Positions 1 through 39,198 of a DNA stretch of 39,198 nt are shown one piece after another. Position numbers and translations under genes: made by a program. How positions within the stretch are numbered: position 1 is the first letter of the stretch; each line of letters opens with the position of its first letter. The stretch is from Aureibaculum luteum (GTDB taxonomy: Bacteria > Bacteroidota > Bacteroidia > Flavobacteriales > Flavobacteriaceae), in the NCBI RefSeq assembly GCF_003449015.1, contig NZ_QRGD01000014.1, forward strand, positions 1 to 39,198, given 5' to 3'. The notes below the pieces were generated by a model, which was not told the origin of the DNA, ran no database searches, and saw only the letters and a program-made list of their open reading frames with translations.

Positions 1-173
1 TTCTACTTCAATAAAGCCCTAAGATAATATTGTAAAAAAATAAAAGCAAAAACATTAGGAAATCAACACAGTTCTTGGTTAGTAATCTCACTTCATCGTT
101 AAAAGTTCAAATACGAAAAGTAGTGCATTGTTGGGTTAGGTAGAAAGGTGTTTTATGGAGCCTGATGTTGTAC
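1..173. other. Gene-free left edge
   Basis: A+T-rich sequence downstream of rsgA. No open frame, hairpin or promoter was recognised in it. Confidence 0.5.
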
Positions 174-1241
174 TTAATACTTATTGTTTTTTCGTTGCTT
201 TTTCATGTTTTTTATGAGTTTACCAAAGTTTTTATCTTTTTTTCTTTTGTCTTCCGCACTTGATTCAAAAAAGGATCTTTCTTTTTCCATTTTTTGAAAG
301 TTAGCATAGGCATCTGAATCCATCTCTCCATTTTCAAGAGCATTTAGTATGGCACAACCTTTTTCAGACGTATGTGTACAATCATTGAATTTACAATTTT
401 GAGATAATTCGAAAATTTTATCAAAGGTAATTTCTAAACCGGCGGACGTATTGGTGAGGCCAATTTCTCGCATTCCCGGATTGTCTATAAAAATAGTACC
501 AGTATCTAAAACAATTAATTCACGATGTGTGGTCACATGTTTTCCTCTGTCAATACCTTCACTGATTGCTGCGGTATCCATTAGTTCTTTGCCTGAAAGT
601 TTGTTTAAAATTGTAGATTTTCCAACGCCTGAAGAACCTAAGAGACAATAGGTTTTTCCTTTAATTAACAGGTCTTTAATGGTGTCTAATCCAATGTTTG
701 ATGGATTGCTAATGGTGAGGATGGGTACTCCTTTTACGCGTAACTTTAGGTTATCAATTAGTTCTTTTAATGCGTCCTTTTCAATTAAATCTATTTTACT
801 AAGCACAATAATAGGTGCAACTTTTGAAGTATTACAAATGGTTAAATACCGTTCTAAACGATTGATGTTAAAATCTCTATTAACAGATTGAACGATCAAC
901 CCATAATCTACGTTTGTAGCAATAATTTGAATTTGTGTGGCTTTACCCACAGCTTGTCTTTCAATAATAGATTGTCTTGGATATATAGCATGTATTAAGG
1001 CTTTGTTTTCATCATATTCAGAAAAGGCAACCCAATCTCCAACGGCAGGCAAATCGTATCTGGTTTCAGCGGTAAACCTTAAATTTCCAATAAGTTCAGC
1101 GTCAAACTCTGTGGTATTGGTTTTGACAACATACCTATCCTTATGTTCTAATATAACACGACCCACATCAAATGTATCTAAATTTTGTTGTGTTCTAAAG
1201 GTTGCTAATGTTTGGTTATATCCTAAATCTTCAAGTGTCAT
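174..1241 (-). CDS. rsgA: Ribosome small subunit-dependent GTPase A (RsgA/YjeQ)
   Basis: Circularly permuted GTPase that helps late 30S subunit maturation in the cytoplasm. Visible in order: an N-terminal OB-fold-like part (about residues 22-95), the G4 motif SKID (148-151), the P-loop GSSGVGKST (202-210), switch I threonines (237-238), the G3 motif DNPG (253-256), and a C-terminal zinc knuckle with C283, C288, H290 and C296. The G4-G1-G3 order is the RsgA hallmark. At 355 aa it is slightly long; the extra is a lysine-rich tail (332-355), common in family members that bind rRNA. It starts at ATG and stands alone, followed by 173 bp of apparently gene-free DNA to the window edge. No clear promoter was found. 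Confidence 0.97.
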   Translation of the reverse strand: MTLEDLGYNQTLATFRTQQNLDTFDVGRVILEHKDRYVVKTNTTEFDAELIGNLRFTAETRYDLPAVGDWVAFSEYDENKALIHAIYPRQSIIERQAVGKATQIQIIATNVDYGLIVQSVNRDFNINRLERYLTICNTSKVAPIIVLSKIDLIEKDALKELIDNLKLRVKGVPILTISNPSNIGLDTIKDLLIKGKTYCLLGSSGVGKSTILNKLSGKELMDTAAISEGIDRGKHVTTHRELIVLDTGTIFIDNPGMREIGLTNTSAGLEITFDKIFELSQNCKFNDCTHTSEKGCAILNALENGEMDSDAYANFQKMEKERSFFESSAEDKRKKDKNFGKLIKNMKKQRKNNKY

Positions 1242-1460
1242 TAATGTTTTTTTTATGAAGTAGAATCCATGTTTTTAGGTGTTCTATTTGTTGCGATAAT
1301 AGCAGTTTTTTTTAATAGTAATGCTAGTCACAAGGTCATAGTCAGCTGCAGTTTTTTAAACAACGACCCATTATATCTTTTAGCATAGGTGTTTTGAGGA
1401 TATAAAGATATAGGTTGTTGTCTTTAAATTCATATAAAAAAGGATTCTAAATCTACTAAA

Positions 1461-2267
1461 TTAGTTAGCGGTAGCCATTTGGTTTTCTATATAATTGGTA
1501 ACATTATAAAACGTATCTACCCAATAGTCTTTTTCATTAGCTTTAAGATAATTTAATAATTCTTTTAATGCTTCGTTAGAAACATTTAAGTAACCGCCAC
1601 CTACACTATGAAACATAAATGTGGCTACCGTTCCGTTATTCTTCGCCTCTTTTACATACGCAATTAGTTCTTCTCCGGTATTACTATCAACATTCCAACT
1701 TGGCATAAAATTAGTGTCAATATTTTCCATCGTTTTCGGTATTGGCCCATCACTTCTTGCCGCCGAAAATAGATCTTTGACTACATCTACAAACGTGGTA
1801 TCTCCTCTTACGGTGAAGTTGGAGCAGGTATATGCATACGTTCTATTTGTTTTTCCGTCAACAGCTTTTAACAACGTATTGGCGGTATATAATTCCATTT
1901 TTATTTGGTCTTTTGTATATACGTTTAAGTCGTACTCTGGCTTAACCCAATCTTGAGTTTTCGCATCACAGGGATGAAATAGGGAATGATTCCCTAATTC
2001 ATGTCCGGTTTTTACCATATTTTGCCATTCTGAGGTTCGGTTATGTAACGATTCTGAATTTCCAGGACAATAAAAAGTGGCCTTAACATTAAAAGAATCG
2101 AGTATAGGTATGGCGTTATCTAGATGAGAATCTTGTCCATCATCAAAGGTTAAACACACCGCAGCCTTTTTGTTTTCTGGCCATTTAAAATCCTTTTTTA
2201 AGTTTTGCGAAACTAATAATTGGGTGGTCAGAATAGCAACGAACAAGCAAATAACTATTTTTTTCAT
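1461..2267 (-). CDS. Exported polysaccharide deacetylase (CE4/NodB domain)
   Basis: Predicted metal-dependent deacetylase of N- or O-acetylated polysaccharides, exported. Residues 1-20 form a Sec signal peptide. The NodB fold shows motif 1 TFDDG (40-44; D42 base, D43 metal), motif 2 NHSLFH (93-98; H94 and H98 metal ligands) and a C-terminal motif FMFHSVG with H220 as the likely catalytic histidine. At 268 aa it is a single-domain enzyme with no carbohydrate-binding module. It is monocistronic between rsgA and an esterase gene, 250 bp from the latter. The substrate (chitin-like, xylan, peptidoglycan or self glycan) cannot be told from the sequence. Confidence 0.92.
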   Translation of the reverse strand: MKKIVICLFVAILTTQLLVSQNLKKDFKWPENKKAAVCLTFDDGQDSHLDNAIPILDSFNVKATFYCPGNSESLHNRTSEWQNMVKTGHELGNHSLFHPCDAKTQDWVKPEYDLNVYTKDQIKMELYTANTLLKAVDGKTNRTYAYTCSNFTVRGDTTFVDVVKDLFSAARSDGPIPKTMENIDTNFMPSWNVDSNTGEELIAYVKEAKNNGTVATFMFHSVGGGYLNVSNEALKELLNYLKANEKDYWVDTFYNVTNYIENQMATAN

Positions 2268-2525
2268 ACTCTTATTTTTTAAGCAGTTTTATAAGTTGTT
2301 TTGTATTGAATAGGGCTTATGAGTGTAACATAATTTAATTGCCAAACGATGCGTAAAGGCAAAACACTAAAATTATTTCAAAAGAATGGCGGTTACGTCT
2401 TATTCAAAGGCTACCTATCAAATATAAAAATTATATAGTTGTAAAGCAAATTAATAATTTGTGTGCTCAATGCGTTACACGGTTAGGGGAAAAGCTATAT
2501 GATTAGGTTAAAATATAGGTAACTG

Positions 2526-3362
2526 CTATTTTTCTTTTTTCTTAAATATGTTTTCAAACGCATTATATACTGCTAAATGTAGGGCATCTGCATGGTCTTG
2601 TTTTTCAAAGAAATCAAAATATAGATTGGTGTTTTCTTTTTGTTGCAACTTTAATTTATCATATAATTGGTTAGCGGTTCTTTCCATTATTTTTCCTTCT
2701 TTACCAACGGCTATATAAATGGACTTTTTTGAGGTATATAAAGTAGGCTTGTATGTCAGTAACGATTCATCATTCCACCATAAACTAGGGCTCACAATAA
2801 TATAATTGTCAAAAAGGTCAGGATTTTTAAATAAAATTTCAGTTGCTAAAAGTCCACCCAGTGATTGCCCAATCAATGTTTTAGTTGCATTCGTGTTGTA
2901 TTGGTTGTCAATAAGTGGTTGTAGTTCCGTTTTAATAAATTTTATAAAGGTATCTGATTTTCCAGTTGTTGGAAAGTCCCTTTGGTCTTTTTTGTTAAGC
3001 GTAGGAAAAGTAAAGTCCCTTTTTCTATCAATATTAGCTATACCTACAACAATAGATTCAGGAATCATATTTATCCAAGAGAAGGACCCAAATTGTACGA
3101 GTCCCGAAATATGAATAAAGTCTTCATCAATAGAACCATCTAATAGATAAATGACGGGATATGTTTGTAAGGAATCTTTTGAATATCCGTTGGGTAAATA
3201 AATGTTTACAATTCTATTTTCGTTGAGAATTTTCGATTCAAATGCAATTTTTTCTCCAATAGAGAGTGGTACGGTCTTGTGCTGTGTTAACTCCTTTTGG
3301 GCAAAACTTAGACTACATATCGTTAAGCTGATAAATGTCAAAAATATGTTTTTAATCTTCAT
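2526..3362 (-). CDS. Exported alpha/beta hydrolase, esterase D/IroE-like
   Basis: Predicted periplasmic or outer-surface serine esterase of the putative esterase family (Pfam Esterase, which includes Fes/IroE and feruloyl esterases). Signal peptide about 1-21 (ends SFAQ). Nucleophile elbow GQSLGG with S167 near 165-170; the likely catalytic histidine is H257 in KQDHADALH, and the acid probably lies near 220-226. The YLLDG segment (72-76) is typical of the family. Its 278 aa matches a single domain. Siderophore-ester or polyester hydrolysis is possible, but no iron-uptake genes are nearby. An imperfect 9-bp hairpin (3392-3413) lies about 30 bp upstream of the start codon. Confidence 0.88.
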   Translation of the reverse strand: MKIKNIFLTFISLTICSLSFAQKELTQHKTVPLSIGEKIAFESKILNENRIVNIYLPNGYSKDSLQTYPVIYLLDGSIDEDFIHISGLVQFGSFSWINMIPESIVVGIANIDRKRDFTFPTLNKKDQRDFPTTGKSDTFIKFIKTELQPLIDNQYNTNATKTLIGQSLGGLLATEILFKNPDLFDNYIIVSPSLWWNDESLLTYKPTLYTSKKSIYIAVGKEGKIMERTANQLYDKLKLQQKENTNLYFDFFEKQDHADALHLAVYNAFENIFKKKEK

Positions 3363-3391
3363 TGGTGTTGTTTTTTATAAGTAGCTACAAC

Positions 3392-3413
3392 GGTTACTAT
3401 AAAAATAGTAGCC
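3392..3413. repeat. Hairpin in the 5' leader of the esterase gene
   Basis: GGTTACTAT, loop AAAA, ATAGTAGCC: 8 of 9 pairs, just upstream of the minus-strand esterase start. It could be an operator or an mRNA structure. No partner site was found in the window. Confidence 0.35.
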
Positions 3414-3556
3414 AACTGCGGGCTTCAACATGTAAAGTTACAAGAAAGTTGCACTGGGCTAAAACGCTGTAAGTTACTACGATCTCTGTTGTTATTATTC
3501 TACATTATTGTGTTTTCGTGCTTTTCTAACTTTCAAATACAATCAATATGAAATAC

Positions 3557-4393
3557 TTATTCCAACATAATTTCTTTAGTTAAAGTTTTCACCTCTCTTA
3601 TCAAAAGAGGTAATGCAGGATACATCATTTGTCCGTGATTGGAGCCATCTAATTCATATATTCGAACATGTTTATGACCAGCAACCTTCATCATTCGCAT
3701 CATATATGCATTCTCTTCATATCTGCCCAACATCTCCAATTCTCTATCTCCTGTAATAATTAATAGTGGTGGTGCATCTGCTCTTACATAAAACAATGGA
3801 GCCATCTCATCAATAAAGGGCTGTTCTCCTGAAATACCTCGTTCTTTACGTACGGTAAAATGCGTTATGGCATGTCCAGAAAAAGGAATTAATCCAGCAA
3901 TTTTATTTGCATCAATATCATGAACTGCCAATTGTTTTTTATCTAACCCTACCATATAAGTGAGGTATCCACCTGCTGACATTCCTGATACAAATATCAG
4001 AGAAGAATTACCACCATATTTTTCAATATTTTTAAATGTCCAGGCTGTTGCTGCTGCTGCATCTTTTATACACTCCAAACTTTTTACAGTTGGTGACAAT
4101 CGATACCCAACACTAACAACTGCAACCCCCTTGTTTTTAAGATATTCTGGTATTTCACGATTTCCACCAGTTAAACCACCACCATGAAACCACACAATTG
4201 TTGCGAAATTATCAATGTCTGTAGGATAATAAAAGTCAACTACACACATCTGCTGCATATAAGCATTACCCTTCATTATATCTGTGTCATAATAATGAAT
4301 TGAAGTTTCTGTTTTGTAATTGTTTTTTTCTTGAGCGAAAACACTAGATACTAATAATGTAAGTGTGAAAACTATTGTTATTCTTAAGTTCAT
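3557..4393 (-). CDS. Exported alpha/beta hydrolase (HSL/BD-FAE-like)
   Basis: Predicted secreted carboxylesterase. Signal peptide 1-20 (VFAQ). Oxyanion motif HGGG (70-73), nucleophile GMSAGG with S139, likely acid D216 (TGDREL) and H253 (GSNHGQ). This is the full catalytic set of the alpha/beta hydrolase fold-3 or BD-FAE type, which often removes acyl groups from plant or algal polysaccharides. At 278 aa it is one domain. It lies 194 bp from the unrelated esterase gene on the same strand and is probably transcribed separately. With the neighbouring deacetylase it suggests degradation of acylated polysaccharide, but this is inference: no SusCD pair or PUL regulator is present. Confidence 0.9.
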   Translation of the reverse strand: MNLRITIVFTLTLLVSSVFAQEKNNYKTETSIHYYDTDIMKGNAYMQQMCVVDFYYPTDIDNFATIVWFHGGGLTGGNREIPEYLKNKGVAVVSVGYRLSPTVKSLECIKDAAAATAWTFKNIEKYGGNSSLIFVSGMSAGGYLTYMVGLDKKQLAVHDIDANKIAGLIPFSGHAITHFTVRKERGISGEQPFIDEMAPLFYVRADAPPLLIITGDRELEMLGRYEENAYMMRMMKVAGHKHVRIYELDGSNHGQMMYPALPLLIREVKTLTKEIMLE

Positions 4394-4557
4394 AATTTAC
4401 TTTAAATGGTTTATATAAAAGTATTGTTTTCTGAGTAATCTATTTTTTTGAATGTCAAGTCCTGAAATATAGCTATGGCTTCGATGTGGAAGTGTCCGCG
4501 ATGACTATTTCGTTGAAATCAAGCATTGGTTTAAAGATATAGATTTTCGGAAGAACC

Positions 4558-4569
4558 CCGAAGCTTCGG
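4558..4569. repeat. 12-bp perfect palindrome downstream of a lipoprotein gene
   Basis: CCGAAGCTTCGG, a GC-rich palindrome in an A+T-rich spacer. Reading along the minus strand, it follows the lipoprotein stop codon and a GCCAACAAC segment. It is not followed by a T-run on either strand, so it is not a standard terminator. Confidence 0.5.
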
Positions 4570-4600
4570 CCGCTACAATGAATTAAAACAGTTGTTGGCA

Positions 4601-5494
4601 TTAGTTATTTTTTAATTCAGATTCTATATCAACCCAGTTAACCCTCCAATTTTTTTCTAAATGTTCACCAGTTGTATAAAATAAAAATTTATTGTCAGGT
4701 GTAACATATGGATTTCCTTGCCCAATATTATTGATTTTATTATTCAATTTTTTGGTATTTATCCATCCACCTCTTCCATCACTAAAACTTATCATTAAGT
4801 CGAGCTGGTTTCCAATAGAAGCAAAAATTAAATAATCTTCATTAGGTGAAACATATGGCGTACATTTTCCTGTTTTTGAATTCATCGAAATTGAAGTTTT
4901 TTCTGCATTTTCAAATTTACCATTTACTTTTTTTGAATGATAAATATCCATTTCGCTATAATCGATATTACTTGTGTGGAAATATAAGGTTCCAGAGTTT
5001 GTAATTGTAGGATGCGAAACTAATTTATCTCTCAAGTTTGGGATATCCACAAAAACAGGTTCTTTCCATTCTCCATTAACGTTGTCAGATTTCCAAATAT
5101 GCCAAGTTTCTAAAGTACCTTTAACATTTGTTGGTCGGGTTGAGCTAAAATAGATAGAATTCCCATCAGGTGAAAAACTCATTCCGTGTTCGTTATATTT
5201 ACTATTAAAAAAGACTTTCTTTGGCTCAGTCCAATTTCCGTTATCTTTTTTTATTACGAAAACATCAAATTTCTTAAAATTAGTATCCGAAATAGTGTAA
5301 TAATACTCTTTTAAGTTAGGGCTAAATATTCCCTTATGGATAAGTTTATTTTCAGGAACGACATCTTGTTTGAATTCAAAAGGTATATTGTTCGGAATTT
5401 TGTCGGTTAAAAATTGCATTTTAGTAGTATCGTTTTCATTTCTACAACTCAAAAATACAATTGTAACTAGTAAGATGATTTTGAGTTTGTTCAT
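4601..5494 (-). CDS. Lipoprotein with WD40-like (PD40/TolB-type) beta-propeller repeats
   Basis: Probably an outer-membrane or periplasmic lipoprotein with a beta-propeller fold. I chose the ATG at 5494, seven codons inside the longest frame (which runs to 5515), because it gives a clean signal peptide with lipobox FLSC. Several PD40-type blades are visible, with signatures such as FSPDGNSIYFSS, YVSPNEDYLIFAS and YVTPDNKFLFYTTG. Length about 297 aa. These propellers often bind peptides or sugars; no catalytic residue can be named. It and the next lipoprotein gene are separated by strongly folded spacer DNA and have the look of accessory cargo. Confidence 0.8.
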   Translation of the reverse strand: MNKLKIILLVTIVFLSCRNENDTTKMQFLTDKIPNNIPFEFKQDVVPENKLIHKGIFSPNLKEYYYTISDTNFKKFDVFVIKKDNGNWTEPKKVFFNSKYNEHGMSFSPDGNSIYFSSTRPTNVKGTLETWHIWKSDNVNGEWKEPVFVDIPNLRDKLVSHPTITNSGTLYFHTSNIDYSEMDIYHSKKVNGKFENAEKTSISMNSKTGKCTPYVSPNEDYLIFASIGNQLDLMISFSDGRGGWINTKKLNNKINNIGQGNPYVTPDNKFLFYTTGEHLEKNWRVNWVDIESELKNN

Positions 5495-5547
5495 TTCTCT
5501 AATTAATACCAACATTGCGTATAAAAGCTGTGCGGACTAAATAAGTC

Positions 5548-5576
5548 ACCAACTTTGTTAATAGACCAAAGTTAGT
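5548..5576. repeat. Hairpin between accessory lipoprotein genes
   Basis: ACCAACTTTG, 9-nt loop, CAAAGTTAGT: 9 of 10 pairs. It sits beside a second hairpin at 5586-5609. Together they fill the 168-bp spacer between two lipoprotein genes. Confidence 0.6.
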
Positions 5577-5585
5577 AAATTAGCT

Positions 5586-5609
5586 GGGATTTTCCAGAAG
5601 GAAAATCCC
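5586..5609. repeat. Perfect 10-bp hairpin between accessory lipoprotein genes
   Basis: GGGATTTTCC, loop AGAA, GGAAAATCCC. All ten pairs match. There is no T-run on the minus strand after it, so it is not an obvious Rho-independent terminator. I recall similar GGGATTTTCC/GGAAAATCCC hairpins between unknown genes in flavobacterial genomes. Confidence 0.65.
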
Positions 5610-5662
5610 CCGCATTGATTTTATATATTGTTTCCCACTTTTATTTTACTTTGTTATAAGTT

Positions 5663-6376
5663 TTATATATTGGTTTCGAGTTCTGTAATTTTTTTCCCAA
5701 AACCTTCAGTTAAAATTCCCTTTAGCGTTATTTTAGTTTTTTGAAATTCTGTTATTTGATAAATAGATTCATGTGTTCCATATGGGTCAAAGTTACAAAC
5801 CAAAAAATAATTTTTATTCTTTTGTCCTATATACCAATAACCTACAAATTCTTTATTCTTTAAGAATTTACTTTTTAAGATTCGTTTGTTTTTAATTCCT
5901 TTTGTGAAATATTCATTCGAGAAATATTCATTTGAGAAATTCAATTTCATAGTGTCTCTAACAAGCTTAAATTCGTTATTAAATAAATATTCTGTAATTG
6001 CCGTTTTTGAAGAATTTAGTTCAAATTCAAGATTTAGTGGTACAAGAACTAAGGTTAGATTTAAAAAATCAAAATTCAACTCAAGTGAGTCCTTGTTGTA
6101 AATTGTGTAACCAACATTGGCAGTATCACCGGGTTGAGATAAATTATTATTATTTGGGTCAACTTCAAATTTTATAATGGAATCTTGGGATGTTGAAAGG
6201 TTTGAAAATTCCAGTTTTTCAAAGTCTAAAATTAAACTTTTAAAGTCTCTTAAATACCCATTTTTAGAAGTCATTGGTTTATCTTTTACTGAAATCCAAA
6301 TTCCCGACGGCTTTTGATTTTTAGTACAAGAAATAATTCCAACTGAGACAATTATTAACAACACTATCTTTTTCAT
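5663..6376 (-). CDS. Hypothetical lipoprotein with a duplicated SNEYF motif
   Basis: I do not recognise the family. Residues 1-17 form a lipoprotein signal with lipobox IISC, so it should be anchored in the outer or inner membrane. The 237-aa body is rich in beta-forming and hydrophilic residues, with no catalytic motif. A tandem 15-bp duplication (5906-5935) encodes SNEYF twice in a row, a recent-looking in-frame expansion. The gene is flanked on both sides by intergenic hairpins (5548-5609 and 6394-6428) and faces the same way as its neighbours. It may be accessory. Confidence 0.75.
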   Translation of the reverse strand: MKKIVLLIIVSVGIISCTKNQKPSGIWISVKDKPMTSKNGYLRDFKSLILDFEKLEFSNLSTSQDSIIKFEVDPNNNNLSQPGDTANVGYTIYNKDSLELNFDFLNLTLVLVPLNLEFELNSSKTAITEYLFNNEFKLVRDTMKLNFSNEYFSNEYFTKGIKNKRILKSKFLKNKEFVGYWYIGQKNKNYFLVCNFDPYGTHESIYQITEFQKTKITLKGILTEGFGKKITELETNI

Positions 6377-6393
6377 AATCGTGGGCGACTATT

Positions 6394-6428
6394 GTATAAA
6401 CGTCCCGATACTTCGGGAGCGTTTATAC
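6394..6428. repeat. Strong 15-bp hairpin with one bulge
   Basis: Arms GTATAAACG+TCCCGA and TCGGGA+CGTTTATAC with a 4-nt loop TACT and a single bulged G. It lies just upstream of the lipoprotein gene that starts at 6376. The inner TCCCGA/TCGGGA core is a form often seen in flavobacterial intergenic palindromes. Confidence 0.7.
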
Positions 6429-6462
6429 CTGTTATGGTTATACTAGTTTTTTCTTGAATTTT

Positions 6463-6556
6463 GAAGCTAAAGAAACAGCACTTCAAATGTGTTGGAGTAG
6501 GGGTTTTATTTAGCGACTGCCTTTCAAATGTAACACTAAAATGGCATTAAATCAAA
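6463..6556 (+). repeat. Intergenic repeat family, copy A
   Basis: One of four related copies. It begins with AAGCTAAAGAAACAGCACTT, then TTGGAGTAGGGGTTTTATTT, AGCGACTGCC, CAAATGT and ends near AAAATGG. It lies in a 333-bp spacer (6377-6709) that otherwise holds only the hairpin at 6394-6428. It contains no open frame. Confidence 0.7.
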
Positions 6557-6709
6557 TCTAGAATTTAAGTGTAGGGTGTACGTTGGGCATCGTAAAACAA
6601 ACGTGTTTAAATAAAAGTGTTTGACCTCTTTATACACACTATTTTGACGTAGATTAGAGTTTTTAGCACATCCTTACTAGTCATATTTATTCTCTAATGC
6701 CAACATAAC

Positions 6710-7186
6710 TTAGTCTCTTAACCTGATTGCCAAAATCTCACCTGTTGCACATATAATACCATTTGCAGCGAGTGTCATATCTACCCAGATTTTTCTCCCT
6801 TCTATGCTGCGAAGTTTTCCTTTCAATTCCAATTCAACTCCCATAGGTGTAGGATTTTTAAAATCGATTTTTAATGATGCAGTAACACACCTAACGGGAA
6901 TAGTTGTAGCATCAACTAAAGAAATATGTTCATTTTTACATACAAAAGCTGCCGCCGAACCAGTTCCGTGACAATCAAGAAGAGACGCTATTAACCCGCC
7001 GTAAACACTTCCGGGGAGTGCCGTGTATTTTGGTTGAGGTGTAAAATAGGCTATGGTTTCATCGCCAACCAGATATGTTTTTAATTGGAAACCGTCAGGA
7101 TTGCTTTTTCCGCAACCGTAACAATGGGCTAATTCGTCTGGATACAAATCCTGAATTGCTTTTAAATTTTTTGTATTGATGTGCAT
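6710..7186 (-). CDS. PaaI/YigI-like hotdog-fold thioesterase
   Basis: Predicted cytoplasmic acyl-CoA thioesterase of the hotdog superfamily. The longest frame starts at a TTG (7231); I prefer the ATG at 7186, giving 158 aa, because the family match begins there (MHINTKNLKAIQDLYPDE). Near the N-terminus is CYGCGK (C22, C25), frequent in PaaI-like proteins. The hotdog core shows PGSVYGGLIASLLDCHGTG (58-76), where the YGG turn and D71 are the expected active-site positions. The substrate is not predictable. A promoter-like element is present upstream at 7271-7278. Monocistronic. Confidence 0.85.
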   Translation of the reverse strand: MHINTKNLKAIQDLYPDELAHCYGCGKSNPDGFQLKTYLVGDETIAYFTPQPKYTALPGSVYGGLIASLLDCHGTGSAAAFVCKNEHISLVDATTIPVRCVTASLKIDFKNPTPMGVELELKGKLRSIEGRKIWVDMTLAANGIICATGEILAIRLRD

Positions 7187-7270
7187 TTTATTGATGTAAG
7201 AACAATTATTGCATGTAAGGATGGGGTTCAATTACTACATCCTATACATGGTTTTTTTCAGTGTACTACA

Positions 7271-7278
7271 CAAATTTA
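7271..7278 (-). promoter_or_regulatory. Bacteroidota -7 element (TAAATTTG) for the thioesterase gene
   Basis: On the minus strand it reads TAAATTTG, matching TAnnTTTG fully. A possible -33 TTTG lies at 7294-7297 with a 15-nt spacer, slightly short. The predicted transcript start is near 7264. Confidence 0.4.
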
Positions 7279-7369
7279 AGGCTTAAGATTTGTCAAATAA
7301 TAGGGTAGTCTATATAATTGTAAACAAAAGTGGTTGACAACAATTACTAGTAAGTGTGGTTATTTTCTT

Positions 7370-8380
7370 TTAATGGTCAGATGCAATAAATAGAGGCCTC
7401 AATACGCCACCATAAATTTCATCTTCTGTGCCAAAAGTATGCGTACAGTTGATCTCTTTTTGAGGACCAGACAAGGCTTCTATTTTGAATCCGTAAATTT
7501 CTCGGCCTATAGTTAAACTATCATATGGAGTAATAGGATTTTGAAGATTCATCGGGTTAATTTCACCCAATTTATATATGACAGAATAGAAAGGACCTGC
7601 ATCTCCTTGATCTTCGGAAGCGGAAGCCCAAATGATTCCATTTGCATCAATATACATATCCGTAATGCTTCTTTTTTGGAGCTTATTTTCCCAATTTCCA
7701 GGAGCGTCAATGGCCATTCCTTTTAAACCCTGGCCTTTTATGTTTAGCGTATGCTGCTCAGTATTATAAAGTCCCCAACGTAACACGCCTGTTGGATTGT
7801 TTTTTGAGCCACCACGTTCACCTAGTATTACAATCCTTTCATTTTCAGAATAGGCCAAGCAATGAATGGCTTCGTATTGATCACCAGTAGTATCCATATC
7901 ATTTCTATACAACAACGGAAATTTGACACTGCCCAATAGGGTAGCTTTCCGTGTGCTAAGATCTACTTGAATATGAAATATTCGCCCCAAGTTACCTTTC
8001 CAATTGCCTGACTCTGCTATTAAAAATTCATTTTCTTTCCCAGGAATGGCACAAATGCTTTCTAAATCACTTGAAATGCCTTCGATACCCCAAGCATCAA
8101 CTTTAATAGGAAATACATTAATAGATTTTTCTGTAAGTACTACCATTGCCAGTCTGACTCCTTTTTTGAAGTTTTTAACATCATAAACAACCAAATAGGT
8201 ACTATCATTTAGTTGTTCCATGCCACTTGAGCCTCCACTTGATTTTTTTATAGCTATAGTTGGTTTGCTTATTTCTACAGAAGTACTCTTCATTTTTCTG
8301 GATGTGCTACAACTGGAAAGTAACAGTAGTAGGCAACTCAATGATCCTAAAAGAAATATAAAATTCGTTTTGTTTATCAT
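7370..8380 (-). CDS. Lipoprotein of beta-propeller type, phytase-like/SdiA-regulated-like
   Basis: Signal peptide with lipobox near residues 21-24 (LSSC), followed by CSTSRK, so a lipoprotein is likely. The body of the 336-aa protein has repeated blade-like segments: EGISSDLESICAIPGKENEF, QYEAIHCLAYSENERIVILG and ITDMYIDANGIIWASASED. The pattern of an S/E-L-E-S-I start followed by repeated D-x-N-G-x-I-W strands resembles esterase-like/phytase-like or SdiA-regulated propellers. No phytase catalytic set can be assigned, so enzymatic activity is uncertain. It is divergent from the outer-membrane protein gene at 8770 across a 389-bp spacer. Confidence 0.65.
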   Translation of the reverse strand: MINKTNFIFLLGSLSCLLLLLSSCSTSRKMKSTSVEISKPTIAIKKSSGGSSGMEQLNDSTYLVVYDVKNFKKGVRLAMVVLTEKSINVFPIKVDAWGIEGISSDLESICAIPGKENEFLIAESGNWKGNLGRIFHIQVDLSTRKATLLGSVKFPLLYRNDMDTTGDQYEAIHCLAYSENERIVILGERGGSKNNPTGVLRWGLYNTEQHTLNIKGQGLKGMAIDAPGNWENKLQKRSITDMYIDANGIIWASASEDQGDAGPFYSVIYKLGEINPMNLQNPITPYDSLTIGREIYGFKIEALSGPQKEINCTHTFGTEDEIYGGVLRPLFIASDH

Positions 8381-8449
8381 CTGCTTTTTTTTAACTGTAG
8401 TTTATTCCCTTTATCGCAGCTAGTTGTACTAGATCACCTATGTATTTAT

Positions 8450-8550
8450 GAAGATGCTTAAACTAAAGGCACTTCCAATAGTTTGGAGAACGGGTTTTAT
8501 GTAGCGACAGTCTACCAAATGTAGAAATAAATGGGGAAGTAAGCAAATGA
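8450..8550 (+). repeat. Intergenic repeat family, copy B
   Basis: Shares with the other copies GGCACTTCCAATAGTTTGGA, GGGTTTTATGTAGCGACAG, CCAAATGTAGAAATAAATGG and AAGCAAATGA. It sits in the divergent spacer 8381-8769, upstream of the palindrome at 8618. No open frame. Confidence 0.7.
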
Positions 8551-8617
8551 AAATTGATGTTTGAATTCTTAATAGGTGGATTTTAAACGTATCGTATTTG
8601 CTTCATTTTTACATTTC

Positions 8618-8631
8618 TTGACTATAGTCAA
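8618..8631. promoter_or_regulatory. FNR-box-like operator TTGAC-N4-GTCAA
   Basis: TTGACTATAGTCAA is a perfect 14-bp dyad with the layout of Crp/Fnr-family sites (TTGAT-N4-ATCAA). Its centre is about 43.5 bp upstream of the start predicted from the -7 element at 8654-8661, close to the class II activator position. A Crp/Fnr regulator gene lies just past the gene it would control. Confidence 0.55.
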
Positions 8632-8653
8632 TGCATTAGGGATTCTTAGCCAT

Positions 8654-8661
8654 TAGTTTTG
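8654..8661 (+). promoter_or_regulatory. Bacteroidota -7 element (TAGTTTTG)
   Basis: Matches TAnnTTTG fully. The predicted transcript start is about 8668, giving a leader of about 100 nt to the ATG at 8770. No good -33 TTG is present at the usual spacing, which would fit dependence on an activator. Confidence 0.5.
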
Positions 8662-8769
8662 TAGAAACATATTGTTGAAACAAACTATAAAAGGTCTGGC
8701 TTAAGTTAAAAAGCGTGAGTGTGGTAATCCGCTACTATTTTAAGAATCAGACTGTAAAACTTAAAAATT

Positions 8770-9390
8770 ATGAAACTAGACGAAAAGATATTAATTTTTT
8801 TATTATTGGCAGCAACGGCTGTTTTTGGTCAAAAAACGGAATCACTGGATTTATTGTCAGATGCTACCGATAACCAGATAGAGCACAACTATTCTATAGG
8901 ATCTTCCTTTTTTATGCTGGGAAATTTACTTTCTGATGCTCCCGATTATTACGTATTAACCTTTGGGTATCAATTCACTAAAAAAGACAGAATATTTGCA
9001 GAGTTTAATACCTGGAAATATTCAGAACCTTTGGGTACCTACGGACATTCAGATGCATTTTATCCCGGTTATGTGAGAGCTTTTGGTGTTGGAATAGGAT
9101 ATCAACGCTTTTATTGGAAAGGACTATTTACCACCGTGCAAGCCACACCTTTTATGAAACAATATTATACTACGAATAACGATAAAATTCAAAAAGGGTT
9201 TCAGTTGTATTTTCAATTGATAGCCGGATATCGCTTTGAGTTTTTCAAAAAAAGATGGTATTTAGAACCTGCCTATGCACTCAAATATTGGCCTGTTGAT
9301 ACGAATTATCCATCTGATTTTGCGAAGATTGAAAACGGTAAGCCTAACTATATATTTGAACCCAGTTTAAATTTTGGTTTTAAGTTCTGA
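8770..9390 (+). CDS. Outer-membrane beta-barrel protein, unknown function
   Basis: Residues 1-20 form a signal peptide (ending AVFG). The mature part is built of alternating amphipathic strands with aromatic girdles, for example YYVLTFGYQF, RAFGVGIGYQRF, YFQLIAGYRFEFF and a C-terminal strand ending FGFKF, a typical barrel end with a terminal Phe. At 206 aa it would be a small barrel of about eight strands. No family name is certain. The gene is a plus-strand island among minus-strand genes, with its own promoter and an FNR-like operator. The next gene, facing it, encodes a Crp/Fnr regulator, which suggests local control. Confidence 0.7.
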   Translation: MKLDEKILIFLLLAATAVFGQKTESLDLLSDATDNQIEHNYSIGSSFFMLGNLLSDAPDYYVLTFGYQFTKKDRIFAEFNTWKYSEPLGTYGHSDAFYPGYVRAFGVGIGYQRFYWKGLFTTVQATPFMKQYYTTNNDKIQKGFQLYFQLIAGYRFEFFKKRWYLEPAYALKYWPVDTNYPSDFAKIENGKPNYIFEPSLNFGFKF

Positions 9391-9409
9391 TATTAGACAA
9401 AGGTTTAAA

Positions 9410-9988
9410 TTAGTCTCTAGTTACAATTCTTCTCCGAATTCTACTGAGTGTTTCAGGCTTAATTCCAAGATAACTTGCGAGTTGGTATTGTGGTACTCTT
9501 TCTATTAATTCGGGTCTGTTTTTTAATACGTTTAGGTACCTGTCTTTTGGTGTTGCATTTTTAAAAACGGCTAGTTCTTCTTGACTAGCTCCAAGCATTT
9601 TTTCCATTTCTACACGACATACTTCTCCAAAACGTGGGAATTTCTTGTACAGAGCGTTTTCTTTTTCGGCGTTTAGAATGGCTACGGTAGTCTCTTCAGT
9701 ACACATAAAATAACATTTAGAGGGTTTGCTATTTGCCATACTATCAAAATTTACAGCCGATTGAAATTCAGTATAAAAATTTGTGGTATTCTCATTTCCA
9801 TCTTCATTAGTAAATTCTCTGATGCAACCCTTTATTACAGAAAATGCATCTTTAGCAATCTGTCCTTCTTTAAGTAAAATTGTACCTTTTGGGTATGTTT
9901 TAATAGGAAAAGCTTCAACAATTCCTTGTTTTTCTTCATGCGTCAAATCAATAAAATTTGACATCATTTCTACTAAAGCATTTTCCAT
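9410..9988 (-). CDS. Crp/Fnr-family transcriptional regulator
   Basis: Cytoplasmic transcription factor. An N-terminal cyclic-nucleotide-binding-like beta-roll (about 20-105; KGTILLKEGQ, VIKGCIREF) is followed by a long dimer helix (about 110-145) and a C-terminal helix-turn-helix (about 166-188; QLASYLGIKPETLSRIRRRI). The recognition helix carries E179, S182 and R183, the E-xx-SR pattern that FNR uses to read TTGAT. It lacks the N-terminal cysteine cluster of FNR and a clear cAMP site, so the signal is unknown. At 192 aa it has the short length usual in Bacteroidota. It converges on the outer-membrane gene (19-bp gap between stops). Confidence 0.9.
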   Translation of the reverse strand: MENALVEMMSNFIDLTHEEKQGIVEAFPIKTYPKGTILLKEGQIAKDAFSVIKGCIREFTNEDGNENTTNFYTEFQSAVNFDSMANSKPSKCYFMCTEETTVAILNAEKENALYKKFPRFGEVCRVEMEKMLGASQEELAVFKNATPKDRYLNVLKNRPELIERVPQYQLASYLGIKPETLSRIRRRIVTRD

Positions 9989-10104
9989 GAATTACGATTC
10001 TTTTAATTTGTTTTATTGAATTTTCGGCATCTTAATGTTCATACCAAGAATGTGGTGAATTACGCTGAGCTGTGTCTTCATTTGTTTTATGGTTATCAAA
10101 ATTA

Positions 10105-10620
10105 CTACCATCCTAATTTTGGAGAGGTAAATGATTTCCACTTTCCATCAATTCTAAACATTTCACCTAATTTACATTTTATTTTTTTTCCATTTGACTC
10201 CATTATAATGAATGTTTCGGTTACATATATTTTTAATTTTTCATTATAAAGCTCTTCACCCTCTTGTTCTCTTCCAATATATATCAAGTTTTCTAATTGA
10301 TTATTCCGTATTAATTTTTGCTTAAAATAAGCAACTGATTTAAAGAATTCTTCTCCAATAAGTGAAGGTTTTATGTTTTGCTTTTCCAATTCTTCAGGTA
10401 TACCACGATATGAAAAATTATTATTTTTCATATAATCTACCGTTCCTTGGTCTGGAGTAATCTTATTGCAATACGCTTTTAGGTTATTTTCATCGGCATC
10501 TTTTAAAAAGACTACGAAATCTGAATAAAGTTCATCTAAATCGGAATAACCCGACTGTGAATTACAGCCCAAAAGAGAAAAGGATATTAATAATAAAAAG
10601 TACGTACTGAATTTTGTCAT
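10105..10620 (-). CDS. Hypothetical small lipoprotein
   Basis: I do not recognise the family. Residues 1-18 are a signal peptide with lipobox LLGC. The mature part of about 150 aa is acidic at its start (SDLDELYSDFVVFLKDAD), then mixed alpha and beta, ending in strands such as IYVTETFIIMESNGKKIKC, which resemble NTF2-like or DUF4878-type periplasmic folds; this is only an impression. It is single-gene, followed by 116 bp before the Crp/Fnr gene. Confidence 0.72.
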   Translation of the reverse strand: MTKFSTYFLLLISFSLLGCNSQSGYSDLDELYSDFVVFLKDADENNLKAYCNKITPDQGTVDYMKNNNFSYRGIPEELEKQNIKPSLIGEEFFKSVAYFKQKLIRNNQLENLIYIGREQEGEELYNEKLKIYVTETFIIMESNGKKIKCKLGEMFRIDGKWKSFTSPKLGW

Positions 10621-10721
10621 TTTTTTGAATGCTTATTTAATGTTGGTATTTTTATACATGATTTAAGCATCTAATTTAGTAAATGTAAATTGAATATTAT
10701 TCCGGAGTCTTTTTATAAATA

Positions 10722-10820
10722 GTAAGCTAAGATTAACAGTTCTCTAATTGGAGAAGCGTAGTGGTTTATTTAGCGACAGTCTTCCAAATGTAGAAATAAA
10801 ATGGATGGAAAGCAAATGAT
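10722..10820 (+). repeat. Intergenic repeat family, copy C
   Basis: Begins AAGCTAAGATTAACAG, then GTGGTTTATTTAGCGACAG, CCAAATGTAGAAATAAAATGG and GAAAGCAAATGA. The second half is nearly identical to copy B. TTTATTT and AAATAAA can pair around the AGCGACAGTC core. It lies in the spacer 10621-10851. Confidence 0.75.
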
Positions 10821-10851
10821 AGTATTTTGTTAAATAAAAGGAAAACACAAG

Positions 10852-13362
10852 TCACAATGTAACGGATCTATTTGTTCTTCTCGTTTTAATTTTTACGAAT
10901 TCGTACCAAATTACCGATATAAAACCTATAGCCATAGAAATTGCTAACTGTGACATAGTAAGTGCCTCAAATTCAAAGAAACGGGTTAATGGAGGTACAA
11001 AGAGTAATAATCCTGTAATGGCAACTGTGATGGCAATAATCAAAATAACCAAATTGTTTTTATATTTCAGCGTGGTAAAGATGGAATAATAGAAAGATCG
11101 ATTTATAAGTGTTAAAAATATATTCGCCGTAATTAATACCGTAAATACCATTGTCCTAGTTAGGGCTTCGTCATAAGTCATATAAACCGAATATTGATAG
11201 ATAGCTAAAGTACCCATTGTAATTGCTATACCTTGAATAATACTTGTGGTTAGCTCATTCCAATTAAAAAAAGTGGTCGTAAACGGTCTTGGTTTTTGTA
11301 ACATGGTGTTTTTTTCCATGGGCTCATTCTCAAATATAATAGAACAGGTTGGTCCCATTATGAGCTCTAAAAATATAATATGCACGGGTGATAGGATATT
11401 TGGATAGACCCATCCTAAGGCAAGTGGAATAAAAACAGTAAGAATAATTGGAATGTGAATGGATATAATGTATTGAATGGCTTTTTTTAGGTTGGTATAG
11501 ATTCTCCTACCCATGGCAATGGCATCCACCATTTTTGATAAATCGTCTTCCGTCAATATAAGAGAAGCCGCTTGCTTGGCTATTTCTGTACCTTTTTTTC
11601 CCATAGCAATGCCAATGTGGGCTGCTTTTAAAGCAGGACCATCATTCACACCATCTCCAGTCATGGCTACAATTTGATTTTTTGCTTTTAAGGCATTGAT
11701 AATTCTCAGTTTTGCTTCAGGATACATTCTGGTGAAAATATTGGTATTCATCACACTTTCCTCCAGCTCTTTTTCTGACAATTTCATTAATTCATCACCG
11801 GTAATACTACTTTCAAAGCCCTTAAATGAAACTTGCTCGGCAATGGCTTTGGTAGTTGCCGCATTATCTCCCGTAATAATTTTGACCGAAATACCAGCTT
11901 GGTAGAAGTCTTCAAAGACTTTATTGATATTTTTTTTCGGAGGATCATAAAATGCAATGATTCCTATAAAGTTAAACTTAAATTCTTGTTGGGTTTTTGG
12001 AAAATTGGATCCTTTAAAATCACTATCACCAACTCCTAAAACTCTGTAGCCTTTACTGGTTATGGTTTGAATCGCATTATTAATTTCCTTCTTTTCTGCT
12101 GAGCTTAAATTAGAAATGGCTATCAATGCTTCTGGAGCTCCTTTGGCAGCTATGATTCTTTGACCAGCATTATTTTCAAAAATATGGGTCATCATTGGTG
12201 GTTTCCCACCTAGTGGATATTCGTGGATTAACTTAAAATTGGGACGTTCATCTTTTTCTTTTATAGCTGCATAAGCTTGGTGTAAGGCTATTTCCATGGC
12301 ATCGAAAGGAATGGGTTCACTGGCCCACATCGCTATTTTTATCAACTCCTTTTCATCTTCATTAGCTGCTTCAGGAGTGACGATTCTATTTGAATTTAGC
12401 GTGTAAATTTTTGCCAAACTCATTTTGTTTTCTGTAATTGTTCCTGTTTTGTCCGTACAGATTACCGTAGCACTTCCCAGTGTTTCAACTGTCTTCATCT
12501 GTTTTACTACAATACCCATTTTCATGAGTCGCCAAGCACCAATTGCCATAAACGAGGTGAATGCCATAGGGATTTCTTCAGGTAAAATACTCATAGCTAG
12601 GGTTAAAGCCTTAAGTAAGCTATCTAATACATTGTACGAATGAAAATAATTAATGGCCCAAACCAGAATAAAAACAAAAGAACCTGAAATAACCATTGTC
12701 TTTACGAAGTTGATTATTTGCAATTCTAGTGGGGTCTTTTCTTCGGTAATGCTTTCTAGACTTTTTCCAATTTTTCCTAATTTAGTTTCATTGCCAATAT
12801 GTGTAACGGTAGCAATTGCCAAACCACTAGCAACAGTAGTCCCTGTAAATATTAAATTATCCTCTTTATTTTTGTCTTTAAAAACAGATAGTGACTCTCC
12901 CGTAAGGATAGATTCATTGACTGAAAAATCATTAGAATGAACTATTATGGCATCTGCAGTAATTGAAGTGCCTTCTTCAACCATTAAACTATCGCCAACC
13001 ACCAAATCATCGCTACTAATTTCTACTACATTACCATTTCTAATGACTTTGCAATGAGGTTGAGAAAGCTTTTTAAGTTTTTGCAGTGCATTTCTACTTC
13101 TAGAATCTTGGTATAATGAAATAATTGATACAAGAATAATGGCAGATGCTAGAAAGATAGCATCGCCAGTGTTTCCGCTAATTAAATAAATGAGAGCCGC
13201 TACAAATAGAAGAATTATCATTGGCTCTTTGACCAATGTTTTAATATCATCTAAGACATTGTTTTCTTGCTTGTAGTTTAAGGTGTTTTTACCATATTTT
13301 TCTCTTGCAATAAGAACCTGCTCACTTGATAATCCGTTTATATTAAAATTATTTGTAGACAT
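10852..13362 (-). CDS. P-type cation-transporting ATPase (P2-like)
   Basis: Integral inner-membrane pump using ATP. Cation_ATPase_N region (about 5-60), actuator motif TGES (154-157), M4 motif PEEIP (261-265), phosphorylation site DKTGT with D304, nucleotide-binding KGAPE (407-411), TGDN (497-500), TGDGVNDGPAL hinge (568-578), then about six C-terminal membrane helices. Ten helices and 836 aa fit P2 pumps. The usual Ca2+ motif PEGLP is PEEIP here, and M6 has ELIMGPTCS in place of the N-x-x-x-D type site, so calling it a Ca2+ pump would be unsafe. No metal-binding N-terminal domain is present. Monocistronic. Confidence 0.93.
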   Translation of the reverse strand: MSTNNFNINGLSSEQVLIAREKYGKNTLNYKQENNVLDDIKTLVKEPMIILLFVAALIYLISGNTGDAIFLASAIILVSIISLYQDSRSRNALQKLKKLSQPHCKVIRNGNVVEISSDDLVVGDSLMVEEGTSITADAIIVHSNDFSVNESILTGESLSVFKDKNKEDNLIFTGTTVASGLAIATVTHIGNETKLGKIGKSLESITEEKTPLELQIINFVKTMVISGSFVFILVWAINYFHSYNVLDSLLKALTLAMSILPEEIPMAFTSFMAIGAWRLMKMGIVVKQMKTVETLGSATVICTDKTGTITENKMSLAKIYTLNSNRIVTPEAANEDEKELIKIAMWASEPIPFDAMEIALHQAYAAIKEKDERPNFKLIHEYPLGGKPPMMTHIFENNAGQRIIAAKGAPEALIAISNLSSAEKKEINNAIQTITSKGYRVLGVGDSDFKGSNFPKTQQEFKFNFIGIIAFYDPPKKNINKVFEDFYQAGISVKIITGDNAATTKAIAEQVSFKGFESSITGDELMKLSEKELEESVMNTNIFTRMYPEAKLRIINALKAKNQIVAMTGDGVNDGPALKAAHIGIAMGKKGTEIAKQAASLILTEDDLSKMVDAIAMGRRIYTNLKKAIQYIISIHIPIILTVFIPLALGWVYPNILSPVHIIFLELIMGPTCSIIFENEPMEKNTMLQKPRPFTTTFFNWNELTTSIIQGIAITMGTLAIYQYSVYMTYDEALTRTMVFTVLITANIFLTLINRSFYYSIFTTLKYKNNLVILIIAITVAITGLLLFVPPLTRFFEFEALTMSQLAISMAIGFISVIWYEFVKIKTRRTNRSVTL

Positions 13363-13472
13363 TTTGAAAGATGTTTATAGATCTGTAAGCTATGCTGATA
13401 GTGGTAAATTAACTTTTTGAAAACCAAATTTCTATTATATAAGATATTGGAAGACTGATTAACTCTATATTA

Positions 13473-13640
13473 AAGTTGCTAAAAATAACAGCACTTCAAG
13501 GTGTTGGAGTAGGAGTTTTATCTAGAACTTTTAACCAAAGTTAACGAGAAATATTCTAAGAATGAATACAAATTAGGGTAGGGTATTCCATACGTTTAAA
13601 CATAACTTTTTTTAGCGAAGTCTTTAGCTAAATAAAAGTA
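13473..13640 (+). repeat. Intergenic repeat family, copy D (split)
   Basis: The first half (13473-13529) matches copy A closely: AACAGCACTTCAAGGTGTTG, GAGTAGGAGTTTTATCTAGA. The expected TTTAGCGA-AGTCT continuation appears only about 80 bp on (13609-13640), so the copy looks interrupted or decayed. The spacer 13363-13711 has no gene and no other feature I can support. Confidence 0.55.
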
Positions 13641-13711
13641 CATTCAAATTTTATAATGGAAATAAGTAGGAATAAGCTTAGGTGATTTTGACGGTATGCT
13701 ATCTTAAAGAG

Positions 13712-14182
13712 CTATTCGTTTAATTTGTTTTTATATTGTGTTTGTAATGCATTAAGGAAATTTCTTAAGTACTGATCTAAACAAGGTCGATAAGATCTAT
13801 GGTCAGGTCTGCGGAAAAATGAACTCAATTCATGTTTACTTATTTTTTTATCTATAGATTCAAATAGCTCTAAAATGTCATCCGTTTTTAAATCTAATGC
13901 GATTTTTAGTTTTCGAAGAATCATATTATTACTTAACGGGTCTTCTGCTATTGGTGCAGGACCTTCTCTTTTTCCTCGTTTTTCAATGATTAGTCCGTTG
14001 AGAAAAGTAGCCAGTTCTACATCAGTCATTTCTACAACTAAAGGATCATCTTCTTTTTTTAACCAGGCAAGTAAACCTTCCTTCTCCACATCGTAATCTG
14101 CTAATTTAAAAAGCGAAATCATTTTGTCGTCATTATAATTAAACAGGTAACGAATGCGTCTTAATATATCATTATTGGTCAT
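13712..14182 (-). CDS. DUF1456 family protein (YehS-like)
   Basis: Small cytoplasmic protein of unknown function. It consists of two copies of the DUF1456 repeat: residues 2-46 (TNNDILRRIRYLFNYNDDKM, ending AWLKKEDD) and 84-128 (SNNMILRKLKIALDLKTDDI, ending SFFRRPDH), joined by a charged linker, with a short helical tail. At 156 aa it matches E. coli YehS and its relatives. The all-helical layout and basic second repeat could allow nucleic-acid binding, but this is not established. Monocistronic, starting at ATG. Confidence 0.9.
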   Translation of the reverse strand: MTNNDILRRIRYLFNYNDDKMISLFKLADYDVEKEGLLAWLKKEDDPLVVEMTDVELATFLNGLIIEKRGKREGPAPIAEDPLSNNMILRKLKIALDLKTDDILELFESIDKKISKHELSSFFRRPDHRSYRPCLDQYLRNFLNALQTQYKNKLNE

Positions 14183-14271
14183 ATTCTTTGTCTTTTATTA
14201 TCGAGGTCAATTTTGATGCTTTAAAATTGTTTGCAACCTCTTTTTGATACCTTCAAAATTAAGTATTTACC

Positions 14272-14598
14272 TTATCTCGCTAAAAGTTTACTAGAAACTT
14301 TATAAGTAGCGGAATAAGATAGTCCCGATTGACCCGTTTTAAAGGTCAAAAATGACTTTTTGTACCATCGAGGGTCTGTCGCTTTCTTTTTAAAATCGTT
14401 ATGTGTGGCAATGCCATGTGATTCTCCATTGTCAAAAGTCTCCATTTGATACAAACCAATACCTAAATGTTCTAAACGCTGAAGAACAGTTTCGAAATCT
14501 GACTCAGAAAAATGGTAAATGGTTTCTTTGTCGTCTCCGTCATTCCTGTTTTTTAAATCAGTAAATACGTTTTTTTCTAAGAATTCAGTTTGTTTCAT
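14272..14598 (-). CDS. Hypothetical protein
   Basis: No family recognised. The longest frame begins at TTG 14682, but its first 28 codons look like translated spacer. The ATG at 14598 (MKQTEFLEKN) gives 108 aa and is preferred. The protein is soluble, mixed alpha/beta, with no signal peptide or membrane segment. Conserved-looking stretches are ESDFETVLQRLEHLGIGLYQ and DPRWYKKSFLTFKTG. It lies 89 bp downstream of the DUF1456 gene start, and a separate transcript is likely. Confidence 0.5.
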   Translation of the reverse strand: MKQTEFLEKNVFTDLKNRNDGDDKETIYHFSESDFETVLQRLEHLGIGLYQMETFDNGESHGIATHNDFKKKATDPRWYKKSFLTFKTGQSGLSYSATYKVSSKLLAR

Positions 14599-14841
14599 AA
14601 TTTGGGAAATGTATAAGTGTATATTATTGGCGTTGACCGCGGCTAAATTAGTAAAAGGAAATTGAACCTTACGAAGTTCCAACGGGTTTTTATAAGTAGG
14701 TTGTCAATAACAATTAATTGAATTTATTACTTGTATTTAGTGTGTCTTTTCAATTTGAACTTATGGCTTGTTTTGTCACTCTTTATTAATTGCTGTTTTT
14801 TAAGTTTATATTTCTAATACATAATTCGCCTATCATTTACT

Positions 14842-15315
14842 TTATTTTGAAAGTGCCTTCCATTTACCTGATTCAGCAAACTCTTTAACAATTCGATTTC
14901 GTTTTATAAGTAATTTCGTCATATATTTTTCAAGAAACAATGTGTCGGCTAATTTTCCGAAGATGCCAAATGGTGATGTATATTCAAATACATCTATCAT
15001 TTGAGTTTCTCCATTTACATCAGAGAAGTGATGTTCATGTTTAAATTCTTGAAACGCTCCTGTCTCCATTTCGTCTACAAAATAATTAGGACGCTCAAAT
15101 TCCGTAATACGTGAAGTCAATTGTTGATATATACCGAAGTGTTTTGCCCTCCAGGTTACACTTTCATTCAAACCTATTAATCCACTTGTTTTACCTGCAA
15201 TGGCTTCTTCGTTAGTCTGTTGGGTTGATATTTTGTGTAAATCAATACTTCTTGAAAGGTCAAAAACAGTTTCAATAGTGGCTTTTATTACTGTGTGAAG
15301 TTCAATGCTTGGCAT
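14842..15315 (-). CDS. SRPBCC (START-like) family protein
   Basis: Cytoplasmic protein of the helix-grip fold that binds hydrophobic ligands in a central cavity. The N-terminus IELHTVIKATIETVFDLSRS is the typical first strand and helix; ESVTWRAKHFG and FQEFKHEHHFSD form the sheet, and a long C-terminal helix (about 125-150) closes the cavity. In many genomes such proteins are annotated as cell division inhibitor SulA-like, which is a misleading name. At 157 aa it is full length. Promoter-like CAAAATTA (minus-strand TAATTTTG) lies at 15348-15355. Ligand unknown. Confidence 0.85.
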   Translation of the reverse strand: MPSIELHTVIKATIETVFDLSRSIDLHKISTQQTNEEAIAGKTSGLIGLNESVTWRAKHFGIYQQLTSRITEFERPNYFVDEMETGAFQEFKHEHHFSDVNGETQMIDVFEYTSPFGIFGKLADTLFLEKYMTKLLIKRNRIVKEFAESGKWKALSK

Positions 15316-15347
15316 TTTCTGGGTATTTCTGGTAACGTTCCTCTATT

Positions 15348-15355
15348 CAAAATTA
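15348..15355 (-). promoter_or_regulatory. Bacteroidota -7 element (TAATTTTG) for the SRPBCC gene
   Basis: Full TAnnTTTG match on the minus strand, about 33 bp upstream of the ATG at 15315. No -33 TTTG was found at standard spacing. Confidence 0.35.
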
Positions 15356-15390
15356 GAATTAATATTGAGATTAAGAGAGGTAAAATGAAT

Positions 15391-16062
15391 TTATTTTAAC
15401 AAACGTAAGGCTTCCTTTTTACTTAAGTTACTTAGCTTCGTTTTGTCTACAAATGCAATTACCCAGTCCGGATTTGTTCTACTGTATTCTCGTAATACCC
15501 AACCGATGGCCTTGTTTATGAAAAATTCTTTGGAGCCTAATAGTGAAGTAATAGTTGAACTTAAAAGTTGTGTATCTATTTCGGTTTTATATTTTAACTG
15601 AAACAGCAATGCAGACCGTTGCAACCAAATATTATCTGATTGTAACCACTTAGTACAATACGCTACTCTTTGATCAGGGAATTTTTTAAAATAGCTTCCC
15701 ATCAATTTAACGGCAATATAATCTACAGTATCCCACCAAGAGTTGTGGCTCACCATATATTCTAATAAGACAATATCTTCTTTTTCAAATTGCTTTACAT
15801 ATTTAAATACCAATTCTTGTGCAAAATAATGGAAATCGCGTTGCGGTTTTAACCATAGTATTTTGACCAGTGTAGTTAGTTCTTTTTTCTCAGGTAGATA
15901 GTCCTTTATTAAAAATGGTTTTTGAATGGCTCTTCTGGTGTCTGTTTTTAATCCTAAATATTCAAATTGACCTCGCATATAAGCTTTTTGAGCTGCAGCG
16001 ATTGTTGGGTTTGCCTGTTTTTGAAATTCAATGGTTAATATGTCTATAAAGTCTGAAATCAT
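15391..16062 (-). CDS. DNA alkylation repair protein (AlkD-like DNA glycosylase)
   Basis: HEAT-like-repeat DNA glycosylase that excises N3- and N7-alkylpurines. The 223-aa protein is almost all helical hairpins. The catalytic set of Bacillus cereus AlkD (W109, D113, W187) is found at nearly the same numbers: W110 and D114 in NSWWDTVD (107-114), and W188 in KAIGWVLREY (184-193). It begins with ATG, has no signal peptide and is cytoplasmic. The 5' side has a promoter-like TATTTTTG on the minus strand at 16125-16132. It is not linked to ada or alkA in this window. Confidence 0.9.
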   Translation of the reverse strand: MISDFIDILTIEFQKQANPTIAAAQKAYMRGQFEYLGLKTDTRRAIQKPFLIKDYLPEKKELTTLVKILWLKPQRDFHYFAQELVFKYVKQFEKEDIVLLEYMVSHNSWWDTVDYIAVKLMGSYFKKFPDQRVAYCTKWLQSDNIWLQRSALLFQLKYKTEIDTQLLSSTITSLLGSKEFFINKAIGWVLREYSRTNPDWVIAFVDKTKLSNLSKKEALRLLK

Positions 16063-16124
16063 ATTTTTTAAAATGGTGTAACTTTACCTTATATATTACG
16101 TCAGTTGGAATGATTTTACATTAG

Positions 16125-16132
16125 CAAAAATA
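16125..16132 (-). promoter_or_regulatory. Bacteroidota -7 element (TATTTTTG) for the AlkD gene
   Basis: Full TAnnTTTG match on the minus strand, with a leader of about 55 nt to the ATG at 16062. The -33 element is not clear. Confidence 0.35.
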
Positions 16133-16190
16133 TTTCGAAACAAGTAATTTTTTATCACTCCTAATTTCTCTACAATTTTTCTCCATGTTA

Positions 16191-16226
16191 TCTCGAGCGT
16201 AGTCGAGAGGTGATTCCAAAAATCAC
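16191..16226. repeat. Two-stem intergenic repeat (REP-like)
   Basis: TCTCGA-GCGTAG-TCGAGA followed at once by GTGATT-N5-AATCAC. The TCGAGCGTAGTCGAGA form is a common flavobacterial intergenic repeat. It lies between the AlkD gene promoter and a gene remnant. Confidence 0.55.
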
Positions 16227-16256
16227 TTAATATGTAACTTTTGTTTTAAACTCCAT

Positions 16257-16478
16257 TTATACTGAACCCATGTTCGTTTGTTTTTTGAGATAAGCTGTAG
16301 GGCTATCTTTTATAAAATAGTGCCAGCCTGCCACAGTACTTTCTCGTTGAAAATCTGGGATATCATCAGGTAAATTTTCAAGTGTTACAAAACTAAAATT
16401 CAACCTATTTTTATTTGCTTCTTTCCTTAGAGACCTCAAAAGGGCTTCAACTATAATATACTCATAGTAGATTTCATT
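16257..16478 (-). pseudogene. C-terminal remnant of an AHSA1/SRPBCC-like gene
   Basis: An open frame of about 73 codons with no ATG; only a TTG at 16439 could start it, and a stop precedes the frame at 16479-16481. The residues LENLPDDIPDFQRE and AGWHYFIKDSPTAYLKK resemble the C-terminal strand and helix of AHSA1/SRPBCC domain proteins, which normally have about 90 more residues before this point. The upstream side runs straight into the 3' end of the YHYH gene, so the front of the gene appears to be deleted. It could instead be a short gene of another kind. Confidence 0.45.
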
Positions 16479-16482
16479 CTAA

Positions 16483-17442
16483 TTACTCTTGCACTACCAT
16501 TTGACCAGGTTCACCGTGTAAACATTTAATTATTTCATTTCCGCCAACTTCACCCGCATGGTAATGATACCCTCTAACATCGTCTTGATGTCCACCACAA
16601 TTGTCTAAATCGGTTGGTTTTTCTCCTTTTTTATCGGTTAAGGCATAAATACCAAAACCATCAATGGCATAACCTAGCATAGGAGCATGCGTATCTGTTT
16701 GCTCAATTTCTTTGGTAGAACCCGTAGCAGCATGATAATGATAACCACCGTGTGGATTTACATGTCCACCATGATCATCCAATGGAGCCAACGTATGTGC
16801 CGCTAAAATGGCATGAACTGGAGCTGGCGGATCGTAGTTTACGCCGTTAAAAGCCAATCCTAAACCGTTACGACTTAAATCTCTACTTCTATTGTTGTAT
16901 ACTGGAGTAACCGGTATGGTATACGTTGTTATTTGATCTTCGTAGTATTCAGGTAAACATTCTACACAATGGTTTTGGTATTCATCTTCAACATCGGGTT
17001 TAGCGGCACCTTCGCATGCTTCTTTAGATGTAGTCACTTTTATAGAATCATTTTCTCTAAAAAGATTCCATCTATCATCATTATAAAATTTGTCTAAATC
17101 AGCTATAAAATGACCATCTACATCATATACTTTGCCTTCTCTAAACCATAAACCACCTTTTTCTTTACCATCACTGATATGTCTTGGGCACCAAGGTCCC
17201 ATGTTGTGTTCTGTAGGTTGCGAATGCGTTTTGATAACATAGCATAAAGTTTTTCCACCTTTTAAATCTACTTCCTTTTTAACGATATCTACAATTAAAG
17301 CATCTTTGATAAAATAATCAGGATTTACATCTACCACTTTTACTTGGCTGGCATCTACACCATTCGATTTTAAATTACACGAATAAGTAATTATTAATAG
17401 TATGGCAACTGTTAAGGCTTTGTTGAAGTTGGTTTTTATCAT
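16483..17442 (-). CDS. YHYH-domain lipoprotein
   Basis: Predicted surface or periplasmic lipoprotein (lipobox TYSC, C22). The C-terminal half has the YHYH family signature: GGYHYHA (232-238), LGYAIDGFGIYAL (256-268), and a second GYHYHAG (291-297), with a His/Asp-rich stretch DDHGGHVNPHGG (222-233). A cysteine-containing N-terminal region (C67, C85, C143, C159, C162) precedes it. The many His residues suggest metal binding; function in the family is not established. Its ATG overlaps the stop of the GNAT gene by 4 bp (17439-17442), indicating translational coupling as the third gene of an operon with GH27. Confidence 0.88.
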   Translation of the reverse strand: MIKTNFNKALTVAILLIITYSCNLKSNGVDASQVKVVDVNPDYFIKDALIVDIVKKEVDLKGGKTLCYVIKTHSQPTEHNMGPWCPRHISDGKEKGGLWFREGKVYDVDGHFIADLDKFYNDDRWNLFRENDSIKVTTSKEACEGAAKPDVEDEYQNHCVECLPEYYEDQITTYTIPVTPVYNNRSRDLSRNGLGLAFNGVNYDPPAPVHAILAAHTLAPLDDHGGHVNPHGGYHYHAATGSTKEIEQTDTHAPMLGYAIDGFGIYALTDKKGEKPTDLDNCGGHQDDVRGYHYHAGEVGGNEIIKCLHGEPGQMVVQE

Positions 17443-17933
17443 TCTGGTTTGTTGTTTATATTATTAGTTTCTAGTCTCATTTGTAATAGATCTGGTTTAA
17501 ATCCTACTTTTTTATAGGCGTTTAAAGCACTTACATTATCAGCATATACATCCAATTGAATTTCAGTAATATTCTTGGACGTTGCCCATGTTATTAAATG
17601 TTTAGTCACGGTCCCGTTGATTCCTTTACCACGATGTTCAGGTATTACATACATAAACCCTAAATAGGCATATTGGTCTGGTTTTTTATAAACTGCAGAA
17701 TCCTTTATGAGAGCATAGCCACAACCGACTAATTTGTTTTCTATTATTGCAACTAAGAGTTCAGCATCATCGCTGTTAATGAGGTTTTCTATAGTGTAAT
17801 ACGTGATGGGGTCTTCTTTTAAATTTAAAGCAAAAGGGCGTTCGTAAGTTATTACACCTTGTTCAAATTGTTTTAATGTCGCTAGGTCTTGTAGTGTGGC
17901 TTTACGTATTTGTATCATATTGACTTCCTTCAT
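17439..17933 (-). CDS. GNAT-family N-acetyltransferase
   Basis: Cytoplasmic acetyl-CoA-dependent acetyltransferase. Motif A MYVIPEHRGKGINGTVTK (94-111) holds the R-x-x-G-x-G loop that binds the pyrophosphate of CoA (RGKGING, 101-107), and motif B appears as DNVSALNAYKKVGF (132-145). Two starts are possible, at 17933 and, five codons in, at 17918 (MIQIRKATLQDL, where the domain match begins). The 17933 start leaves only 5 bp after the alpha-galactosidase stop. The acceptor (amino sugar, amine or protein N-terminus) is not evident. Confidence 0.88.
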   Translation of the reverse strand: MKEVNMIQIRKATLQDLATLKQFEQGVITYERPFALNLKEDPITYYTIENLINSDDAELLVAIIENKLVGCGYALIKDSAVYKKPDQYAYLGFMYVIPEHRGKGINGTVTKHLITWATSKNITEIQLDVYADNVSALNAYKKVGFKPDLLQMRLETNNINNKPE

Positions 17934-17938
17934 TTATT

Positions 17939-19192
17939 TTATTCTTGTTTTTTATCCTTGTATTGAAACACGTTGTAGGGTAACGACTTTCCTTTTATTT
18001 TTAATACCACAACACCATGTGAAGGGACCGTCATCTCAATTGATTTCTTAGAAGATAATGCATACATTTTTTTAGACCATAAGTCTTTCATGGTATGGGC
18101 TATGTTACCATCTAAACCAATTTGATCTAACGTAAAGGAAATACTCTCGGTTTTATCAGATCTGTTTAATAAAGCAACAGCAACTTCGCCACTTATAGTG
18201 GAGTGTAAGGGTTTGGCCCAAACTTCTAAATCACCATGATCTACTAAACGTCGAGCCTGATAGACATAAGAGCTTTGATTCAAATCAATAATTTCTTCAT
18301 TCGTGATAATTTCAACAGTTTCCTTGCTCATATTCGTCAAGTCATTTCCTAATAAAAGAGGCGAATGCATAATAGCCCACATTGAAAAATGTGTTTTATC
18401 CTCTTCGTAAGACATTCCGCGACCTACTTGGAGCATATCCATATCATTATAATGACCTTTAGAACTGTATTGCCATAGGTCGGCGTTCAAATCAATAATA
18501 GCCAAAATAGAATGAAATTTATTATTGATATCTGCTGAAATTCGCCAAGAATCTGCAACTTGAGTTACCCATTTTCCAGGGAACTGCCAACGGCACACAT
18601 TATAAATTACCTCAGGATTAATCGCTTTAATTTTAGTCCCAATTTCAGAATACCGGGTTTGCTCATCGAGACCTAACCATTCACCACCACACCAATCAAT
18701 TTTTATAAAATCGTATTTCCATTTTTTAAGAAATAATTCCAAATCTTGATCATCATGACCATATAAACCCATGCCCACACCAATGGTGTCTTTATCCCAA
18801 TACGAAGCACAAGTATTACTACCAGCATCTGAATAAATTCCGGCCTTTAACCCTTTAGAATGAATATAAGCTGCCAATGATTTCATTCCACTTGGAAAAC
18901 GTTCTTTATGTACAAGTAAATTTCCATTTTGATCTCTGCCACCAAAAAAACCATCATCCGTATTTATAAAAGAGTAACCCGCATCTTTTAAGCCGGAAGA
19001 TACCATGGCATCGGCTTGCGATTTAATAATATCTTCGTTAATGTTTACGCGATAGTTATTCCAACTAGCCCAGCCCATAAGTGGTGCATTAGTAGTTGTT
19101 TTTGGAGGTTCATTTTTGTCATTTTGTGCCTGAAAATGAAAACTGGCAGTTATAAAGATAAGAACACAGAAAAGTCGTTTTATGTTGTACAT
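17939..19192 (-). CDS. GH27 alpha-galactosidase, exported
   Basis: Predicted retaining alpha-galactosidase of glycoside hydrolase family 27, releasing terminal alpha-galactose from polysaccharides or glycolipids. Signal peptide about 1-22. The (beta/alpha)8 barrel starts with APLMGWASWNNY (36-47). YSFINTDDGFF (73-83), KIDWCGG (164-170) with the nucleophile D166, and DSWRISADI (214-222) with the acid/base D221 are clear; YNDMDMLQVG (248-257) and the C-terminal antiparallel domain follow. Its 417 aa fits the family. It is the first gene of an operon with the GNAT and YHYH genes, which follow at 5 bp and with a 4-bp overlap. Confidence 0.94.
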   Translation of the reverse strand: MYNIKRLFCVLIFITASFHFQAQNDKNEPPKTTTNAPLMGWASWNNYRVNINEDIIKSQADAMVSSGLKDAGYSFINTDDGFFGGRDQNGNLLVHKERFPSGMKSLAAYIHSKGLKAGIYSDAGSNTCASYWDKDTIGVGMGLYGHDDQDLELFLKKWKYDFIKIDWCGGEWLGLDEQTRYSEIGTKIKAINPEVIYNVCRWQFPGKWVTQVADSWRISADINNKFHSILAIIDLNADLWQYSSKGHYNDMDMLQVGRGMSYEEDKTHFSMWAIMHSPLLLGNDLTNMSKETVEIITNEEIIDLNQSSYVYQARRLVDHGDLEVWAKPLHSTISGEVAVALLNRSDKTESISFTLDQIGLDGNIAHTMKDLWSKKMYALSSKKSIEMTVPSHGVVVLKIKGKSLPYNVFQYKDKKQE

Positions 19193-19370
19193 ATAAGTGT
19201 GTGGTCATTGCAAAATGACTAAAAAATTAGGGTGAATTATAAAAATTAGGTTAAATATATAATAATTATTTAGTTTATAAACTTTTTCTATACGGGCATC
19301 AATTATTTAGTTAGTAAAGCATTTGTTTAGTCAAATCTGCTTTGTATTTTTACACTTCAATAAGAGAACT

Positions 19371-20129
19371 ATGAAAGTAATTATATCGCCAGCAAAGTCT
19401 TTAGATTTTGAATCAGAAGTGCCAACCGAAAAATATTCAGCCCCTATTTTTTTAAAAGAAGCAGAAAAATTAAGCACAGTTTTGAAGAAGAAAAGTGCCA
19501 AACAGCTTTCCAAATTAATGCACATTTCAGACAATTTGGGGCAATTAAATTTTGATAGAAATCAGCATTGGAATGTTCCTTTTACACCTGACAATTCAAA
19601 GCAGGCTATTTATGCCTTTACGGGTGCTGTATTTCAAGGTATTGATATGGCTACGCTGCCTGTTAGTAAATTGGACCAATTGCAAGATAAATTGCGTATA
19701 ATTTCTGGGCAGTATGGTTTGCTGAAACCCTTAGATTTAATGCAACCCTATCGATTGGAAATGGGTACAAAATTAAAAATTGGCAGAAAAGAGAATCTTT
19801 ATCAGTTTTGGGATGGTGCTATTACCAAAGCCTTAAATGAGGAATTAAAAGATGATGAACCCGTTATTAATTTGGCAAGTAACGAATATTTTAAAGCTAT
19901 AAAACCTAAGTTGTTAAAATCGCCTATCATTACTCCCGTTTTTAAAGATTTAAAAAATGGTGAATATAAAATGATTATGACCTATGCCAAATTAGCAAGA
20001 GGCTATATGGTTCGTTATATTATTGATTATGATGTTGCTACTGTTGAAGGTTTAAAAGGGTTTAATAGCGAAGGTTATGCATTTGATGCGAATAAGTCTT
20101 CAGAAACGGAGTTGGTTTTTACGCGTTAA
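19371..20129 (+). CDS. yaaA: Peroxide stress protein YaaA (DUF328)
   Basis: Cytoplasmic protein that in E. coli lowers intracellular iron under H2O2 stress and limits DNA damage. The longest frame starts upstream at 19323, but the family begins at MKVIISPAKSLDF, so the ATG at 19371 (252 aa) is used. Conserved blocks: ISPAKSLDF (5-13), SGQYGLLKP (112-120), QPYRLEMG (125-132), NLASNEYF (167-174) and AKLARG (206-211). It is divergent from the GH27 gene. The next gene begins 11 bp after its stop, so the two probably form an operon. No OxyR site was noticed. Confidence 0.95.
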   Translation: MKVIISPAKSLDFESEVPTEKYSAPIFLKEAEKLSTVLKKKSAKQLSKLMHISDNLGQLNFDRNQHWNVPFTPDNSKQAIYAFTGAVFQGIDMATLPVSKLDQLQDKLRIISGQYGLLKPLDLMQPYRLEMGTKLKIGRKENLYQFWDGAITKALNEELKDDEPVINLASNEYFKAIKPKLLKSPIITPVFKDLKNGEYKMIMTYAKLARGYMVRYIIDYDVATVEGLKGFNSEGYAFDANKSSETELVFTR

Positions 20130-20139
20130 AAAAAGTATT

Positions 20140-21192
20140 TTGAAAATAATTGTCACTATTCTATTTGTATTCTTTGTTTCCATTACTTATGCTCAAAAGG
20201 ACAATTTTGAGCGTTTTCTAGCTGAAGGCAAAGCAGAGTTTCATAAAAACTTTGAAGAACAAGATTATGATGTTGCCGTTAGGACACTTGAAAGAGCGGT
20301 ACAGTTAAAACCAGAAAATACGGAAGCGAAGTACTTTTTAGGCTATGCGTATAGTCGTTTAAATGCTAAGGATGGAGCAAGTTTAATTTCAATGAAACTT
20401 GATCTAACCATTAAATCAAGTGAGCAATTCGAGGCGGTTAATAAATTGACCCCAAAATATGAAGGGGAAATCGTAGTGTTAGACCCTTATTCAAAAATTA
20501 CTTCTGAATGGGGAAGTATGGCAATGACCTATTGGCACAAAGGTCAAAAAGATCAAGCATTATGGGCCTTTAATGAAGGAATAAAAAGAGGTGGGTTTAG
20601 TGAATTTATACTTGCACTAAACAAGAAAATATTAGATTCTTGTAATGAAAATTCCATTTTATTTACATCTGGAGATCAACTCACTATTCCACTTTGGTAT
20701 TTGCAAATTGTTGAAGGGTATAGAAAAGATATTGCAGTTGTTGATGCTAATTTACTAGAGTCTTCTTGGTATGCTACCTATTTAGTAAAACAGAAAGTGG
20801 TTACGTTTGATTTGCCTGAGGAAACGCTGGATAATCTAGAAATTCAAGAATGGGCTCCACAAAAAATTACAATAGGTGACTTTGCTTGGACAGTTAATCC
20901 AACCTATGAAAATACCTATTTATTTAGATGTGATCTTTTGTTGTTGAGTATCTTAAAAGCAAACAAATTTGAAAGGCCAGTTTTTTTTACTGATGGTTTC
21001 CCTAAAGATCGTCAATTGAGTTTGACTGACAATCTTTGGTCATACGGTTTTTTTGTGGATGCTATAAATTTCTATGATGATGGCCCACTTGAATTAGAAT
21101 CTGATACGTCAGAAATGGATGCACTTATGGCATTGGCCATTAAGAATAGCCCTGATGAATTGTGGTTTGTTGAATTATTGAAAAGGCTTTAA
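20140..21192 (+). CDS. Exported TPR protein with a DUF2723-tail-like domain
   Basis: The longest frame starts inside yaaA at 20077, but an alternative TTG at 20140, 11 bp after the yaaA stop, gives a perfect 19-aa signal peptide (MKIIVTILFVFFVSITYAQ); I use it. Mature protein about 331 aa. TPR-like helices follow at residues 40-79 (YDVAVRTLERAVQLKPENTE, YFLGYAYSRL) and 125-150. Then ILFTSGDQLTIPLWYLQIVE with KDIAVVDANLL matches the pattern of the soluble C-terminal part of DUF2723 membrane proteins (GDNDTxPLWYxQEVEGxRxDVxVV). No membrane helices are present. Probably periplasmic; function unknown. Residue numbers count from the TTG. Confidence 0.72.
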   Translation: MKIIVTILFVFFVSITYAQKDNFERFLAEGKAEFHKNFEEQDYDVAVRTLERAVQLKPENTEAKYFLGYAYSRLNAKDGASLISMKLDLTIKSSEQFEAVNKLTPKYEGEIVVLDPYSKITSEWGSMAMTYWHKGQKDQALWAFNEGIKRGGFSEFILALNKKILDSCNENSILFTSGDQLTIPLWYLQIVEGYRKDIAVVDANLLESSWYATYLVKQKVVTFDLPEETLDNLEIQEWAPQKITIGDFAWTVNPTYENTYLFRCDLLLLSILKANKFERPVFFTDGFPKDRQLSLTDNLWSYGFFVDAINFYDDGPLELESDTSEMDALMALAIKNSPDELWFVELLKRL

Positions 21193-21361
21193 GGGAATTG
21201 GCAAATTATCCGAGTGTATTATGTATGTTATTTTAGTGACGAAGATAAAGTCTAGGTCGCAAAAGTCACTCTTAGTGATGGTTATGTTTTTTGTGCTAAT
21301 ATCAAGTGAAAATTAGTTGGTGCTTATTAGGTTAGTTAAATGAAATATATTTTATTACCTT

Positions 21362-21449
21362 TTTAATTCTCCTTCTTTTTTCAAGGGGAGGTGCCCAGTA
21401 GTAAAATTTAATTTTTATGATAAAGTAGAAAGACGACGGGGTCAAAAAA
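21362..21449 (+). repeat. REP-like element, copy 1 (left end of DUF559 unit)
   Basis: TTTAATTCTCC, a poly-T stretch, CAAGGGGAGGTGCCCAGTAG, then AAAGACGACGGGGT at its end. It stops 6 bp before the DUF559 start codon. An inverted copy lies after the gene and a third, direct copy beyond that. Confidence 0.75.
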
Positions 21450-21455
21450 TACTAA

Positions 21456-21815
21456 ATGAGTAAACTACACAACCGTAAATATCTGGAAGAACGCAGAAAA
21501 GCACTTCGCAATAAATCTACATCAGCGGAAGCTACTTTATGGATATCGCTTCAGAGAAAACAGTTAAGAGGAAGGAAATTTAGAAGACAACATAGTATTG
21601 ATAACTATATTGTAGATTTTTATTGTGCTTCTGAAAACCTAATTATAGAGCTTGATGGTGCTGTACATTTAGGTTTAGCACAACAAAATTATGATGAGGA
21701 ACGAACTCGTTTATTGGAAGATTTAGGATATAAAATTGTTAGATTTGAAAATAAGTTGGTTTTTGAAAGTTTGGAAGGAGTGTTAGAAGAGATTGGTAGT
21801 TATTTTATAGATTAG
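21456..21815 (+). CDS. DUF559 endonuclease-like protein
   Basis: Small cytoplasmic protein of the DUF559 family, a restriction-endonuclease-like (PD-(D/E)XK) fold related to very-short-patch repair nucleases. The likely catalytic residues are E25 (SAEATLW), D54 (VDFY) and E65/D67 (IELDG), with H71 near. The 119 aa is the normal length. It stands alone between two copies of a hairpin repeat, one immediately before the start and one, inverted, immediately after the stop. In vivo function of DUF559 proteins is not settled; a role in processing the flanking repeats is my inference. Confidence 0.88.
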   Translation: MSKLHNRKYLEERRKALRNKSTSAEATLWISLQRKQLRGRKFRRQHSIDNYIVDFYCASENLIIELDGAVHLGLAQQNYDEERTRLLEDLGYKIVRFENKLVFESLEGVLEEIGSYFID

Positions 21816-21818
21816 CGT

Positions 21819-21897
21819 TTACCACCTCGTCTTTATGTTTTGCTTTCGCACACATAAATCCACTCCTCCTTGAAAAAGGAGGAGAATTAAAAAGTTA
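21819..21897 (-). repeat. REP-like element, copy 2 (inverted)
   Basis: Read on the minus strand it is TTAATTCTCCTCCTTTTTCA, AGGAGGAGTGG, ..., AAAGACGAGGTGG, the same order of blocks as copy 1. It contains the perfect hairpin CTCCTCCTT-GAAA-AAGGAGGAG (21863-21884) and begins right after the DUF559 stop codon. Confidence 0.75.
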
Positions 21898-21925
21898 TCA
21901 AATTTTCCTCTCGTATAATAGAATA

Positions 21926-22012
21926 AAAATTCCTCCCCTTTTTTCAAGGGTAGGTGCCCAGTTAGTAATATTGAATTTTTATAATAAAGTAAAAGGGCGG
22001 AGGGGTTTAATA
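21926..22012 (+). repeat. REP-like element, copy 3 (direct)
   Basis: AAATTCCTCCCC, poly-T, CAAGGGTAGGTGCCCAGT, ..., AAAGGGCGGAGGGGTTTAA. Direct copy of 21362-21449, 28 bp past copy 2. Its end runs into the stop codon (22007-22009) of the minus-strand GHL10 gene. Confidence 0.75.
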
Positions 22013-23524
22013 AACAAAAACTTCACCCTCACCAACATTATTGTTTCTACTTACAGGAACCACAACAAAAGTGGTTCTCTTTTTTAAATCGCGTTTGTTT
22101 AGGTTGATATGAGTTTCTCCTGTTAAGGCAATAATTTTTGAAGGATTATTAATTGCCATAGCTTCATCTCTTTCAAATTTATATACCAAGAATTTTACCG
22201 CTTCTTTAGCCGTATTTTCGGGTAGTTTTTTCCATGATAATTGATATTTTCTACCTTTTATTTTCGTGAGCTTTATATGAGAAACGGGGGCAGGAAAAAA
22301 GGAAGCCTTATTATTGGTTAGTGGCGGTAATGTTGGGTGTTGATAATAGTTCTCCTTTAATATTTTATTAATACCAAAGGCATTTTTATTAAAGCTTTTT
22401 GCACTAAAATAAGTTGAACCTTTAATCGTAGGTAAAGACCTATTCAAATCTAATTGCTTTTCAATTTCTGTTTTATTTTTTTGTTTCCATGCTTCATCTG
22501 TTTTACCTCCTAAGCGATACATGGCTTGCCCAATATATAGATTGGTATTATAGTTGTTTTTAATCCACCATTCTGCTATTGTTTTATAGTCAGCTTTATC
22601 ATGGCCAATTTGCCAATAAATTTGAGGAAGAATATAATCTAACCAACCCTTTTTTGTCCATAGTAAAACATCGGCATATAAATGGTCGTAGTTGGTTTGT
22701 CCGGCATCGGTATTAGAGCCTGTTGGGTCATCAGCTTTATTACGCCATACGCCAAAAGGACTAATGCCAAATTGTACCCAAGGTTTAATGGATTTTATAG
22801 TTGTATGTAATTCTTCAATGATGGTATTCACATTGTCTCTACGCCAATTATCAATTTGATTGGGATAAAATTTACCTCCAAAATTTTTAAAGGCATCGGC
22901 ATCAGGAAAAACTTCGTTGGCAATTTTATAAGGGTAAAAATAATCGTCAAAATGAATAGCATCTACATCATAATTCTGAACAATTTCTGCCACCACTTTA
23001 TTGGTATAGGTTCTAACTTCGGGTACACCTGGATTAAAATAAGTGGTTTCTCCATAGTTTAAAAACCAATCTGGCTTTTCTTTGAGTAATGCTAACGGTT
23101 TTGTTGTCGTATTTTTATAATTAATTAAAACCCGATAAGGATTTAACCATGCATGAAATTCCATTCCCCTTTTATGAGTTTCTGCAATTGCAAAGGCCAA
23201 CGGGTCGTAATAGGGTTTTGGTGGACTGTTAATACTATCGGTTAAATAGGCTGACCACGGTTCATAACTGGAATTGTAAAAAGCATCTGCCGTAGGGCGG
23301 ATTTGAAAAATGATTGCATTAAAATTCAAGTCTTTAAACTGATCTAACAGTTTTATAAGTTCTGCTTTTTGTTTAGTTGGATTTAAATTCTTTTTGCTAG
23401 GCCAATCAATATTATTGACCGTTGCTACCCAAACACCTCTAAACTCATGATTTATTTTTTGGGCAAAAATAAATTGTGCAGAGAATAATACAATTATTAT
23501 TGTGTAATTTATCTTCTTAAACAT
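22007..23524 (-). CDS. GHL10 (family 10-like) glycosidase-like protein
   Basis: Exported protein of the glycosyl hydrolase-like 10 family (DUF187). Signal peptide about 1-21 (FIFAQ). The barrel domain begins EFRGVWVATVNNIDWPSKK (27-45) and includes FNAIIFQIRPTADAFY, GMEFHAWLNPYRV, VDAIHFDDYFYP and WLDYILPQIYWQ, all conserved in the family. A fibronectin-type-III-like C-terminal segment starts near residue 415 (HIKLTKIKGRKYQLSWKK). Related proteins (YngK, DigH) act on peptidoglycan glycans; E. coli DigH cleaves denuded strands. That role here is inference. 505 aa. Its stop codon lies at the edge of a repeat copy. Confidence 0.92.
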   Translation of the reverse strand: MFKKINYTIIIVLFSAQFIFAQKINHEFRGVWVATVNNIDWPSKKNLNPTKQKAELIKLLDQFKDLNFNAIIFQIRPTADAFYNSSYEPWSAYLTDSINSPPKPYYDPLAFAIAETHKRGMEFHAWLNPYRVLINYKNTTTKPLALLKEKPDWFLNYGETTYFNPGVPEVRTYTNKVVAEIVQNYDVDAIHFDDYFYPYKIANEVFPDADAFKNFGGKFYPNQIDNWRRDNVNTIIEELHTTIKSIKPWVQFGISPFGVWRNKADDPTGSNTDAGQTNYDHLYADVLLWTKKGWLDYILPQIYWQIGHDKADYKTIAEWWIKNNYNTNLYIGQAMYRLGGKTDEAWKQKNKTEIEKQLDLNRSLPTIKGSTYFSAKSFNKNAFGINKILKENYYQHPTLPPLTNNKASFFPAPVSHIKLTKIKGRKYQLSWKKLPENTAKEAVKFLVYKFERDEAMAINNPSKIIALTGETHINLNKRDLKKRTTFVVVPVSRNNNVGEGEVFVY

Positions 23525-23554
23525 ATTCTTAATCTAAATAGTATTATCAATTTA

Positions 23555-23606
23555 CCTCTCCTTCGGAGAGGTCAGAAAGACCTTTTCGGTATTTCTGGGT
23601 GAGGTC
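23555..23606. repeat. Two-stem REP-like element abutting the sdaA stop codon
   Basis: CCTCTCC-TTC-GGAGAGG (23555-23571) followed by AGAAAGACC-N5-GGTATTTCT (23574-23596) and GGGTGAGGTC, ending directly at the sdaA stop (23607-23609). Its layout resembles the repeats around the DUF559 gene: a CTCC/GGAG stem and a distal G-rich end. Confidence 0.65.
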
Positions 23607-25031
23607 TTAACAATCAGACAATGCAACATTAACGGCTAAGCCACCTGTTGACGTTTCTTTGTATTTATTATTCATGTCTTTTGCGGTTTCCCACATGGTA
23701 TTTACTACCTTATCAAAGGGCACCTTAACATTTATAGGGTCAGTATCTAAAGCCAATTCAGCCGCATGGATGGCTTTTATGGCTCCCATAGAATTGCGTT
23801 CAATACAAGGTACTTGCACCAATCCACCAATAGGGTCACAAGTCAATCCTAAATGATGTTCCATAGCAATTTCAGCAGCAATTAATACTTGATCTGGAGT
23901 ACCACCTAATAGTTCGGTCAATGCACCTGCCGCCATCGCGGCTGAAACTCCAATTTCTGCCTGACAGCCACCCATTGCAGCAGATATAGTTGCACCTTTT
24001 TTAAAGATACTACCAATTTCACCAGCCACCAACAAGAATTTTTTAATTTCATCAAAACTAGCTTCGTGGTTTTCAATAACCAAATAATACATTAATACGG
24101 CGGGTATTACACCAGCACTCCCATTTGTCGGTGCGGTAACTACACGGCCTAATGAAGCGTTTACTTCATTAACACTTAAGGCAAAACAACTTACCCATTT
24201 AAGTATTTGTCTGAATTTAACTTCGGTATTTCTAATCGCTTCAAGCCATTCTTGAGGATTGTTGTATAATGAAACACCGATTAAGTTTTTATGAGTGTCA
24301 AAAGCACGACGTCTTACATTGAGTCCTCCAGGTAAATTACCTTCAGTATGACAGCCAGTATACATGCATTCTAACATGGTATTCCAAATACGATGGAATT
24401 CATAATCAATCTTCTCAGGTGTTCGTATTGATTTTTCATTTTCTAGAACTACATCAGAGATGGCTCGGTTTTGACTTTTACAATACGCCAATAACTCCGT
24501 ACCAAGTTTAATAGGATAAGGAAAGGTATTTGAGAAAATTTGTTTATTTTTTTTAGAGTTTTTACGTTCTTCTTTCACTACAAATCCACCACCAATAGAG
24601 TAGAAGGTAGAACGGCTTTTTTTACCCGAAATAGTAGCTGTAAAAGTCATTCCATTGGCATGAAAGGGAAGAAATTTTCTATTAAAAACAATATCCGTTT
24701 CCGGATTAAAAGCCAGTATTTTTTCGTTATTAAAAGATAATGCTTTCTTTATTTTTATGGCGGCAATAATAGCTTCGATACTTTGTGTAGGTATTGTTTC
24801 TGGGTCTGCACCACTTAAGCCAAGTAATATGGCATAATCAGTAGCATGACCTTTTCCTGTTAAGGATAAAGAACCATATAAATCAACCGTTATTTGTTCA
24901 ACAGTATCAAATTTATTGGAAGTCTTTAATTCTTTTATCCATCGTTCTGCAGCACGCCAAGGCCCTAAGGTGTGTGAACTAGAAGGTCCTACACCAATTT
25001 TTAACATATCAAATACCGAAATACATTCCAT
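23607..25031 (-). CDS. sdaA: L-serine ammonia-lyase, single-chain iron-sulfur type
   Basis: Cytoplasmic [4Fe-4S] enzyme that turns L-serine into pyruvate and ammonia. The N-terminal beta domain ([17 protein letters not shown], 12-28) is followed by the catalytic alpha domain (about 185-474). Cluster ligands C356 (GGCQAE), C398 (LTCDPIGG) and C409 (VPCIERN) are present, and the chain ends in a cysteine, C474 (LSDC). In the Legionella enzyme a C-terminal cysteine caps the fourth iron (tail-in-mouth). [12 protein letters not shown] (300-311) is the usual substrate loop. 474 aa is full length. A promoter-like TATTTTTG lies at 25056-25063. It is divergent from dnaK with 383 bp between. Confidence 0.96.
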
Positions 25032-25055
25032 ATAATTCTATTAGAAACTAATAAT

Positions 25056-25063
25056 CAAAAATA
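25056..25063 (-). promoter_or_regulatory. Bacteroidota -7 element (TATTTTTG) for sdaA
   Basis: Full TAnnTTTG match on the minus strand, about 25 bp upstream of the sdaA ATG, implying a short leader. No -33 element is clear. Confidence 0.35.
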
Positions 25064-25288
25064 GATAAAACAATTGAGTAAACTTAGTATTTATAATCGA
25101 AAAGGAAAGGAAGTTTGAACTCAGGTTAGCAAAGTGGTAAACTTCAAATTACAAGAACCAAATTCCAACGAAAGGTTTTGAATTATTAGAATCTTGTTTT
25201 TTATCGGAACATATGTCTTAATCGTATAATTAATGAACAATCATTAGTTATTTATGCCATGTTGCCGTGAGTGAATACACTCCTAAAA

Positions 25289-25360
25289 CTGCCACTCTGT
25301 CATTATTATAAAAAAAATGCTGTCAAAATCATTTAAAATTAGCGTTGGCATAAAGATTGA
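25289..25360 (+). promoter_or_regulatory. Probable heat-shock promoter region of dnaK
   Basis: Contains CTGCCACTCTGTCA (25289-25302), CTGTCAAAA (from 25320) and TTGGCATAAAGATTGACT (25345-25362). The TTGGCA-N6-TTGA arrangement looks like a -24/-12 type or a Flavobacteria-specific stress promoter. No CIRCE inverted repeat was seen in the 383-bp spacer. The rest of the spacer is A+T-rich without a gene. Confidence 0.4.
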
Positions 25361-25414
25361 CTAATTACAATCAGTAATCAAAAAGAATAATCTAAAAATC
25401 TAAATATTTATATT

Positions 25415-27328
25415 ATGAGTAAAATTATAGGAATAGATTTAGGAACAACCAACTCATGTGTTTCTGTAATGGAAGGTAATGAGCCAGTAGTAATTCCTAA
25501 TGCAGAAGGAAAAAGAACAACTCCTTCTATTGTAGCATTTGTTGATGGTGGCGAACGTAAAGTTGGTGACCCTGCTAAAAGACAAGCAGTGACTAATCCT
25601 ACAAGAACGGTATATTCAATTAAACGTTTTATGGGTAACAAGTATTCTGAATCTAAAAAAGAAGCAGAACGTGTACCTTATAAAGTGGTTAAAGGAGACA
25701 ATGATACACCAAGAGTAGATATTGATGGCAGAATGTATACGCCACAAGAAATCTCAGCAATGATATTGCAAAAAATGAAAAAAACAGCCGAAGACTATTT
25801 AGGTCATGAGGTTAAAGAAGCTGTAGTAACTGTACCTGCATATTTTAATGATGCACAACGTCAGGCTACAAAAGAAGCTGGTGAAATAGCAGGTTTAAAA
25901 GTGAGTCGTATAATCAATGAGCCTACAGCGGCTGCATTGGCATACGGATTAGATAAATCTGGTGAGGATAAAAAAATTGCGGTTTACGATTTAGGTGGTG
26001 GTACTTTTGATATTTCTATCCTAGAAATTGGTGATGGTGTTTTTGAAGTATTATCTACAAATGGTGATACGCATTTAGGTGGTGATGATTTTGATCAAGT
26101 AATTATTGATTGGTTAGCAGATGCCTTTAAAAAAGATGAAAACGTTGATCTTAGAAAAGATCCAATGGCTTTACAACGTTTAAAAGAAGCTGCTGAAAAA
26201 GCTAAGATTGAATTATCTTCTAGTACACAAACAGAGATTAATTTACCTTATGTTACCGTTGTAGATAATGTACCAAAACACTTGGTAAAAAAATTAACTA
26301 GAGCTCAGTTTGAACAATTAGCACATGATTTAGTGAAACGTTCAATGGATCCTGTAGCAAAAGCATTAAAAGATGCTGATCTTAAAACTACTGATATTGA
26401 TGAAATAATTTTAGTAGGTGGTTCAACTCGTATTCCTAAAATTCAAGAAGAAGTAAAAAAATTCTTTGGTAAAGACCCACATAAAGGTGTAAACCCTGAT
26501 GAGGTAGTTGCTGTAGGTGCTGCAATTCAAGGTGGTGTGTTAACAGGAGATGTAAAAGATGTACTTTTATTAGATGTTACGCCATTAGCCTTAGGTATTG
26601 AAACTATGGGTAATGTAATGACTAAATTAATTGAAGCCAATACTACAATACCAACTAAAAAATCACAAGTATTTTCAACTGCAGCTGACAACCAGCCTTC
26701 AGTAGAAATTCATGTGTTACAAGGTGAGCGTGCTATGGCAGCCGATAATAAAACAATTGGCCGTTTCCATTTAGATGGAATTCCACCAGCACAAAGAGGT
26801 GTTCCACAAATTGAGGTTACATTTGATATTGATGCCAATGGTATCATCAATGTATCAGCTAAAGATAAAGGTACAGGTAAAGAACATAACATTCGTATTG
26901 AAGCTTCTTCAGGATTATCAGAAGATGATATCAAAAAAATGAAAGCAGATGCTGAAGCAAATGCTGAATCTGATAAACAAGCAAAAGAAACTGCTGAAAA
27001 AATCAATGGTGCTGATTCAATGATTTTCCAAACAGAAAAACAATTAAAAGAGTTTGGAGAAAAATTATCTACTGATAAAAAAGAACCAATTGAAGCTGCG
27101 TTAGAGGAATTGAAAAAAGCACATGAGTCTAAAGACTTGGCACAAATAGATACTGCCATGGAAAAGATAAATGAAGCTTGGAAAGTTGCCTCTGAAGAGA
27201 TGTACAAAGCAGAACAAGAAGGTGGAGCTGCTGGTGATGCAGGAGCTGCAGGAGAAGCGGAAGGTTCTTCAGCCACTGAAAGTGATGATGTACAAGATGT
27301 AGATTTCGAAGAAGTAAAAGAAGATTAA
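25415..27328 (+). CDS. dnaK: Molecular chaperone DnaK (Hsp70)
   Basis: ATP-dependent cytoplasmic chaperone that works with DnaJ and GrpE. ATPase domain residues 1-380 with GIDLGTTNS (6-14), VTVPAYFND (138-146), [11 protein letters not shown] (168-178) and [10 protein letters not shown] (192-201); the linker [15 protein letters not shown] leads to the substrate-binding domain, lid and a Gly/Ala-rich tail ending [10 protein letters not shown], the usual C-terminal docking motif. 637 aa. It stands alone: dnaJ and grpE are not adjacent here, which is common in Bacteroidota. It is followed by a long inverted repeat and a bidirectional terminator. Confidence 0.99.
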
Positions 27329-27340
27329 ATTATTCTTAGT

Positions 27341-27415
27341 TGTCATTCCGACGAAGGAGGAATCTCATGAACAGTACTTGTCATTTGAACAGATTCCTCG
27401 TGCCTCGGAATGACA
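27341..27415. repeat. 25-bp inverted repeat downstream of dnaK
   Basis: TGTCATTCCGA...AGGAATCT (27341-27365) and AGATTCCT...TCGGAATGACA (27391-27415), about 20 of 25 pairs. The TGTCATTCCGA...GGAATC form is a common Bacteroidota intergenic repeat. It lies 12 bp beyond the dnaK stop. Confidence 0.65.
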
Positions 27416-27426
27416 ACATGTAAAAC

Positions 27427-27462
27427 AAAAATCCCGTTCCAAATATTGGAACGGGATTTTTT
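27427..27462. terminator. Bidirectional terminator between dnaK and the DUF3999 gene
   Basis: AAAAATCCCGTTCCAA, loop ATA, TTGGAACGGGATTTTT with T-runs on both strands. It serves dnaK on the plus strand and the DUF2339/DUF3999 operon on the minus strand. A near-identical copy is at 31320-31355. Confidence 0.85.
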
Positions 27463-27483
27463 TATTTTAAGATAAAAACGTAA

Positions 27484-28713
27484 TTATTTTTCCTTTTTCA
27501 AATCCTTTAAAAGGCTGCTTGTAAAATATAAGATAACGATACCTGCCAAAGAAATACAAAGCCACATAAACCATGATTTTTTCCAAAAGACATCAACGGC
27601 ATCTGTATTTGATTGAGGTGTGCTTTTATGGATAATATTAGTAATGGTTACTTTCGGTAGATTACTAGAGATATTACTTTTAAAATAAGAAAGATCGTAT
27701 TGAGGTGTTTTCAACGCTTTATCGCCGGCTTTAATAGTAAATTTTTCATTGGTTTTTAAGGAAGCAATAATATATATGGGGTCTTGAAAAAAAAGTATTT
27801 CACTAACTTCTATCGGTGCATTATCGTTATTTTCAATTTCAATAAAAAAATCATTTTCAAATATTTCTGAGATATTAAAACTGTTCGCACTATTAGAATT
27901 TAAATAAAATTGAGCGAGGTTTTTTCTATAGCTTTCTTCTTTTCCTTTAACTTCTTTCGTTACTGTTTTATAAAGTGTAGCTTTTCTATTATAAAAATCA
28001 GGAGCCGTTATATTAAAGAGAATCTGATTTATGATTTCACGATTTTTAAATAGGAAGTGAATTTTGGTGATTTTTTCATCAGCAATTTCTGTAATTTCTT
28101 TTGAGGTAAAATTAATTTTGAGTAGAGCCTCATTGGTAACTTCACTTTTTGTGCCACCAATTCTTACTATATTTATAGGTAATGAGTTTTTATCATCGAA
28201 AATAATTTTAATATATTTATAAGCGTTTATAGGAAACGTTATCTTTTTAAAAATTTTAGTATCATCTGAATCCTGTAAACCAGATAATCTTGTATTATTT
28301 TCTAATCCGAACCATTCTTCCTGATCATTACTGCCTAAAAGACGGTATGATTTTGAACCTGCGTAATTGGCAATTTGAAGTACTAATTGGTTTATTGTCT
28401 TCTTTGGGTTTTTTATTACCGCTAAGGTTACGGAGTCTTTAATCGTTTTTTTTGAAATAATTTCGTAATCAATGAATTGATTTACAGTAACGGACGCACT
28501 TTTTTGACGTATAAAATAAGGAACTTCATTTCCGGAAATATCCAATATCCTAAAATCACTTAAATCGCTGTTAGAAAACGACCTTATTTCGTTCGGTACA
28601 AGAATTTCATGCAGACCGTCAGTTTTAACATCACTTAATTCTCCTTTAATAAGCTGTTGAGAAAAAATGAAATTTGTAAATAAGAATACTATTATAAACT
28701 TAAAGTTCTTCAT
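27484..28713 (-). CDS. DUF3999 family membrane protein
   Basis: Exported, probably periplasmic protein with a single C-terminal membrane anchor. The longest frame starts at 28743; I prefer the ATG at 28713 (MKNFKFIIVFLFTNFIFSQ), which starts a clean signal peptide. Length 409 aa. The body is made of beta-sandwich modules typical of DUF3999 (SYRLLGSNDQEEWF, YKYIKIIFDD, an F5/8C-like SNDxxxW feature). A membrane helix WLCISLAGIVILYFTSSLL and a KDLKKEK tail follow. It overlaps the end of the DUF2339 gene by 14 bp, so the pair is translationally coupled. DUF2339 and DUF3999 genes are often adjacent. Function unknown. Confidence 0.85.
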   Translation of the reverse strand: MKNFKFIIVFLFTNFIFSQQLIKGELSDVKTDGLHEILVPNEIRSFSNSDLSDFRILDISGNEVPYFIRQKSASVTVNQFIDYEIISKKTIKDSVTLAVIKNPKKTINQLVLQIANYAGSKSYRLLGSNDQEEWFGLENNTRLSGLQDSDDTKIFKKITFPINAYKYIKIIFDDKNSLPINIVRIGGTKSEVTNEALLKINFTSKEITEIADEKITKIHFLFKNREIINQILFNITAPDFYNRKATLYKTVTKEVKGKEESYRKNLAQFYLNSNSANSFNISEIFENDFFIEIENNDNAPIEVSEILFFQDPIYIIASLKTNEKFTIKAGDKALKTPQYDLSYFKSNISSNLPKVTITNIIHKSTPQSNTDAVDVFWKKSWFMWLCISLAGIVILYFTSSLLKDLKKEK

Positions 28714-31222
28714 TTTCTTGTTTGACGTTATCATCTTCATCATCTAAAATTAGAACTTTAATTTTTTGATAAACATATGATATGATTAATATTAAGATAC
28801 CTAACAATATAAAAGCAATGATTTTACCGGTTTCTGACACATTGGTAATATCAAACACAAATAACTTTACAATGGTAACGGCCAATAAAACTAAGGCTAC
28901 AATTCTTAGTGTCTTTATTTGCTTTTTAATACCTATTATTAAAAATACAAAAGCAAGTACTCCCCACAATACTGGGAAACTAGTTTTAGTAATTTTTAAT
29001 TTTGCTTGATTGATCATTGATGTTACTGTTGTATCATATAAATAAAACAAGTCATTTTTATATAGTTCGTAATATTCATTAGCTTTCAATTGCTCTACAG
29101 TAACTGGCGAATTCAATATTTTTAATCCATGCAGCATCAATTCACTACTTGTTATAAAAATAACAGCAATTGCTGCAAGCCAAATAAATAATTTATTTTC
29201 AAATATTGGAAATACTACTTTTTGTTTGTTAGAATTATAAAGTAAGTATGCAAAGTATATAATAAATGCTAAAGATATATAATGTAAATAAAATGCAATT
29301 TCCGTATGAACACCAGTACTTAAATATTCTTTATGTTCGCTAAAAGCTAATATTGAAATGTATAAAATAAATAGTGTAATGTTGAAAATTGCAATAATAT
29401 TCATCAATTGAATACCTAGTTTTGTTTTCTTTTTATACAATATAAAGGATACTATAGCCGTAAATAATAAATGATAAACAGCGGATAGAGATAGGGCAGA
29501 AGCGGTATTCTCAATATAATAATTTGATTGATATAAAACTTCTAAAAGGCCTACGATGTAGCCCAATATAATACCAGCTATACCCATAAAATTCCGATAA
29601 ATTATAGGATTAAATACGAAATTCCATTTTTTTAAAATTTCATTTTCATTTTTTAATAAATAGTGTACTGAAAATATTGAAAGTAATGCAAATAGTCCAG
29701 TTGCAAATATTGGATTGATTATGATATTTAGATGAGCTGTGCTAAAGTATTTTTGCTCCCAATCTAATAGTAAGCTAATCATCATCAATGCATGTACAAT
29801 TACCGATGCAAAACGATAGCTCTTTATTTTTGATTTTTTAGCTAACCACATTAATAAAACAGCTTCTGCTGCCCAAAATAAGGTGATATAATTACCTTGA
29901 AATTGTATTGGAATAGCTAACGTAATAAAGGTAAGCGTAAGGCCAATTAATAAATAAACGGCTATTTTGTCCAACTGAAATTTCTTATAAAGTAACCACG
30001 CGTATATAAAATTGAGTAATCCCAGAGCAATAGTAAAAATTCCTTTTAGTTCTGAATGAAAATCACTAAAAATTACCATACCAATAGCATAAAACACAAA
30101 TGTATTAACGACCAAAATACTGAGCTGTATCTTAGAGAAAGTACCTTTGGTTCTAATATTATTGATAATATTTGTAATAATAAAGATGAGATAAAAAGCA
30201 AAAGAAAAAATTAGGGCATCTAAATAATGAGGTTCTTCACTTATTATTTCTTGTATAAACCATCCACCAAATAATAGGGTGGTAAATATAAAAGCCAGAA
30301 CATTTACTAAATTCCATTTTTTGTAATAGGCCATTGATAGTATTCCTATATTTAATATAATAATATAGGTAAACAGTACAATGTAATTACCCGTACCCGT
30401 ACTAATCATAAATGGCACAGCAAAACCTCCTATTAAGGAAAGGATGGCTAATTCCATTCTATTATACGATATAGAAATTACACTACTAAAAGCAGTAATT
30501 ACAACCATTATTGCAAAAGCAACAGTTTGGTTAAAAAGTCGATATTCATGAAATGCAATACCAATGGTAAAATAAAATATAGCAATTGCACCTGCTACTA
30601 AAACGGAACTAAAAGATCCATAATTCTTACGCAATCTGTGTGCTATTAGCATAACTAATGCTCCCGCTAAAATACCAATACCAACTCTGGCAGGTTCATT
30701 TATCCAATCTTTATCAATGGCATATTTCACAAAATAACTAATACCCAAAACAAGAATTAGAATTCCTATTTTATTTATTAAATTTTCACCAATAAACTTT
30801 TCTAAATCAGGGTTTTTCTCTTTAAATTTTTCCCAATACGATTTTTTAAGTGGTTTCGGTGTGTATAAAGTTTTAAAATTTTCTTCTAATGGTTCTTCTA
30901 TTATAGTATGTTCCTTCTGCTTCTCGAATATAGGTTCGCTTGTTATCTTAGCATGGCTAATGTTAATTTCTTTATCAACTTTTTCTTTGAGAGGAATTGA
31001 TGGAGGTAAAGTGTCTTCTATGTTTTTAGAGATTATAGGAGGTTGAGGATCCTCCGCAATAGTATTTGATTTTTTTTCTGTGACTTTAGGTATTTCCTTA
31101 CTTAAATCAGAAATTTTTTCAGTTAATTCTTCAATGCTTCTTTTTAAAACAGAATAATTAGAATTTGTTTTACTAATTAATACAATTAATAAAACCAAAA
31201 TAATAAATAATATAAACTCCAT
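28700..31222 (-). CDS. DUF2339 family polytopic membrane protein
   Basis: Large inner-membrane protein of 840 aa. A first membrane helix (about 2-18) is followed by a cytoplasmic or periplasmic segment with predicted coiled coil (LKRSIEELTEKISDLSKEI) and a charged linker to about residue 140, then some 20 or more membrane helices to the end. This is the DUF2339 layout. The C-terminus is acidic (DDEDDNVKQENEEL). First gene of the operon with DUF3999, driven by the element at 31250-31257. The conserved pairing suggests that the two proteins form one complex, possibly in cell envelope assembly; this is inference. Confidence 0.9.
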   Translation of the reverse strand: MEFILFIILVLLIVLISKTNSNYSVLKRSIEELTEKISDLSKEIPKVTEKKSNTIAEDPQPPIISKNIEDTLPPSIPLKEKVDKEINISHAKITSEPIFEKQKEHTIIEEPLEENFKTLYTPKPLKKSYWEKFKEKNPDLEKFIGENLINKIGILILVLGISYFVKYAIDKDWINEPARVGIGILAGALVMLIAHRLRKNYGSFSSVLVAGAIAIFYFTIGIAFHEYRLFNQTVAFAIMVVITAFSSVISISYNRMELAILSLIGGFAVPFMISTGTGNYIVLFTYIIILNIGILSMAYYKKWNLVNVLAFIFTTLLFGGWFIQEIISEEPHYLDALIFSFAFYLIFIITNIINNIRTKGTFSKIQLSILVVNTFVFYAIGMVIFSDFHSELKGIFTIALGLLNFIYAWLLYKKFQLDKIAVYLLIGLTLTFITLAIPIQFQGNYITLFWAAEAVLLMWLAKKSKIKSYRFASVIVHALMMISLLLDWEQKYFSTAHLNIIINPIFATGLFALLSIFSVHYLLKNENEILKKWNFVFNPIIYRNFMGIAGIILGYIVGLLEVLYQSNYYIENTASALSLSAVYHLLFTAIVSFILYKKKTKLGIQLMNIIAIFNITLFILYISILAFSEHKEYLSTGVHTEIAFYLHYISLAFIIYFAYLLYNSNKQKVVFPIFENKLFIWLAAIAVIFITSSELMLHGLKILNSPVTVEQLKANEYYELYKNDLFYLYDTTVTSMINQAKLKITKTSFPVLWGVLAFVFLIIGIKKQIKTLRIVALVLLAVTIVKLFVFDITNVSETGKIIAFILLGILILIISYVYQKIKVLILDDEDDNVKQENEEL

Positions 31223-31249
31223 GGCTTATTCTTTTGGGTCGGTTTAATA

Positions 31250-31257
31250 CAAATGTA
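31250..31257 (-). promoter_or_regulatory. Bacteroidota -7 element (TACATTTG) of the DUF2339 operon
   Basis: Minus-strand TACATTTG matches TAnnTTTG fully, 27 bp upstream of the DUF2339 ATG. Possible -33 TTG positions at 31271 and 31282 are off the best spacing. Confidence 0.45.
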
Positions 31258-31319
31258 CTGATTAATGGTTCAAGAAATAGTCAATTTTCGCTGTAAATAA
31301 TGGACAAAACGGTAATAAC

Positions 31320-31355
31320 AAAAATCCCGTTCCAATAGTTGGAACGGGATTTTTT
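31320..31355. terminator. Bidirectional terminator downstream of the CAP gene
   Basis: AAAAATCCCGTTCCAA, loop TAG, TTGGAACGGGATTTTT. The same stem as at 27427-27462, differing only in the loop. It ends CAP gene transcription before the DUF2339 promoter. The spacer 31223-31455 holds nothing else I can support. Confidence 0.85.
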
Positions 31356-31455
31356 GGTTTTGATTCTGATTAGTATCAGAAATATATATAAGTATTTAGC
31401 GGGTCAATTGCTTTGTTGGATAACTATAACAGTTAAAGTTCATTTTTAGTATAAT

Positions 31456-31917
31456 TTATCTGTAAAAAAGTTGCGTAAAATAATAAGTACCTTCAGCGTT
31501 TTGAACAGCAGCGATACCTGTATGTGTAAAATTGCCTTCAATATTTTCTTTATGTTCTGAACTGTTTAACCATGCAGTGACCACTTTTTCGGCCGTATTA
31601 TAGCCATAAGCTACATTTTCACCTGTCCCTTTTGCATTTTCATTTCTTTTTAAGTTATTAGCTCTCGAACTAAAATTATCGTGGCTAATCTTATCTTTTG
31701 CAATCATATATTTACTATGGTCAATGGCAAGATTATCAGCAGTAGTATTTCTTGATAATATTTCAAGTCCCTTACTCTCTCTATGAGCATTTACTAAATT
31801 GAATATTTTATCAGTAATACTTGTTTCAACGAAAACTTCATCAGTATCATCTTCAGAACATGAAGATATCGATACGAATAATAATAGTAAAATACTATAT
31901 TTAAATAGGACTTTCAT
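31456..31917 (-). CDS. CAP-domain (SCP/PR-1) lipoprotein
   Basis: Outer-surface or periplasmic lipoprotein with lipobox SSC (C20) followed by an acidic SEDDTDE tether. The CAP fold covers about 35-153: FNLVNAHRESKGLEIL, LAIDHSKYMIAKDKISHDNF, GTGENVAYGYNT, VVTAWLNSSEHKENI and THTGIAAV, carrying the conserved H (in SHDNF), E (GENV) and H (SEHKENI) that form the shared cavity. Bacterial members are often linked to polysaccharide or cell-wall handling, but the substrate is unknown. 153 aa, a minimal single domain. Monocistronic. Confidence 0.92.
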   Translation of the reverse strand: MKVLFKYSILLLLFVSISSCSEDDTDEVFVETSITDKIFNLVNAHRESKGLEILSRNTTADNLAIDHSKYMIAKDKISHDNFSSRANNLKRNENAKGTGENVAYGYNTAEKVVTAWLNSSEHKENIEGNFTHTGIAAVQNAEGTYYFTQLFYR

Positions 31918-32129
31918 GTGATTAAGTTCTTATAGTTAGTTATTTATATAACTATAAAATAGAATATTTAGTATAAAATTGATTATTGAAGTTGAAAACG
32001 AACCCTATGTGGTTAGCTGTATTTAGGAGTTAAATATGTCTAAATAGATTTAATTAAGCAGCAGCAGTACGATATGATTTTTAAGTCATTTTTGGTATTC
32101 TAGTATCAAAGTTGAGTAAATTTATGATT

Positions 32130-32924
32130 TTATTTTAGAAAAAAGGGATTGGTCTTTCTGTTTTTAAATCCATGATACATAACATAGCCGAACAGAATAA
32201 GGGCTCCTATTAAAGCCGTATAAGCAATGCTTTTATATTCATTTTGCTGTTTTATATATATGGCTATCAATGCCCAAACACCAACTAAGGCAAATTCTCT
32301 CATATTTCGTTTGTAAATGATTAAGGTATTTAATAACGTAGCAATAATTATCATGATAATAGTCCATTGTATTTCAGATAATCCAAAGCCACTCCATTCA
32401 ATTTTGGCCAAGTAAGCAGTAATATTCGCAATAGTGGCAACTGTAATCCATCCCGAATAAATACAAATTGGCCACCAATAAAACCCAATTGTTTTTTTGG
32501 AAGCATCTAAACGCTCCATGTTTGTATTTAAAATTATTTTTGTCAAAGAAATTAGCATTACAATCATAATACCTACAGAAAGAAGTGTGTTTTCATAGAG
32601 CCATGCAAATACCCAAGCTGCATTTGCTAAGTTCGTTAATGCAAACCAATAACCAGTTTGATTTATAAATTCAACATTTTTTTTGAGCTTGAAAGTTTGG
32701 TAAATTTGAAAACCACAAAAAGTAATTAGTCCTACATAAATAATGCCCCAAATAGAAAAAGCATACCCAGCTGGAGTAAATAAGTTGGTATATTTATCAC
32801 TGAGTCCACCAATCGTATTTCCATTAATTGTATAGACTTGAGAATAATAATTAATTCCAATAGCAATAATTACGGATAAGGAATTAAGTATTGAAAATTT
32901 TTGTTGATTTTTAATAACGCTCAT
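32130..32924 (-). CDS. TspO/MBR-like tryptophan-rich membrane protein
   Basis: Inner-membrane protein of 264 aa with about seven predicted helices, rich in Trp. FTPAGYAFSIWGIIYVGL (49-66) and LANAAWVFAWLYENTLLSVG resemble the first helices of TspO/MBR proteins; YWWPICIYSGWITVATIANI fits a later one. At 264 aa it is longer than the usual 150-160 aa TspO, matching the extended form often annotated as tryptophan-rich sensory protein. Porphyrin binding is known for the family but cannot be claimed here. Divergent from the MATE gene. Confidence 0.75.
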   Translation of the reverse strand: MSVIKNQQKFSILNSLSVIIAIGINYYSQVYTINGNTIGGLSDKYTNLFTPAGYAFSIWGIIYVGLITFCGFQIYQTFKLKKNVEFINQTGYWFALTNLANAAWVFAWLYENTLLSVGIMIVMLISLTKIILNTNMERLDASKKTIGFYWWPICIYSGWITVATIANITAYLAKIEWSGFGLSEIQWTIIMIIIATLLNTLIIYKRNMREFALVGVWALIAIYIKQQNEYKSIAYTALIGALILFGYVMYHGFKNRKTNPFFLK

Positions 32925-33006
32925 ACCTCTAAAATAATAATTTAAAATCTTATTTCAAAACAAAATGTATTTATCTACTTCGTATTTATCCTCTGACAAA
33001 ATCTAT

Positions 33007-33014
33007 TACCTTTG
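33007..33014 (+). promoter_or_regulatory. Bacteroidota -7 element (TACCTTTG) of the MATE operon
   Basis: Full TAnnTTTG match. The predicted start is about 33021, leaving a 17-nt leader to the TTG at 33038, which supports that start codon. Confidence 0.55.
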
Positions 33015-33037
33015 CAAACATTAAAAATCAAACTTTT

Positions 33038-34417
33038 TTGAATCTTAAAACATATACATCAGAATTTCGCTATAATTTAAAATTGGCTTACCCAGTTATG
33101 CTAGGCATGATTGGCCATACGATGGTTAGTTTTATTGATAATATTATGGTGGGCCAAATGGGAACTGCTGAACTGGCGGCTGTATCTTTAGGAAATAGTT
33201 TCGTTTTTATAGCGATGAGTTTGGGCATAGGTTTTTCAACTGCTATTACGCCCTTAGTTGCAGAAGCAGATGGTGAAAAAAATATTGAAAAGGGAAAGCA
33301 AACTTTTAACCATGGCTTAATTTTATGCACCGTTCTCGGGATTGTTTTATTTCTATTGATATTGGCTATAAAACCGCTGATGTATCATATGAGTCAACCA
33401 GAAGAGGTGGTAGCACTGGCAATTCCTTATTTAGATTTGGTTGCTTTTTCTTTAATTCCATTAATCATATTTCAGGGCTTTAAACAGTTTGCAGATGGCT
33501 TGTCACAAACCAAGTATGCCATGTATGCTACTATTATAGCAAATGTTATAAATGTAGTGTTGAATTATTTATTGATTTTTGGAAAATTTGGATTTCCGGA
33601 AATGGGTATTATCGGAGCTGCGATCGGAACTTTGGTTTCAAGGGTTGTTATGTTGGGTTATATATGGTTGTTGTTGAAATCAAAAACAAAATTCAAACCT
33701 TATTTTGAGCGATTTAGTTTTAAAAATATAAAGAAAGGCATACTCAAAAAAATAATAAATCTTGGCTTTCCTTCAGCCTTGCAAATGTTTTTTGAGGTGG
33801 CTATTTTTACGGCTGCCATTTGGTTAAGCGGTGTATTGGGTAAAAATCCACAAGCGGCAAATCAGATTGCACTAAACTTGTCTTCCATGACTTTTATGGT
33901 GGCTATGGGCTTAAGTGTTACAGCAATGATTAGAGTAGGGAATCAAAAAGGATTAAAAAACTTTAAGGAATTACGACGTATTGCGTTTTCCATATTTTTA
34001 CTGACCTTCTTTTTAGATATTATTTTCGCCTTAGTATTTATGATATTCAATCAAGAGTTGCCAAGAATTTATGTAGATGAATATGACCTAGTCAATCAAA
34101 TTGATAACTTAGAAGTGGTGAGTATCGCTGCTAAATTATTATTAGTGTCTGCTGTTTTTCAAATTTCTGACGGATTACAGGTAGCTGTGCTGGGGGCCTT
34201 AAGAGGTTTACAAGATGTTAAGATTCCTACGATAATTACTTTTATTGCCTATTGGCTAATTGGTTTTCCTATTTCTTATTTTTTAGGAAAGGAAGATATG
34301 TATGGTAGTGTGGGGATCTGGTTAGGATTGTTGGCAGGTTTAACTGCCTCTGGAATATTATTGTATATTCGATTTAATTATTTAACTAAGAAATTAATTA
34401 ATCAAACCATTCAATAA
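33038..34417 (+). CDS. MATE-family multidrug/cation antiporter
   Basis: Inner-membrane exporter of 459 aa with 12 predicted helices in two MatE repeats. N-terminal LKLAYPVMLGMIGHTMVSFIDNIMVGQMG (about 15-43) and GADG-type loops such as FPSALQMFFEVAIFT in the second half are typical. It starts at TTG: the first in-frame ATG (33101) would remove the first part of helix 1, and the promoter element at 33007 gives a short leader. Drug or cation specificity is not predictable. The stop is directly followed by the ATG of the flippase gene, so the two are coupled in an operon. Confidence 0.93.
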   Translation: MNLKTYTSEFRYNLKLAYPVMLGMIGHTMVSFIDNIMVGQMGTAELAAVSLGNSFVFIAMSLGIGFSTAITPLVAEADGEKNIEKGKQTFNHGLILCTVLGIVLFLLILAIKPLMYHMSQPEEVVALAIPYLDLVAFSLIPLIIFQGFKQFADGLSQTKYAMYATIIANVINVVLNYLLIFGKFGFPEMGIIGAAIGTLVSRVVMLGYIWLLLKSKTKFKPYFERFSFKNIKKGILKKIINLGFPSALQMFFEVAIFTAAIWLSGVLGKNPQAANQIALNLSSMTFMVAMGLSVTAMIRVGNQKGLKNFKELRRIAFSIFLLTFFLDIIFALVFMIFNQELPRIYVDEYDLVNQIDNLEVVSIAAKLLLVSAVFQISDGLQVAVLGALRGLQDVKIPTIITFIAYWLIGFPISYFLGKEDMYGSVGIWLGLLAGLTASGILLYIRFNYLTKKLINQTIQ

Positions 34418-35875
34418 ATGGGTATTGTTTTAAAACAATCTTTTACCAACACCCTGATTCTTTTTTTAGGTTTTGCTATTGGTGGCATAAATGTTTTATT
34501 TATTTATACGCATTTTTTACACGAAGACTATTACGGTCTCAACACATTTTTATTATCTACTGCTAATATTTTATCGCCCTTAATGGTACTTGGTATGCAG
34601 CATACCATCATTAAATTTTTTACTTCGTTTCATACAAAATATGAGCAAGATCAATTTTTAACCAGTGCATTGGTAATGCCTTTATTTATTATTATACCCT
34701 TAGGTTTTATTGGAGCTTTTACCTATGAAAGTATTGCAAACTGGTTATCTGTGGAAAACGCAATAATTAAACCGTATACCTATCTTATTTTTTTTACCGC
34801 AATTTTTATTGGTTATTTTGAAGTGTTTTATTCTTTTAGTAAAGTGCAGTACCAGTCCGTTTTTGGTAATTTTGTTAAGGAGATGTTTGCCAGAATTTGT
34901 GCCACTATTCTATTGTTTGCCGTGCATTTTAAATGGATTACTAATGAACAATTTATATATGCTATTGCTATTGTTTACGGGTTGCGAATGCTCATTATGA
35001 TGATTTATGCCTTTTCGTTGTATAAACCTGATTTTATTTTTAAGTTGCCTAAAAATAGTCGTGAGATTTTGTCTTACTCATTCTATATTATTTTGGCAGG
35101 ATCGGCAAGTGGTATTTTATTAGATATTGATAAATTTATGATTCCACAACTTGAGCAAATTGCTGAGGTTGCCTATTATGCAGTAGGAATATATATAGCT
35201 TCAGTTATTGCTATTCCGTCAAGGGCAATGCAACAAATTATAAACCCACTAACAGCTAAAGAGCTTAATAATAATAACCTAAAAGAAGTTTTAAGTTTGT
35301 ATAAAAAAAGTTCTATAACGCTATTAGTCGCTGGAGGGTTGTTGTTTTTACTTATCAATTTGAATATTCAAGATTTATATGCATTCATAAATAAACCAGA
35401 ATATGCAGTGGGAGGGATGATTGTATTGATGATTTCTATTTCCGAAATGTATAAGCTGGCGTTAGGTACAAATGGAGCCATTTTAACTAATTCTGATCAT
35501 TATAGAGTGTTTTTCTATTTCTCAATAGCCATGGCATTAAGTGTTATTTTTTTAAATAAATGGTTAATAGGTGTTTTAGGAATAGATGGTGCTGCATTAG
35601 CAACCTTAATTGTAGTACTAATTTTCAGTACTATTAAAATTATATATATTCAAGTAAAAATGAATATGCAACCCTTTACAAAAAAAACAATAGCAATTTT
35701 GGCTGTGATTTTAGTCCTGTTTTTTGCGTTTTATTTTATAGAACTACCATTTCATGCTTTGGTAAATATGATAATAAAGTCTATTGTTGTTACTCTCATT
35801 TATACTTTTACAGTATATAAGTTTCGTATTTCTGATGATGTAAATGGCTTAATTAATAAATACATTCAGCGATAA
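34418..35875 (+). CDS. Oligosaccharide flippase (Wzx/MurJ superfamily)
   Basis: Polytopic inner-membrane protein of 485 aa with about 14 helices and no signal peptide, of the MOP superfamily polysaccharide transporter type. Visible features: early Q/G residues in QSFTNTLILFLGFAIGGINV, GMQHTIIKFF and SGILLDIDKFMIPQL. It probably flips lipid-linked glycan units across the inner membrane. No glycosyltransferase, Wzy or Wzz gene is adjacent, so its substrate is uncertain. It starts one base after the MATE stop and ends 2 bp before the LysE-type gene; all three should be co-transcribed. Confidence 0.88.
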   Translation: MGIVLKQSFTNTLILFLGFAIGGINVLFIYTHFLHEDYYGLNTFLLSTANILSPLMVLGMQHTIIKFFTSFHTKYEQDQFLTSALVMPLFIIIPLGFIGAFTYESIANWLSVENAIIKPYTYLIFFTAIFIGYFEVFYSFSKVQYQSVFGNFVKEMFARICATILLFAVHFKWITNEQFIYAIAIVYGLRMLIMMIYAFSLYKPDFIFKLPKNSREILSYSFYIILAGSASGILLDIDKFMIPQLEQIAEVAYYAVGIYIASVIAIPSRAMQQIINPLTAKELNNNNLKEVLSLYKKSSITLLVAGGLLFLLINLNIQDLYAFINKPEYAVGGMIVLMISISEMYKLALGTNGAILTNSDHYRVFFYFSIAMALSVIFLNKWLIGVLGIDGAALATLIVVLIFSTIKIIYIQVKMNMQPFTKKTIAILAVILVLFFAFYFIELPFHALVNMIIKSIVVTLIYTFTVYKFRISDDVNGLINKYIQR

Positions 35876-35877
35876 AT

Positions 35878-36483
35878 ATGGCATACGTTTTTCATCTTTT
35901 TTTAGGACTTATATCTGCTTTTTTAGGATTGTTAGCTCCAGGTATGCTAAACATGACCGCAGTTAGAACAACCATAGAACAAGGGAAGAGAGCAGGAGTA
36001 GTATTTTCAGCCGGAGCGTCAGTTGTTGTGTTTATTCAAGCTTCAATTGCATTGGTTTTTGCAAATTATTTAAGTCAAAATCCCAATGTATTTAACCATT
36101 TGAAAATAGCAGCAATTATTGTTTTTTTTATATTGGCACTATTTTTCTTTATACAAGCTCGAAAAACATTTAATGCAGAAGGAAAGTCAAAAAAAGGAAA
36201 TTTATTTTTTATAGGAATGTTAATGTCTGCAATAAACATGTTGGCTATTCCTTTTTATTTCGGACTCACGACCTATTTTGAAGTTAATGGTCAGTTAATA
36301 ATGGAGCAACCTTATATTATTTTATTTATAATAGGGGCAGGCTTAGGTTCGTTCGCGTTATTTTTTCTATATGTTTTTTTTGCAAGTTTAATAACAAGGC
36401 GTGCCAAATTTATTGCCACAAATATAAATTACATATTAAGTGGTCTGTTTTTTATTTTGGGCATAATTGCTTTCTTAAAATAA
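35878..36483 (+). CDS. LysE-family transporter
   Basis: Inner-membrane exporter of about six helices, 201 aa. The N-terminal helix FLGLISAFLGLLAPGMLNMTAVRTT (7-31) carries the APG-x-N-type motif of LysE/RhtB exporters, and the second helix begins GAKRAGVVFSAGAS-like (KRAGVVFSAGASVVVF). Amino acid or metabolite efflux is the family role; the substrate is not known. Third gene of the MATE-flippase-LysE run, 2 bp after the flippase stop. Confidence 0.85.
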   Translation: MAYVFHLFLGLISAFLGLLAPGMLNMTAVRTTIEQGKRAGVVFSAGASVVVFIQASIALVFANYLSQNPNVFNHLKIAAIIVFFILALFFFIQARKTFNAEGKSKKGNLFFIGMLMSAINMLAIPFYFGLTTYFEVNGQLIMEQPYIILFIIGAGLGSFALFFLYVFFASLITRRAKFIATNINYILSGLFFILGIIAFLK

Positions 36484-36499
36484 TCCGTAAATTAATTAT

Positions 36500-36507
36500 T
36501 ATATTTG
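36500..36507 (+). promoter_or_regulatory. Bacteroidota -7 element (TATATTTG) for the DinB gene
   Basis: Full TAnnTTTG match 23 bp upstream of the ATG at 36531, predicted start about 36514. It separates the DinB gene from the transporter run before it. Confidence 0.5.
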
Positions 36508-36530
36508 CGACTAAAGGTCAAAATATTACT

Positions 36531-37025
36531 ATGATTGATGCCATTGAAAATAATTTAAACCGAGGTATAGGCTTACTTAGCATTATAAGTGATGAGGAAT
36601 ATAGTAATGTTTCTGTTAAACCCTATCACTCAAGTATAGGTATACATATGAGACACGTTTTAGATATGTTCGATTGTGTTTTTTGCGGATTAGATGCTAG
36701 AGAAATTAATTTAGCGGCTAGAAAGCGAAATACGGAAGCAGAACAAAAAACAGAAATGGGTTTGGCGTATTTTAACCAAGTTATAAGTAAATTAAGAAGT
36801 CTGACTTCTGAAGATTTAAATGAAGTTGTAGTGGTCTCTGACGATTTAGGCCTAGGCATGATTACAACCAAATATACTGTAGCTTCTATATTATCACAAG
36901 CTCATAGCCATGCTATTCACCATTTTGCGAGTATTGGTTATATCATTTCCCAATTAGGAATTGAATTACCAGATGCTGATTTTGGTTATAACCCTACCAC
37001 ACCTAAAAAAGATGTATTGGCTTAA
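36531..37025 (+). CDS. DinB-family (YfiT-like) protein
   Basis: Cytoplasmic four-helix-bundle protein of the DinB/YfiT group, thought to be metal-dependent, often thiol transferase-related. The usual three-histidine site is suggested by H42 (IHMRHVLDMFD) and by H127 and H131 in HSHAIHHFASIGYI (125-138). 164 aa. It has its own promoter. Its stop codon overlaps the stop of the convergent CHU_C gene by 4 bp. Confidence 0.85.
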   Translation: MIDAIENNLNRGIGLLSIISDEEYSNVSVKPYHSSIGIHMRHVLDMFDCVFCGLDAREINLAARKRNTEAEQKTEMGLAYFNQVISKLRSLTSEDLNEVVVVSDDLGLGMITTKYTVASILSQAHSHAIHHFASIGYIISQLGIELPDADFGYNPTTPKKDVLA

Positions 37026-38170
37026 TAATTAATATAAACCCAACCTTTATACGTCCTATTCTTTAGCGTTACTTTATCTTTTAATTTAAGAATAAAATAG
37101 TAGGTTCCTACAGGTACAACTATTCCTTTATCTATAGTACCACTGTTTTCTGATATACCGCCCCATGTATTGTCGTAATTATCTTTTTCATATATAATTT
37201 TTCCCCAACGGTCATAAACTTCAATTGAATTCTCTTGAGTTAAATCTAATCCGCTGATTTCAAAGTTATCATTCATACCGTCTCCATTTGGAGAAAATCC
37301 AGTATTTATTGTAAATTCATTGCCTGCAGGTTCAGAAGCAATCGTTAACACCTCATAGTCGTTGGGTACAAAAGAAATTGAAGTAATATCACCTTCCTCT
37401 AAATCTCCAGAAACATCATTTCTTCCTAAACTATCCCAACGTAGTGTTTTTGTATTCCAACCAACAACTCTTAATAATTCAATATCATCTGTTAGGTTTT
37501 TAATATCACTATCAAGATCCCAAGTAAGCGTAACTTCAATAGCTTCATTACCATCTAAATCCCAAAACTCTTTATCATTTACTTTAGAAAGAATAGGAGC
37601 AAAGCTGTTGGTATCAAATAGTGTTGAAAATGTAGTAGGACTATTAGGATCCTCATAAAAGTATGCACTTTTAAAAGTTGAAATTGAATTTGGTTTAGAT
37701 ATCGATAAGGGTCTTAACTTATCTTCATCTCCAATAGGAAAAGTGAAATCAATATCTCCAAAAAGTGCGGCATAACCATCTACATGTTCAAAATCATACT
37801 CACCGTTATAATCCGCTTGAAGGAAGTCTAATGAAATATCTAAATCACTTCGTGGAGTAAATACTTTTCCATTAATAAATTCTAACGTATTATATACACC
37901 CATTGATGTTTCCAAATTTAAACCGTCTAACACATCAATTTCTGAATTGTAAAATTCGGCAATTGATGTACCTGATATTGTCAGTTGATCTTCTCCATAA
38001 AACCCACTAAGACCTAAGTTGCTATTAAACATACCGTCATTAATTAGGTTGGTATGGAAGCCGATTTTACCTTCGTCGTGAATTTGAATATCACCAAAGT
38101 TATGAAATGCTGTCTGACCTATTAAAAGTTGCCCAATTGATAGGAAAATAAATGTGAATATCTTATTCAT
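37022..38170 (-). CDS. T9SS type B secreted protein (gliding motility C-terminal domain)
   Basis: Exported and sent to the cell surface by the type IX secretion system. Signal peptide 1-18 (LLIGQ). The middle (about 25-270) is beta-rich with no recognised domain: IEVTLTWDLDSDIKNL and similar strands. The last 90 residues are the CHU_C domain: FTINTGFSPNGDGMNDNFEI, SIEVYDRWGKIIYEKDNY and GTYYFILKLKDK...TYKGWVYIN. 382 aa. Its ATG overlaps the stop of the collagen-like gene by 8 bp, so both products are probably made together. CHU_C is a targeting tag, not a catalytic domain; function of the rest is unknown. Confidence 0.9.
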   Translation of the reverse strand: MNKIFTFIFLSIGQLLIGQTAFHNFGDIQIHDEGKIGFHTNLINDGMFNSNLGLSGFYGEDQLTISGTSIAEFYNSEIDVLDGLNLETSMGVYNTLEFINGKVFTPRSDLDISLDFLQADYNGEYDFEHVDGYAALFGDIDFTFPIGDEDKLRPLSISKPNSISTFKSAYFYEDPNSPTTFSTLFDTNSFAPILSKVNDKEFWDLDGNEAIEVTLTWDLDSDIKNLTDDIELLRVVGWNTKTLRWDSLGRNDVSGDLEEGDITSISFVPNDYEVLTIASEPAGNEFTINTGFSPNGDGMNDNFEISGLDLTQENSIEVYDRWGKIIYEKDNYDNTWGGISENSGTIDKGIVVPVGTYYFILKLKDKVTLKNRTYKGWVYINY

Positions 38171-39198
38171 ATGCTTGAAACATTATTACTAAATTATCTG
38201 CTTTATTATCAATATTAAGGGTAAAACCATCAGCCGTAAAAGTTCCAAATTCAGCAGAAGTAATACCTAGATTATCACCATTTTGACTACCATACCTTAC
38301 ACCAATACAATGATTAGGTGAAGCAAAACGTGAGATATCGTTAATAGAATTTCCATGACCTCCGACATATATTACTTGTTGGGTTGTTCCTCTAACATAT
38401 CCATTCATTGTTCCAAATGAGTTTGCAAGGCTATTATTATTATTTCCTACTCCGTTATCAGCATTAATAGTTAGAGATTCAACATTTGCATGAGCTACAA
38501 AACTTATTTGTGAGGGTTTGAACGGAATTCCAGAAATGGTTATATTTCCTGTAGCTGTTATTGTAAAATGGCCAAGGTAAACTCTATTTGAAGAACCTGC
38601 TGTTCCAGTTGCTCCCGTAGCACCAGTATCACCTTTAGCACCCGTATCACCTTTAGCACCAGTAGCACCGTTGGTACCATTTGTTCCGTCTTCGCCATCT
38701 ATCCCATCATAGATAAACGACGTGAATGTAATTTCACTTGAATCTAAATAGTTATCCCTATCTAAATCTAGTCCTGTAAATAGTGAAGTACCTTGTCTAG
38801 TAACACCACCAACTGTTCTCGATTCTTGTGCAGTACGCGTAAGTGTGTTGTAGCCATTAGTTCCATCATTACCATCTTGACCGTTAGTTCCGTCAACACC
38901 ATTTGCACCAGCGTCACCTTTTTCACCTTGGATACCTTGAGCACCTGTTGCACCATTAATTCCATTCGTTCCGTCGATACCATTTGTACCAGCATCACCT
39001 TTTTCACCTTGAATACCTTGAGCACCAGTTGCACCATTAATTCCATTCGTTCCGTCAGCACCATTTATACCAGCATCACCTTGTTCACCTTTATCTCCTT
39101 TAGTACCATTAGTTCCGTCAGTACCATTTGTACCAGCATCACCTTTTTCACCTTGGATACCTTGAGCACCTGTTGCACCATTAATTCCATTCGTTCCG
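38163..39198 (-). CDS. Collagen-like repeat protein, 5' end beyond the window
   Basis: Partial: the frame is open to the right edge (345 codons seen), so the start and any signal peptide are missing. Gly-X-Y triplets (GTNGINGATGAQGIQ type, with GEKGDAG) run to about 38860 in DNA repeats of 81, 81 and 63 nt. Next a module with the EF-hand-like loop DLDRDNYLDSSE (38733-38768), resembling DUF7151 modules but with no cysteines. Then more Gly-X-Y, and finally a beta-rich C-terminal domain of about 135 aa ending LNIDNKADNLVIMFQAYE. An ATG at 38408 inside it is not a real start. Its stop overlaps the CHU_C gene start by 8 bp. Triple-helix trimer formation is likely. Confidence 0.9.
   Translation of the reverse strand, partial: GTNGINGATGAQGIQGEKGDAGTNGTDGTNGTKGDKGEQGDAGINGADGTNGINGATGAQGIQGEKGDAGTNGIDGTNGINGATGAQGIQGEKGDAGANGVDGTNGQDGNDGTNGYNTLTRTAQESRTVGGVTRQGTSLFTGLDLDRDNYLDSSEITFTSFIYDGIDGEDGTNGTNGATGAKGDTGAKGDTGATGATGTAGSSNRVYLGHFTITATGNITISGIPFKPSQISFVAHANVESLTINADNGVGNNNNSLANSFGTMNGYVRGTTQQVIYVGGHGNSINDISRFASPNHCIGVRYGSQNGDNLGITSAEFGTFTADGFTLNIDNKADNLVIMFQAYE
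38898..39198 (-). repeat. Tandem repeats of 81/81/63 nt in the collagen-like gene
   Basis: Unit starts ACCATTTGTACCAGCATCAC and repeats from 38898, 38979, 39060 and 39123, with spacing 81, 81 and 63 nt, all multiples of nine. Few changes separate the units, so recent duplication is likely; lengths may vary between strains. Confidence 0.85.

Follow-up and report, generated by a model that had tools for sequence, protein, structure and literature searches.

DUF559 genes and the short hairpin repeats that frame them are associated across Flavobacteriaceae and Proteobacteria; the type of repeat goes with the clade of the nuclease, within a single genome too, and the units turn over among close relatives in copy number, orientation, identity and occupancy. 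Gene and repeats together probably form a small selfish unit, in which the repeats would be the cognate recognition sequences of the nuclease and spread would be driven by repair. The window analysed here is the whole 39,198-nucleotide stretch of Aureibaculum luteum (genome G000). An earlier note on it had described a DUF559 gene surrounded by three copies of a REP-like repeat, and all three copies were confirmed at the following positions:

21365-21443, plus strand: repeat copy 1, hairpin outermost, tag GACGACGGGGTC facing the gene
21456-21815, plus strand: DUF559 gene, 119 aa (PF04480 profile match E 2e-34, alignment of 51 sequences, AF2 and Foldseek)
21819-21888, minus strand (inverted): repeat copy 2, tag CCACCTCGTC facing the gene
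21928-22008, plus strand: repeat copy 3, direct relative to copy 1

The hairpins of copies 1 and 2 point outward and their tags inward to the gene. Copies 1 and 3 aligned with 84% identity over 80 columns, and the hairpin ends of copies 1 and 2 form a 40-nt inverted pair that is 80% complementary. The CTCC/GGAG-type hairpin that had been read as common to the copies is present in all three (CTCC..TTTTTTCAAGG..-type); the proposed GACGRGGTG-type end fits them loosely, with ends that read GACGACGGGGTC in copy 1, GACGAGGTGGTA in copy 2 (reversed) and GGCGGAGGGGTTT in copy 3. From the gene outward, copy 2 consists of CCACCTCGTC, the inner stem TTTATGT..ACATAAA, TCCA and the hairpin CTCCTCC..GGAGGAG, a form also present in the relatives G121 and G131. 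Copy 3, which is kept in the relative G120, abuts the 3' end of the GHL10 gene (22007-23524, minus strand), one of the two neighbours of the DUF559 gene in the window; the other is a TPR gene. The sequence of this TPR gene (20077-21192) is absent from the same place in G131 and G119, and sequence that matches the yaaA end (21277-21390) recurs on both sides of it, as if the TPR gene had come in with a duplicated edge. The window repeat type was read at four more places in the genome (L007, L008, L011 and L012). The genome holds three solitary DUF559 genes, namely the window gene and a tandem pair of another clade (C1:815242 and 815821) that carries a different flanking repeat, CACCCCTAAAGTCCCCTCAAGGGGAC, and a fourth PF04480 match lies inside an 845-aa frame.

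Flanks were compared by a motif-free test in 120 genomes of the same family as the window, drawn from 119 genera; 60 of the genomes had a PF04480 match (fusions and weak matches counted). Fifty-three solitary DUF559 genes with a full or nearly full domain were taken, including the window's own and three in which the open frame continues into a uroporphyrinogen-III-synthase-like protein; helicase-sized fusions, fragments and weak C-terminal matches were omitted, and flanks were usable at 52 of the 53. For each gene the 250 bp before it and the 250 bp after it (counted from the stop codon for DUF559 genes and controls alike) were aligned locally in either orientation, and the best score was compared with a threshold of 34. 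Flanking repeats were found at 40 of 52 DUF559 genes versus 6 of 447 other genes at the same loci (Fisher p 8e-42; one of the six, L068, overlaps a Y1_Tnp gene), and size-matched control genes reached the threshold in 3 of 129 cases. They are thus not equally common next to unrelated genes; equal frequency there was an outcome that the earlier note had named as counting against its reading. The window gene scored 50 for inverted and 89 for direct repeats, and 3 of 447 controls reached at least 50 in either orientation. At 12 of 52 DUF559 genes there was no flanking repeat at threshold. Judged by eye, paralogous coding sequence of neighbouring genes seems to account for the direct repeats at L090, L095 (two genes), L106 (GA clade) and L104 (IIPY), and if at most these five doubtful rows are set aside, 35 of 47 remain; the long repeats of L079 and L080 were left unclassified within the count, and the tandem pairs at L095 and L114 make the rows partly non-independent. 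Direct repeats dominate in this family (median score 67 versus 19 in controls), and many loci have direct copies or mixed polarity. Direct copies belong to the pattern as much as inverted ones, and a framing by inverted repeats only was rejected.

An independent set comprised 80 loci, nearly all proteobacterial by name and, with seven Azospirillum genomes among them, not fully independent of one another, from which L143 (short flanks) and L179 (a run of N) were dropped. In the remaining 78, flanking repeats were found at 47 DUF559 genes versus 7 of 431 controls, with the downstream flank taken from the end of the matched domain for DUF559 but from the stop codon for controls; 31 of 78 had no flanking repeat at threshold. 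Before removal of L179 the count was 48/79, and scores of at least 50 went from 39/79 to 38/78. The inverted score alone was sufficient at 43 of these 78 loci. The terminal inverted repeats proposed earlier therefore hold for these loci and for a minimal unit in G131 (described below), but not for the many flavobacterial loci with direct or mixed copies. A CCTCTCCC..GGGAGAGG hairpin lies within 250 bp at 41 of 79 proteobacterial loci, with a density of 1.6 per kb within 250 bp versus 0.012 per kb beyond 2 kb. The form GTCATTCC..GGAAT, a proteobacterial form of the CGTC super-family, had 0 copies within 500 bp of DUF559 in 79 proteobacterial loci and 9 further out. By strict patterns, which matched nothing at 58/78 proteobacterial and 28/52 flavobacterial loci, the tag is turned to the gene on 19 of the 24 sides that could be read in Proteobacteria and on 22 of 38 in Flavobacteriaceae. 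Twelve further regions were taken from plasmid records, without control genes; after L124 was set aside, where DUF559 lies within a large protein, the two flanks aligned with a score above 45 in 7 of 11 (L119, L122, L125, L126, L127, L128 and L129, though some of the signal at L129 seems to come from the coding sequence of a neighbour). One example each from a cyanobacterium, Deinococcus and Neisseria is similar. Internal stop codons occur in the DUF559 genes of L138 and L143 (Alphaproteobacteria) and of L074 and L101 (Flavobacteriaceae), so that gene decay next to the repeats is not exceptional.

Flavobacterial DUF559 genes sort into three groups, IIPY, GA and HN, the last being the window's clade. 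IIPY genes carry repeat P1 (CACCCCT plus hairpin; 13 rows), GA genes carry P3 (CCCTAAAGGG; 10/11), and at HN genes the repeat is P2 or a form akin to it with a CGTC-type tag; the window's copies fall outside the strict P2 pattern. On a DUF559 tree, built quickly and with strong support for few of its branches, the repeat labels required 14 changes versus 28.8 when shuffled (0/200 as low); P1 required 4 versus 11.9 and P3 2 versus 9.4 (0/500 as low for each), and P2 alone did not cluster (8 versus 8.5). No motif was found in 18 of the 52 tree rows, and P2 occurs on two IIPY genes (L110 and L112). Clade labels taken from N-termini misplace L067, L081, L087 and L094, and the tree sorts better. 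The single genome G069 holds all three clades, each with its own repeat: L067 with P2, L088 with P1 and L090 with P3. P1 and P2 together reached a density of 0.92 per kb up to 250 bp from the gene versus about 0.01 per kb beyond 1 kb; nearness of the P1-P3 motifs is partly circular, because the motifs were drawn from some of the same flanks, whereas the sorting of motifs by clade and the motif-free flank test are not. These results bear on the least probable of the readings considered, in which the repeats are terminators or RNA-stability hairpins that pile up in gaps and DUF559 lands where gaps are permissive. Many copies are indeed intergenic GC-rich hairpins, and a terminator-like hairpin is kept at the window locus in G119, a relative that lacks both the DUF559 and the TPR gene there. 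Yet matched flanks were rare in same-locus controls (the 3/129 above), termination needs neither a clade-specific sequence nor a conserved tag, and DUF559 genes of Proteobacteria show no enrichment of GTCATTCC..GGAAT, which is another type of REP.

At the level of whole genomes, P1 was present in 22 of 120 (a reversed control pattern gave 0 matches), in 15 of 21 genomes with an IIPY gene versus 7 of 99 that lack one (p 1.3e-9); for at least five copies the figures were 10/21 versus 0/99. G047 was counted as IIPY from a gene fragment at a contig end, and without it the P1 comparison becomes 14/20 versus 8/100 (by hand). The co-occurrence of repeat number with DUF559 presence on which the earlier note had staked its reading is therefore found for the cognate clade and, more weakly, also for RAYT. 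P2 was found in 8 genomes, all with a solitary DUF559 (in G013 a broken gene of another clade, which accompanies CGTC-type repeats as the only DUF559 found there), and its counts fail to separate DUF559 (8/37 versus 0/83) from RAYT (8/48 versus 0/72); the 37 "solitary" genomes include G047 as well as G013 and G110, which have broken genes only. Y1_Tnp matches, some of them weak, occur in 48 of 120 genomes, among them each of the 10 genomes that have at least five P1 copies (10/48 versus 0/72) and all 8 P2 genomes, so a second explanation has to be weighed, namely that a RAYT or other transposase moves the repeats and DUF559 is a passenger in repeat-rich places. We consider this quite improbable. 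Motifs P1, P2 and P3 were found in the flanks of 0 of 26 usable RAYT loci (of 32), of which 13 scored at least 34 with 450-bp flanks and so have other repeats on both sides, as REPtrons should. Within the RAYT-positive genomes, 13 of the 17 that have a cognate DUF559 carry P1, versus 1 of the 31 that lack it; G073 and G106 have P1 repeats and DUF559 with no Y1_Tnp match, and the repeat type goes with the DUF559 clade. The window genome has three Y1_Tnp matches, all away from the DUF559 locus.

Comparison of close relatives revealed turnover of the units. At the window locus, the DUF559 unit of G121 and G131 is oriented opposite to that of G000 and G120, and G131 has a simpler unit with two inverted repeats. 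The G120 gene is identical to the window gene at 359 of 360 positions; the G121 gene is 79% identical (286/360) between neighbouring blocks of 89-94%, which points to replacement or independent insertion and not to a simple flip. Between recJ and rpe, tandem DUF559 copies number one in G131, two in G000 and four in G120, and G119 is empty. The single G131 unit (L288) is minimal, consisting of ATTGTCCCCTTGAGGGGACCTTAGGGGTGTT, the DUF559 gene and AACACCCCTAAAGTCCCCTCAAGGGGACAAT, and its ends are 31-bp inverted repeats with 30/31 positions matching by eye. At the same locus in G122 and G126 the DUF559 gene is HN-like by its N-terminus and carries other repeats, and that of G126 looks broken.

The 31-bp sequence also stands alone elsewhere in G000 and once forms an inverted pair 19 bp apart (L337). 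Besides the query site it was found at no fewer places than the following: at least 20 in G120, at least 14 each in G000 and G121, at least 10 in G126, at least 8 each in G131, G123 and G129, at least 5 in G132, at least 2 in G128 and at least 1 in G119; among the matches listed there were none in seven genomes of the genus. The 31-bp repeats are not strictly tied to an intact cognate gene: G121, G132 and G123 (68% complete) have the repeats, yet no such gene was identified in them. This comparison leaves aside G126 and G128, whose DUF559 genes carry no clade assignment. At two solo-repeat sites the repeat is present in G000, G120 and G121 and missing in G131 and G119, with flanks too diverged and boundaries too blurred for a junction or target duplication to be found. 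Neither a target-site duplication nor a clean empty site was found at these two sites or at recJ-rpe, a comparison of low power with relatives about 80% identical there.

Escherichia coli offered a further candidate for an empty site. Here ycjD (annotated DUF559) lies between sapF and fabI, and in L210 proteobacterial-type tagged hairpins stand downstream of it. A match to ycjD was obtained in 3365 of 5426 complete E. coli genomes, and the laboratory strain BW25113 carries the gene. In three ycjD-less strains the sapF-fabI gap (L242, L240, L241, L243 and L244) holds efflux and regulator genes, which indicates allelic replacement, and the case was rejected. Matches to the repeat region do not follow ycjD, with about 2-6 per genome with or without it among the 60 records listed. 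The empty sites with target duplications that the earlier note had proposed to look for in relatives were not found.

The enzyme itself is predicted to have a Vsr-like/EDxHD nuclease fold with conserved acidic and histidine active-site residues. The window gene scored 118.2 bits against PF04480 (curated cut-off 20.6), and the Pfam scan gave DUF559, a sub-threshold MTES_1575 nuclease match and nothing else. Residues E25, W29, F42, Q45, D54, E65, D67, G68, H71, D80, R83 and R96 (window numbering) are invariant over 51 aligned sequences. An AF2 model (pLDDT 87.1, pTM 0.76) was matched by Foldseek to 3hrl, a Neisseria protein, then to I-Bth0305I (3r3p; E 3.6e-5) and more weakly to Vsr (1vsr; E 0.01). 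A sequence profile searched against solved structures gave the same order, with 3r3p at E 0.0016 and Vsr short of significance (E 0.22). Another 13 chains, at E 0.4-0.8, were disregarded as unrelated toxin B subunits at chance level. With Vsr, E. coli YcjD and Caulobacter VsrA the window protein shares a DUF559/Vsr-like nuclease. In the consulted part of PMC12907096, VsrA (DUF559) is reported to be needed for a DNA-damage response in cells without the ScmA methyltransferase, which suggests that at least one DUF559 member acts on DNA in vivo, and is predicted to be a mismatch-repair endonuclease; that part proposes a role in mismatch repair and makes no link to repeats. Such a fold and such a prediction would suit a host very-short-patch-like repair enzyme, for which the repeats are fragile sites and the association is protective and not selfish. 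This is very improbable, since a selfish unit accounts better than a housekeeping repair gene for the patchy presence (60/120 genomes), the tandem copies and the replacement at the same site.

For the selfish unit, we infer that the nuclease cuts the repeats and that repair, instead of true transposition, drives the spread. The nuclease would recognise its own hairpin plus tag and nick or cut at or beside its own repeat type; host recombination repair could then copy, invert, tandemly amplify or replace the unit, because the repeats on both sides would serve as homology arms. The repeats found around the gene also occur as solo copies without a gene. True transposition, in which DUF559 would be a transposase-like nuclease that binds specifically to the hairpin ends and itself cuts out and inserts the unit, with solo repeats as non-autonomous derivatives, is unlikely but deserves the most weight among the alternatives. 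It accords with the inverted ends of the G131 minimal unit and many proteobacterial loci, with a DUF559 unit between sufB and sufC, and with an array in G122 (L292) whose units, by eye, start with the last ~25 bp of the DUF559 gene followed by the repeat and so resemble internal-deletion derivatives of a gene-bearing unit. Against it, we know of no strand-transfer activity for a lone 119-aa PD-(D/E)XK/EDxHD domain, no target duplication was seen, and direct copies are numerous. Because of this, and because direct and inverted copies are both common, a homing-like route is preferred over true transposition with moderate confidence. Whether the same account extends to DUF559 at large is evenly balanced: the family may constitute the dedicated enzymes of a large RAYT-independent class of REP-like elements, each with a clade-specific hairpin and tag and spread by cutting and recombination repair, from Bacteroidota and Proteobacteria (in numbers) to Cyanobacteria and Deinococcota (one example each).

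Taken as a whole, the earlier interpretation is partly supported, and its analogy with REP elements and their RAYT transposases holds for anatomy: the unit is built like a REPtron in which a homing-type nuclease takes the place of the HUH tyrosine transposase. As in the REP/REPIN-RAYT REPtrons (described in the consulted parts of PMC3733652 and PMC6006769), short tagged hairpins occur as solo copies, an enzyme gene lies between its own repeats, the repeat type goes with the enzyme lineage, and an inverted pair is present (L337). Repeats of the flanked gene also stand solo in the genome, for the window type and the 31-bp type alike. The flanked gene of REPtrons is HUH/Y1, whereas here it is a Vsr-like PD-(D/E)XK/EDxHD nuclease, with no HUH/Y1 domain (PF01797) in the Pfam scan of the window gene; DUF559 units also differ in often having direct copies and in a CACCCC-type or CGTC-type tag. 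The GTAG tag that REPtrons have at the hairpin foot was not found, as the window and 31-bp copies, by reading, carry GACG/GGCG..GGGG or CACCCC. The DUF559 unit therefore works like a REPtron but is not a member of REP/RAYT, because the flanked gene is not HUH.

In sequence, the repeats of the window's clade resemble the CGTC REPs, compared here by their text description in the consulted part of PMC3733652, where they are said to lack a dedicated transposase, their mobiliser is an open question and forsetii is among the species that have them. Copy 2 of the window and P2 read CGTC, an inner stem and TCCA, and by reading fit the traits of that super-family (CGTC tag, 8-9 bp stem, short loop, CCA tail) except that their loop is longer; the description does not suit P1, P3 or the repeats at DUF559 genes of Proteobacteria. 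DUF559 as the enzyme of all CGTC REPs is unsupported in Proteobacteria, and since the GTCATTCC..GGAAT form is not near DUF559 there, the link is claimed only for repeats found at DUF559 genes. With I-Bth0305I (3r3p; consulted part of PMC3943268) DUF559 shares the fold, the ExDGxxH motif and the character of a selfish nuclease gene; it differs in being free-standing, 119 aa long and without an extended DNA-binding arm, in not being seen in an intron or intein, and in its likely target, the repeated hairpins.

Widespread as they are, DUF559 genes mostly lack an explanation. In the open-access journal literature searched, none of the titles and abstract starts listed dealt with DUF559 together with repeats. 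If the nuclease acts on its repeats, many "orphan" REP families would gain an enzyme, REP populations could be maintained in a non-HUH way, and the recurrence of this small gene between other genes would be explained; gene and repeats are suggested to be a tiny, overlooked mobile unit.

Several minor observations were made on individual loci. On a Sphingomonas parapaucimobilis plasmid (L126, 3962-4372) the DUF559 gene lies between sufB and sufC, and in L120 (3854-4390) between a GatB/YqeY-domain gene and dnaG; both neighbourhoods are usually tight. At L066, L069 and L070 (G039, G079 and G077) DUF559 continues in frame into the protein that was recognised by eye as uroporphyrinogen-III-synthase-like, with a linker that resembles translated repeat, as if the unit had landed at the start of that gene. 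C-terminal tails (e.g. HTPSPSQEGN) at L289, L293, L099, L100, L108, L118 and L120 likewise resemble translated flanking repeat, and these genes therefore seem to overlap their own downstream repeat. The Y1_Tnp genes L115 and L116 of the window genome are flanked by other types of repeat, GCTCC..GGAGC and GTCCCTTCAGG, and have none of the three DUF559 motifs. Solo P1 repeats of G033 (L311, L313 and L316) sit in units of ~130 bp with ATTATCACGTTT..AAACGTGATAAT-like ends, and L339 (G013:C8:487900-489900) is a tandem array of ~9-10 units of ~155 bp, each with one CGTC-type repeat.
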